Source of the DNA: Owenia fusiformis
Taxonomy: Eukaryota > Annelida > Polychaeta > Sabellida > Oweniidae
Assembly (NCBI GenBank): GCA_903813345.2
Contig: CAIIXF020000008.1
Location: 19,020,822 to 19,084,821 of the forward strand
Direction of reading: 5' to 3'
Length of the DNA: 64,000 nucleotides
Under the pieces are notes generated by a model, which saw only the letters and a list, made by a program, of their open reading frames with translations, was not told the origin of the DNA and searched no databases. The position numbers and the translations under genes were made by a program. Below, one piece after another: positions 1 to 64,000 of this stretch; the stretch's first letter is position 1, and each line of letters starts with the position of its first letter.

Positions 1-340
1 TGCTTGTTAAAAATATTTTTTATTATTTACTGTACATGATAAGGCTGTTATACCTGTTATTCTGGTATCTAAATTGATTGATGCATCTTCTATGAAATAT
101 TCCATTACGCATGTGGCAACTATGAGAATGTTGTATGATTGAAGCATAGGAAGATGGGTTAACTTGATCACATATACATTTTATACTCTGAATGAGGTTA
201 AACGGTTTAATCTTTGCAAAATATTTCAGTAAAATGACATAAGGGTTAGAGTCAAATGAATGATCAGTGGTTTCAGTAACTTTGTGTACAAGGGGCAGAT
301 GAAAAATACAAGAGGCGGCATTCAAAATAACCAATTTTAC
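1..340. repeat. Left arm of a long-range inverted repeat (partner 7240-7562)
   Basis: The first bases of the window, through the segment that includes a tract reading ACTGTACATGATAAG and then TGTTATTCTGGTATCTAAAT, are repeated in reverse complement at about 7562 down to 7240. The match is clear for the outer 150 bases (for example ATGTTGTATGATTGAAGCAT at about 130 against its complement at 7413) and decays inward. Both arms can be read in one frame with similar peptides (RYQNNRYN), so they may be copies of an old transposon end that once was coding. The arm may continue left of the window. Confidence 0.7.
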
Positions 341-1528
341 GCTCACGACAATGCAGTTATTTTAGAGTCCATGGACTGAAAGAAAGATGTCCAAGGTTTG
401 TCAAAGTCATTTCCACGTGTGATGTGGCAAGACATGGGCTCCACAAAATAACACCTGGAACTGTGGAATGACTAGGGCAACTTATATAGAATGGCATTTA
501 CCTTTTATAAGATAACTTACCCTTACACAGGTTGCATTTCACAAATCCAAATGCACCTGTTGAATTGGACATTTTGATATAAATCAAAATCTAGAATTGT
601 CATTATTAAAATGAGAGTGATTTATTAATAGATGATTCACTTGTGATTATGTGTATATCAGGTTCATTTTAGTTTTGACCACCTCCAGACATTGCCAGAA
701 GTGGTGACATACAGGGTGTTCCAAAAGTAACAGGACTGGTGCTGGTATTTTGGCATCTTTCTGTTTCACCTGAAACACAGGGCTGAGAAGAAATGAGATG
801 TCATGGTTTATCATGATGGCTTTCTTCGAGAATACATAATGCGGGCCTGGGAATGCGGGGTGCCACATTCATTGCAACACACCTTGCAACAATGTCTTAT
901 GAGGGTAATTTTTTATTATATTGAGAAGTTAATCATCTTTTGAAATTAAATACTTGTAGCTACAAAAAGCAAATTTGTTTGAGCAGTCCTAGCTCGACAT
1001 ATTATAAAGAAAACAATATTTACAACATGGTATTCTTAGTAGACTGTTCAATTTGGAATTTCGAAGCTTAGCCAAACATCAGCTTTCTAACAAAAATCAT
1101 CAAAAAAGGATTTTACCAAAGTCTTCCATGCAAATGAAGGTGCGAATTCACATTAACAAATTAAGATAAGATCCACAATATGTTATCAAATGTTTAAATG
1201 CGCAAAATGGGTAGATATGTTTTCCTTAATAATGTGTGAGGAGGCCTTTCAGCCAATTTTCGAAAACGTAGTGAGAACAAGTTTGGTGTAGAGGGGAGGG
1301 GGATATCTCCCATCTCGGTCTCTCTCTAATGCCTAGGCCACATATGCGCCAGACGCCGGCCGATAAGTAGTCATCGGCCGATTACTCGGATTCGGGAAAG
1401 CGGGGTTCACTGTTTGGTTCCGTTGACACCTGTGCGAAACTACTTTCATAATTTATCGGACAGTCGCTTTGATAATGTTTCTTTATCTCGTCTGCTACTC
1501 GATAAAGAATTAACAAAGCTCAGCAAGA
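341..1528. other. No gene recognised; intergenic or MRPL11 intron sequence
   Basis: I see no convincing exon here. A tract at about 713 reads CAGGGTGTTCCAAAAGTAAC, the style of terminus found in mariner-like elements, but no partner end was found. Around 1350-1400 the sequence becomes GC-richer with CGGCCGAT repeated in inverted form (CCGGCCGATAAGTAGTCATCGGCCGAT), which could be promoter-like or a hairpin. If MRPL11 exons 3 onward lie left of the window, this stretch is MRPL11 intron. Confidence 0.3.
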
Positions 1529-2529
1529 ATGGACGATCTTGCACAGGTACTCATATAAGAACCTCTATATCTTTTTAACACCAATATATAACGGACACAC
1601 TATGTTAAAAATAAAATGTTATAAATTTTGGAATGCATCTTTCTCTGAACCACTTTCATGCATGGATGAGTTCAATTTTCTTGATTTTGTCGGCAAAAAA
1701 AAGTGAGGATGATTGCTATGCATCGGTGTGAATTATCGCTTTAAAAGATAAGTGTGACCTCTTAAAGTTAGTTTTAAATAAATTCACGATATTTTAAACA
1801 AAAAGTCCTTCAAAAACATTTTTGAAATTTATAAAAAGTTTCACATTTCACGCTTTGATAACATTGGATAAGACAAAAAATATAAGCCAAAGTGGTTTAA
1901 ACTTTATATGGGGCCTTTAACTGATTAATACAATAACGTCATTTTTAAGGGCAATATTTCACTATATTGCTCACAGAAATGACGTTATTAGTATTATTAC
2001 CACCGTTAACGACCAGGGCTGAAATAGCAAGAAAATCTTACGCACTGAACGATATCTAATTTCCCGGGGAAAAATTGCCGGTCCAGAATATATTCTAGAC
2101 CGGTCAATATGGACCACCACTATGACGTCACACATTTCTCAGATCGATATAGTAAATTGAATGCCTTCTAGACTAGCACTAAAACCCCTAGAACTGGCCC
2201 GGCAAGGTGGTAATAATACAATTTTACACCCATTGGAAAGACTGTACTGTGACTGGTTGTACAGAGTTATATCAATCATACATGTAACTGCATGTCCAGT
2301 GGAAAATTACCAACTCTAATTATACCAAAGGTTGGAATTTGAATTATCATGCACATGATAGTGGTTAGATAGTGATCTAAAATGCATAGCCCAAACGGGT
2401 ACAAAATTGGACGGTGTTTACTACTATAATGAGATCAAGTGATCTTTACGATTATAGTGAGTTCCATTGCAGTTCGAAACTGAGGTACAAATCATAGACA
2501 AGGAAGTGCAAAACAAGATCGCTGAATAA
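1529..2529 (+). CDS. Weak candidate for a very small two-exon gene
   Basis: Not recognised. An ATG at 1529 opens six codons (MDDLAQ) that end on a good donor (CAG then gtactc, exon to 1546). A possible acceptor at 2470-2472 opens, in the same phase, FETEVQIIDKEVQNKIAE and a TAA at 2527-2529, followed at once by AATAAA. The joined product would be a 24-residue acidic, helix-prone peptide. The GC-richer stretch just upstream could be a promoter. The pyrimidine tract before the acceptor is weak and the product matches no family I know, so this may be chance, or only the first exon of a different gene. Confidence 0.2.
1880..2220. repeat. Short palindromic MITE-like cluster
   Basis: AATAACGTCATTT at about 1931 is matched by AAATGACGTTATT at about 1978, forming a hairpin around a 34-base loop. 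GTATTATTACCACC at about 1992 is repeated inverted at about 2206. Inside sits a GACCGGTC-type palindrome around AGAATATATTCT at 2074-2103. Together these suggest a small foldback element. Confidence 0.5.
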
Positions 2530-3690
2530 AATAAAGGATAGTCTATAGAAAACTTTTATTTTCCCCCAAAACTATATTTGACTTCAAACAAACGGCAAAT
2601 TATCGAAAACAAACGGCGATTTCGGACAATCGCCCCCTGCTATTGAAAGCTCAGATGATGCTTGACTTTTCTATTTAGGGAGATCAGAAGTTTGCATGAA
2701 TATAAAACAAAGTATTTTAAATTAGTTATTCTAAAGGGACGCTTATTTTGACTGAACTGACTAATCTTATTATAAGACTAATCAAAGAATAACAGGATGT
2801 GTCTGCTGTACAAATACATGTAATCAATGTTAAAATATAGTCCAGACATGATTTTATTATTTCTTAGACATCAAAGACTTGTAGAATTACGAGAATAAAA
2901 GTTGTACCTGTAGTTAGTGAATTTATTTGAATTATATCAATGTTAATTTTAATAATAAGATTATAATTGTAATGAAGAGTAAATCTAATGATTAAATAAG
3001 AAAAGGATGTTCCAGATATGTTTATAAAAACAATAGTTCAATAAGTCCGTTAACTTGTTATTAAATTGAGTCCTAAATATCTTTTCAAAAACCCTAAATT
3101 CATGCGAATGAGGAAACCTAGCAATGTGAATTTTATTTAACTTTAATTTCAGTATATTTTCCATGACATATTTTGTACTTAATCACCCTTAAAGCTACAG
3201 TTATATGGACAGATTATTAAAAGCAGTTTTAGTGAAAACTGTGAGATTCTGAAAAACACATCTTAAGTTGATACCAAAGGTTGATAGTAGGTTGTCCTAT
3301 AGCAACAACCCAAGTTGATGGATTTTGTGGGAGATATTTATCTTCATAATCATGTGATCTTTTTTCGTGAACTGGTCAAAGTTTATTTTTCTTCCATTAT
3401 TCTCATTTTCAGTAAAGGTCTTACATATCTTTCCTTTATAGTAAACATTTGTAATGTACATTATTGTGCTTGGGGACCATATTCCAGATTTGTAAGGAGG
3501 TTAACTGATAATTCAATCCATCTACAGAGCTTTAAATGATACTTTTCTGTATCTATCTAGATGGCATGTTCTGATTGCCTCTGTATGTTCAGTTCAGGCT
3601 CCTCACTTCAATGTGTCCATTTTAATTTATAATTATTTGATAATAATTAATCATTTGATTAACCAGAACAACGGCAACGCCAAAGCGTAG
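2530..3690. other. AT-rich stretch without recognisable genes
   Basis: Only short open frames without recognisable similarity are present. No clear tandem or inverted repeat was seen, apart from generic AT-rich low complexity. Confidence 0.4.
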
Positions 3691-4640
3691 CGAATCCCAT
3701 CGAACAGAAATGGCTGGCATTTTTACAAACGAATAGCAAATATCATAAAACAACACACCAGAAAGGCCACCATTTTCAAAATGGTTGCTCACTAGCCAAG
3801 TTGTCATCAGAAGAAATAATATGCTTTTAAGTAGCCACCTCTAAAATTTTTGAAAAATCTCACACATACTTGTAAAATTACACACATAAAAATGGTGGCC
3901 ATTTTTCAAAATGGCCAACTACTCCCCAAAGTTTTATTAGACAATGTGCCATGCTTAAAGTATTCACATATCAAATATGAACAAAATCGCTCCACTACTT
4001 TTCGAGTTATAGTAAAATATGTTAAAATGGCGGCCATTTTTCAAAATAGCCACCGTCTACCAAAAGTGTCATTAGAAATAGACAGTGTGCCATGCTTATA
4101 GTATTCACATACCAAATATGAACAAAATCACTCCACTACTTTTCGAGTTATAGTAAAATACGTTAAAATGGCGGCCATTTTTCAAAATTTTTCCAAAATG
4201 GCCGCCTTCTACCAAAAGTGTCATAGGACAGTGTGCCATACTTATAGTATTCACATACCAAATATGAACAAAATCACTCCACTACTTTTCGAGTTATAGT
4301 AAAATACGTTAAAATGGCGGCCATTTTTCAAAATGGCCGCCTTCTACCAAAAGTGTTTTTAGACAGTGTGCAATGCTTATAGTATTCACATACCAAATAT
4401 GAACAAAATCGCTCCACTATTTTTTGAGTTATAGCAAAAATCGTAAAATGTAGAGTAAAGGCCGCCATTTTTCAAGATGGCTGCCATGTGCTTCTTTAAT
4501 ATCTACATTTGTAGCATTATTAATGTCCTTTATAATTTTTTTACATTTAAAACATATTGCTATTACAGTTTTACATATTACACCTAAATTACTGTAAAAT
4601 CGGCACTAAAATGGCCGCCATTTTAAAATGAGCGGCCATT
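3690..4640. repeat. Tandem array with ATGGCGGCCATTTT units
   Basis: At least four to five diverged copies of a unit of about 150 bases run head to tail. Each contains AAAATGGCGGCCATTTTTCA, then a CTACCAAAAGTGTCAT-type segment, then TATTCACATACCAAATATGA and ACTTTTCGAGTTATAGTAAA. The GGCGGCCATTTT / AAAATGGCCGCC core is itself palindromic. The open frames that cross the array are by-products of the repeat. A short (GGAC/GGACG)n microsatellite follows at about 4735-4762. Confidence 0.85.
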
Positions 4641-4996
4641 TTGAAAATCGGCTTTCGAGCAGAACTTCTACCCCCATAGGGTATATGTGTACAAAATATG
4701 AACAAAATTGGGTCAACGGTATTTGAGTTATTGCCCGGACGGACGCACGGACGGACGGACGTCATTTGTTGTTGCTGCATTGGTTTCTTCATTCATTTTC
4801 TTCTTTCATTGTCTTGATTTGATTGCGATGTTACTTATCTTTCTTCAGGGTCCACAGACTTGAGACTGCGCATAGGTGGGTTAAACGTTTTGATCCGGCC
4901 GGAAAACTCTCCCCTTCCCCTTACTGTTGGTCTTATGCTGATTTGTCATCTTAGTTTACCCTCTTTGCGGAGAAGATACTGTTTCATATTCATTTG

Positions 4997-6328
4997 TTAA
5001 TGTTCTCTTCTCTCATTAATTTTCCAGTCCTTCATGATGATATTCTCCTGCATATTGTATTTAGTACATATCCATTTATTTCTTGTTATAGCTTTCTTAG
5101 TATACGAATTTAGTATGTTGCTCCTGTAGCCTTGACATTGTAGTTTATTTCCCAGGCTGGTAACTCTGTTTGTTGCATCTTCCAGTTGACTGCAGATTCT
5201 TGAAATCCTTATTATTTGTGATATAAATATTCCATAAGATTGGTTTCTAGGAATATTTCCAGATAGATCAGGATATGAGACTATTTGGAAATTGAAGTTT
5301 TCCCTTTTGTCGTATAGTTTTGTAGTGATTTGTTTATTTACTATTTTCATTTGTATGTCCAGAAAAGTTGTTTCTGTATCCTTCTCATTTTCCTTGTTTA
5401 ACACTAGTTCTTCAGGATAGATGTTCTTCATATCAGGCTCATATTTGGCTTCATCTCCACCTACTGTTATCTTTTGGTTAGTTCCTCCTCTGAAGGCTTT
5501 ATCTATCACCCATTTCAGTTTTTCCTTTATGTCAGTTAGATTAATCTTTGTGTATAGTGTAGAGAAATCATACGAGGCTATGTTTCTTGCCCCGTTCCTT
5601 AAATTTACACTTTTAATGTTATCTAACATATTTTGGTTATTGTCACTGATCCACATCCTATTGGCACCTGTATAATCTTTTATCTTCTCACAGTATCTTT
5701 TGTTAGTATATTGCACTAGTTTAAGAATTTTGGTCAGTTTTTTGGCAGCTGGTTTTACAGAACTTTTCTTTGAGCCAATGATATATCTAAATTTAATTGG
5801 CTGTTTATGCATTTTAATTGTAAGATGAATCCTTGGTATAATATTTTGTTCTTCTCCCGGTTCAATCTTGAATTTTGTTTTCATCGTCTCTTTGATTTCC
5901 TCCACTATATCTTCTTCTCCTTTATCTTCTATCCTTTGATAGGTGTCACTCCCAATTTCCTCTTTAATCTTCTTTATGTAGTATTGTTTGCACATAAACC
6001 CAATATTATTTGCTGCCTTATCAATAGGTACAATGGCATATTTTTCCTTGAGTTGATTGAGTTCTTCCATAGCATTATGGTCCTTTAGTGTCTGCTTTGG
6101 ATTTTTAATATGTCTAAATTTTGTATTTTGAAGTAACTCAATCTTTTGTTTAACCTTTTCCATTACAGTATTTTTCCATTCATTTAAGTATACTTTTGAA
6201 ACTTTTTCATTTTTTGTCCAACTTATTGCATATTCATCTATTCCTTTCTTTATTTCGTCTTTCGCTTTCCTGAAGTTAATGTTTCGTTTTTCTCTATAGC
6301 CAGGACCTTTACTAAATAGCTTTCTCAA
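4997..6328 (-). pseudogene. Penelope-like retroelement reverse transcriptase, internally deleted
   Basis: A 443-codon open frame reads as a Penelope-like element (PLE) polyprotein. The N-terminal half is basic and helical, followed by AIVPIDKAANNIGFMCKQYY, then HLTIKMHKQPIKFRYIIGSK (the 'K-hydrophobic-HK-P ... R-I' block) and ASYDFSTLYTKI, the RT block with the first catalytic Asp. The expected GxPMG block and the YxDD-type block should follow, but the frame goes from WVIDKAFRGG almost directly to the post-RT segment TTFLDIQMKIVNKQITTKLY. The catalytic core is therefore missing although the frame stays open. No GIY-YIG endonuclease is seen. The family assignment is by pattern only; the copy should be inactive. 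Confidence 0.75.
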
Positions 6329-7239
6329 TTTTGAATTTTGTATAATCTTCAGATTTCCTGTTATGACGTGACCATGGTCTTCATCCTTAAATTCAGATGT
6401 ATTACAATCACATTCTCCTGTATTGGAGAGGAGGCGTTCCCTATATCCCTCCGAACTTCGTTCGATGGGATAATAATTATAAGTTTAATTATGGATCTTG
6501 GATGCTTATTTTCATTAAATCTATATCTGAGCTAGATCTGAGTAAACTCATTTTGTCCTAGCTGTGGAACTGAACATTGTTGTTTTAACTTCTGTAAACA
6601 ATTTTGGGTTTGTTGACTTAAAGACCACACTTTTCCCACATTTTTAGACCACACTTTTTATTCATATTATATATCACACATACCTGTACTGCTCTTATAC
6701 CATCTCCAAACCACACTCATACCACACACGACCCACACCTTTGAATCTTATGGTCAGTGGTTTTTATATATAATGGAATTCTTTTAATTCAATTTAGTTT
6801 TTACACTGCTTAAAATTGTTAGATTTCTCATAATAGAACAACCCACCCTACTTCGGCAATAGACTCAATCTTAACCTTGGTATGAATAGCAAATACTAAT
6901 TTTATTTATTACTGTTATTAATCTTCAGAGCTTACACTTTTTATATATTTTACAAAGTTTATTGCAGAATTGTCATTGGTCACAGTCAGGCAAAAGGTGC
7001 CAAGCATCCTTCAATGAACGTTGAATAGTCATATTCAAACATCATCCTCTTTGATAGCTGAGACTAACATAAAATTTTTTATGATGGTCTCAGTTGATAG
7101 TGAATAAAAATTGAGGTTGATTTTGATTGTTTCCCAGATATTTGGTCTTATATTTAGACAATTAGTTTGGTATTGGGTCCCTATTTGACATTTGATATGG
7201 CTTTGTGGTGTAATACTATTGTACAAATTAATTGGTATG
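6329..7239. other. Repeat-like AT-rich interval, no gene
   Basis: Nothing gene-like was recognised. Between 6620 and 6760 the words ACCACACTT and CCACAC recur, and the same theme appears again at 7650-7860, which suggests fragments of one repeat family broken up by the inverted-repeat arm at 7240-7562. Confidence 0.35.
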
Positions 7240-7562
7240 GGAGCATATTGAAATTTAATTGATTGGTATTGTCAACAGTTCACTTTCATAGGTCACCAGT
7301 TTCCACAAATTGAGGCATTTCACTGAAATATCCTGTAGAGATTAAAGTCTGGGATAATCAAAGATTAAAATATACACCAATAAATCAATAATAATTGAGA
7401 CAAATAAATCATGCTTCAATCATACAACATTCTCATTTGTGTCACATATGTTTAATAAAATATTTGTTTGATGATGAAAAAGATGCATGAAACAATTTAG
7501 ATACCAGAATAACAGGTATAACTTATCATGTACAGTAAATCCAAAAATATATTTAACAAGCA
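7240..7562. repeat. Right arm of the long-range inverted repeat (partner 1-340)
   Basis: Reverse complement of the window's first 340 bases; best at the outer edge, where CTTATCATGTACAGTAAAT and CCAGAATAACAGGTATAAC mirror the left arm. The arms bracket about 6.9 kb that contains the Penelope-like remnant and the ATGGCGGCC array. Confidence 0.7.
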
Positions 7563-7925
7563 TTAACCCTTTTAACCCCTATAACAATATTATGGTAACT
7601 TTAAATCATATTTAAGTTAATGTCCTGCTCACCCATAGTTTCAGGAACACCTTAACCACACTTTCTCATTATGAGGAGAAACTATGGGGAGATATTTCTT
7701 GGAATTGTGGAAGAAATACCAGCGGGGGCTACACTTTTATGAATGTCAAAACAGGTGACCACAACCACACTTAAACATATATTGAGTGGTAAAAATGTGG
7801 TTAAAAAAGGTCATCTTTTAACCACATGAGGAGAAAACAAGTGTTTTTTCTTCAGGGTGAAGATTGATTGAGGAAAAAGAATCTGATTCAAATATTCACA
7901 CTAAGACACATTGCATTATACTTAC

Positions 7926-10900
7926 ATTAACAGTGATTCTGGTAGGTAAGGGAGTACCCTCCTTTATAGTTCGTGTCATTTCATTGAACTGTTTGCAGAA
8001 TTGGGCAATTTGGATTCCTCTCTGAAAATAAAGTGGAACAGCAAAGAATAGCAGAAGAACAGCGGAGAATTGCTGTTTTTTAGCCCAATTTCGAGTAGAC
8101 TTAAATATATCCCTGATTTATATACTTTTTTTATATATTGATTTTAAACATAAAAACCAGAGCAAAAAGGAAACAAGGCATTAACATGACAAAATGTCAC
8201 CACCTAAAACAATTTGGTCAATTTAAAGCAAGTTGGAAAATACCTTTTGACATTGAGAAGGTCATTGAAGGTCAAAGGTCAAATCTAAAGTCAGATTTGA
8301 ACTTCTGAGAACTTGTAAAGTCAAATTTGAACTTCTGAAAAGATGTAGATGATTTTGAAAAAAAAATTTGGTCAATTTGAAGCAAGTTGAAAACAGACCT
8401 TTTTGACCTTTTTTGACCTTGAGAAGGTCATTGAAGGTCAAATGTAAAATCTAAAGTCATATTTGAATTTCTGAGAACATGTAGATGATTTTGAAAAAAA
8501 AATTTAGTCAATTTGAAGCAAGATGAAAAAATACCTTTTTGACCTTTTTTGACATTGAGAAGGTCATTGAAGGTCAAATGTCAAATCTAAAGTCAGATTT
8601 GAATTTCTAAGAACATGTAGATGATTTTGAAAAAAAAAAATTAGTCAATTTGAAGCAAGTTGGAAAAAGACCTTTTTGACCTTTTTTGACTTTGAGAAGG
8701 TCATTGAAGGTCAAATGTCAAATCTAAAGTCAGATTTGAATTTCTAAGAACATGTAGATGATTTTGAAAAAAAAAATTTAGTCAATTTGAAGCAAGTTGA
8801 AAAAAGACCTTTTTGACCTTTTTTGACTTTGAGAAGGTCATTGAAGGTCAAATGTCAAATCTTAAGTCAAATCTAAAGTCAGATTTGAATTTCTGAGAAC
8901 ACGTAGATGATTTTGAAATTTTTTTTTAGTCAATTTGAAGCAAGTTGAAAACAGACCTTTTTGACCTTTTTTGACCTTGAGAAGGTCAAATGTCAAATCT
9001 TAAGTCAGATTTTAATTTCTGAGAACACGTAGATGATTTTGAAAAAATTTTTTAGTCAATTTGAAGCAAGTTGAAAACAGACCTTTTTGACCTTTTTTGA
9101 CCTTGAGAAGGTCATTGAAGGTCAAATGTCAAATCTAAAGTCAGATTTGAAGGTCAAATGTCAAATCTATAGTCAAATCTAAAGTCAGATTTGAATTTCT
9201 GAGAACATGTAGATGATTTTGAAAAAAAATTTAGTCAATGTGAAGCAAGTTGAAAAAAGACCTTTTTGACCTTGAGAAGGTCATTGAAGGTCAAATGTCA
9301 AATCTAAAGTCAGATTTGAACTTCTGAGAACATGTAGATGATTTAGAAAAAAATTGAAGTCAGTCTAAACAGTATTTGTTAAGTTATAGGAAGTTGTAAG
9401 AAATTGTTACAGACGCCGGACGCCAACCTCCAACCGCCAACCACCAACCGCCGTCGCAAAAAACGGAGACCATTACAATATGTCACCACTTTTGGTGGTG
9501 ACATAAAAACTCAGACGGATTTGTCATTTTTTGAAATTCATGTCTGTATCATAGATTTGGAGCATGTCCCCATCTGTCATGTCTGTATAACAAAGGGACA
9601 ATTCACCAAGCATAAGCAAATTGGAAAGATTGGACAAGAACACCACTTTTATGCCATTTCATTTTATTTTTAGGCCATAAGGTAACTTATTGGACGTAAC
9701 TTCATTATATTCATGTTCAGTTTCCAATTCAGCACGTACTTGCCATTTCTGACCTGGAGAGAATGTCGTGGATGTATGTTTGAATATATTGGGATGAAAA
9801 AAAGATATATGGTCTGAATCTTTAATGGTCCGAATCTAATTGGTCCGAATCCTAATCGTCTGAATCCCAATGGTCCTTAACCCCAATTGGCCAAACCACA
9901 ATCGTCCAAATTACAATCGCCTGAATCAAAATAGTCCAAATTCCAATGGGCCGAATCCAATCGTTTATTGGAAATATTACCTTTAGCATTTTAAACTTTG
10001 TATTCTTTGCTGCCAAGTTAAGTCAACGTTTGGCTTTATTTCTGCTTGCAGCTCTTAAAATATTTGTTAATGAACAAACATAAAATACAGGGTGGTCAAA
10101 AAATGGAAACCTTGCTGCTATTTTCTTCATATCTTTGTCATTTTAGGAAATTATTCTGATATTTGGCAATATACCTCATTCAATTTTTTACCTGTCTAGC
10201 AGAGTGTACTTTAACGACATGCTTCAGTGGTTGCTACTGTGCAATGGGCAAACCTTTGCTGTAACCCTTTTTTATTTATTTTCAATTGTGTAGGCCTATA
10301 TGGCCCAGGTATGATGGAAAACTTTGCATATTCTAACCTGTACAGAAAAGAGGAAAAACGTAATGATGAGGATTCAGACGAATGAGATTCGGACAAGTAG
10401 TATTCTAACCATAGGGATTCAGACATTTGGGATTCGGACGATTGGGATTTTAATGATTGGGGTTTGGATGATTAGGATTCAGACAATTGGGCACATGCTA
10501 TCTATTGCAAGACTTACGCCTGCCACAACCGTCGCCATGTTAATCAGTGTTTTTTAAGAAGCGCAAGGATCCTGCCATGACCGTGGTAGTGTTATCGTGT
10601 AAACCTGGTATAACCGTGACAGGCTGGTATAACCGTGACAATGCTGTATTCTATTGCAAGGCCTGTCATGACCCTGGAAGTGTTATCGTGGAAGCCTGGC
10701 GCGACCGTAGCCTTTATTGTGGTTTATAAGCGAATGTGAATATTAATGTATAGTAGTAATTTTGATTTTGACATGATTAAGGTAGTTAAACACCATGATC
10801 ATAGTATTAAACTGTTTAATTGTAATGAGGATCACTTAAAATTGTTAAGGATATTCCTGGCATTAATGTCATACATATTTACTAGTCATTGCAATACATT

Positions 10901-12843
10901 ATAACGGTCATAGTAGAACTAAGCCTAAATCTCTACATTACCACCCTCATACCTGTCCTTGCAATACTATATTCACTGCCCCCAGGATTCCGTGTTTGCA
11001 GAGCGCGGACGGAATTTGCCTCTGCCCGCGGAATTGCAGAATCAACTATTTTGGTCAATTTCCGCGGAATTTTCCGCAGAATCCATATATTTTCCAAAAG
11101 TTTAAAAAGTCAGTCTTACCTGTAACAATTTGACACGTTTTCAGTCAAATCCCTTGCAGAAATAACCCAAATTATGCGAAGTGAAAATTCTAAACGCCAT
11201 CGTTTGATTTCTGCCGTTAGATGGCAGCATGTATGTAGTGACTGAGACTGACTACCTGACTATCACGATATTTTCCCGTTTACTGGTTCGAAAACCATTA
11301 GTTTTTCTTTCGGTTCTCGTCAGAAAGTTAAACAAAGACATAAATTAATAACAGTTATTTATATTATTAAGTTATTGATCGAAAACTTCGAACTCCAATG
11401 AGATATTACACTTAAAACCTGATTTACATATATCGTGATTCCCATTATGCACCCGATCCTCCGTGTTTGAAGTTTCGAAAAATGTGAAATTTGAAATAAA
11501 ATCTGAATAAAACATTTAAAATGGATCGTTTCGTAAAAAAAATAAAAGAACCAACACATTCCTCTAAAATTTCAGCAAACCAAAGAACAGTTCTTGATTT
11601 TTTTTATAATAACCGCAAAAAAATGCCGCGAATATCCGCGGAATTTCTGCAGAATTAGCCCTTTCTTCTTGCAGAATTCACTAATTTCACTTGCAGAATT
11701 GAGCATTTTAACTTGCAGAAAACTGGGGGGAGTGTATATTACATTGTCACGGTCATACCAGGCTTTGCGATCCCATAATACATTGTCATGGTCATGCCAG
11801 GTTTTCAAATACACATTGTCACGGTCAATTATAGCAATCATAAATTTCTACATTACCACTCTCATACCCGAACTTGGAATACTATATCACATTGCCATGG
11901 CGGTCATACCAAGCCTTGCAATACTATATTACATTGCCATGGTCATGCCAGGCTTTGCAATACACATTGTCACGGTTATAGCAGTCCTAATCCTAAATTT
12001 CTACATTACCACTCTCATACCTGAACTTGCAATACTATATTACATTGTCACGGTCATGCCAGGCCTTGCAGTACTATATTACATTGTTACGGTCATACCA
12101 AGCCTTGCAGAACTATATTACATTGTCACGGTCATGGCAGGCATTGCAATATAATACAGCATTGTCGCGGTTATACCAGGCTTTCACGATAACATTACCA
12201 CGGTCACGGCAGGATCCTTGCGCTACTTAAAAAACACTGAATAACATGATGACAGTTACGCCAGGCGTTAGTCTTGCAACAGAAAGGGTCTCCAATTGGG
12301 ATTCTGACCAATTGGGTTTGGAAGACTAGGATTAGATTCAAACGATGGGGATTTGGAAGATTGGAATTTGGACGATTGGGATTTATACCATTTGGATTTA
12401 GACCAATGGAATTCAGACCATCGTGATGGAGCAACGGCGGGTCCTCAAGTTTCTGTTTTTTCGTAAATCCGTTTTGGATGTTCACACTCCACAAGTTCAT
12501 TTTGTGTATCCAGGTGGAAAATAACACCGTCAAATCAATACGTGTGTCCAAAAATATGCAAAGTTTTCCATCATACCTAGGCCATATAGGCCTACACAAT
12601 TGAAAATAAATAAAAAACTCCATAAAGTGGGCGATAATGAGTGTATTTTATAAATAACTTATCATTTAGCATGTTTACCTGTCCCAATGTTGGACCAAGT
12701 GGTGGAGCAGGGGTTGCCTTTCCAGCAGGTATATCTAACGCCATAAATGGCCCATGTTTCACCTTGTCTACGACCTTTTTAGCTGATTTTGCAACCCTTC
12801 GAACTGCCGACATCTTGGAGTCCGGCTTTTTCCCACAATGCAT
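7926..12843 (-). CDS. MRPL11: Mitochondrial ribosomal protein L11 (uL11m), exons 1 and 2, 3' part not found
   Basis: uL11m sits at the base of the L7/L12 stalk of the mitochondrial large ribosomal subunit. Exon 1 is 12843-12679 (start either at 12843 or at the in-frame Met at 12813, which fits the usual length better) and ends [11 protein letters not shown] before a gtaaac donor. Exon 2 is 8021-7926, after a ttttcag acceptor, and reads [16 protein letters not shown], then [16 protein letters not shown], before gtaag. Both junctions are phase 0. The Pro-rich [12 protein letters not shown] loop, QFCKxFNExT and KEGxPLPTxI are hallmarks of L11. The PDRTF block and C-terminal domain should lie at lower coordinates, but I could not find them, so they probably lie outside the window. 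Intron 1 (4.66 kb) holds a TIR element and a large foldback. The gene is head-to-head with SF3B2. Confidence 0.92.
8034..8078 (+). repeat. Stray copy of an SF3B2 Gln-repeat unit
   Basis: About 43 bases, TGGAACAGCAAAGAATAGC followed by AGAAGAACAGCGGAGAATTG, match 22258-22300 of SF3B2 exon 4 (encoding EQQRLAEEQRRMA) at about 40 of 43 positions. The copy lies just upstream of the MRPL11 exon 2 acceptor. Read on the MRPL11 strand it gives a pyrimidine-rich tract ending in the ttttcag acceptor. Confidence 0.8.
8194..9504. mobile_element. Non-autonomous TIR element filled with an AGGTCA-rich minisatellite
   Basis: The left end ATGTCACCACCTAAAA and the right end TTTTGGTGGTGACAT form terminal inverted repeats. 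Between 8215 and 9350 about eight tandem copies of a unit of roughly 140 bases contain GACCTTTTTTGACCTT, GAGAAGGTCATTGAAGGTCA, TCTAAAGTCAGATTTGAA and ACATGTAGATGATTTTGAAA. A GC-rich tail at 9408-9460 has CCAACC/CCGCC repeats and ends in a perfect hairpin at 9480-9504. Shorter relatives with the same ends are at 35825-35955 and 58697-58845. There is no coding capacity. Confidence 0.8.
9505..10265. other. MRPL11 intron sequence with a degenerate GGTCCGAATC-type array
   Basis: Between 9805 and 9965 a degenerate 13-15-base motif of the type GGTCCGAATCCTAAT repeats about ten times. Related arrays in the other orientation occur at 10370-10500 and 12290-12420 inside the neighbouring foldback. At 10090 a tract reading ACAGGGTGGTCAAAAAATGG resembles a mariner-type terminus. 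No exon was seen. Confidence 0.5.
10266..12618. mobile_element. Large foldback element in MRPL11 intron 1
   Basis: The arm at 10266-10335 (with CAATTGTGTAGGCCTATATG and ATGATGGAAAACTTTGCATA) is repeated inverted at 12545-12618. A second arm pair is 10500-10730 against 12060-12280, sharing CAGTGTTTTTTAAG, GCGCAAGGATCCTGCC and CCTGGTATAACCG. The inner part carries a minisatellite at about 11735-12180 built from ACATTGTCACGGTCATRCC and AGGCYTTGCAATAC. There is no transposase. Its right end is only about 60 bases from the MRPL11 exon 1 donor. Confidence 0.8.
10974..11734. mobile_element. MITE nested inside the foldback element
   Basis: The termini CACTGCCCCCAG (10974) and CTGGGGGGAGTG (11723-11734) are inverted repeats. 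Next to them, GCGGAATT/TTCCGC and TTGCAGAATT words recur on both sides. The flanking minisatellite units continue on either side, so this element was probably inserted into the foldback. Short open frames inside are not recognisable. Confidence 0.65.
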
Positions 12844-13077
12844 TAGACTACTTTCACTTTCGGTTTCTAAATCACTTGTTATTATGAATCGGATACCATA
12901 GCATTCCCTAACACTACACTAACACATTGGAAATGTTGACATCTTTAGATTAAGTCACTATCCTGGCTCACTTCCTCGAGCAAAATAGTAGAATAAAGCA
13001 GAGTTTTCTTCACCACGAATCACAAGTCCGGAATATAGGTCAGGGTAAAAGGTAACCCACGTTAGTTTATCGAAAAC
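12844..13077. promoter_or_regulatory. Shared divergent promoter region of MRPL11 and SF3B2
   Basis: The start codons of MRPL11 (minus) and SF3B2 (plus) are 234 bases apart, so both 5' UTRs and transcription starts must fall here. No TATA box was seen. ACTTTCACTTTCGG near 12850 and CTCACTTCCTCG near 12967 are possible ETS-type sites, but this is only a motif resemblance. The arrangement is the usual compact bidirectional promoter of housekeeping genes. Confidence 0.7.
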
Positions 13078-16000
13078 ATGGAGGAAGGAAGCTCGAAAAC
13101 CGAGTTGCAGAAATTGAGGGTTGTTGACCTCAAGCAGAAGCTAACTGCAGTGGGACTGACGACAACAGGTACGTTCATATACCAGGAATAGTACTAATAC
13201 ATTTTTGTAGAAGAAGGCTTGAGTGTGACACCTAAATTTTGGATAGAAAAACTTAAAAATTTAAAAAAAATAATTTCATAACAAAAACATACAATAGGAA
13301 ATAAACTTATTAATGCAACAAGGGATTTCCTAGGTCGGTGTTTTTTATTACGGAGTGGCTCCAGGACCGACAATTGTCGGTACTGGAGACTGTCCAGGGG
13401 TATTTGCTGGGGTACCGACAATTGTCGGCACTCTATCGTCACCTAGTAGTGTCAGATAGAGAACCGACAATTGTCGGTACGCAAGTGGCTGCTACGTGTT
13501 TTTGCTAGAGAGCCGACAATTTCATAAATAAATCTACTACTTTTATTTCACAAAGAACCTCATCACTGGTAGTCTAGTGGTTAGCGAGCACGACTCGTAC
13601 ACGCTCGGTCCCGAGTTCGAATCCCGGCAGGACCTACATTTTTCTTTTGAGGGGGGGGCATAGTGCTTCTTTTGCAGTATGGAATCGTACAGGCATTAAC
13701 TTGTAGTGAGCCATAATTTATTTCGACAAAAATTGATTCAACTTCAATCAAAATTGTCCTACAAGCTTCAATTAAAAAACATTTTAAAGCTCTTTTCTTG
13801 TTCTATCTTATTGGTCGATATATACAATTAGGGGAGGGGATGCTTTCGCCCTCGTCGACCTCTACCCTTACTACGCCATGGCACAGGAGAAATATCTCAT
13901 TTGGAATATATCACTGTTTACTTTGTGTTTGGTAGCTCTCTCATGCGAGATGGAATCGTGGCCATAATTGACTAACTGGGAGCCAAATGCAACTTCCATC
14001 AAAAATTGTGCTATAAGGTATGAGTACCGTAATCCAACACCAAATTCGAAAATTCATAACAATACTTTGCTCATATGGCGTTCGTGACCAACTATGAAAC
14101 GCTTACCCCCATAGTGTTATATATCAAAATGCACCTGTCCATATAGGGGTTCGATTGACCTACATCAAATTATAGGGAGTCAGGTTACTTTTTGAGATAT
14201 CAGCGTCCGTTTATTGTAACTCGCGTTTGCTACCACTTCCTCAACTCTGATATGACGGGCAAACGCGTAGTAAACATACTCACGTTCGGAACTATTTTGA
14301 CCTACATCGCTATTTTCGTAATTTAAATGAAAGTTGAACTCTTCTTTATTTTGATACCAAATAGTGGCATACTAGGTACCCTAGACGCCAACTATGGGTT
14401 ATTTAGAATGATACCACAGGTTTTTAAATGGACTATATACCTTTTGGCGGATGGATATGGAACCTCATACCATACGATAAACTCTAAATAAAAAACATTC
14501 TAGCAATTTTCTTCTATCTAATGGGTAGCAAACGCCCCTTTCTACGCCTGATCGGCTCAGGAGAAATATCCTGTCTGTTTAGAATATATATAGCCGTTTA
14601 CTCTGCATTAATAGCTCTCTAACGTCTTACTTGTTCATGTTTTTTTATTGGGTTTTCAACGTTTACTACCATTCCCTGTTCCCGGGCTACCATTTTTTGA
14701 CTGGGTTTGGTAATCCCCGGGTAACCGGGGCTAATGCCCTCCCCGGGTTTTGCACTTGTTCCCAAAATATCCGTATGATATCTGAAATATCCCCCCTCGC
14801 ATTGCGCATGCGCCAGAAAATTCGAAAATCAATATTTGTCGGTCCTCTAGCGTGTAAACACAGCATATCTCCCGTACCGACAATTTATTTGTCGGTCCTC
14901 TAGCGTGTCACCACATCAGAGTCTAGAGTACCGACAATTGTCGGTACTCTAGCCTTTACGTTTTTATTATATATTATAATAGATGATTCTCCTTTTTGTT
15001 ATCGAACATGCGCATTACGTTATTTCTTACCTTCTTCTAAGGCCACTATATCGGGGTCCTATAGCGTGGCCTTCGTCCAAAGATAAATCCCTGCATGTTT
15101 TTTACTGCTGTATAGGGGCAGTGTGTCGGATAAGCGATCGCCATTTGCCAAATGCCATCAGAAAATACATCTGGCAAACAATTTTGATGGAGCACTTGCC
15201 ACAGCGGTGATCTGGAATCAAGTCAGACTTGAAAACACAGACGTCAAGTAAGTTTCTGGTGAAAACCGGAGCATAGATTATTTAGAGGACTGGAAACAAG
15301 AATGACCTACCTTTTTATTTCCCGAATCTCGCCTGAAATTAGCTCATCTTGGTGACTGTAACCTGTATATCTGTATTAATAGAGTCTTTTTGTATCGCAT
15401 CTGCCTCAATTTTAAAGTTTTATTGGTATTTTTAATATGATTTCACTGTTTTTGTGAACTGGTGCGATCAGCCAAGCAAATGGCAGCTGACCTGTTCAAA
15501 GTACTTTTAGTACTAATTTTCGCAAGTGACAATAGTTTTGGAAACAATATTATACTAAATAGATTACTAAGCATCTAAGGTTAGTAAAACTACATGAACA
15601 ACTGAGTCAATAGTGATAAATAGGCCAACACGAATTGGCAGAATTGAAATAGACTGCCATCTTGTTTCCAGTCCTCTTAAAAAATCTATGCTCCAGCTTT
15701 CGCCAGAAACGTACTTGACGTCTGTGCTTGAAAACCTGAAGATAATGGCATATTTCTGTAGCCGAGATCGAAAATCCAGAACATCCTGATATTCCTTCTT
15801 GATAGACCCCGAAACGTTTTTTTATCATTGATTCTGATTGTGCTCTCGATTTATCTATTCGAGATTTCTGATTGGTCGAAGAGATCAGACGCGCATAAAA
15901 ACTGTGCAGAAGCTATCGCTGAAAAAATCTTTTTAAACTCAGACATTTCCTTCTTCATTCATCAATTTAGTATAATGTGGAAAGTACCAAATGATAGATA

Positions 16001-19000
16001 TTTATCGTGATAATGCACTGAATTACAAAATGTGCCACTTTTTCCGCATTTTAGTGTAAGTAATGATGAAGTACTCTATTATCACATCTTCTGGATAGCT
16101 AACTTAGAATTTACAGCCAGTTACTAGTGTCAGACAATAACAACATTTCATCAAGTTTTCGAAATATCGCCATTTTTCTTGGAGCTATTTATTTTAAATT
16201 TAGACGAAATCCTGACGAAATGATGCAATATCTCATCAAGGAGCCCAGCCAGTTCCATTTTAATTGATGATTTATTTATCTGGCGATTTTTAGAATATTT
16301 AATAAATTTATAACATGCCGGCCATTAGCTTTTTTCAAATGGTTCACAGTGTTCCAGATGAATTTACTTCTAGCCAAGAATTGGCTAGAGACGCGAGTAA
16401 GTTATTTTGCTTTATCATTGATCAGGCCTATTGTCAGATTATCGCTTAGTCTGGATCAGAGAAACCAATCTTTCTGGCCCATTTATCTACTCCTGGAATC
16501 TGAAATATCATTCATTGGTCTGGGCCAAACAAGCTCCAATAGAACAATATGTGTATTTACCCTTGAAGAAACATACTACTTTTTCAGTGTACAATATGCG
16601 CGCGCTTATATCTGAATAGACGTTAGTCATTAAAAGATATACCTGACGTGTTTGTTCTTAGTATTACATTTTGTAGGTTTCCATTTTTGGATGGCTGCTA
16701 ATCAATAAGAAACATTTAATGTAGCAAAAAGAAAAATTCTTCTGCAATCTGTGTGTAATCTTGTAGAATATCAAGAAATTTTGGCTGCTTATTCTATTCA
16801 GTACAAGATTTATTCAGAACAAAAACAAATTGAGGAATCTTGAAAAATCGTATGTACTGTCCACCATATTTGTTTCCAGTCTAACTACGACATAGATAAA
16901 TCACAAATCTTCTGAACAAATAGTAATTTATTTGGAATGTATTGATTCCCGGGAAATATATCTTAATTCCATGAAAACTTGACAAAATGTTTGGCACATT
17001 TCAACATCAATTTTATAAACAAAACACCACATTTGCATGTAATTTATTACAGGTTGTGTAGACCATTATTGCCTGATTTATTGCAAAAACATTGACTTAT
17101 GCATGTTGGTCTTATCTCATATCTTAGAAGCTTATCTGTTAAAAAAATCTTAATATATTTTACTGTGTCATGTGCCTATCCATTTAGCAATTCAGTAGTA
17201 AACTTTCTAATGAAAAAATAAATCTTCAAGATTTGTTGCATTATCTAGCAAAAATCACTGAATCCCCTTCCATTCATTTTGTCTGATTACCAGCGTGACT
17301 AGCAATATACAAGTATTTGCCAAAGGTCAAAATGGAAAATCTAACCCAAGTCTTAACTTTTGAAAAATGACAGCCATATATATTTGTCCTCCAGGGTTCA
17401 TAGATTCAATATTAGGTTTAGCCTTGCCCAAGTAGGTATTTTTTTACTTATCTGATCTTGAATTATTACCGCCTTGTACAATCCAATACATCTCCGCTGA
17501 TATTATGCTGAGTTATTCAGCGGTTTCGAGATTTCCATAATATCTACGCTATCAAAGGTACCACGAAACCTTATTGATTGACAAGATCGCATGGACACGA
17601 CGTGTGACTTCAGGCTGATTGACCAATCAAAACGTTATCAGGTTGACCTGCATAAACAATGTAAACTTCCCGTCTACCACTTGAAATTCAATGATCTGAT
17701 CGAGTATTTCTTTAGAGTTACAATATATTATGTAATTAATTAATGTACATTGGAATGTAAGAGTCATTAATATAAATTAAATCATGCGATCCAATGTTGA
17801 TTTAAAACTGATTTTGCGATGAAATGCACGAAGACCTAGTCCATGTTGCGGGCCACGTAGTCGTCGATCAGTGATTGAATTGCAGCCTACATGTTCGATT
17901 TTTTGAATTCACTGATCGTTTCAACCTTTATTGTTGAAAACTTCTCACATCCGATTATCCAATCGATGCTCCGGCATCCACTAAACTCTGATTGACACTT
18001 ATCTGATAAAATATTTGTATTTTCATGATGAATTCGTGTAAGATTTGTTTGTGAAAAGTCCTGGTGAAAAGTGTACTTGTTTTTGATTGTGCATAATAAT
18101 GAGCTAACGCTGCAGCGCCGTTGTTGATTGGTCAAATTTTACCGACATTAATATTGGGTCGGTAAAGCACGTGGCTTTCTCTTGGGTACAAGGGGGTCAT
18201 AATAGAAATCAAGATAAGTAAAAGAGACTTGGGCAAGGCTATATTAGGTTGAAATATGTTTATAGTTCAAGAGAATGACAATCAATGCTAATATTTGTCA
18301 AATCTTGTTAAATGAACTGAAACTATTGATGCAAAGCAGTAATTGTGGGATTTGATACTTTAAAAGCTTGACTTTCATGGAGAACAATATAGTTCAATGT
18401 TTAAGATGTTTGATGACCATTAAAATCATAATGCCCAGCTGATATTTTATTTGTACATGACATTTTATTTCTAAGTAAAGTAATGTATAAAATGTAGTAG
18501 AAATGCTCACAAATATTTTGTTTTATATTTTACAGGGTTGAAAGCAGACTTGGTGAATCGGCTCCACCAGCACTATTTACAGGTAAGTTGTGTAAAAATA
18601 ATTTTCAGTCTCCCCATCATTACAGCAACCAGGTGAAAAATCTGAATATTAATGTCACCCTGTTCAAAAAGTTTTGCACCCTAATCCTAAGGCTGAGGGA
18701 TGACGAATAAGATATTTTTCATCGAGATGTGTTAGGATTTAGCATCTAATGAGAAAAAATCCTATTTGTTGATCACAACTTTTTTTACTGAGGAACCAGG
18801 ACCTTTATAATTTTTCATTCATGTATAATTCATCAAAATTTTCAATTATGAATGATCACTGAATTTTTCTTCATATGTTGGCCAGACCATCAACAGGAAT
18901 TATAGACATGTGTTTTTATTTAACCTTTCACAACAATAGATGTCAAGTCAGTCTTATTATTAAAAGGTAATATGTAAGAATAATGAAACCAATAAAATAG

Positions 19001-22000
19001 CATATGATACAAGTATAGTGATTATTAGGGATGATTCATTTATTTTAAGGATGCTACAGTCATAAAATATAACTAAATTTACCAAGACAAATGAATGAAT
19101 GCTTTGGTCTAGAACAAAATTGTTGTCTCATAATTCCATAATATCATAATCACTGTCTCTTTTATGTTTTTGAAAATGAGAAATTTTGTCATCTCATTGA
19201 TGATTTGAAAAATTATACTCAGAAATGGGTATATGAAATAGCTTCCATTTTCATATTTTGGTTTGGAAAAAGAGTTGATTTTTCAAAATCCTTTTTTGCT
19301 CAATTGAGTTTGATCTTTAAGTGCATGCCCTGAATTGTAATGGTTCTTGAATTCCTTTGTGATATCATTACCAGTCTAAGTATAGAATCAAATAGTTTAA
19401 CCAAAAATCCCTTAATAGATAATATAGACAGATACATATAAATGTCTCATGTTTTAAGACTAAGATTATTATTTTCCAAGTTAAATCAAATGGTTCATCA
19501 ATAAGATACGCCTTAGATAGACAAATATGATTAATGTGTCTCAGGTAGTATCATATCATTATTAAAATAGCTTGATGGCAATATACAGTAAAACCTGTCT
19601 AATAAAACACCTTTGTATACAATTGCACAGTTGAGACCCAGTTTGATACAGGTTAATTTTTTTTTCATTTGAACAGAATATTGATTTTTCAGTTGTTAAT
19701 TTACTTGTTATGTATTCTCAAATTAAAGCCACATTGTGCTTTAGAGATGATAAAATAGTAAAAATATATTCTGCTAGAAATCAAGCAGTGGAGGTCTACA
19801 TGACCTGTTATAAATACTAATAACTGACGTTATCATCACAAAATGTATGACATTGCTGTTTTTTAGAAATTACTTAGAAAACAATCATAAATTTACAGTG
19901 AACAGAGGGGAGAGTAATTCTAGATAGTTTATTCCCTCCCAATCTCTGTGACAATAACTTCATACATATGCATATTACAGGACATGTAGACTACCACTTG
20001 TTGATTTATAACAAAAATATTGAGTTTTTCATGCTGGTGACATTTCACTTTTTAAATAGATCTCACATCCTAATTAGAAGCATATCAGTTAAGAAAAAGA
20101 ATCCTAGAAAACCCTACAGATTTTAACATTTGAAGAAATTACCTACTCCCCTTTGTTCATTTTTTCCAAAGACCAGGCATGTACAAAATGCTTTCAATTG
20201 TGTCCTTAAAATGTTAATATTGATATGTTCATATGTCACAGGTTTTACTGTACAATGATCAATAACTACAATTATTAGTTTATTTATGTCTCCATTTTGT
20301 AGTTGTATAACAATAGCAAACCTTGGATGTAGATAATTACAGAGTAAACTACGGTCACCCCGACATCTAATATTACTTAGTTTTAAACCTATGCAGAAGA
20401 TAAATTAATAATCTTAGGATCTTCTTAAAAAGACTTGACCTAGATGTATTTCGATCACATGGACCTTGCATTGAACTTGGTGATAAAAACTTAATTGAGT
20501 TTATGTCACTATTGAAAGTGTAGCAAAAAGACGGTATTATCTAGTGCAATTTATGGGATTGCTGACATAGAGTATTACAGAGCAGTATGGAGCAGATAGA
20601 TGCACAGGTGTCTGATACAGGAGTATGTCATATTGAATTCATGTACAAAATAGGGAGCTAAATGGTAGAGTTACAGGGATCAAGTTAATAAGCATGGAGG
20701 CATCAGATAGTTAAGAAATACATAATGTAATCAGTTGGTTTGTTCCAATAATTTGGATTTTATTACAGGATGTTTCTTCACTGAATATTAGTGCATGCAT
20801 GGATTACATAATTTCTTTGTGACCTTGGTTCCAGCTTTTATAGAACTAAGAAATATGACAAATGTTTAGGCCTATAAATGCTCTTTAATTTACACTGGGC
20901 TTCCTATTTGTTGTTTTGCAGGCTGCGCCAGCACAACCAGATGTATCCAGTCCACCAGCCATTGGATCCCCAGGTTAGTTTTTTTTTCTATATTTATCCT
21001 GCATCAATCCTTCCCCCCAAGTATAGATATTGGGAGGTTAAAACAAGGGCCCGATGCAAGACATCTTTGCATCATTAAATTAATATTTTATCGCTTTATC
21101 ACTCTTGTCATGTACATTTAATGCTTTATGATTCTTGTCATGTTGATTGATTAAATAATTTTTACTATTGCAGGTTTAATCAATATTTTCTATTTCAGTT
21201 AGTATTGTTGTTATATTTAGCATATGGTTAAACTCAATTTAATATCAAGATGACATTGAGGGGACAACCGGTCTGATTCTATAATCTTGGCTTACATATA
21301 TTATAGTCTGTGTATCATGTTATTTTACATGGACACAACAGTAAAGATGTTGATGAATAAAACCAGTGAACAATTAACATCTATAGATGAAAGGTTTTAA
21401 AAACGCTCTTTTATTTATTTTAATGTGTCCAAAACACAGATGTGTAGCACAAAGAAGTCTTTTACACTGAATGTTAAACATACAGAAGTGTTTTACCCTG
21501 AATGTTTAACAGATGGATCGTTTCACTCTGAATGTTTCATATACTCGTACATAATTGTTTTACCCAGGATGTTTAACATACAGAAGTATTTTACAATGAA
21601 TATTTATATGAGTTCACAACATGAGGCACAACAAAGGTGTTCGTTTGAAGTTAATTTCTCCAATCACAGTTTTTTCTAAAAAGTCTGTCATATTTCCTTT
21701 TTTTGAATAAGGATAATGGATATCACTTGACTGCAGGATTGTTAAAACTCTCTCCTGGAATGCTATATTATATAAGGGACATTTTAGATTTTCTTATTCT
21801 AAAGATAGTATTACAATGAATAAAACAGCATAAAAGATGAAACTTTTTGCTTTCTTACGATAATCAGTTCTCATTTTATTGTCTAATTATTCATCCCTCT
21901 ATGTTCAGATATGGGGCAACCAGGGATGTTTCAACAACAACAAGGGATGCCTGACCCTCAACAAATGATGATGGACCCTCAGTTAATGGGACAGCCTCAA

Positions 22001-25000
22001 ATGATGATGTCACCACCTGGAATGGAGCAGCGCCAGATTGAACAACCGCAAATGATGGGACAACAGCAAATGATGGAACAGCAGATGATGCAGCAGCAAA
22101 TGATGGAGCAGCAGCAAATGATGGAACAGCGAAGGATGGCTGAGGAGCAGCAGCAAAGAGAACAGCAGCAGAAAATGATGGAACAGCAAAGATTAGCCGA
22201 GGAACAGCGAAGAATGGCAGAGGAGCAACAGCAAAGAGAGCAACAACAGCAAATGATGGAACAGCAAAGATTAGCAGAAGAACAGCGGAGAATGGCTGAG
22301 GAACAGCAGCAAAGAGAACATCAACAGCAAATGATGGAACAACAAAGATTAGCCGAGGAACAGCGGAGAATGGCTGAAGAGCAGCAGCAAAGAGAACAGC
22401 AACAACAAATGATGGAACAGCAAAGATTAATGGAAGAGCAAAAATTGAGGGAACAGCAGCAACAACAAATGATGGAACAGCAAAGACTTATTGAAGAGCA
22501 AAAGCAAAGAGAGCATCAGATGATGGAACAACAACGGTTAGCTGAAGAGCAGAAACAGAGGGAATTACATATGATGGAACAGCAAAGGCTTGCTGAAGAA
22601 CAAAAACAGAGGGAGCAACAGCAGGCCTTGGAGCAGCAAAGATTAATGGAAGAACAGCGTCAACGTGAGCTTCAAATGATTGAACAGCAAAGGGCCTTGG
22701 AAGAGAAACAGAAAGCAGAACAGCAAAGGCAAATAGAGGAACAGCAAAGGGCAATGGAACAGCAAAGACAAATTGAAGAGCAGAAACGGAGAGAGATGGA
22801 ACAACAAAGAATGCTTGAAGAGCAGAAGCAGAGGGAACAGCAGCAACAAATGGAACAGCAAAGAATGCAAGAGGAGCAAAGACAGAGGGAGCAGAGAGAG
22901 CAACAAGTTATGGAACAGCAAAGACTGCAAGAGGAGCAAAGACAAAGGGAGCAACAGCAAATGATTCAACAACAGAGAATAATAGAAGAACAGCGACAGA
23001 GGGAGCAACAGCAGATGATAGAGCAGCAACGTTTGATTGAAGAGCAAAAGCAGCGAGAACAGCAACACGCTTTAGAACAGCAGCATCGTCAGCAAGAGGA
23101 ACAGCAAAGAATAATGCAAGAACAGCGTATGCGAGAAGAACAGCAATTAATGGAAGAAGCCCGGCAGAGGGAAATTCAGCAACAACAATTAGAAGAGCAG
23201 AAACATCAAGAGCAACAAGCGCAACAATCTCAAGTTACTGTTGCAGCAATGCCGATACCCCCACCCAATCTCAGCATGCCTCCCCCAGGGATCCCAGCAG
23301 CCAAGCCCCCAGGGCTTCCCCAGCAGTTCCAACTTCCCCCAGGAGGTATCTCAGAGCTGAGTGAAGAGGAGAGGGTGAACCTTGCCCAGCAGCAGAGTAG
23401 ATTCCTGGAGCAGCAAGAGCAAGAGAGGATTAAGATTCAGCAACAACAACAACTACTCAAGGCAAGTTTAGATTACTTTACAAATTCTTTTTTTGGGAAG
23501 AACTCATTTATTTACATCAGTGAACAAATAAATGTTCACCATGAATTACAGAACATTACAGTCACAGAAGTCCTAGTTGGGCTAGCAACCATTTATTTAT
23601 TTCATCCACCATATTTAGTGCGTATAAGTAAGATTTTTATTATTTTACTTTCAGCTAATTACATTAACAATACCATTGGAAATTGTTATTTTGTTGGATA
23701 CAGTGCATTTTTGATATTAGTTGCATAAGTATAGCTTTGTTGGGGCAGTGAGAATTTCTTAATGTTTCGTTTTATTCATGTGTCAATCTTACCTTCCAGG
23801 AGCAAGAAAAGGCAATTGATGCTGAGTTACAGCAGAAGGTCATGCTCCAACAACAGCTACTGGAGGCTGATAAACAGCGCTCTGTGATGGAGCAGCAACG
23901 GCTGTTAGAACAGCAGAAAGAAGCATTGGCCCTTCAGCAACAAGAGTTGCTACAGCAGGAGAAGGATCGTCAACAACAACAGGCATTGCTAGCCCAGCAA
24001 CAACAGCAGCTAATGAAGGCGGCCCAGGACAGACATCTTATGGAGCTACAGCAACAGGTAGCTTCAGTTTACACTCTTAATTGTACTTTTTATGCTAGTT
24101 TGATTTTGATTATCTGTACTTGAGATTTGTATTGCAAATAAGAAATTTGGATCCAGAGATCGCCCCAGCATTAAAACAAGTGAGCTTTACTCCCACTTGA
24201 GATTTTGAAATAAGGCAAGCCCTTACCAGAAAATCAATTCGCACCTTAAACATGAGAAAATAAATACAAAAATTGGCAGATTTTGATGGGATTTTGATAT
24301 TGAAAATGTATGATGTCATGAGGATTCCGTTTATATTATGAACTAAATAAATTCACGATTTTTGACATTACCAGGCCTTACTTGAGAAGCAACGTGAAAT
24401 GGCGATCCAGAAACAACAACAAGAAGCAGAGATGCTACACCAACAGCAGATTGCATTGATAGAACGACAGAGGGAGGAACAGGAGAAGATCCAACAGCAG
24501 CAGCGTATGATATCTGAGCAACAGCAACAACAAAGATCTGGTAAAATATTAGATATTATAAGTATTTTCCCATGGTTGCAAGGATATAGATCGAATATCA
24601 CATGAAGATATATTTGATATGTGGATCAAGATAACATATTTTAGCAAAAAATTCACAAACCATCGAATATCACTTTTAAACTATTGAATATCACGTCTTA
24701 AAAAGTGATATTCAATGGTTTGAAAAGTGATATTCGATGGTTTGAAAAGTGATATTCGATGGTTTGAAAAGTGATATTCGATGGTTTGAAAAGTGATATT
24801 CGATGGTTTCGAATTTTTTCAAAAATAATTTCTTTTTACATTTTTTAATTATTTTCAAAAATATTTCCAAAACATTTCAAAATTTAAAAAAAAATGTTCA
24901 ACATTTTTTTCAAATTTTTTTCATTTTTTCAAAATTTTTCTCAAATTATGTTTTTCAAAAATTTTCGCTGATGGTGATTTTCCATGGGATAAACGGACAA

Positions 25001-28000
25001 TCATGGATATAAATGATATTTTTTCAAAACCATAGGATATTCCTATATTATGTGTAAGATAACAGAAATGTTAATTTTTTTTTATTGACTCTCCAAAAAG
25101 TGCTACTGTAAAAGCCCAAATTATGCTGACAAAAATATTCACTGTTATGTCAATCTGAAATGTTTTATGGGCTTTAAAGTTCACTGTTTGAAGAAATGTC
25201 CTAATGAATTCAATGTTAAATCAAACATTCACTCTGCCTTTAATTCCACGGTCTTTAAGGATGTTCCCTGGTCAGATAGGAAAATATTCAATAGTATTTA
25301 ACTTTTTCTCAAAAATGGTTTTCTGGGATTCTCACGGGCAACAAAGAATATTAAAACTTTAAAAACCATATGTTAGTGTGCTTTTTTCTGAGCAAGAGGC
25401 CTCTAAAGTGTCAATATTTGACAAAAGTGGGCGTGGCACTTTCTCATTGAAACCCATGTTAAAAATCAGGTTTTCACCCCAAAACACACTTTTGAATATT
25501 TAACTTTTTCTTAAACTCACAGAAACACTTAGTTATGCTATGTACTTCACATTTTGAAAAGAAAAATTAGGGGTTGGTGTTCATCGTTTTCAACTTCGTC
25601 CAGGGAACATCCTTAAGCCTCTTCAGTGAAAATTAGAGCACCTTGATAATTTGGGCTTTTACAGTATATTGTCGTCTTGTGTTGATGTATGGGTGGGCAC
25701 CACAAATCAAATCTTGTTTATTGATAGATATCATGTGGTGTTCATTTTTTCACTTTACAATCTGCTATGATCAGGCAATTGATGCCACTTTTATTATTGA
25801 CTTATGCCTCTCCTGGTCTAACAGTCAGTTGTTGTCTTAATTCCAGCTCCCCTTCTAGGGCCTCCACCAGGCATGCAGCAGCAAGGTCAACCTCCTGCAG
25901 TCCAGGTACCTCCCCAGGGGCCACCTGCTCAGCCCCCTCAAGTTCAACCACCAGGCATGCAGCAAGCTCCCCAACTGATTCAACAGCAGGGTCCTCCAAG
26001 ACCTAAGACACCACCTCCTCTTATGTCCCTAGAGACTGTACCTCCACCCATACCTGTAAGAAATCTATGTTAAGTTATCTGTAGCTTTGTATTACTAAAT
26101 CAGTAGACTGTGAAAATCAAAGGGGTATAACACAATATATTTAGATACTTGATTGATATATAATATGAGCAGTTCTTATTGAACTTTATTTGAAATAACT
26201 TCCCTAATAAGTGATTAGACTTTGATTAAATTGAGGTTCTTCATCTTTTCTTGTTATTTCAAATGGAGTGATAGTAGTATATATAAATTTGTAAAATGCA
26301 TTTGAAACACTTGTACATTATTAACAACTTCAGGTCAAGGTAGAATTACAAGAGCCCAAGGAAGTGAAGCTACCGCCTGCACTGGAGAAAGTTCTTGCAT
26401 TCAAAGAAGTCCGTGCCCAACAGATTGGCATCACTCAAGAGGAGTTTGAGGAAGGTTAGAGATTTTTCAGTAACGCATGTCATAGTTACGTTTTTAGTTT
26501 TATGAAAGACCTGCAACTAGGCAGAAGTAACCACATAGTCTTTTCCAATGTACTACAATAAAAATTGAATTTCTGTGATAACTTGGTTTTGTTCTTCCTG
26601 CCTAATTTTTTGAACTAGCTCAGTGGTAGAGATATTGGAAAATGAGGGGTTGTGGGTTCGCTACCCACTGGGCTGGACTGATTTTTTCACATCAGCCCTT
26701 AGTACAAGATTTCATTCTGTGTAATATGTGATATTAGGGCTTTTCAATTCTGAAAGCTCTCTCACTGCATTTCAAAATCCCCCCCCCCCCGTCGTGATAT
26801 TTTCTTCATATTCGAATCTTTCTCCAGGTGACATCATTCAAGATGAGGCTGAAGAGCCAGCTGTTGTAGAAGCAGAAAAAGGGAAATCAGCATTCATGGC
26901 GGACTATGGACATGCCACTGAGAAGGAGAAACCTGATACAAAAGAGGTATGTAGAAAACACATTGAATCTAATGCTAATTTTGATTCATATGTTGCTTAT
27001 CCCACATGTAAAGTGTATAAACCTGGAACCCACACGGCTACCATATTTTACAAGAATGTGATGTGCTGTTGAACAAAAAGAGATTGTTCAAAGAAAACAC
27101 TGGATTTGTTTCATATTCTTTCCTTAAATATGAATCATGAGTAGGCAAATTCAGTCCTTAAATTTTTCTTGACAAATATTTATATTTTGATAAGATGACT
27201 CGTAAACTGAAATAGAGAGTATATCCCAGTACCATCTTCTTATTTTACATAACAAAATAATTTATTTTTAAGTCCAAGAATAAGAAACGCAAGAAGAAGA
27301 AGAAGCGTGCCAAGCATAGGTGGGCAGAACAAGAAACGAAGAAAGAGGAGGTCACTCAGAATGATGACGATGACGATGATGTTGAAGTGGAGTAAGTAAA
27401 CAACAGAAACATTTGTGAAGTTCAGAATTCCCAAGTCCATTGTTGTCTTACTATGACGTCATTACAACAATTGGTTGAATAACTCGTAACTTTATGAAGT
27501 TTCTGTAAATGACCCCAAGAATAATTTGATGTAGTATGTGAAAAACATTCATTGCATTGGTACAAAACTTTTTCTCAAATTGTATCCTGTATTTTTATGG
27601 TGCTGAAGATATTTCATGCAATTTAAAAGAGCATTTCTAAAATAGTATTGACTCTAATGAAATGTTCAAATAAAATGGATAATAATTGCAAGGAGCTCAT
27701 GTGTCTTGAACTCACAACCTCATGGTTAAAGGGTGACGGAGTCTATCTTAGGGTTTTAAGTGCTCTAGGCTGACTGTTCAAAGGTTGATTACCTTCTACT
27801 TGAAAGGATCCTTCTAAAATACATCAGTTTATATGTTTATCTGTTTGTATATTTATTTATAGGTATGTGCAGGAAGAACTGCACATTGATCCATCTGATC
27901 CCAACTTCAGGATATTCAATAAGATCTTCAAGGCTTTCAAGGTAATAAAAGTTTTATTTCAATAACTTTTTTTTGTACTTAAAACAATGTACAATATTAA

Positions 28001-31000
28001 TTGCATTTTTGGTGTCACTCTGCTGCACATTCCCATTTTGTATTACTAGAGTATGAACTGGGCAAATTACAAACTTGATCCCTAAGGGAACACAAGCATT
28101 GGGTTGTGAAAATGAAATGTACCAGTGGATTGCTCAACCTCCATTGGTAGTTTAAAGTGCAGATGTTTACGGTTATTATCAGGTGAAGTTATCAGCTGCA
28201 GATATTTAGATCAATAGAAAATAATCCGCCCGATTATCTGCCTTTAAAACTGGTCTGATTTTCATAAGGAGAGACTGATTATATAGTTCTAATAATGCAT
28301 GTTATATGTTTGTAGATCACGGAAGAGAAGCCAGTAGAGCCAATAAAAGAAGAACCAGTTGCTCCTGTTGTTGTCAAGAAGAAACCAGAGGAAGAGAAAG
28401 ATGAAGATGACGATGATTCTGATGAGGAACTGGTATGCTTAAATATTTGTATTACAAAATACAACCATTATATTAAAGCCGTTATTTTATAATGTAGTTA
28501 ATCTGCACTCTTGGTCTGTAGTGTCAAGTCAAATTAAACGCAGAATCAGATCTATAGGAGTAACAAAATTGCAAGCAACATGTACAATTGAGCTTCCAAT
28601 CTATTCCTTCAATCTCAAATACAGTATCTCCCAAAATAAGGATTAAAAGCAGTGCAAAAATTATATAATGTTGAAGAAATGAAGAATAAATTCATTGACT
28701 CCTGTTAACTGTAAAGAACGCATCTATGGAACATACAGTAGAACCTGTCTTGGTCTGTAGTGTCAAGTCAAATTAAATGCAGAATCAGATCTATAGGAGT
28801 AACAAAATTGTTTCCAATCTATTCCTTCAATCTCAAATATATCTCCCAAATTAAGGATTAAAAGCAGTGCAAAAATTTGGGAAAACTGTTTAAATTCTCC
28901 CAAATTATTAAAATGGTTAACCATAAAAATAATACATTATTGTAAAAATATTTAGTTTTCCTGGAGCAAAGTATGGGGAATTTTAGAAAATGACATGACA
29001 AGGAATGATATGAGCCAAAACTATTATAGAATTTAAACAAAAGTTGGGTTAGATTGCTCACTAGATCTGATTCTCTAACTAGAGCTAAAGAAATGAACAT
29101 GACCCATGACAGATTATAGCAAAGAATCTTGCATAATTTGCACACTGTATTATTTTAGTGTGTCACAGTTTTATATTGACATTTACTTTCTCGTTTCAGC
29201 CCAAGAAAGACGATGATGATAAGCCAAAACTCTCAAAGAAGAAAATGAAGAAATTGAATAGACTAAGCGTAGCAGAGTTGAAACAGGTAAAGCCTGATAC
29301 TTTTTCAATAGATCTTCACCCTATATTCTAACTTTTGTGCAAATATTGATCAGATGATACTCTCTGTCATATTGTATGGTACTTTTTCAATAGAAGTTCA
29401 ACCTGTATTCTAAGTAGATAGACTTCTTGTGCAAAGATTGATCAGATGATACTCCCTGTCATATTGTATGGTACTTTTTCAATAGAAGTTCAACCTGTAT
29501 TCTAAGTAGATAGACTTCTTGTGCAAAGATTGATCAAATGATACTCCCTGTCATATTGTATGGTACTTTTTCAATTAGAAGTTCAACCTGTGTTCTAAGT
29601 AGATAGACTTCTTATGCAAAGATTGATCAGATGATACTCCCTGTCATATTGTATGGTATTTTTTCAATAGAAGTTCAACCTGTGTTCTAAGTAGATAGAC
29701 TTCTTATGCAAAGATTGATCAGATGATACTCCCTGTCATATTGTATGGTACTTTTTCAATAGAAGTTCAACCTGTATTCTAAGTAGATAGACTTCTTATG
29801 CAAAGATTGATCAGATGATACTCCCTGTCATATTGTATGGTACTTTTTCAATAGAAGTTCAACCTGTATTCTATGTAGATAGACTTCTTGTGCAAAGATT
29901 GATCAAATGATACTCCCTGTCATATTGTATGGTACTTTTTCAATTAGAAGTTCAACCTGTGTTCTAAGTAGATAGACTTCTTATGCAAAGATTGATCAGA
30001 TGATACTCCCTGTCATATTGTATGGTATTTTTTCAATAGAAGTTCAACCTGTGTTCTAAGTAGATAGACTCCTTATGCAAAGATTGATCAGATGATACTC
30101 CCTGTCATATTGTATGGTATTTTTCAATAGAAGTTCAACCTGTGTTCTAAGTAGATTAAACCTCTTGCAAAGATTGATCAAATGATACTGCCATTTTCAT
30201 TTGATTCTGTAAACATAGAGAATTGATGCAGTACACCTCTCTAAAATAAACCCTCCAGTTTTCTTTGTAACTGATAATATAGTAGTAACTAAAAGCCCAA
30301 ATCAAGAAATATGGGCATTAATGATGAAAAATCCATATTTGATCACCCATTGGTGAGGACACATTGAACACGTTTGTGTCCAATGTATACAAGTTGTGGA
30401 CGACTCAGTCAAACATTCTGAATTATATAACGCACAAACAGATTATTCTGAATTGGGAATCGAACATGGGGCCAAGCGCATCGGTAACCTTGGGTCTGCC
30501 AATGAGCCATAGTGCCTGTCATATATTTTTACATATTTCTCTCAATATTACATCCCTGAATATATTAGCAACGTTGCAGACATCTTTTGTTTCAGTTGGT
30601 TGCTAGACCAGACGTCGTGGAAATGCATGATGTCACAGCTCAAGATCCAAGGCTCTTGGTCCATCTGAAAGCAACCAGGAACACTGTCCCAGTGCCACGA
30701 CATTGGTGCTTTAAGAGGAAATATCTACAGGGGAAACGTGGTATAGAAAAGCCACCTTTCGAGCTACCAGATTATATTCGGGCCACTGGGATCATGGAGA
30801 TGAGAGAGGCTTTACAAGAGAAGGTATAGAATCATGGTGTGCATAAATAAATGCTGTTAATGTCTCAACTAAAAAATTGTCCTTTTAGGGGTGTGTCGGG
30901 CTTGCTCGGGCCGGGGCAAATTGATTTGAGCCACTCCTACTAGTTATACCCAATGATTTTGACCATGGACATGGCGATAATGTTGAAGTACCTTTAAAAG

Positions 31001-34000
31001 ACAAATAAATGAAAACTGAAAAATTTCTTGTAATCTTGTTTTGTCTCTTGCATCTAGTAAGATTTAATTTGGTTCATTTGTCATTTGAGTTCTATATCTA
31101 ATTTTGTATATGTACATTTCTTACATGGTTTAGGAAGCTGAGAAATCCATGAAACAAAAAATGCGGGAGAAGGTTCGTCCAAAGATGGGAAAGATTGATA
31201 TTGATTACCAAAAACTTCACGACGCTTTCTTCAGATATCAAACCAAACCTAAGATGACTATGCATGGTGATCTTTATTACGAGGTGAGAAAAATTTCTTA
31301 TTTACTGTAGATTGGGTTAATTTGGCGCCCGCTTTAATTTGGCGAATTTGGCGAAATTGAAAAATTCGCCAATATAAATCTTCGCCAAAATTTAGAATGA
31401 ATCCCCGGGAATTATCTAGGGTATTTCGTCGAGTGTATTTAGGTCACTTCCGGTTTAGTTTTTTCCAAAAATATGAAAAAAATGTCTCTCATAAATTGGC
31501 TCAGAACTGGTCAGTCACTTATTAATACTCAGGGAAAAACTAGAAAGGAAAAGTGCAGTATAGTAGCAGCATCAATCGAGGTGCAAAATGTAAAGGATGA
31601 TCTCACAAAAATGTACAAACGTGGTGAATATTGCCAGTGGTCCTCAAAAGAAAAAATGAACATAAAATTCGCAAACAACGCGTAAGTTAATTAAATTTTT
31701 TTTTGCATATCCGCCAAATTAAATAGCCGCCAATATGCCAAAAATGGCAAATTACATGATTCCTCAGATAAGTTGTTTATGGGAAATAAAAAATATTAGC
31801 ATTTGAATCAGCTTTCCTTGTGTACTATTACATGTAGTATATTACTTGTATATTTATTTGCAGGGTAAAGAATTTGAAACAAGATTAAAAGAAAAGAAAC
31901 CTGGCAATCTCAGTGATGATCTCAGGACTGCTTTAGGAATGCCCATAGGTCCAGTAAGTCTAAAATCATTATTTTAGTTTTAATGTCTGAAACCAGTATT
32001 TCTTTTAAGATCTCTGATTGTTTTCATGACATATTTAGGAATGCCAAAGGGTCCAGTAAATCTAAAATAATTATTTGATCTTTTATTACCCATATTTCTT
32101 TTTAAGATGTCCATGAGTCCAATCAGTTCATCCTCCGATCACAGGGCTTCAATTAGAAATCAAAATTTCATTGTTTAGGTCCACAACTTTTAACATAAAC
32201 CAATATTTCATCATGAAGAATAACTGATGACTTAGAAACCTTCTTTAAAATATAGAAACACCCATAGGTGAATCCATGATAGTTCCTAATACATGTACTT
32301 CTATAGATGGGGTATATATTTTATGGATAAAGCGCATGAACTGCAGCACACCCGTTATGTCCAAACTTTTCCAAGTGTGGGTTTACATTTCAGAATGCAG
32401 ACAAGTTCCCTCCACCTTGGTTAATAGCCATGCAGCGCTATGGTCCTCCACCCAGCTACCCTAATTTAAAAATACCTGGACTCAATGGTGCAATACCTGA
32501 GGTAAGTCACATTGCATTACTTTCAGTTTGAACTTGTGGGACGACTCCTATATGTTTAATATATATACAATACATGTAAACATCTTGTGTCCAGTATCAC
32601 CATTTTTAAGCGTTTTGATACTTTATAGAAAATGAGAAATCGAAGATGGAAATATATTAAACATTTTGTAATTAAAGTAAGTGGTTAGTTTTAGTACCTC
32701 AGTTTTAGGCTTGACTCTTTGAAGTGAATGGGCTTAACTAAGAGAGATCATTGTCATTTGGTAATTTCTTATGATATGAACAATGCTTTACTGTTTTTTA
32801 GGGTTGTTCATTTGGCTACCATGCTGGTGGATGGGGCAAGCCTCCTGTTGATGAACACGGCAAGCCTCTGTATGGAGATGTTTTTAACACAAGCACTGGT
32901 GAGGCTGTTGCCCCAGTGACAGAAGAAGAAATAGATAAGACTCATTGGGGAGACTTGGAGTCTGAGTCTGAATCAGAAGAAGAGTCTTCAGAGGAAGAAG
33001 AAGAGGAGGAAGAAGCTGATAAATCGGGGCTTATTACTCCGGGAGATGCGTAAGTCTTTTGCCTCATGAAACATCATGGTCTGTTTAATACAAAGGTTGC
33101 AAATCAGATATGTAGCTCCCTCAGTTCATGTTGATTTAGTCCAAGGCTTCTAGTTTGTATTGGCGATTACTACCAGTTGTGGTAAGATAACTGCCTCATA
33201 ACTAATCAATTATGTGATGTGTCATGTTTTCATTGTGTTTTCAGGGGTCTTATTACTCCAAGTGGGGTGACATCTATACCTCAAGGTCTGGAGACCCCTG
33301 AAATGATAGAGCTGAGAAAAAGACGTATTGAGGACCTTATGGAGGGAGGAGACACTCCTGCACAATTATATCAAGTTTTACCAGAAAAACAAAGATCTGT
33401 TGGCTCAGGCATGATGGGATCTGCACATATGTATGATATATCGGCTGCTGCAGCTGCTGTGAGTATTAGCATATACTTAATACTACTAACATATACTTAA
33501 TACTACTAACAATGTTTCATTCTTTTGACAAGGTGCTAATCAGATTTTCAACAGAATTGCACATAAATTTTCAATAATGTGCAACACCTTCAGATGGAAA
33601 ATGTCCGAAAAAAATCAAAATATCAAATTAATGCTTTCTTTCATGATTTTTCAGATTTCAGAATTCACAGATTGGACCTTGTGTTTTGATTAAACGTTTT
33701 CTCTCGATTCTATCATATTCTAGAAACACTCATTTTGATATTGTGCCACATTTTTAGGTATTTTTGATTTTGACATATTGTGCATAAAACTCCATTGCGT
33801 ACTGTATTTGTGATTTTCATTAAACTAAACATTTCAAATATCTAAAACAGTAAAAAGTTACACAATATGATTCATAAGACTATAAAAATTGCATCGCTTG
33901 AACATCTCATCAGGCTTGCTTTAGTTCATGAGAATCACTAGACAAAATTTGGTATTTTGAACTTTTTAGCTAAGAAATTATATTACTGAGCAATTTTTGT

Positions 34001-34783
34001 GTTATTTTGCAGGCTGGTAGGAAAGGTGACAAAGTTGCATGAGAATTCACGAGAATTCATTCATGAGAATCACAAGACAAAATTTTGTATTTTGAAGTTT
34101 TTAGCTAAGAAATTATTTGTTATTTTGCAGGCTGGTAGGAAAGGTGACAAAGTTGCATGAGAATTCACGAGAATTCATTCATGAGAATCACAAGACAAAA
34201 TTTTGTATTTTGAAGTTTTTAGCTAAGAAATTATTTGTTATTTTGCAGGCTGGTAGGAAAGGTGACAAAGTTGCTGAAGGTGTTGAGATTGCCCTTAATC
34301 CTGAGGAGCTTGATCTTGACACTGCAGCCATGCAAGCCAAGTATGATGAGACAATGAGGGAACAACAGTCACAGTTAGAAAAAGAAGATTTAAGTGATAT
34401 GGTGGCAGAACATTCAGCAAAGCAGGCCAAGGTTTGTGTGATGTTCATGATTTTCAATAAAGTTTAGTCGTAAATTATGACACTGTCATGAATATACACA
34501 ATTTGTGTCACCCGCTCATTGTCACATTTTAATGCCCAGCTTCATAAAAAGATAAAACAAAATAAATATTTTTTTTGAAAAAATAAGATAAAGAAAATGT
34601 TGTCTGACCAACAACTTCATTTAAGATATGTATCCACTTTCTACAAAATAGCATAATTTTTGAATGGCTAAAACATCAGGCCTATTCTTACATTAATATG
34701 TTTTCTACTTTCAGAAGCGGAAAAAGCAACAAGCAGAAAGTGAAAGAAAAGGAGCTAAAAAATATAAAGAATTCAAATTCTAG
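13078..34783 (+). CDS. SF3B2: Splicing factor 3B subunit 2 (SAP145), complete, 21 coding exons
   Basis: Subunit of the SF3b complex of U2 snRNP; it binds SF3B4 and pre-mRNA near the branch site. Exons: 13078-13168, 18536-18582, 20922-20973, 21909-23461, 23800-24057, 24375-24540, 25847-26055, 26334-26454, 26828-26946, 27273-27391, 27863-27941, 28316-28432, 29200-29286, 30596-30823, 31134-31283, 31864-31953, 32394-32501, 32802-33049, 33245-33458, 34249-34431, 34715-34783. Phases agree throughout and sum to 4308 nt (1435 aa; human about 895). Domains: SAP, residues 8-46; Gln/Glu/Met repeat, about 65-500; Pro-rich, 505-545; second Gln coiled coil to about 720; Pro-rich to 792; Lys/Asp-rich linker; DUF382, about 985-1110 (LVARPDVVEMHDVTAQDP, RHWCFKRKYLQGKRGIEKPP); PSP domain, about 1155-1230 (FPPPWLIAMQRYGPPPSYPN); C-terminus KKYKEFKF. 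All introns are GT-AG except intron 4 (GC-AG). Extra acceptor copies precede exon 20. Confidence 0.97.
13367..14944. mobile_element. Element bounded by clusters of a CCGACAATTGTCGG palindrome
   Basis: The perfect 14-base palindrome CCGACAATTGTCGG occurs at 13367, 13415 and 13464, with a half copy at 13513, giving a regular 48-49-base spacing. It recurs at 14931, with an interrupted copy at 14877-14895 and a half site near 14836. Sequences next to it (GGTACTCTAG, GGTCCTCTAGCGTG) also repeat. Clusters of spaced palindromes at both ends of a 1.58-kb segment look like subterminal binding sites of a non-autonomous transposon. It lies in SF3B2 intron 1. Confidence 0.6.
13564..13636 (+). repeat. tRNA-like sequence (probable SINE head or tRNA pseudogene)
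   Basis: TAGTCTAGTGGTTAGCG fits a pol III box A, and GAGTTCGAATCCCGG fits a box B with a nearly complete T stem-loop. The acceptor stem (TCACTGG against CAGGACC) pairs badly and no proper seven-base anticodon loop forms, so a working tRNA is unlikely. Confidence 0.55.
15222..15742. mobile_element. Foldback MITE in SF3B2 intron 1
   Basis: The arm at 15222-15310 contains CACAGACGTCAAGTA, GTTTCTGG and GAGGACTGGAAACAAGA. It is repeated inverted at 15655-15742 at about 85% identity, separated by about 340 bases of unrelated sequence. No coding capacity. Confidence 0.8.
17407..18251. mobile_element. MITE with 70-base inverted repeats in SF3B2 intron 1
   Basis: CAATATTAGGTTTAGCCTTG with CCCAAGTAGG, ACTTATCT and CGCCTTGTAC at 17407-17480 is mirrored at 18190-18251 (TTGGGCAAGGCTATATTAGG). 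The interior includes paired GACCAATCAA / TTGATTGGTC words. No transposase. Confidence 0.75.
19584..20252. mobile_element. MITE with TACAGTAAAACCTGT termini in SF3B2 intron 2
   Basis: TACAGTAAAACCTGT at 19584-19598 and its reverse complement ACAGGTTTTACTGTA at 20238-20252 bound a 669-base AT-rich segment without coding capacity. A related end (CAGTAGAACCTGTC) occurs near 28737. The termini resemble those of Tc1/mariner/pogo-type elements by style only. Confidence 0.7.
24600..24990. repeat. 22-base minisatellite and AT-rich inverted tract in SF3B2 intron 6
   Basis: TTCGATGGTTTGAAAAGTGATA repeats about five times in tandem between 24701 and 24808. Its complement (CCATCGAATATCACTTTTAA) stands just before at 24661, so the unit can fold back. 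A run of AAAATTTTT-like low-complexity sequence follows to about 24970. Confidence 0.8.
25104..25666. mobile_element. MITE with TACTGTAAAAGCCCAAATTAT termini in SF3B2 intron 6
   Basis: TACTGTAAAAGCCCAAATTA at 25104 and TAATTTGGGCTTTTACAGTA ending at 25666 are perfect inverted termini around a 563-base segment without coding capacity. The inner words GGATGTTCCCTGG (25259) and CCAGGGAACATCC (25600) form a second inverted pair. Confidence 0.85.
26614..26685 (+). repeat. tRNA-like sequence in SF3B2 intron 8
   Basis: TAGCTCAGTGGTAGAG fits box A and GTGGGTTCGCTACCCAC fits a T arm. The 5' and 3' ends do not form a convincing acceptor stem, so this looks like a tRNA-derived SINE fragment. A CCCCCCCCCC run follows at about 26780. 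Confidence 0.5.
27437..27530 (-). repeat. Fragment of the MITE family found at 43036 and 47020
   Basis: ACAACAATTGGTTGAATAAC, then TTTATGAAGTTTCTGTAAAT and GACCCCA, match the MITE copies in INTS2 intron 6. It lies in SF3B2 intron 10. Confidence 0.6.
28508..28885 (+). repeat. Imperfect direct duplication in SF3B2 intron 12
   Basis: CTTGGTCTGTAGTGTCAAGT through AAGGATTAAAAGCAGTGCAA at about 28508-28660 is repeated at about 28749-28876 with a few substitutions and a short deletion, about 240 bases apart. Confidence 0.8.
29290..30195 (+). repeat. 92-base minisatellite, about nine copies, in SF3B2 intron 13
   Basis: Units contain TACTTTTTCAATAGAAGTTC, AACCTGTATTCTAAGTAGAT and GATGATACTCCCTGTCATAT. 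The junction word TGTCATATTGTATGG recurs every 92 bases from 29365 to about 30103. The array starts only a few bases after the exon 13 donor and accounts for most of the intron's length. Confidence 0.9.
31310..31735. mobile_element. MITE with TTAATTTGGCG termini in SF3B2 intron 15
   Basis: TTAATTTGGCGCCCGC near 31318 is mirrored by CCGCCAAATTAAATAGCCGC at 31711, and the words TTGGCGAA/TTCGCC repeat inside. The 70-codon open frame within it resembles nothing I know. Confidence 0.65.
32020..32075 (+). repeat. Decayed copy of the SF3B2 exon 16 3' end and donor
   Basis: TTTAGGAATGCCAAAGGGTC and CAGTAAATCTAAAATAATTATTT without the last bases repeat the true exon 16 end (TTTAGGAATGCCCATAGGTC, CAGTAAGTCTAAAATCATT at 31933-31973) about 100 bases downstream. 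The donor has drifted from gtaagt to gtaaat. Confidence 0.8.
33970..34258 (+). repeat. 118-base tandem triplication spanning the SF3B2 exon 20 acceptor
   Basis: GTTATTTTGCAGGCTGGTAG followed by GAAAGGTGACAAAGTTGC occurs with the exon position at 34013, 34131 and 34249, a period of exactly 118. Only the third continues into the real exon (GTT GCT GAA GGT). The first two run into GTT GCA TGA, giving nine codons and a stop. Confidence 0.95.
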
Positions 34784-35258
34784 CATAGACTTTCACTTTA
34801 CATTTTTATTTTATATCCAAACAATCATGATTCATCAATGGACAAGGATGTAAACAACTACGAACAGTGTATACGACTGATATAAGAACTTTTACAGCCA
34901 AACTTGTATCGATACTTTCTTATCCCAAAATATCTCCGTTGAACTGATCCAAAATCTATAATAGTTAAATGCTATTAAATAGTGCACATTAATTTTGATC
35001 ATTGAACCCATTATATTTTCAACATATACAATTTTTTCAATGGAATTATCTGTTCTGTTCTCTTTTCTCTATAGTTGTAATTCAACATTTTGAATGTTCA
35101 TAAATATAATGTTAAAATCAGCTTGTACTTCGCTGTAATCAGATTTTCTGGAAAGGTCTGACAATACATCAATGATTTGTCCTTATCATGTACCATTCAA
35201 TTATTAGCCACATGTTATAATGTATGCTATTTAATATGAATACAAAAAAATAAATAAA
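34784..35258 (+). promoter_or_regulatory. SF3B2 3' UTR and polyadenylation signals
   Basis: After the TAG at 34781-34783 the sequence is AT-rich without open frames. Overlapping AATAAA hexamers occur at 35249-35258, about 470 bases downstream, and are the best candidate for the mRNA end. Confidence 0.7.
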
Positions 35259-35824
35259 ATATAAAAGCCACACATTTGTATTGTTTTTATTGAATGAATG
35301 CCTTTAGTCGCTGGTTGCTGTAGAGGAAATGGCACAAAGGGCAATATTAGAAAAAACTAATGAGTTGAGGGAACATTCAACATATTATTTAACATATACT
35401 ATTACTGCACACTCCTGCCATTTTTGTGAACCCAACTGAAGCATACACTTTTTCAAAATACCTTATAAGGCTTATTTGCCCTTTCTAGACGTAATGAATG
35501 GCACCATTTAGGCCTAACTATGTTTTATTATGAAGTACCAATATTTAAGATGAATATCCCGAGGTATTGATTGTAGCTGGAAAAGTAAATGTACATATAT
35601 TTTCATACCAGTTTCATCCTTGTTACTAAAGTTTTGGGAACTAATTTATATTTTAAATTATAAAGTAGCTCATTAAGAACAGCTATACTCAAATAATCTT
35701 CATCTCCTTTTGATGTTGTAAACATTTCTAAATAATGTCTCTATTAATATTAATAATCTGCAAAAGCTCATTTAAAGCAGATAAAGTAACATTAAATAAA
35801 TATAATTAAATAGAATATAGTTTT

Positions 35825-35955
35825 ATGTCACCTCCAAAGTGTTGAAATATTGTTATAGCCATTTTGTCTATAGTGTTTGTCGGTTGGTGTTTGGCATTCA
35901 GCGGTTGGTATCTGGTTTCTGTAACAAATGGCAGGTGATGTCATATTATTTCAAA
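35825..35955. mobile_element. Short member of the TGTCACC TIR family between SF3B2 and INTS2
   Basis: The ends TTATGTCACCTCCAAA and GGCAGGTGATGTCATA, with CGGTTGGTGTTTGGCAT and TTTCTGTAACAAATGGC inside, match (inverted) the tail of the 8194-9504 element. Confidence 0.65.
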
Positions 35956-36341
35956 CAACATATTTCATCACTCAGGCAGCGTCATGCATAGGACAAACGT
36001 TTTAAGTAAGCCACCACCCTCACTGACATGCAGAACCCACCCGGGAATTAATTCAATGAGTTTCGGTCAGTGTAGATTATTTTGTTTCATTAAACTACAG
36101 TGTTGTGTCGAAGCATAAAACAAAATGAATTTGTGCATCAAGATTCAATACATGTTATTCATGAGTCCAGATCCAGACATATTCGAGTAATTACTGCTGT
36201 TTTCAATGTATATGGGAAAATTTAAAATGTTTTGTGGCGTGTCATTGCTCTTCAGTACTTTCCGCCTCCAATTTAGAGAGTAAAATGTAGATATACAAAA
36301 AAATAAAATGCGGTAACCCTTTTGCATATAACGGCTACATC
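35956..36341 (+). promoter_or_regulatory. Upstream region of INTS2
   Basis: These 386 bases between the MITE and the INTS2 ATG should hold its promoter and 5' UTR. No TATA box or clear site stands out. Confidence 0.4.
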
Positions 36342-39300
36342 ATGACAACCAGGGCTCCAATAAAACCGGAATTGTATGAAGCAATACAGAATGTCGATGT
36401 TATAAGACTTTCGCAATTCACAGATGTCGAGATCAGACCAGTTTTGCCATGTTTAGTTCGAATGTCCCTCTGTGCAACTCTGGACACAAGTGAAAGATGG
36501 ACAGAGGAAAGGAAAAGGATTTTGCAAATACTCTCTGGACAAGAAGTTGTCAATTCCCTTGTCGATCTACTTTCTGTGGACTTTCATGTTCTAGACATTG
36601 ATGTTAAAAAAGAACAGCAACTGAGGTAATGTGTCCATTTATTGAAAGACCATACCTACCCTGATAAAGCGTTTTTCAAATCACCCCCACAACTAATTGT
36701 GTATTGAGATCTATTGAAAACTTACGTTGAAAAATAATCTGAATTATTGCTTTGTGTCAACTTCTGATAACGTTCTTCAACAATCCCAAGATTCGATACA
36801 CAAGTCAACCCCACATTTATGGGGTATTTATGCCCATAGCCCACATTCCGCAGGAGAAAAGAGTACAAGCTTTAGTCTAAGTTAAAAGTCAAACAAATGA
36901 TCCATATCCATCGTCATCTAAAAACCGCAATTTATTACCTGACATTTCATAGATGATTGGTTTAGACATGGGCCATGGTTTAGAAATACAATATATAACT
37001 TTTATATATAACTTTTATTGACATCTTGTATCATAACATGATTACATTAGTCATAACTATGAAAAAACTAAATATCTAAACTACAAATACTAACTAAGGC
37101 AAAAGTACAAAAATATATACGAGATATACAAAAAAAAACAAAATAAAGGTAGTATACATCATGATGAAAGGACAAGGTTACATTTAAAGTGTGGTGCACA
37201 TACCCTGCATTCTGACTACAAATTCTTAAATGAATGATAAATGAATTTTCCAATGTGTCTTTGTAATGTTAAGTTTTTACTTGAAATGAGATTGACAAAT
37301 AAATTTTCACTATTGAGGTCAAAGTTACTTAGAATTTCACGAGCCTTAGTGTACAATAATTGTCTATGCTCATCATTCTTTGTACAAGTTAAAAGGAAAT
37401 GACATTCATCCTCTATTTGTTTACAGGTATTGCATAATCTTTCCTCTCTAGGTTTTGGTTTTGGCTTTGCATGTCTTCCAGTCTCAATCGCCAATCGATG
37501 AGAACTCATTCGAAATCTACTTATCGCCAATCTATATTTTTTATTATCTAATTTCAAATATAATTCAATTCTAAAATCTTTTTTGAACAATTTATACGTT
37601 CTCAGTATAGGATAAATGTTCAAATCATTTTTCCATTTTTCTACAAATAATACCTTCAACTTCTTTTCTACCATGCTCACTAGATTGTCAGTATTCAGAT
37701 TTTGGGCATTCCAATAATCCAATAAATCACATTTTCTGAGTATATCATAGACCTTGCTAGACCAACTTTTGAATCCTAACTCTTGAATATCTCTATCATA
37801 TAAATAGGCTTGGTTTAATACACTTGATTCTGGAAATGTTAGGAGTCTAAGCCAATATTTTATAATATAACACTCAAATTTGATTGACAATGGGTACCTG
37901 CCTAGATCGCCATACACAGCAGGGCTTGCAGTCTGTGATTTGACACCTAATGTTGACTTTAAAAAAGACAAATGTATGGATTCAATTGCTTTCATTTGTT
38001 TTTTATCATACCATATTTCACATGCATAAGATAAAATTGGACTGACCAAAGCATTAAACAGATGAAGAGCTACATCTGGTGGCACATCATTAAACTTCTT
38101 ATATTGCTGTTTTATCTTAAAAAGAGCCTTTCTTGATTGTTCTTTAAGATATTTAGTGTTCATATCAAAACTGTTGTTATTGGTGAGAATGAGACCTAAA
38201 TATTTGTATTCATTAACACATTCAATACTTTTTTCATTAAATTCAAATTTGAAAGATCTTTTGGAATTGAAGATTAATGCTTTAGTTTTCATTGTATTGA
38301 CAATTAACCTATTAGTCTTACAGAAAGCAAAAAGTGCGTCAAGTAATGTCTGCAATCCTTCACTGGATTCTGAAATCAATATGAGGTCATCTGCCCATAG
38401 AAGGTGGTTAAGCCTCTTATCATTTAAAATTACTCCACAGTGCGTTGGTAAATATAGTGCAAGATCATCTATAAAGTGATTAAATAAGAAGAATAAAATA
38501 CATCCTGATGTGATCTGCACCACTCTGGAATGTGAAACAAAAATTCTTCTGTTTTTAGGATGTCTATATTTATTGAATCTGTAAGTTGATAGATGCTATA
38601 TATTCTCTGGTGTTATAAAGGTGTAAATTGTAAATTTTGATTGCGATATGATTTTAAGGTTAGAAATGTTTTCATTATAAAGTAATCTTAATATGTTTTT
38701 AGCCCTGAAATAGAGTAGACATTGTGTTTTATATTATCTAACTAGTAACAGACCTTCTAGAAAGTTCATGGTTCGTGTATCTCACTAATTCCAGGACTAA
38801 AATTGGTGGCCAACAGACTGACAGTGTACTGATATCACAACTACAGCATGGTCTTGCCTTGGAATTTGAGCGAAGTAGCGCAGCGAGAAAACTCCGCCTT
38901 TTTCTGAGTGAGCTTTTGTTTATAATGGGCCAGATGAGAGAATCAACAAGGACTGAGTTCTACCACAAATCTTCGGAATTGTTTGAGAGTGAAGCCTATC
39001 TTGAGGAGGTGTCTGATGTGCTCTGTATTGCACAAGCAGGTAAAATTTTTACCCACCCAAGGGCACTCACTGGAACATTACATTGTGTCAGTTTGCCAAT
39101 TTCCAATCACATACATTCATGATTTATCTTGAGGCATAAAAGATGTTCTATATTATTTATTATGCCTTGACCTGGCCCTTAAATATTTTATCACGCACAT
39201 TGTCATATAGGCACCACCTTTAAAAACTACAGTATGCTATTTGATGTTTGAAATTAAGAACAGAAAATAGAAATAAGACATTGTGCAGCATCAGCAAATG

Positions 39301-42300
39301 CAGCTAGGAAAATACTCAATATATTACAAAGGTTAACATTTGATTTAATCTTTAGTCTTCCCCCATATACTTTTCTCAAGTTGTGTTAAAATTTTCTTAA
39401 ATTGTTTATTTTGTAGAATTACCCAAACTACTTCCACTATCTGAGGTGGCAGAAGCCTTACTACATGTTAGCAATGGTAGTTGGCTACTATGCCGACTGA
39501 TAACAAACGTGCCAGATAGCTTCCTTGAAGTTTGTACTGCGCTGGTAAAAAATGGCGAAAAGCAAGATGAGGGTTTAATAGGTGGACGTAGAAGATCACA
39601 AATGTTAAAGATGTTGTGTGAAATGTGCCCAGGTCAAGCTATGACTATAAGGTCTCTATGTGTAAGTATTTGGTCAACACCAGTTGATTTGTAATAAAAT
39701 TGCAATGCCTTAGAAGGTTTTTATTCATAATCAACATTTCAAAATTTTTCCCCATTTTTTACTGGGACAAGTCTGAAAAGTTTTTTTACTTTGACAAGTA
39801 ACTGGTAACTATACTTTTTTTATGTCCTATATTTTTCAAAATGACGGAAATAAAAAATGTCTTTTTATTGTTTAAGGTTGAGAATTGCAGACTCCCTGGT
39901 CTTGCTGTTTCACTTTCGCTCCAGCTTCAAAATTCTACTTCGGGGGACAGAATGGAAACTGATGACATCACAGACAATCCATCCACCGATTTGCTTGCGT
40001 TTGTTAACAGTATGCTTCTCGGCAATAATTCAGATGCCAGAGCCTGGTTTTCTCTGTATGTACGCAATGGGCAGAAGGTAGAGTGATTGACAAACTAGAG
40101 TGGTGTTTGTTTTTATTTCATTTCTAGATCAACTGTACTACTTGTAAGTAGTTAAATCAAGAAAGCTGTGTAAGTAAGAAACACAAGGAACTCAAATCCC
40201 CAGCATTCCATCCAAATGATTTAACATACAAAAAACAGTGAATTCCACCTCCTTCCCTATGTTAATTAATAATTATAACATCTTCATATTAAATAGATGG
40301 CAGTCAATTGTATCACTTTTGTTCATTTATGATATAGAAAGATGTCATCTTATTATTACTTCTAATATTTATATATATATTTTTCTTTATTGCGACCATG
40401 TTTGATCATCATATAATGGTTACAATTTACAGATTGTTCTTGTTAGACCTTGCATAAGAATAAAAAGGATTTTCCTTCCAGCACAAAACCAATCCAAAGA
40501 GCTCCACCCTGTACAAGCTACGTGAGCAACTTCTCGAAGAGTTGATTATGGTTCTGCCAGAATCTGGAAGTATCCTCCAAGAGGAGCAGGTTACCATGGC
40601 AAGCAGCTTCATTAGGCTTTACTGTGCTTTAAAGGGTATGTAGTACATGTAGTAGTAATGTAGTTTACATGTAAAAACCAACTGAACCTGAGATTTTAAA
40701 AAGAGGCTTGCACCCACCTGAAAATCCATTTGCACCCACTTGAAAACAAGAAAAACATGAAAAATTGAAAAAATATTTTGACCAATTTTGGTCTGAATTG
40801 TGAAATTGAGAATTTTGCACCCACTTGAGAACAAATCCTGTGTTACTTCCTGTGAAAGCTATGTGGATTTTGATATAGCTTTCCCATGGTGCACTTGGAC
40901 AGCTGAATAATAGTGACCTTTAAAACATGAATAATGAGATCCACGGCTTACTTTTGGTTTCTAACTTTGTCTTACATCAGTATCATCAATCCGTGCAAGT
41001 ATTGGAGCGCTGAAATACTTCTTCTTAGATCAAGACTTGTAAATTGTTCATCGAATGAATGTTTGTTCAACCCCTTTCCAATATGGCTGTTTGCTAAGAG
41101 CGAGATACGCAACGAACGAAATGAATTTAAGAATGAGTTAGGTTCGGACAACCTCAGAAGATTTATGAAAATGTCTGAGCAGAAAACGCCATATTGGAAT
41201 TTGGCAAAAAAAACATTCACTCGACTAACAATTACAAGTCTTGATCGAAAAGGAAGTATTTCAGCGCTCCAATACTTGCACGGAAGGATGATAATGATGT
41301 ATGACATAGTTAGAGAACAAAAGTAAGCCGTGGATCAACTTAATTCGTGTTTCAAAGGTCACTATTATTCATCTGTCCATTTCCCCGTTGGAGAGCCATA
41401 AGTTTCAAATACCCTAGTATTAGTGATATTGACTTAACTTCATGTTGGTAATAGAGAGGGTTTGTGGGTTTTTTGTCCTGCTTCTATGTAGCACTTGTTA
41501 CCTGCTGTGTGTGACATCACTGGTCACGTGGTCTCTGATTGGGGACCGGTCAATCTTACCAGAGTTGACCTTACCTACATGTATATATTGTACTAATAAC
41601 CTATTCTCCCTGACAAAACTGTTTATAATTTCATAAATTTAATTATGGAATAATTATTAAATATACTTTGCTATATCATAATGTACTATACTATGCTTTC
41701 TCATATGACTTACTAAGATACAGCCACCTTTACCCCATGCCAGATATTGCCATGTTTCATCCAAAAAAGTCACACATTCAAGATGAGTTTTTTTGTCACT
41801 GGTGAATAAATAACAACATTAACAACAACATGGCAAAATTAACACCGTTGCTATTATATGGGTATCTTCAGTAATCCATGCTAATTTAAAAAAAAATAAA
41901 GTGACGTCATAGCCAGCTTTGTTGCCATGTGTATCTTTGTATTTTCAATAATATTGTTGTGCCTCAACAAAAATAAACTTTGACGTCGTATGGGTATCTT
42001 CAGTAATCCAAGCTAATTTAAAATAAATAAAGTGACGTCATAGCCAGCTTTGTTGCCATGTGTATCTTTGTATTTTCAACAATATTGTTGTGCCTTGACA
42101 AAAATAAACTGTGACGTTGTAACAATAGAGCTTTGTTGCCATGCATACCGATGCATTTTCAACAATATTGTAACTGTACTGTACCATACCAAACTATATA
42201 CCATACCATATTATATTATTCTGTACTATGCCATACCATACTATATTTACTACACTGTACCGAACCATACCATATACTTTATTAATATGTATACATGTAC

Positions 42301-45300
42301 TATACTACACTAATAGTCTTATGGTAGTGTAACTAGTTGATATGGATACATGGTACATCATACTCATGCTATTACAGGTATTGCATCATTGAAGGCAGTT
42401 GATATGGATACATGGTACATCATACTCATGCTATTACAGGTATTGCATCATTGAAGGCAGTTGATATGGATACATGGTACATCATACTCATGCTATTACA
42501 GGTATTGCATCATTGAAGGCAGTTGATATGGATACATGGTACATCATACTCATGCTATTACAGGTATTGCATCATTGAAGGCAGTTGATATGGATACATG
42601 GTACATCATACTCATGCTATTACAGGTATTGCATCATTGAAGGCAGTTGATATGGATACATGGTACATCATACTCATGCTATTACAGGTATTGCATCATT
42701 GAAGGCAAGTGATGAAGAGGTGAAGCTGTTATTACGTTTAGTGACATGTCATCCTCCACCAACAAATACTGGAGCACAGTTTGTGTGTCTTGGGCTTTGT
42801 ATGTTATTGGCCTGCCCCTTTCTTCTTGCGTAAGTAACACATCCTAATACTACATGTAAAGAATAACAGTGGATATGATTTGAGGTTTTTTTAAGTGACA
42901 GGTTTTCACCACTCGTTTTACTCACATGGTATCTGTTCTTTTATCAATAGATTTTGTTGCCATTAATTAGACAATTACAGATCATACATGAAGGACCCAA
43001 TCGCCAGTGGCATTATAGGCATCCCCCAGTGTAGTATTTACAAATTTTTAACATTGGGGTCAACAGAAACTTCGTAAAGTTAGGAATTCGTTAATCAATT
43101 GTTGTAACCATGGATATAATGATGTCACAGTAGAGAACAATGAAGTTTATGAATTCTTAAAGGCAGGGCTCCACTATAAAAGCAGAATGTCAGTTAAAAA
43201 TGATGTAATATCATGTTTGAAAGTTTAAATGTCCAGAGAAACTAGCACCTCAGACAAGTTTTTCCACATATCTCTAGTGTTTCTGTATAGAATCAGCTGA
43301 CATTTGTCACAGCTATTCATGAATATGTTCTGAATCTGACAGTAGTTTTAGTTTTCATATTTTTTTTCTTATTTGGCTTAAAAATGTAAATCAAAATTTA
43401 AAACTGTTGGAAATAATTTTGAAAATGAGGAGGGGCTTATCTATCCAGCAGCCAATCAAATACCGAGTTGTGATCATGTGATATTGGTAAACAGAAGCAC
43501 ATGGCATTAAATGTAAACAGTTTAGTTGTAGTGTAAGATGTTATTTTGTGAAGTACTTACCATAATCAAGCATTATTCCATATAATTCAGATTGCGCATG
43601 GTAATAATCCATTTTTTGATTATCCAAGTGGGAATATATTATCCATAACCTTTTCCCAAATCAAAGATTTGTACTGAAATGTTACTGGCTTTAGATTCTT
43701 CCTGGTCTGAATGATTAGGTTTTCATCCCTCTTTTCCCAGGTACTGGTAAAGTCCCGATCAACATTCTCATTCCAGTGCAGTATTGTTAAATTCGTCCTC
43801 ATTTCATACTGTTCTTTGCCAAAAACTATACGTTTATCATGAAAAACATTTAATACGTTATTGAAGCTTTCAACATAGAAAGTATCTAGCGCATTAGTGT
43901 AGTTCTGGGCCTGTCTATACACAATAGACTTTCTTATAGCTGTGCGGAACAAATCCTCAGCTACCGGGTCCCTTATTATGATATACCTAATTTGGTAATT
44001 AGGATCTGTTCTGCATCTTGATTGCGGGTCACAGTGATGATGAATGTTTTTAAAATGGCACAATATATTATCCAGCTGGTCACGTAGTTGGGCTTCATTG
44101 TTGTTACAATTTCTCACAGCCCAGTGAAACTGTTTTTGCACTGGGATGACTTTGTCTGAGAGTTCCATGTGCCAAGTCTGTCCATGACTATACTGTGGGC
44201 CCTTTCCTACTTTCTCTATTTCCTTCTTTAGGGATTTGCCACCATGCCATGTGTCATTTTGATTTGTTGTGCCATCTCGTTCGCGTACAAATTTATTAAC
44301 AGATTGGTTCGCATCATGTGCATGAACTTTTATATTAATGCCTTTCTCATCAAAAAAGTCATACAGTTGTCTGGTACCAACCATCTCGTGGCGTTGTGGT
44401 ATAGGATCATCAGCCTTTGTAATATGCACGCTTTTCAAAACTTTGTGGGAGCTTAGACCAATGCATACTATATCACAGTCATTTGCATTCTTACGCCACC
44501 CATGACGTGCATCAGTCATAATAGATATCCCATCTTGTAGTTCATCTGGGTCTAGATGAGCAAACTCAGTGACAAATGCTTCCTCGCAGGATGCTGTCAT
44601 ACAATGTTCCACTTGCTGGGCAAAAAGTTGTGTCATGTCTTTCTGCTTACGCTTACTTATATGGCCAAAATCTGCAGTCTTTGACAAATTGTCATACTGA
44701 TTCGGTAACATTCCAGAAGTGATATATCCCTGAAAAATTTGATAATTCACCAAGCTTTGGCCATTTGGAAGTGTTGGTGATGATTTCCATCTGACCTGAT
44801 GATCAAAATCACATTTCAGGTGCACTAAGGCAGCGTGACCATGGAAACTGTGTTCATTCCATGATAATAGGGAGTTGCAGGTAGCACTATGTGCTGCAAG
44901 AGTGTTTATTAGCTTCTCTGTTGCTGATTTTGTTGTCAAGAACATAGGTTCAAGTGTATTGTCCCTCTCCACTGGTGTGTACTCATATACATCAGGCCCA
45001 TTTGAATGTTTTTCAACATCGTTTTCATTTTGAACATTATGTAAGATCCAAAAGTCTAAAACAGTTTCAAGTGCAACAGCAGTTGAAACATTAACATCAG
45101 ATTTTAATTTTTCCTTCACCGTTTTCATCTTTTTACGAAACCTATCTTTGATTGTTTCATCTCCTTGTACCTCTATATTAAAATATGGGGTACGTTTTCT
45201 TGGTTTTTTAGCTTCAGACATTGTCACCTTCTTTCATTGCATGCAACTCAAATAAGTCAAGTTTTACATCATTCCATGGTATGTTTCCTTCAAACACTAG

Positions 45301-48300
45301 AATGGCTGTACCATTTGATATTTGGAGAATATTTATAATATGAAGAAAGATGAAACTACATTTTCAATGAAGTTGAAATGCGATTGCGATTACATTACGT
45401 AGGTTGTATTTTAAGATGCAGAATTATTCATCTTTCCTTACAATATCCATCGCATATCTAAGAGTTATAGATATACAACATAATCATCGAACGATGAAAA
45501 TGATTGTGAAGATTATAAACTGAGATGTTTCGATTCCTGACTTCCAAATGGTACACCCATGGTTGACACATATGATTTCTATAATTGTTGGTCTTACTTG
45601 ATCAGAAACACTCCTCTATGCCCCTTGGGCATTTCTAACATGACATGAAAGCATATTTTGGATAACTTCTCCACCACAATTTCCAAACATAGTATCATAA
45701 TTGTAATTCATGACATTCTTATCTACAAGCATGAAATTGGAATGGGTTGGCATGTAACATAGACAGAGGGGTGATACACATATTTAGAATTGTTCTATCA
45801 GGGTGACTTGTCCCAAAATTGAATCTATCCTACTATGTTGAAATGGTCCCTATGATTAATTTTTCATGTTTGAAATCAGAAATCAGATGTTTTGTATCTG
45901 TCATCCATGTGTAACCCCCAGGATTGAGTTGACTAACACCTATTGGTACTGTCTAAATACATAGGGTTTACCCTTGTCATATTGCATGAAGTCAAAACCT
46001 CCTAGACAATTTGAAACATGTCGAAACAGTCCTGTTGACTTGCATGTCCAAAGAGATTGTATTATACTTGATACACCACCCAGAAATATTAGCCTAGATA
46101 CCCTAGACAGATAGCAGATCATCATCTGAACATACCAACACTGTCTTTTTGATACTAATTATAGTATATAATATAAATAATGTCAGTCACATCTAAAAAG
46201 ATAGTATCTTTTCGTCTCACTAAAACACAAGAAAGGGCTATTGCTGAACTTTTTAAAACAAAAAAGTGGAAACTTGACAAACCAACACCTGATGATGTTC
46301 TGAACAGCATTACTTATCAGGATAATGAGTCTGAACCCACACCACCTTCACCCCCAGGCCCAGATGACCCAGAGAGTGAAGATGAGACAGATGATCCAAC
46401 TAGATGTCGACACTGCCTGCAGGATCCCTGCATCACAGATACCACAAATGAGCAAAATAGTTGGTGGCCTGCTACAAACTATGGAGCAATGATTGAAAAT
46501 AGTAAATTCAGAAAAACAATGTACAAGTCATTTTGGGGACTTCTTCACAATAGAGGACTATGGCAGACAAAAAAGTACCAAGCCAGAAAAAAGAGAGCTC
46601 TGGAACAATACCCAAACTTCAGGAACTTGATTAGTTGCAGAAGAGAACTCATGCCAAACTGTGTAATTGAAAAGGTTAGGGAATGGTACCCTAACCCAGG
46701 TGGAGTTGCATATCTTGGACACACCTGGGAATAATTTCCTGTTAATTAATGAAATAAACAATACTGCCCAATGGATAAGATATTAAAATATTTGGATAAA
46801 TACAATACTGTCTAGGATAAAATATTTAACCTTTTTGATGAATAAACAGCATGCACAATGATATAGTAAGTAAAACATTTTGTAGTGCTCTTAGTATTGC
46901 CATGTGCTAATGTTTACCTCCCATGATGCTTAGCAAGCAGTTAAATGATTGGCTGAATCAAAATGGGGGAGTGGTTTAATTTACCAGGGGGTAATGAAAT
47001 CCTGCCTTTAAGTTTACAAAGTTTCTGTTAATGGCCCCCATGTAAATAGATATAGCATTGATACAGTTCATTGATCTTCTTCAATACATTTGTTCAGCAT
47101 GGGGTCATTAACAGAAACTTTCTAAAGTTACTAATTCATAAATCAATTGTTGTTACCATGGATAAAATGATGTTACAGTAAGAGAACAATGGATTTTACG
47201 AATTCTCATCTTTATGAAGTTTCTGTTAATGGCCCCATGGTTATATGATTATATATAAAAAGATGTAAAAGAAAAAAAAAGTATCATTAATTGGAGTGTG
47301 GTAGACTGCTGCCTATGGGGTCCTGGGAACAAAGATATAATAAATTGGGTAAGAAAATGAGGTAAACACCATAGTCTGTCGTCCATGCCTGAAACAAGTG
47401 GCTTATCTGCAGCTATGGGTGGATTTGTACAAAGTAGATGAAGATTTGCTGGAATGTTGAAAAAGAAGGAAACATGAAGACGAGAGCAATAGAAATGAGA
47501 GCAATAGAAAACAATACTGATAAAACCTTCCCTTTCAAGTATCTGTGCATTGGTCTCCATCCTTGATTCTTTTTATCTTACCTTAAGAAAGGTGCGATAA
47601 TGTTGTCGGCTTGTCTTACAATTGTATTGCAATGCATAGGCAATTAACATTTCTCACACATTTATTAATATCTCAGGAACAGTTTTTTAAATCAACCCAG
47701 TGAATGTAGTTCATGAGGGATATTGAGATGCTGTTCGTCTGTATGTCTGTCCAGGTGATAATTCTAATACCGGTTAAAGGCTGATGCCTTATGAGCATAG
47801 GACCTCTCATCTAGAAATAATTTGTTATATGTAGGGGTTTCATTAGAAGCAGGCAATAGGTGAATATCACTGGTTGTTTTCACAAAATTGCCTGTTGTTG
47901 TAGGGACTTTTCAACTTTTGCCTGTTGTTTTCATTTATTTAGCCTGTTGTGAGAAATTATACTAAAACCCTTGATGCAGCTCAAATCAAAATGGCCACCA
48001 CATTTTTTTTACAAAATAATAGTTGATAATTAAAATGCCAGAAGACCGTTTTAGTTCAAATTTTATAGATGATTTACAGCTATGCACATTGTACAGTATG
48101 ATATTTACAGTAATGTTTCTGTGCATTGTGTTATTTACAGTAATTTACATGTACAGTGTGATATTTTCTAGGACACCCGATCAAGAGAGGGTTGCAATAG
48201 ACTGGATCAAATGGCTTGTCAAAGAAGAAGCATATTTTGAAAAGTAAGTTTTTTTATCATGTACTTATTGTTAAAGAAAATGTGTTTAGAAATGCTGGTT

Positions 48301-51300
48301 TCTTGAAAATAGTTATTAAGGGTCATAGACTGTACAAAAAATATATTGTTACGTCAGTGACTTTTTGAATTCACTGTCAACTTTTAAGGCTCATAATCCC
48401 AGTGAATTCTGGAAAATGGTGCATTCTATCCCAGGAAAAATGGATATCAAGAGATATGCCAATTTCAACTTCTATACTGTTTGGTACTTTTAAAACTTGG
48501 AAAGCACTGACATATTTTTAACTCTAAATCTGGTACCCAATCAATGCTAAATTCTCTCTTTGATTTTTGCTGAAACTATTTTCTTGTTGTCAGCAGTGTT
48601 AAAATGAAGGGTGTTACTGCTAGTATCCCTACTCTAGACTATGTCCTTAAGCAGTGTATGATGTAACCAGTTGTATTAATACCTTATATTATGCCATCAT
48701 TCACGTAGGATCAAATTTGTAGTTATGTTTGTTTTGACTCACATCCATAGCAAACAAAAATGTGCTCTGAATCATAATTTCCAAAAATATATTGTTACAT
48801 TACTGACTAATTGACTTCACTGTTAGTAACCTTTGGAATCAATTATGGCGTCTGGTTTGCGGATGGATGTTGACTCTTTCATATGCTTATGGGCTTTGAG
48901 GTTGGATTTTGTTTGTCCCACATCATTTTAGACTAAAAGCTCTATATTGTATGAACACTAGTATCTACAACTATTTTTGATATTTTGATGTTAAATCAGT
49001 TTTAAATTATTTTTTCAACATGTGTTGTAATGATTTCAATATGAATGAAATGTCTTTTGGTTTTATGGTCTCAGATTGTAATATTGGTATTTGAATGGTG
49101 GGGGGCGAGTATTAGACACTGTTTCTTTTCATGATGGTACTGCTGGCACTTGCGCTTACATAATTAACAATTCTTCTTTCATTGAATTGAGAAATTGCTC
49201 AAATTGCTATGGTAACCATGTTCTAATTATGAAACAACTAATTATTTTTTTGTGCCCTATTAGTCACTGTGTGAGTAAAATCCATGCTGCTAAGCAAAAT
49301 TCATCCTGCTAATGTTATATTTGTATGTTGTCAACATTATTGATGTATTTAAGATGCTTTTGATCAGTTACTAAGATCTGTGAAACTTTACAAGGAAGAC
49401 ACATGATAAACCGGAAGTATATACTGAGCAGATGCAATGCAGTTTTTTTTCAGCGATATACGTTAAAAATTCTGGGTAAGAGCCCTTAGCTAAAACAGAT
49501 GGATGAACACATGCCTTCTTGTTTGATATCTTACACTCCAAGACGTTTATAATGTATAAATCCAACAAATGTTTCATAATAATTATCAGATAAGATTTCT
49601 AGATGATTTTCTATTAATTTTCTCTTATTATTGAAACATATACATTATATGGCATGTGACCTAGACAGTAACAAGTGCTTCTGTTATTATGCGATATGTG
49701 ATATATTTTTGCGTTATTTTCTCATGTACCATTCCTGACTCTGCATTGAATGATCATATCATTTGTTTTTTATTTGAAATTTTTGTTAATTTGATCCGCT
49801 TATTTATATTTTGATCCAAGAAAATCTGTGAAATTTTAAAGTTTGAAATAATTTAATTTTGTAAATTTGCTTTTTCGTACAGCCTCAAAAAACTGAGCTT
49901 CAGTACACGTACCTTATTTTGTTATAATGCATAAACCCGTAAAATAAACAAAAAAACAATGGAATTGATTTTACTTTATACATTTATTATCTGTTGTATA
50001 TTTTATAGTATAGCATACAGTAACAGTTGTCTTAGAAGATGTGCTAATGCCGGAATCATTGGAATCTTCAGAATATGTTTCAGAGTCTGTGTTATTACTT
50101 GAATCACTGCTAGAGCGGCGTAATCTTTTAAAAAGTCTTTGTGAAAAACTTCTAATTAGTCCAGGCTTAGATTTTGTGACACTTTTTATATTACAGTCAA
50201 TAATTTCTGCTGTACTATGGCCTTGTTCATCTGTAAAAGTGTTTAATTGTTTCTTCATTCCAGATAATGGATCACTTAGTGTAGATTCTAAACGTTTTTT
50301 TTGAAGATTTTCGAGTAATTTTCTTCAATGATCCTTGTTTTTTCACCACTTCCATCATCGCATTTTGCTTTATGTCACCTGTACAGATTCTAACCAACAT
50401 TTGTTGACAGTTTCTGCCCGTCCTAGCACTAGTTTCAATATACGCGGAACCAAAATGTTCTTTGGCTGTAGCTGCAGCGAGTTCTGGAGAGATCTCACGT
50501 TTTGCGGCATCATCTTTGTTTCCAACCAAAAGCATTGGAATGGAGTCACCTGAAGAAATAAGGGAGATAATTAAGACACAATTCGACTGTTTGTTTTATT
50601 GATGATTTACATTGTTTAATCAACTTTTTCATGCTATTATGAGATATTTAAATTTTGCACTAAACTTAGATTAAGTACAAATTATTACCTTTTATTGCAA
50701 CAATTTCTTTCTTCATGTTTATTGCGTATTCAAGTGAGTCTTTGTCATCAAGAGCGATTACGATGAGGAATGAATCACTGGATCGAATATAAACTTCTCG
50801 CATGGCAGGAAAGCTAAAAGATCCGGCTGTGTCCAGAATCTCGATAGATTTACTTTTACCTCCAGGCAGCTTGACTAAGTGTCTGAAGTTCTCCTGCACT
50901 GTCGCTGTGTAGTTTATGTTGAAGGCACCCTTTGTTATTTGCTTTATCAAGGATGATTTCCCCGTCTTTCCAGCACCAAATAGCGTAACATCGTAACGGA
51001 ACATTTCTATTAAGTTTTTTTCTTGCTTTACTTTGAAGTTCTTACTACAGCTTCAGAGATTTGAATATGATGTAAATGATAATGTTCAAGACTTTATATA
51101 CCATTTAGGCGAGAAAAAGTTCTTGTTAATGAATCCTCAAAAGAAATGAACCAATCAGATTCAGTGTATATATTGAACGGTTTTCATTAGTCTTTTTACT
51201 TTTTCTGCAAAGGTGATAATGCCTGGATGTAGCAATCAACATTGACGCTGTTAATTTGATTGTTGCTATTTGGTACTATTGAAAAAGCTAGGATGTTGTA

Positions 51301-54300
51301 TGCCTACTTACTGCTTAGCCTGTTTTACATTACGTTGGTGCCATACTTGCCCATATTTTAAAGTTATACTACATATTGAGTCCCATGGTTAATACATTCC
51401 ATATTTTTACACATTGTATATAGTAAAACCCATTGGCCCTATTTTTTCATACTTGTACTAAATATTAGGCGACATGGAACAATATGTTATATATTTCTTC
51501 ATATTCCAATTTTGAGACCTTTAAAAACTGTAATTTAATATACCTTCTCATCAATGTTACCCTAATCTACTCTGAGGATAAAAGGGACTAGGGTTAACCT
51601 AGCCTAGCCTTGAAATACTAATGCAGTGCTGCCATCTTTGGTGCTGTAATCTGTTATGTACCAGAATCACAGCATCAACACCCGCATCAGAGTTCACTTG
51701 TTTTATTCTGCAACAAGTTCCAGCTTAAAAAGAAAGAACTTTTTGATGGTGGGAACCTTGGGGCAAGATCTTATATAACAACATTTGCCCATACTAAGAT
51801 GTATAGCTCCTATCCATGAATTAACTGTTATATTAAAATTGAGGAAGCTGTTTTTAGTTTTCATGCTCTCATTCCATGGAGGTTCTATGAGTGATTGTGT
51901 GTGTGAATAAACTTGTGAAGAAACAATAAACATAGGATTGAAAATGAAGATTTATGTCAAAGAAGTTAGTTCTGATGTTGACCAGCTGACTATTTCAGCT
52001 GGTACAGGTAAAATGTCTAATGGGAATAGAGGTATGTAATATATCAGTTATGTCACTATGACGTGAAATATGCCTTCGTTCTTGCCCAAATATAGAGCCT
52101 CCCAAGGTTAGCCTATATTGGAATAACTCAGGGATATTTCACCTCATAGTGACATAACCTCTAAATATGCCATCACTATGTTGTCGTAGTATCAAATTTG
52201 AAGTCATGTTTGTTTTGACTCACATCCATAGCAAAAAAAATGTGCTCTGAGTCTTAATATACAAAAAATATATTGTTACATCACTGACTAATTGAGTTCA
52301 CTGTTAGTAACCTTTGGGATCAATTATGGCGTCTGGTTTGCAGATGGATGTTGCCCTTTGATATGCTTATGGGCTTCAAGATTTAAAGCTAACCAAAATT
52401 TTCTTGCTTTTTAGAACTTTTTGTGGGCTCTGATTAGATTTTGTCTTTCCCACATCATTTGAGACTGAAAACTCTATCTTGTATGAATACTAGCATCTAC
52501 TACTATTTTTAATGTTTCGAGTATTAATTGGCTATCAATTTTAAATTCATTCTTCAACATGTGTTGTTATGATGAAGTCATTACATAAATGAAATGTCCC
52601 TTGGTTTTAAGATCTCAGATTGTGTTTTTGGTATTTGAATTGACATTGACGCAGTTAATTAGTATTAGAGCTAACCAAAATTTTCAACAAGGCCTTAGTT
52701 AAGCTTTTAATGTCCTGTTTAAGAACCCCTATTTTTACTATTGAAATCCCTGTGCTAAGTCAATGGCACCCTTTGCCAAAATCATCATTTTTTCAGAACT
52801 CAAGTTGATTGAGTCTCAATAAGAGATTCATGTTAGATAGTTTTGCTAGTGTCCATTTTCAATAAAACAGGATAGGACATTGGGCTTGCTTTTTTAGAAC
52901 TTTTTGTGGGCTCTGATTAGATTTTGTCTGTCCCACATCATTTGAGACTGAAAACTTTATCTTGTATGAATACTAGTATGTTTCGAGTATTAATTGGCTA
53001 TCAATTTTAAATTCATTCTTCAACATGTGTTGTTATGATGAAGTCATTACATTAATGAAATGTCCCTTGGTTTTATGATCTCAGATTGTGATTTTGGTAT
53101 TTGAATTGTGTGGGGAGGGGGTATAAGACACTGTTTCTTTTCAGATTAGATTATGATTCGGGATAGTTAGAGTTTATTTTCCTTAACAATTGGTGGTGTG
53201 CTCTTATATGTTTTCATTTCCTTGCTTTGTTCTGTTACCATTTTGGGTATTTTCTCATTGGCACTTAATCAAATCTTGCTCAATTACATTTATATTGAAT
53301 AAAGAAATTGCTCTGCTGAACCAGTGTCCAAGTTGCTATAGCAATCACTTTTTTTATCAACAACTTTTTCAGGTTAGTTATACAACTTAGCTATACTCAT
53401 TGAAAGATCTGTATATGTAAGAAACACATCTTGTATATACTGTTTTGTATAATGATAGTGCAGTGTAGTTTAGTATACTGTAGGGTAGTGCTATTAGACT
53501 TATTTTTGTACCGACTATTATGTCATGCCATGACATCTAAAGAGTCAATAAAAGATAGATATATATAAACATCAAAACCTATCAATATGTAACCATGATT
53601 ATCTTAGTTATGTAATCAACTAATTATTGTTTTGTGCCCTATTAGTTACTTATAGTAGTAGCAAAATTCATACTGCTATGCTGTAGTAAAAAAACTGAGC
53701 TTCGGTAAACATACCTTATTTCGTTATAATGCATAAGCCCATAGAATAAACCAAAAACAATGGAATAGATTTTACTTTACACATTTATTATCTGTTGTAT
53801 ATTTTATAGTATAGCATACAGTAACAGTTGTCTTAGAAGATGTGCTAATGCCGGAATCATTGGAATCTTCAGAATATGTTTCAGAGTCTGTGTTATTACT
53901 TGAATCACTGCTAGAGCGGCGTAATCTTTTAAAAAGTCTTTGTGAAAAACTTCTAATTAGTCCAGGCTTAGATTTTGTGACACTTTTTATATTACAGTCA
54001 ATAATTTCTGCTGTACTATGGCCTTGTTCCTCTGTAAAAGTGTTTAATTGTTTCTTCATACCAGATAATGGATCACTTAGTGTAGATTCTGAACGTTTTT
54101 TTTGAAGATTTTCGAGTAATTTTCTTTAATGATCCTTGTTTTTTCACTACTTCCATCATCGCATTTTGCTTTAAGTCACCTGTACAGATTCTAACCAACA
54201 TTTGTTGACAGTTTCTGCCCGTCTTAGCGCTAGTTTCAATATACGCAGAACCAAAATGTTCTTTGGCTGTAGCTGCGGCAAGTTCTGGAGAGATTTCACG

Positions 54301-57300
54301 TTTTGCGGCATCATCTTTGTTTCCAACCAAAAGCATTGGAATGGAGTCACCTGAAGAAATAAGGGAGATAATTAAGACACAATTCGACTGTTTGTTTTAT
54401 TCATGATTTACATTGTTTTAATCAACTTTTTCATGCTATTATGAGATTTTTAAATTTTGCACTAAAACTGATGAAGTACAATTACAAATTATTACCTTTT
54501 ATTGCAACAATTTCTTTCTTCATGTTTATTGCGTATTCAAGTGAGTCTTTGTCATCAAGAGCGATTACGATGAGGAATGAATCGCTGGATCGAATGTAAA
54601 CTTCTCGCATGGCAGGAAAGCTGAAAGATCCGGCTGTGTCCAGAATCTCAATAGATTTACTTTTACCACCAGGCAGCTGGACTAAGTGTCGGAAGTTCTC
54701 CTGCACTGTCGCCGTGTAATTTATGTTGAAGGCACCCTTTGTTATTTGCTTTATCAAGGATGATTTCCCTGTCTTTCCAGCTCCAAATAGCGTAACATCG
54801 TAGTGGACCATTTTTGTTCAGTTTTTCTTCTTGCTTTGCTTTGAATCTTTCAAGTTCTTACTACAGCTTTATAGATTTGAATATGATGTAAATGATAATG
54901 TTCAAGACTTTATATACCCTTTAGGCAAGAAAAAATTCTTGTTAATGAATCCTCAAAAGAAATGAACCAATCAGATTCAGTGTATATATTGAACGGTTTC
55001 TATTAGTTCTTTTACTTTTTCTGCAAGTGATAATGCCTGGATGGGAGAATCAACATACAATGGCACAGTTAATTTAATTGTAATTATTTTGTTCTATTGA
55101 AAAAGTAAAGATGTAGTATGGCCTACTTAGTCTGTTTTCCATAATACATGCGTCATAAAAGATTATGTCACCATTACGTGAAATATGCCTGAGTTCTCCC
55201 AATATAGGCTGACCTTGGGAGGCTCTATATTTGGGCAAGAACGAAGGTATATTTCAGGTCATAGTGAGATAACTGATGTAATACATACCTTTGTTCCCAC
55301 GTCTACTTTGTATCAATGACGTCACACATCTGTATGCGAGAAGAATTCGTTTGAAATAAAACATGACGTCATGGTTATTAAAGAAATCTAATATCAAAAT
55401 GAGGTAAGCGGGGTATATCGGGGTAATTTGACAATATCAGTGGATATAGCTCACTAACTCCCCATAGATATAGCTCCCCATAAACAGCTGGTGTAGCTGT
55501 GGTCCCCATTCCCTGAAACAGTTAGTGTGCATACAAATGATAAAACCAAAGATAAGAATTGTTGAACGTCAAGTGCCAGAAAATGCCTATTGGAATGGTG
55601 ATATGGAATATTATTGTAATAATAATCAAGCTTTCGGTTTTGGCTGAGTTAAAAGATGAAAAACATATTTTGATTTGAATGATTTTTCTTAGTTTAATGA
55701 TCATCTGGGATTAAATTCCAGATGATTTTGCCTTGTAGGCTAATTGGCGAAGATTGAATTTTGGGCCTCTCAGGTCAAATTTGTTTCTTGTGTCGCGGTC
55801 ATGGATGAAATAAGTGGTTGTAAAGTAAGAAGAATAAAGTTCATTCATCGAGTCACCATTACTGTTTTTACACATGTATTTGAAAACAAATAAATCAATT
55901 CTCAATTTTACAATTTGATCATCCTCATAGTAAGCAAGTGTCCAGAATCCGCACCTCCTTCTTCCTGTAAAAAGAAAGAAATATGCTGGATTTTAAGCCC
56001 TGCATATGGAGGATGAAATTTGATGAATATTTAGCAATTTGTGTTCAATAAATTTGGTTGGTTGGGATCTCTGTAGTAATTAGATTTGCTGAGCATACAT
56101 ACAAATTGTTTTTGAATTGACTGAAGCTTATTTGATAGAGTTCCAGGGACACTTCCCATATTTTATATTAAAATTGGAATAAATCCAGGAGTAATAGAGG
56201 GTTTTTGTGCAATCTCCCGATAGTTTTTGATAATTTATTTTCAAGTATATGAATATGATGCTTCCAATTCAGTCTGTCATCAATAGTTGCACCAAGGAAA
56301 TTGATTTTTTCAGTTTGCTCTACAATATTATCACCCATGATGATTTTTTTGAGATGTCATAGTTATAAAATGCTATTTTTGTTGTAGGTTAGGTAACATA
56401 TTAATGATGTCACATATTGATTTAGAATAAGTGACTGTGACGTTAAGATTTGTTTGTATAGTTGCTGTTAGGGCGATGCGAGGTCTGATGTCATAGATGA
56501 TGTGAAATACCATACTTTGAATAATAATCATATCATGAAATGGTGTCTTTTACAGATGGCGTCTGTTACAAATGATATCTGTAGCAAATGGCAGGTGGCG
56601 ACATTTTGCATGCTAATTGTTAATGCCTTGTATTATGTCATTTCTCTCTAAATTTTTCCTTTTCTATATTTTCAGCACTAAAGGATCAAGCGGATCATAT
56701 GGGGAAATGTTACTCCTAATTGCCATCCATTTCCATAGCAACCAGACTTCTGCTATAGTGGAATTAGTCAGTCAAACTTTAGGAATGAAGGTATTTGCAA
56801 GCTTCTATATTTTAACATATTCAAGACATAAAATATGGTTATAATTAGCACTCTATATTGGCAATGATTTTGTATTCTCTTTTGAATTAGTATTACCCTC
56901 CACTATTAAAAGGTTCTGTGTTCACTTGTACCATATTTGAGAAAATGGAGAGCAAGCTTTTAGGTTCTTCTATCTTTGTGATACAGTAAAATAAAATGTT
57001 GACATGAATGCTTATGCATCATATAGCCAAGATGAATCATTTATGATCAGGATGGCAAGAAATGTCAATGTTTTAGTGTTCTTTTAAAAAATGCTTTTGG
57101 AGACGCAATGATCGGTTCATTTGATGGAGATTTTTATTTTTATTACCCTGTAACCCAGGGCTAGTAAATGAGATGAAGCTATCTTTTAAGAAGCAAGCCA
57201 CAACTGCGAAGGTTAACCTGTTATATATCCAGATCAAACACAATGAATCCTCATAACTTGTTTACAAAATTATGTTACAAAAGGTGGTTGGCATTTTTTG

Positions 57301-60046
57301 TGTAGAATCCAGGTGTGCCTGCAAAGGAATAAACAACGCGGAACCCTAGTCAAATCATTGCTCCTTTGCTATAGCATAGTGTCACGTTTTACTAGTGCTT
57401 CAAATTCATCTCTGTTTAATTTATTTATTTATTTCTCTATAAGATAATTCAAAATGTTTTCTTCCAGAGTGCTGTAAAGACAAATACCTTGTCAAGGATG
57501 AAGACTATTTTCACCCAGGAAATCTTCAATGAGCAAGTTGTAACAACACATGCTGTACGTGTCCCAGTTACAGCCAATCTTAACGCCAACATGACTGGGT
57601 ATCTGCCCATACATTGTATTTATCAACTGCTCAAGAGCCGTGCATTTTCCAAGCATAAAGTGCAAATAAAGGTATACAAAAATTTGAATAAGAATTAACA
57701 TTTTATTTAAAGTTTAAATACCACATTTTGGGGTTGGAACCTGTATTTCAAACATGACTTTTCATAAGAAAAAGAAAAAGACACGGTTATGGGAAGTCCT
57801 CCATATACTACTTATATTATTTGTCGTATACCTCCTAGATGGAGGACCTCCCACTATCCGTGGAAAAAGATCTGTAGAAAATTCAACCTGATAGGTGTTT
57901 TGGCATGCTGGGTTATTTAGGGTGGCCAACTTGAATTCTATTATCAGTCAATCAAAAGAAAGTGTTTCCAGGCAAAGTATTTTTGCAAGCTAGAAGGGCC
58001 ATTTTTAAGTTCATCTACTAGGTTCTCTGAATTCTTGTGCATTTCCTATTACAATTTCTGACTTCAGATGTCCAGAAAGAAATGCTCCAAAATGTGATTA
58101 GTTTTTGGGCATATTCTGGAATGAGATATAATTTACACTCATATAACTGAAGGACAATTTCGTTCTGATGTGCTGTCATTGTGTTCTCTAGAATCAATGT
58201 ATTTTTACTTTCAGGATTGGATCTTTAAACAGCTTTGTAGCTCCACCACGCCTATTCACCCTCTCCTCCCACCTCTCATCAATGTATATGTCAACTCAAT
58301 CATATCACCTAGCAACAAGTCTGACCACACAAATAGCCCAATCACACAGAAAGAGATAATGACAGTTTTTCAAGATTCTGTGCTTGTCAAACATTCAAAA
58401 TTGACAGGAGACCATTTCCGCAAAAGTCGAAGTTTTAGCGTGGATGAATGGCCTCAGGTTGGGGAATATGGTTCACAGTTTACGACGCAGATTCTTTTGC
58501 TATTCTACCTTCTCCAATATGAAGACACAAGAATTAATAATATGAAGACCATTGGTAAGTTAATATATTGATTAATTAGACCTTTTCTTATAATCAAGTC
58601 AATATCACAGGTACATCTTAAACATCATAACAGATATGCGAGGTAAGCTGAGATAGACTAATACAAGTTTCAAACTTCATTATTTAGAGGACCCATTATT
58701 ATGTCACCACCAAAAATGGTGAGTTAATGACATATTGTTAGTCTCCAAAGTTTGCACTGTTAGGTGTCTGTAACAGTGTTCGGCACTTGGTGTCTGTAAC
58801 AGTGTTCGGCAGTTGCTGTCTTTAAAAATGGCAGGTAGTGACATTTTGTATATTAATACCTCAATGTATATTATTTTTCGTGGAAGGGGACTTTATGAAT
58901 CATGTTCAACCCCTTTTCCTTCATTTCATTTTTCTTTTCTTGTAGTTTCCCAGAAGAGGCAGGTCCATCAATACTCCCCAAGTCTATTGTCACAGATCCC
59001 TATGAAGTACTTACTCCAAAAGGCTCAAAGAGACCAACAACAATATGCTGGACTCTTTTCACCTATACTAAGGTTTGTCTTAGGGGCGGGGTCAAAATAT
59101 CAATGTTCATATGGAGACGAAAGTAATTTCGTTTGGACAACAACCCCCCCACCCCCTCTCTAGACGAAAGCTTAGGTCACTTCAAAAAAACATTGGCATA
59201 ATCGTATCCTATTTGCCGGGTTATTATTACGGTGAATTAACACACGTTCGCAATTTAACTGCATTGAACTCTTCAAAAGGAGGAGGGAAAAGTACGGAAT
59301 TTATTTGAAAATGATTGAATTATCGTCTTTATCTACCGATATTTTGGACCTATCACACAAAAAAGCTCACGAACTATTGAAAACAAGCCTTTTTATCAGA
59401 ACATAGCGCCAGAAAAAGTGGGTAAGTCCAATTATTTTTTGTATATCAGATCCGAATTATCGATGTTTTTTTGGTCAACGAAAGTGCCCAACAACCCCCT
59501 CCCCCCCTCGCGAAAGTACTTTCGTCTCCATATGAACATCGATATTTTGACCCCGCCCCTTATAGTATGCTTAAGCTACTCATGTTTTTAGGGATTTTTC
59601 TTGGAATGAAAGTATAAGAAAAACTAAAATCTCGCCTCTTAAACTGATTACTGTTTGGCATTCAGGATGAAAAGTCCATATGGGATCACCCATTTATGGG
59701 CACCTACAGTATTATGCACTTTTGTACTTGTTTTTAAAGATTATTGTCCTTTTTTTACTTGTCTTCAAAAGTAATTAAGAGCAGATCTTTCTCAAAAACA
59801 AGTTGGCCTCACAGAGTGAAAATTAATTAGCAGAATATTTATTTTATATGATTTAATTTGTTGAAGAAAAAATTTAATATTCGTAATAAGTAGAATATTT
59901 ATATTTCAGACTGCTAGCTAGTCACTATCCTCAGCTATGTATGGTGGAGGACTGGCTAGAAGAAGAATATACAGAAATGCTGACTCTGCAACTTTCTAGT
60001 TGTAACGTTACATCACACAACACCTCACCAGACCTATTACATCATG
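36342..60046 (+). CDS. INTS2: Integrator complex subunit 2, first 12 coding exons; gene continues past the right edge
   Basis: Large helical-repeat subunit of the Integrator backbone (with INTS1 and INTS7), needed for snRNA 3' processing and promoter-proximal termination by RNA polymerase II. Exons: 36342-36625, 38795-39039, 39417-39661, 39877-40077, 40482-40635, 42688-42829, 48172-48243, 56676-56790, 57468-57671, 58215-58554, 58946-59072, 59910-60046; phases agree, 2266 nt, about 755 residues against about 1200 in vertebrates. Diagnostic blocks: LVRMSLCATLD, VVNSLVDLLSVDFHVL, FHKSSELFES-like YHKSSELFESEAYLEEVSDV, EVAEALLHVSNGSWLLCRLI, NVPDSFLEVC, WLVKEEAYFE, TIFTQEIFNEQVVTTHAVRV, LPIHCIYQLLKSRAFSKHKV, DWIFKQLCSSTTPIHPLLPP. 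Introns host a LINE (1), a palindrome and minisatellites (5), the Kolobok element (6) and two antisense Ras-like genes (7). Exons 13 onward were not found before 64000. Confidence 0.97.
36990..38523 (-). mobile_element. 5'-truncated non-LTR retrotransposon (3' part of RT ORF) in INTS2 intron 1
   Basis: A 435-codon uninterrupted frame (38523-37216) covers the late RT domain: IDDLALYLPTHCGVILN, then LLWADDLILIS (the YADD box, here WADD), NTMKTKALIF, YKYLGLIL, and a C-terminal zinc-binding tail (CNTCKQIEDECHFLLTC). The frame begins just before the YADD block, so earlier RT motifs and any endonuclease are missing, as expected from 5' truncation during target-primed insertion. A 3' AATAAA (minus strand, about 37018) and a short TATATAACTTTTA tail lie at 36990-37020. 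The long intact frame suggests a fairly young insertion. Clade not assigned. Confidence 0.85.
40897..41378. mobile_element. Near-complete 482-base palindrome in INTS2 intron 5
   Basis: The left half (GGACAGCTGAATAATAGTGA, GATCCACGGCTTACTTTTG, GCAAGTATTGGAGCGCTGAA) is repeated inverted in the right half (CAGCGCTCCAATACTTGC, AGTAAGCCGTGGATC, TCACTATTATTCATCTGTCC) right up to a centre near 41137. As a result both strands carry similar open frames (130 and 111 codons sharing YWSAEIL). This is a foldback transposon; the frames are by-products. Confidence 0.85.
41780..42170 (+). repeat. Tandem repeat with CRE-like TGACGTCA in INTS2 intron 5
   Basis: About three copies of a unit of roughly 126 bases contain ATGGGTATCTTCAGTAATCC, AAAGTGACGTCATAGCCAGC, TTTGTTGCCATGTGTATC and AACAATATTGTTGTGCC. 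TGACGTCA, the perfect CRE octamer, is intact in two copies (about 41903 and 42030). A CCATA/TACCATA microsatellite follows at 42175-42290. Confidence 0.8.
42336..42707 (+). repeat. 62-base tandem repeat, six copies, spanning the INTS2 exon 6 acceptor
   Basis: The unit runs from GTTGATATGGATACATGG through CTCATGCTATTACAG to GTATTGCATCATTGAAGGCA. Copies are perfect by eye and start at 42336, 42398, 42460, 42522, 42584 and 42646, so an identical ATTACAG acceptor occurs at exon positions 42378, 42440, 42502, 42564, 42626 and 42688. Only the last continues into real exon 6 (AAGGCAAGTGATGAAGAGG). Because 62 is not a multiple of three, use of any upstream acceptor gives TGA in the next unit. Confidence 0.97.
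43620..45227 (-). CDS. Kolobok-superfamily DDE transposase
   Basis: Single uninterrupted 535-residue frame. The N-terminus is basic (KKPRKRTPYF, then a Lys-rich helix). The likely catalytic triad is D239 (SIMTDARHGWRKN), D305 (VHAHDANQSVNKFVRE) and E453 (DTFYVESFNNVLN). In between come the Kolobok-style blocks ITKADDPIPQRHEMVGTRQL, a DTWHGGKSLKKEI segment (the 'WH.AKSIKK' block) and an insertion with His/Cys residues (FKNIHHHCDPQSRC) before the Glu. The C-terminal side of the Glu has HDKRIVFGKEQYEMRTNL and HWNENVDRD, also typical. Assignment rests on the order of these blocks, without an alignment. Divergent partner gene 46180-46734; both lie within TTAA-flanked termini. Confidence 0.88.
   Translation of the reverse strand: MTMSEAKKPRKRTPYFNIEVQGDETIKDRFRKKMKTVKEKLKSDVNVSTAVALETVLDFWILHNVQNENDVEKHSNGPDVYEYTPVERDNTLEPMFLTTKSATEKLINTLAAHSATCNSLLSWNEHSFHGHAALVHLKCDFDHQVRWKSSPTLPNGQSLVNYQIFQGYITSGMLPNQYDNLSKTADFGHISKRKQKDMTQLFAQQVEHCMTASCEEAFVTEFAHLDPDELQDGISIMTDARHGWRKNANDCDIVCIGLSSHKVLKSVHITKADDPIPQRHEMVGTRQLYDFFDEKGINIKVHAHDANQSVNKFVRERDGTTNQNDTWHGGKSLKKEIEKVGKGPQYSHGQTWHMELSDKVIPVQKQFHWAVRNCNNNEAQLRDQLDNILCHFKNIHHHCDPQSRCRTDPNYQIRYIIIRDPVAEDLFRTAIRKSIVYRQAQNYTNALDTFYVESFNNVLNVFHDKRIVFGKEQYEMRTNLTILHWNENVDRDFTSTWEKRDENLIIQTRKNLKPVTFQYKSLIWEKVMDNIFPLG
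45228..46179. promoter_or_regulatory. Divergent intergenic region of the Kolobok element
   Basis: These 952 bases separate the start codons of the transposase and the partner gene and must contain both promoters. No TATA box or repeated site was evident. A short frame at 45940-46125 (minus) is not recognised. Confidence 0.4.
46180..46734 (+). CDS. Kolobok partner protein with P2X7-intracellular-domain-like (zinc-binding) C-terminus
   Basis: Intact 184-residue frame. Residues 1-48 are a basic, helical segment (SFRLTKTQERAIAELFKTKK), 49-73 an acidic Pro-rich linker. The rest holds CRHC-x4-C (C76, C79, C84 in RCRHCLQDPCITDT), a WW pair at 95-96, a basic helix, C153 and C161 (LISCRRELMPNCVIEKVREW), and a terminal YPNPGGVAYLGHTWE. 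The CxxC-x4-CIT block, the 'P-(S/N)-C-V ... I/V-R ... F/Y-P ... G-x-Y-x-G-F/H' ending and their order resemble the zinc-coordinating C-terminal domain of P2X7 receptors. No membrane segment is present. The similarity is from memory of the motif, not an alignment; the function in transposition is unknown, with DNA or protein binding the plain guess. Confidence 0.75.
   Translation: MSVTSKKIVSFRLTKTQERAIAELFKTKKWKLDKPTPDDVLNSITYQDNESEPTPPSPPGPDDPESEDETDDPTRCRHCLQDPCITDTTNEQNSWWPATNYGAMIENSKFRKTMYKSFWGLLHNRGLWQTKKYQARKKRALEQYPNFRNLISCRRELMPNCVIEKVREWYPNPGGVAYLGHTWE
49971..50294 (-). other. Conserved +1-frame extension behind the A8 run of Ras-like copy A
   Basis: If one A of the A8 run is skipped, translation continues for 107 codons instead of stopping after FRIYTK. 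The extension is basic (RSFSQRLFKRLRR) and then Ser/Asp-rich (SSSDSSNNTDSETYSEDSND), ending TDNKCIK, without a CAAX box. An AATAAA overlaps its last codons. Compared with copy B this segment differs at only about four bases in 324, fewer than the confirmed exon 2 body (nine in 247). Confidence 0.45.
50272..51004 (-). CDS. Ras-superfamily small GTPase, copy A, nested antisense in INTS2 intron 7
   Basis: Exons 51004-50689 and 50549-50272 (phase 1 junction, gtaata donor, cttcag acceptor) give 197 residues. G1 GAGKTGKS (10-17), G2 Thr35, G3 DTAGS (58-62), G4 NKDD (116-119) and G5 ETSA (144-147) fall almost on Ras numbering. The residue after DTAG is Ser, not the catalytic Gln, and position 13 is Lys. 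SFPAMREVYIRSSDSFLIV recalls the RASD/RASL10 branch, but I would only say 'Ras-like'. There is no CAAX box at this stop. A TATA box lies about 95 bases upstream of the ATG. An A8 run at 50295-50302 precedes a well-conserved +1 frame that would extend the protein. Copy B is over 96% identical. Confidence 0.9.
51092..51100 (-). promoter_or_regulatory. TATA box of Ras-like copy A
   Basis: TATATAAAG on the minus strand, about 90 bases upstream of the ATG and conserved in copy B at 54908-54916. The flanking words TTCAAGAC and (further up) CAATCAGATTCAGTGTATATA are conserved too. Confidence 0.6.
52040..52165. mobile_element. Palindromic MITE, copy 1 (INTS2 intron 7)
   Basis: GTTATGTCACTATGACGTGA and AATATGCC at the left are mirrored by ATATTTCACCTCATAGTGAC and ATAAC at the right. 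The middle has TATAGAGCCTCCCAAGGTTA and GCCTATATTGG. The same element is present inverted at 55160-55275, so the two copies bracket the second Ras-like gene. Confidence 0.8.
53772..54095 (-). other. Conserved +1-frame extension behind the A8 run of Ras-like copy B
   Basis: Same 107-codon extension as in copy A, with D to E (TFTEEQGH), I to V (NKCVK) and L to S near the junction. The A8 run has the same length in both copies. Confidence 0.45.
54073..54811 (-). CDS. Ras-superfamily small GTPase, copy B, nested antisense in INTS2 intron 7
   Basis: Exons 54811-54496 and 54350-54073, the same sizes and phase as copy A, 197 residues. Differences from A are few and mild: V2, H3 for F, R; Q45 for K in the loop before G3; K for R after ETSA; L for I in GDLKQNAMM. 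In exon 2, seven of nine base changes are synonymous, pointing to purifying selection on the GTPase. G1-G5 motifs, the DTAGS substitution, the A8 run (54096-54103) and the TATA box are all kept. Both copies are therefore likely functional genes and not retrocopies, since the intron is retained. Confidence 0.9.
54908..54916 (-). promoter_or_regulatory. TATA box of Ras-like copy B
   Basis: TATATAAAG on the minus strand, 97 bases upstream of the ATG, as in copy A. Confidence 0.6.
55160..55280. mobile_element. Palindromic MITE, copy 2, inverted relative to 52040-52165
   Basis: TTATGTCACCATTACGTGAA, AATATAGGCTGACCTTGGGA and TTTCAGGTCATAGTGAGATA form a foldback; the middle is the reverse complement of copy 1. 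Confidence 0.8.
55640..56350 (-). mobile_element. Decayed non-LTR retrotransposon 3' fragment in INTS2 intron 7
   Basis: On the minus strand 56345-56170 reads EKINFLGATIDDRLNWKHHI and then ENKLSKTIGRLHK, the block after the RT catalytic core in CR1/L2-type LINEs ('FLGV.ID..L.W..HI'). The segment 55905-55711 reads SSYFTTTYFIHDRDTRNKFD and RQLAYKAKSSGI, the terminal 'N..IH...TR.........K..G..+WN' block. The frames are interrupted, so this is a pseudogene fragment, distinct from the LINE in intron 1. Confidence 0.7.
57780..57868. repeat. Small hairpin MITE in INTS2 intron 9
   Basis: CACGGTTATGGGAAGTCCTC and CATATAC are mirrored by TAGATGGAGGACCTCCCACT and ATCCGTG, giving a stem of about 25 bases around a short AT-rich loop. 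Confidence 0.65.
58697..58845. mobile_element. Short member of the TGTCACC TIR family in INTS2 intron 10
   Basis: TTATGTCACCACCAAAAATG at the left and GGCAGGTAGTGACATTTTG at the right. Inside, GTGTCTGTAACAGTGTTCGG is repeated twice. It matches the ends of 8194-9504. Confidence 0.75.
59079..59566. mobile_element. MITE immediately after INTS2 exon 11
   Basis: AGGGGCGGGGTCAAAATATC, ATGTTCATATGGAGACGAAA and GTA at 59079-59123 are mirrored at 59520-59566 (TACTTTCGTCTCCATATGAA, CATCGATATTTTGACCCCGC). The element begins only about seven bases after the exon 11 boundary, just beyond the gtttgt donor. Confidence 0.85.
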
Positions 60047-60544
60047 GTGAGTAAATTACAATTGCCCTTGTAGCTCATTAATAGTAGAAAAGTGCCCATA
60101 TTTTTTATCATGGGCCACCAAAAAGGCTTTCAACATTCTTACATGACACTTTGACTCTTCAACACCATGAAACTTTCAACTGATTTTGAATTTAGCCTAA
60201 AACTTGTCCATTCGAGGAATTGATTTGAAATTTTCTGGAGCTTTTTCTGGAATGAAAAACTAAAATAGATTCGTTTTTGGGCATACTGTATAACTTTTGA
60301 GGCAAACTTGGATTTTCTGTTTCAAATTCTTTATTGTGAAGTGAAAATATATAATTGTTTGGACATATATATCAGAGAATGTCAATTAGTACAATTAGAT
60401 TCCCTTATTATCAGAAGTCAGAAAAGAAATGAAACAAAGGACAATGAGTAAAAAGGGACCAATGTAAAGTATCGATGTCAGATAATTAACTATATTCTAT
60501 ATAGTTAGGGGGATGTTATTTTTCCAAATTTTCATCATATTTAC

Positions 60545-61612
60545 ATGATGTCCAGAAAGTAAAGATACAAATGCTCTCATTTTAAGAGATTTACCTGATA
60601 TGAGATGAAATTGCTCCAGAATGTAGAATGGCATAATTGCAATATATCCTGCAACGGTCATAACTTTTGCTTTTAAAATGAAAAAGTTATGGTCGTTATG
60701 GTAACAGGAGTCGAGGGTATGTGGAGCAACGTCACAAATGTGTTTTACAAATCTCTTTCCTGCTCATAACATCTTAGCATTCTACCATCTATTCCTATAT
60801 TACATCAAATTATGTGCTACAACAGCAAAAGGATTAGTATTGTAACATTATTTGATCTCTTCATATAACTACTATCATTTAATATTCAATATTTTCCCCA
60901 TATCTAAACATTTTTGGTGCATCTTGACCGGCGATTAAAAGACTTGACAAAATCATTGCTACCCGTCTCTCAAATTGCTGATAACATTGACTTCCAACCG
61001 AGACTTATTTTGTATGTTGAACTTCTTACAAATATTGCTTTCAGATGGTCATTGGGTAGAAAAAAGGCTCTATCAGGTGAATATTGGGCATGGTATAGAA
61101 AGGTTTAATGTCAAGACAATCGTTTGTAAGAAATGTTTTCTTTGCTTTGTGAATTGGTGTATTATATGCACTACTGACTTTACAACTAATCCTGAGACTG
61201 AATTTTCTAAGCACTTAGTGTATGATATTTCTTTGATTATACTGGTTAGTGACATAAAATAGTTCTGATATGTAACAATGACATCATTATATAAAAGAAA
61301 AAGCTATGGCAGTAATAATACAAACAACAAACAAAGCAAAACATTAATAGAAAATACAACAAAAAACACTGTTTCGGATAGTTGTATTTTAGCAATTTTT
61401 GACATTTTAGCGATGTTCTGGAACTGCTCTGCATACCCCTCACAGCCGTAACCATAACAACCGTAACTTGAACACGTTAAGACTATATGTGATGAAAGTT
61501 GGTAGATATATTGTAATAAACATTCTCTACAATCCGTAGCAGTTTAATTTCAAAAGACCCAAATCTCTTAAAATAAGAGCACTTGTATCTTTACTTTCCG
61601 GACACCCTGTAT
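60545..61612. mobile_element. Mariner-type non-autonomous element with about 180-base inverted arms
   Basis: TGTCCAGAAAGTAAAGATAC, AAATGCTCTCATTTTAAGAG at 60550 are mirrored at 61612 downward (AGGGTGTCCGGAAAGTAAAG, AAGTGCTCTTATTTTAAGAG), and the arms keep matching inward through ATTGCAATATATC and GTTATGGTCGTTATGGTAAC. The ACAGGGTGTCC end is typical of mariner-like termini. The interior has only short frames. Confidence 0.8.
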
Positions 61613-62199
61613 ATGAAGGGTGGAACATTCTTATGGATTGGGTTTGGACCATTCACGCGACTTCCAGTTCTGGTTCCGCAAGCCTCGCCTTTTTTGGCTC
61701 ACATAGTGAGCTTATGGTTAGCTTATATGTCAGGCAACGGTCAAGTTGTCTTAGGATGTGACTGTAATTCAAATTTATAGTGTATTGCATCAACTATGAG
61801 AGCAGACACATATTGCCCCATCAACAACTAAACAAACAAAAAATCTAAATATCACATGTCACTTGATTCTAAATTAATATGTGACTTCATCAATATGTTA
61901 CCTAGCCAACAACAAAACAAGCATTTATTCTTGTTCATCGTCTTTCTCTGGGTCAGTGTCCTCCATGTGTCATAATGAACTTTGTATTTTCTGGTGAGAT
62001 TTTTGCTTGATTTGAGAGTCACTGTGGAGGAACTCTTCAAACTAGTTACTGAAATGGAACAAATTGTCAGAACCTTGAAGTTACGGTTTTTCTTTTTTCC
62101 TTATCTCACAAGTTGTAGGCAGAATCTTCATCACATTTTTATCACAAAGATGTGTCAGTATCATATGTTTGAGAAAGTCTACACATTACATTTCTGAAC

Positions 62200-62245
62200 A
62201 TATACAAGGGTCGTTCAAAAAGTCTTGCATGATAGCTTCTCAAGA
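62200..62245. repeat. Single mariner-like terminus
   Basis: ATATACAAGGGTCGTTCAAA and AAGTCTTGCATG resemble the outer end of mariner-family elements. I did not find the partner end in the window. Confidence 0.45.
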
Positions 62246-62787
62246 GTAGAGATTTTATTATTTTCATGTGAAATTGTAGTTCAGAAGACGACAGAATTAT
62301 CGATACTCACTATTATTACGTAAACAGAACGGGTTAAAAATGAAGCCTGAACTTTAGCCATCTTGTTTCTGAGAGGGTTCGGTAACAGCGTATTAATGAG
62401 TGGAAAACCATGGAAAGTTCTGTGTTCACATTCTTATCATATAATTTAGGGCAAAACTGTTGAGAAAATACATAAAAACTTGATGCAAAAAAGAATAGAA
62501 AGACATATACTTTTTGAAGTACTTATTGTGCACAATATTTTATAGAATTCATATGAAAATTTACAATTTTAGAAGCTCAGAACTTTCTGTCATGGTTAGG
62601 TAACAGGAAGCCCACATAGAAGTGACTTGTTAATTAACTTTTGACGTAAGTAAGTAAGTCAACTGGGATCCTGAAGAAATAGCTGCAAAATATTATGTCA
62701 TATTTTGTCTGGAACCATGACGATCTTCACGGTAGTATGTTCTCGGCACTTGGTTTCACTGCTTCGTATATCTTTCTTTTTTATTAT

Positions 62788-62868
62788 TAGACTCCAGATT
62801 GAAAATCTGGAGTCTATTGCTTTTGCCTGTATTCTTATTAGACTCCAGATGAAATCTGGAGTCTATTG
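62788..62868 (+). repeat. Two tandem perfect hairpins AGACTCCAGAT / ATCTGGAGTCT
   Basis: TTATTAGACTCCAGATTGAA, AATCTGGAGTCTATTG (62788-62820) is followed by TTATTAGACTCCAGATGAAA, TCTGGAGTCTATTG (62838-62870). Each has an 11-12-base perfect stem and a 3-5-base loop. An AT-rich TTATTATT tract follows. Confidence 0.85.
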
Positions 62869-62939
62869 TTTTCGTCAGTTTTCTTATTATTCTTTTTCTT
62901 CTTATTATTATTATTCTAAGCACGTTTTCTCAATAACCG

Positions 62940-64000
62940 TAAGGTTTTCAGTAAAGTCAGTCATTTGGTCAATTTAGGTCCAGAATCTAGTTCCTCGGAA
63001 ATTGGGTCAAATTTTTATCTAGGTCAAAGGTCAGGAACTGGGTCAAATCCAGTACTTTGTCACTTTTTTCGATTTTCTCAGTCGTCCTTCAGTATTTTCG
63101 ATCCGGGTTTTTTTTATTGTGTTCCTCATAAAAAAGTAGGAAATCTAGGGTCGATTTAGTTTTTTGATATCTCAAACCGATTTCGAAATATCCGTGTCCG
63201 AAAACGAGGTCCAAAAAAAAGTTCCCCGAATCAAATGTCCAGGATATTAATCTTATAGGAAATTTTCTCAGAATTCCGAATCTGAAAACGAAATTTCGAT
63301 CCGACTTCCGGTTCGGAAGTTATGGCGTTTTGAAAACTCAAAAATCGCTAAATTTGGTGCCCATGTTAAGTCAATGGGAAAAAATATTTTTTTGAAGTGA
63401 AAAATACGGAAAAATGACTGAGTTCAGCTTCATATAATCAAAGCCTTTAATAGAAGGGGACCTTAAAAGCCATCTAGCTTTAAAATTTGGACACCGAAAT
63501 GCCTAGGTCAAAATCTAGGTCAAATTCATAGGTTTTCCTTATTTTTTCGATTTTGACACTACACTCTAATTATATTCTTCGAAATTGTGTATACATGTAG
63601 CCAAGAATATGCTTATAGTGTTAGACTTTTGCCGTCAGAAAGTATTTTGACCCACTTTTGAGATATGGTGTCCGAAAAGTAGGTCAAAATAAAAAGTTCT
63701 CCAAATTTAATATATGAGTTATGAATTTAAGGTAGAATTCTGTCAGGAATCCGAATCTGCAAACCAAATTTCGATCCGACTTCCGGTTCGGAAGTTATGG
63801 CGTGTCCGAAAAGTAGGTCAAAATAAAAAAGCTCCAAATTTAACGTATTTGTTATGAATTAGGGGTAGAATTTTGTCAGGAATCCGAATCTTTCAATCGA
63901 ATTTCGATCCGACTTCCGGTTCGGAAGTTATGGCGTTTTGAAATTTCGGAAAATCGATCTGATGGTATCCTGATAGAAAGTCAAGAGTAGAGAAGAAAAT
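62940..64000 (+). repeat. Dispersed repeat with thrice-used ATTTCGATCCGACTTCCGGT unit
   Basis: ATTTCGATCCGACTTCCGGT, TCGGAAGTTATGGCG occurs at about 63293, 63768 and 63900, each preceded by GAATCYGAAT-type words and a TTNTCAGGAATCCGAATC segment. CTTCCGGTTCGGAAG is a hairpin. AGGTCAAA words are frequent between the copies. No coding capacity. Confidence 0.75.

Follow-up and report, generated by a model that had tools for sequence, protein, structure and literature searches.

To which family does a small gene belong that is paired with a transposase inside a TTAA-flanked element of Owenia fusiformis, and what might its product contribute to transposition? The element lies in a 64,000-nucleotide stretch of DNA, referred to here as the window. 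A first-pass annotation, made from the sequence alone, had placed the partner protein in the P2X7 intracellular domain family and had proposed a transposon as the source of a domain later fused to a receptor. The latter proposal is already in print: KolX of the Kol0 Koloboks is the P2X7 C-terminal domain, and P2X7 arose from a P2X4-like gene and KolX (Kojima & Bao 2022, PMC9587614). On that point the present results corroborate earlier work rather than add a discovery. No published description was found of the variant seen here, which has no THAP domain, fewer cysteines, an intron-free partner frame and divergent gene order. The locus is probably an intact, autonomous, THAP-less Kolobok with a partner that is related to KolX but reduced and most likely serves as a transposase cofactor.

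The annotated boundaries, a TTAA-flanked element with AGGCAGG termini, are confirmed (Table 1). Within the window, TTAAAGGCAGG has exactly two occurrences, one per strand, at the ends of the element (shuffle expectation 0.03; at least two copies in 1 of 100 shuffles). The ends form an imperfect terminal inverted repeat (21 nt, 81%), and TATAAAAG starts 14 nt inside the transposase-side end. When joined through a single TTAA, the flanks of the element align to a neighbouring copy of the repeat that harbours the element (within 47086-47245) with 125 of 150 columns identical, the junction being free of gaps and the gaps lying elsewhere; this repeat copy is a paralogous empty site. The TTAA target-site duplication expected of a Kolobok is found in the window element and its sister copies and is borne out by the empty site, and the AG...CT termini of the window element and eight sister copies agree with the 5'-RR and YY-3' ends that define the superfamily (PMC9587614).

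Table 1 Features of the Kolobok element in the window.
Feature	Position	Strand	Basis
Left TTAA target-site duplication	43157..43160		Sequence and paralogous empty site
Complete DNA transposon of the Kolobok superfamily (3847 bp; termini AGGCAGG / CCTGCCT)	43161..47007		Ends, repeats, empty site
Transposase-side terminal region, retained in internally deleted derivatives	43161..43408	+	Genome match rows
DDE transposase ORF, 533 aa, PF20700 E 8e-9	43620..45221	-	ORF and Pfam
Spacer, 958 bp, separating two divergent start codons	45222..46179		ORF positions
Partner, probably KolX-related, 184 aa; C-terminal P2X7-domain-like motif at about residues 153-181	46180..46734	+	ORF and profiles
Partner-side terminal region	46936..47007	+	76 bp including TTAA retained in the four 330-bp derivatives read
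Right TTAA target-site duplication	47008..47011		Sequence and paralogous empty site

Among the matches listed, the window copy is the only full-length match to the element in the genome, and 27 of the 42 match rows fall in element bases 1-248, two of these 27 adjoining transposase pieces on C3. Three pairs of sister subfamily copies (L007/L008, L012/L013 and L015/L016) are 99.0-99.5% identical up to the TTAA and differ in their flanks. Four 330-bp derivatives retain both ends, three of them being 97.6-99.1% identical to the first.

The divergent pairing described in the first-pass annotation, a DDE transposase with a 184-aa partner, stands, except that the transposase frame encodes 533 rather than 535 residues. 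Its PF20700 match exceeds the Pfam cut-off, and its catalytic residues are D237, D303, D323xxH326 and the Glu of a YVES motif, with the C/DxxH signature of Koloboks present between the second Asp and the Glu. D237, D303 and H326 are kept in all 11 aligned transposases and D323 in 10 of them; the catalytic Glu is seen in the window protein and seven others and is replaced by Lys in L022, the alignments of L036 and L042 falling short of the position. An H...H..C pattern between DxxH and Glu, a candidate for the zinc-finger H/C residues of the superfamily, is seen in the window type, L019, L022 and L035, and differs partly in L024. In the L012/L013 family, a TAA is the normal stop that ends the transposase frame. 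All 10 transposase pairs tested have pS greater than pN, with pS near saturation. No Pfam THAP match was found in the window transposase, nor any within 15 kb of the 38 paired loci. As THAP is described as only 'usually' present in Kolobok (PMC6004289), its absence rules out only the typical form and is compatible with membership of the superfamily. The FastTree tree covers sequences of this genome.

The partner carries the features noted earlier, CxxC-x4-CIT, a tryptophan pair and two later cysteines, at Cys76, 79, 84, 153 and 161 and Trp95-96. In six diverged partners with complete frames, Cys76, 79, 84 and 161 do not vary. A wider set of 12, in which some copies are damaged or partial, has exceptions: L011 and L017 are without the first cysteine, and L010 has lost a stretch containing the third. 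A window-type partner is present in 18 (L005-L022) of 20 fetched regions. Alignment A1 comprises the window partner and five fetched ones, leaving aside near-duplicates (L006, L008, L012, L016), broken or partial frames (L010, L011, L014, L017) and intron-split convergent partners (L018-L022); alignment A3 adds L010, L011, L017, L018, L019 and L021. In 21 of 21 partner pairs tested pS exceeds pN, again with pS near saturation.

A survey of relatives, as the first-pass annotation proposed, shows that the pair is retained. Counting match rows rather than loci (some loci yield two or three rows; the counts are lower bounds), 38 of the 50 partner rows listed are at most 3 kb from a transposase row, in divergent order in 27 cases and convergent in 11. 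Conversely, 33 of the 38 listed transposase rows of at least 1 kb are no further than that from a partner row. Two further rows (L036, L038) gained a partner through the profile search, one has a partner at 6.7 kb, one lies 0.5 kb from a canonical P2RX7_C match, and for L035 no partner was found. Because pS exceeds pN in all pairs tested and the two genes are retained together across the genome, the pairing goes beyond chance. The same results contradict the reading, for which we found no support, that the partner frame stands beside the transposase by accident, and it is rejected as having practically no probability.

Kinship with the P2X7 domain was approached from both sides. A partner profile (eight sequences) searched against 1373 ORFs placed 9 of the 10 distinct canonical loci with unbroken frames above all decoys (E 2e-4 to 0.15; best decoy 0.49). 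In the reverse direction, a canonical profile recovered most divergent-type partners from the 1373 ORFs (L014, 1.7e-7; L005, 3e-6; window partner, 0.017; first decoy, 0.51), with L015/L016 reached only at 0.36, L017 placed under decoys at 3.5, and intron-split convergent partners at E 28 or worse. The L023 type was missed by profile A (-0.4 bits). The profile-profile score was 35, compared with a maximum of 20.6 across 200 column shuffles, and the canonical profile leads to P2X7 chains in the PDB (E 9.6e-10). Canonical set A2 holds 6 of 12 fetched P2RX7_C loci, the nine-member set for the profile-profile comparison adds L025, L026 and L034, and L024, L028 and L032 are in neither. In sequence shuffles of six sequences, none of the shuffles with a reported score (416 to 499 of 500 per sequence, the others being uncounted) reached the real score, the margin being thin for the window protein (11.5 versus at most 10.3 bits) and 7.2 versus 6.5 bits for L015. 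The probabilities given by HH-suite itself were modest, 27% and 49%. Only 26-55 columns align, all C-terminal; the kinship of the cysteine cluster thus has its basis in order and in 'CIT' rather than in statistics.

Direct searches gave no such match. For the window protein, on which the first-pass annotation had suggested an HMM search, Pfam reported no P2RX7_C match even at E values as high as 10, and the score cut-off is not reached; one of six family members matches, at E 0.17 only. A phmmer search of the window protein against the PDB returned no P2X7, which is also absent from the matches of the family profiles at E up to 10. NCBIfam yielded nothing for the partner, and none of 21 pattern matches in IMG/VR contigs was confirmed. 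The sole PDB match of the family profiles is to a protein of designed sequence, at E 0.0059 and 5e-6 through N-terminal profile positions 7-42, and was taken as an artefact. Fer4_11, the only Pfam match of the window protein and below its cut-off, was taken as a chance match of the CxxC type. The proposed family membership is therefore upheld in part, by two-way profile ranking, shuffles and the canonical chain to P2X7: the window partner appears to be a distant relative of the P2X7 cytoplasmic (ballast/ZCD) domain in its C-terminal part.

Canonical P2X7-type loci of the same genome encode partners with the cysteine layout CxCxxC...CC...CIT...PSC. Of the 51 P2RX7_C rows listed, 10 lie no more than 8 kb from a convergent match to a Kolobok transposase and 10 no more than 15 kb from a convergent THAP match. 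The 8-kb comparison draws on 19 and 8 rows from two listings; for its random control, the 12 largest contigs were used and several rows per locus were treated as independent. Three types occur in this one genome: 7-Cys KolX with THAP nearby, THAP-less convergent and THAP-less divergent.

In the proposed mechanism, the DDE transposase would cut and paste the element, and the two genes would be transcribed outward from the spacer, which likely holds a shared promoter region. The partner, a putative reduced KolX relative sharing the C-terminal part of the ballast/ZCD domain, has four invariant cysteines, which could suffice for one zinc site versus the two reported in P2X7. It may bind the core of the transposase or the ends of the element and help the transposition complex to assemble or to enter the nucleus, by analogy to the Myb-like protein of Harbinger. 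Judged from sequence, a zinc-stabilised transposase cofactor is the most likely role. The partner is probably no substitute for THAP, because at least 10 canonical P2RX7_C matches have a convergent THAP match nearby.

The same family could have another task, regulating the element or acting on the host, for example through escape from silencing or through the nucleotide sensing proposed for the P2X7 ballast. The computed results do not separate a regulator from a cofactor; according to the available part of PMC7016195, invertebrate ZCDs retain the GDP contacts seen in rat P2X7 only in part, and the invariant Arg167 of the partner matches R578 by eye. Retention with the transposase in two gene orders, with and without THAP, suggests, without proving, a job at the transposase core, and we regard the regulatory role as unlikely, if still a serious contender. 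Less likely again is convergence, in which a small zinc protein of separate descent has come to resemble the P2X7 domain in its C-terminal motif. The short aligned stretch, the missing first cysteine cluster, the modest HH-suite probabilities without a direct Pfam or PDB match to P2X7, and the failure of the canonical profile on convergent-lineage partners are consistent with convergence, whereas both profile directions rank above decoys, the real scores exceed all 200 column shuffles and all reported sequence shuffles, and homologous transposases adjoin the same type of partner gene. Another reading takes the element for a KolobokP, where a small protein containing Cys and His is likewise encoded on the strand opposite to the transposase (PMC9587614); the partner would then be a His-Me (I-PpoI-like) nuclease. 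However, long terminal direct repeats were not found inside the element, no homing endonuclease is among the PDB matches at E up to 10, and the profile points to P2RX7_C; no His-Me motif was seen by eye in the conserved partner columns. We reject this identification as very improbable.

A broader proposal can tentatively be made, though we would not yet favour it. THAP-less Koloboks may carry a minimal, one-zinc P2X7 ballast, the conserved functional core of KolX, kept when the gene order flipped. The first cysteine cluster of P2X7 and its second zinc would then be separable, as additions or as losses. In this view the domain would first have served to assist a DDE transposase, and the tail of P2X7 would be a transposition cofactor put to a new use. 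With the three types side by side, the genome allows the shared core to be told apart from the other parts. The first-pass annotation suspected a cofactor 'never studied', and among the matches listed we indeed found in the literature no experiments on any KolX, no functional study of the partner and no tests of the domain's role inside the transposon. The compact intact element, with its short unbroken partner gene and four-cysteine core, offers a handy system for that role.

With the Kol0 elements that carry KolX, the window element shares the TTAA duplication, the 5'-RR/YY-3' ends, a DDE transposase with DxxH and, it seems, a second protein akin to the P2X7 C-terminal domain. In contrast to the canonical-type loci of this genome, which have a convergent THAP match in 10 of 51 listed rows and partners with seven cysteines, it is THAP-less and divergent, with an unbroken partner frame and four invariant cysteines. 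Compared by eye with the P2X7 ballast/ZCD (PF20478), as far as the available part of Rump et al. (2020, PMC7016195) describes it, the partner has the same CIT after a cysteine pair and the C-terminal motif PxC(x4)[VI]R(x2)[FYW]P...YxG[FH]; P2X7 has three cysteine clusters with 7-8 Cys, whereas the partner, with four invariant cysteines, is without the first, WCxCxxC. The few piggyBac families with KolX-like proteins, known by description (PMC9587614), similarly target TTAA and keep the C-terminal part of KolX with most of its seven cysteines gone; unlike them, the window element has a Kolobok-type transposase and AG...CT ends. Harbinger, with its transposase and Myb-like protein, is likewise a two-protein DNA transposon that has retained a small partner, according to the available part of PMC9179366; the protein families are unrelated by the Pfam results obtained here, and the likeness is one of functional analogy only.

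The Kolobok-type element (43161-47007) is bounded, over 43157-47011 of the window sequence, by TTAA, AGGCAGG, 3.8 kb of internal sequence, CCTGCCT and a second TTAA, and TTAAAGGCAGG is confined within the window to its two ends. It sits inside a palindromic MITE-like repeat, a second copy of which lies directly to the right. When its flanks are brought together around one TTAA and compared with this neighbouring copy, the junction is ungapped and 125 of 150 columns are identical. The ends, the two ORFs and this empty-site alignment confirm the first-pass description of a TTAA-flanked element carrying a transposase and a divergent 184-residue partner. Two other ORFs of the window resemble retroelement pieces by eye.

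Features of the window
Feature	Position	Strand	Remarks
Partner ORF, 184 aa	46180-46734	+	start 958 bp from the transposase start, on the other strand
Transposase ORF, 533 aa	43620-45221	-	Pfam PF20700 (Mutator-like) above cut-off
Palindromic repeat around the element	43041-43160, 47012-47041
Palindromic repeat, second copy	47086-47245
ORF	4997-6163	-	resembles a retroelement piece
ORF	37216-38292	-	resembles a retroelement piece
ORF, 605 aa	21911-23728	+	mostly Gln/Met/Arg/Glu-rich repeats

A DNA search of the 498 Mb genome gave 42 match rows, among which the element is the sole full-length match; 27 rows fall within its first 248 bases, two of them beside transposase pieces. Five places with terminal-region matches were fetched. 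Four of these (L043-L046) are TTAA-flanked 330-bp derivatives with both element ends, comprising 252 bp of the transposase-side end, including the TTAA, and 76 bp of the partner-side end; in the fifth (L047) the two ends lie ~2.3 kb apart. Terminal matches elsewhere in the genome and two-ended derivatives thus indicate genuine ends that have undergone mobilisation, fairly recently for the derivatives, since L044-L046 are 97.6-99.1% identical to L043.

The element ends are asymmetric. Across the copies compared (window 43161-43206; L005-L008, L012, L013, L015, L016), TATAAAAG starts 14 nt in from the transposase-side terminus in four of five subfamilies, and the fifth, L005, has TATTTAAA in its place. 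At the partner-side end, TATAAAAG is absent from the outermost 42 nt of all nine copies. The motif is perhaps a transposase-binding box.

In an alignment that adds ten relatives from this genome, the window transposase retains D237, D303 and DxxH (D323, H326); DDE plus DxxH is the Kolobok signature (PMC9587614). The Glu of its YVES motif is common to seven others and is Lys in L022; this position is not properly covered by L036 and L042. Kolobok transposases usually carry a THAP domain (PMC6004289); Pfam found none in the window transposase. A sister family of 12 transposase rows (L012, L013 and ten further places), 44-45% identical to the window transposase, looks recently amplified: L012 and L013 are 99.4% identical, both with complete 545-residue transposase frames.

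The window partner frame is unbroken. Six diverged partner sequences with complete frames share invariant Cys 76, 79, 84 and 161, together with His 78, Trp 96, Trp 119, Trp 128, Arg 167, Pro 171, Tyr 178 and Gly 180; Cys 153 is not invariant among them. Among added damaged or partial copies, the first cysteine is absent from L011 and L017, and the third has been lost from L010. In the convergent copies L018 and L019 the partner frame appears by eye to break after ITK in a way that suggests an intron. pS exceeds pN in all 21 partner and all 10 transposase pairs; the ratios are left out because pS is near saturation.

Retention of the pair in relatives, a check proposed in the first-pass annotation, was found genome-wide: a transposase row lies within 3 kb of 38 of the 50 partner rows (27 divergent, 11 convergent), for one more partner row the transposase is 6.7 kb off, and the remaining 11 lack one. 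Conversely, among the 38 transposase rows that cover 1 kb or more, 33 have a partner row no farther than 3 kb away. Of the other five, L036 and L038 have a diverged partner detected by profile, one has its partner 6.7 kb off, and at L024 a canonical P2RX7_C match lies at a distance of 0.5 kb; no partner was found within the 6 kb fetched around L035, nor at its shorter relative L037.

The proposed membership of the partner in the P2X7-domain family is supported as a distant kinship seen by two-way profile ranking, but not by a direct match to P2RX7_C (PF20478) or to P2X7 in the PDB. For the window protein itself no P2RX7_C match was reported up to E 10, and one of six family members matched at 0.17; partner family profiles did not reach P2X7 in the PDB. 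A profile from six canonical ORFs, those of this genome matching P2RX7_C, picked up P2X7 in the PDB, with E 9.6e-10 for its chains. A second profile, built from eight partner sequences and no canonical one and run against 1373 ORFs from the window and fetched loci, ranked canonical ORFs next after its own family (E 2e-4 to 0.15; first decoy 0.49), placing nine of ten distinct unbroken canonical loci ahead of that decoy and missing the L023-type ORF. Conversely, the canonical profile found partner ORFs at 1.7e-7 (L014), 3e-6 (L005), 2e-4 (L012, L013), 0.001-0.005 (L010, L011, L006-L009), 0.017 (window) and 0.36 (L015/L016), all ahead of the first decoy at 0.51; L017 fell under decoys at 3.5, and intron-split convergent partners were not found (E 28 or worse). 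None of the reported shuffles attained any of six tested scores, with a small margin for the window protein (11.5 vs 10.3) and L015 (7.2 vs 6.5). Profile-profile comparison gave E 6.7e-4 with a probability of only 27% over 27 columns; larger sets gave a probability of 49% and scored 35, where the highest of 200 column shuffles scored 20.6. The aligned stretch comprises 26 to 55 C-terminal columns. The CxHC-x4-CIT cluster may correspond to the second cysteine cluster of P2X7, by order and look rather than statistics.

Among 51 canonical P2RX7_C rows in the genome, 10 have a convergent Kolobok transposase match within 8 kb, or 15 including same-strand matches, against a mean of 0.04 and at most 2 under random placement. 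The transposase at L024, a canonical-type locus, is 23% identical to that of the window (E 3e-6). A convergent THAP match lies within 15 kb of 10 of the 51, with two more on the same strand, and at these loci THAP and transposase matches would be exons of one gene. No THAP match lies within 15 kb of any of the 38 close pairs of the window type, whether divergent or convergent. Four P2RX7_C rows of near-equal score (L023, also in L041; L028; C1:18767236; C1:43470291) have convergent THAP matches 8-9.5 kb off; the L023 and L028 frames read 230 aa, nearly identical, with 7-8 Cys, and the type probably represents a canonical Kolobok family that carries a full KolX and was active recently. An unrooted FastTree of 11 transposases, few and two of them partial, groups L024 with L042 (support 1.000) and places L035 beside the THAP-less type of convergent order (0.989), with the divergent type set apart (0.998 for the split). 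If the root lies on the L024 side, convergent order would be ancestral and flipped in the window lineage.

The element is placed as a THAP-less, reduced form of a two-protein transposon already known, its gene order reversed; the reduced form is perhaps already catalogued in Repbase or in the supplement of PMC9587614. A transposon source for the receptor domain, also raised by the first-pass annotation, is already published: in the Kol0 lineage, KolX resembles residues 476-595 of human P2X7, P2X7 is derived from a P2X4-like gene plus KolX, Nanor probably represents a KolX that was domesticated, and a few piggyBac families have a KolX-like C-terminal part without most of the seven Cys (Kojima and Bao 2022, PMC9587614). 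The domain and its distribution in animals were defined by Rump et al. 2020 (PMC7016195). Among the matches listed in the literature on KolX/Kolobok, P2X7 ballast with transposon, and nanor with P2X7, no functional study of KolX was found.

The transposase would excise the element at its TTAA ends and then reinsert it, and the partner would be stabilised by one zinc held by four cysteines. Since a protein related to KolX is retained whether or not THAP is present, its job is argued not to be that of THAP. Most likely the partner would work with the transposase core, for example in complex assembly or delivery to the nucleus. The model for such a role is the Myb-like protein of Harbinger, which interacts with its transposase, allows joint nuclear import and binds the ends (PMC9179366).
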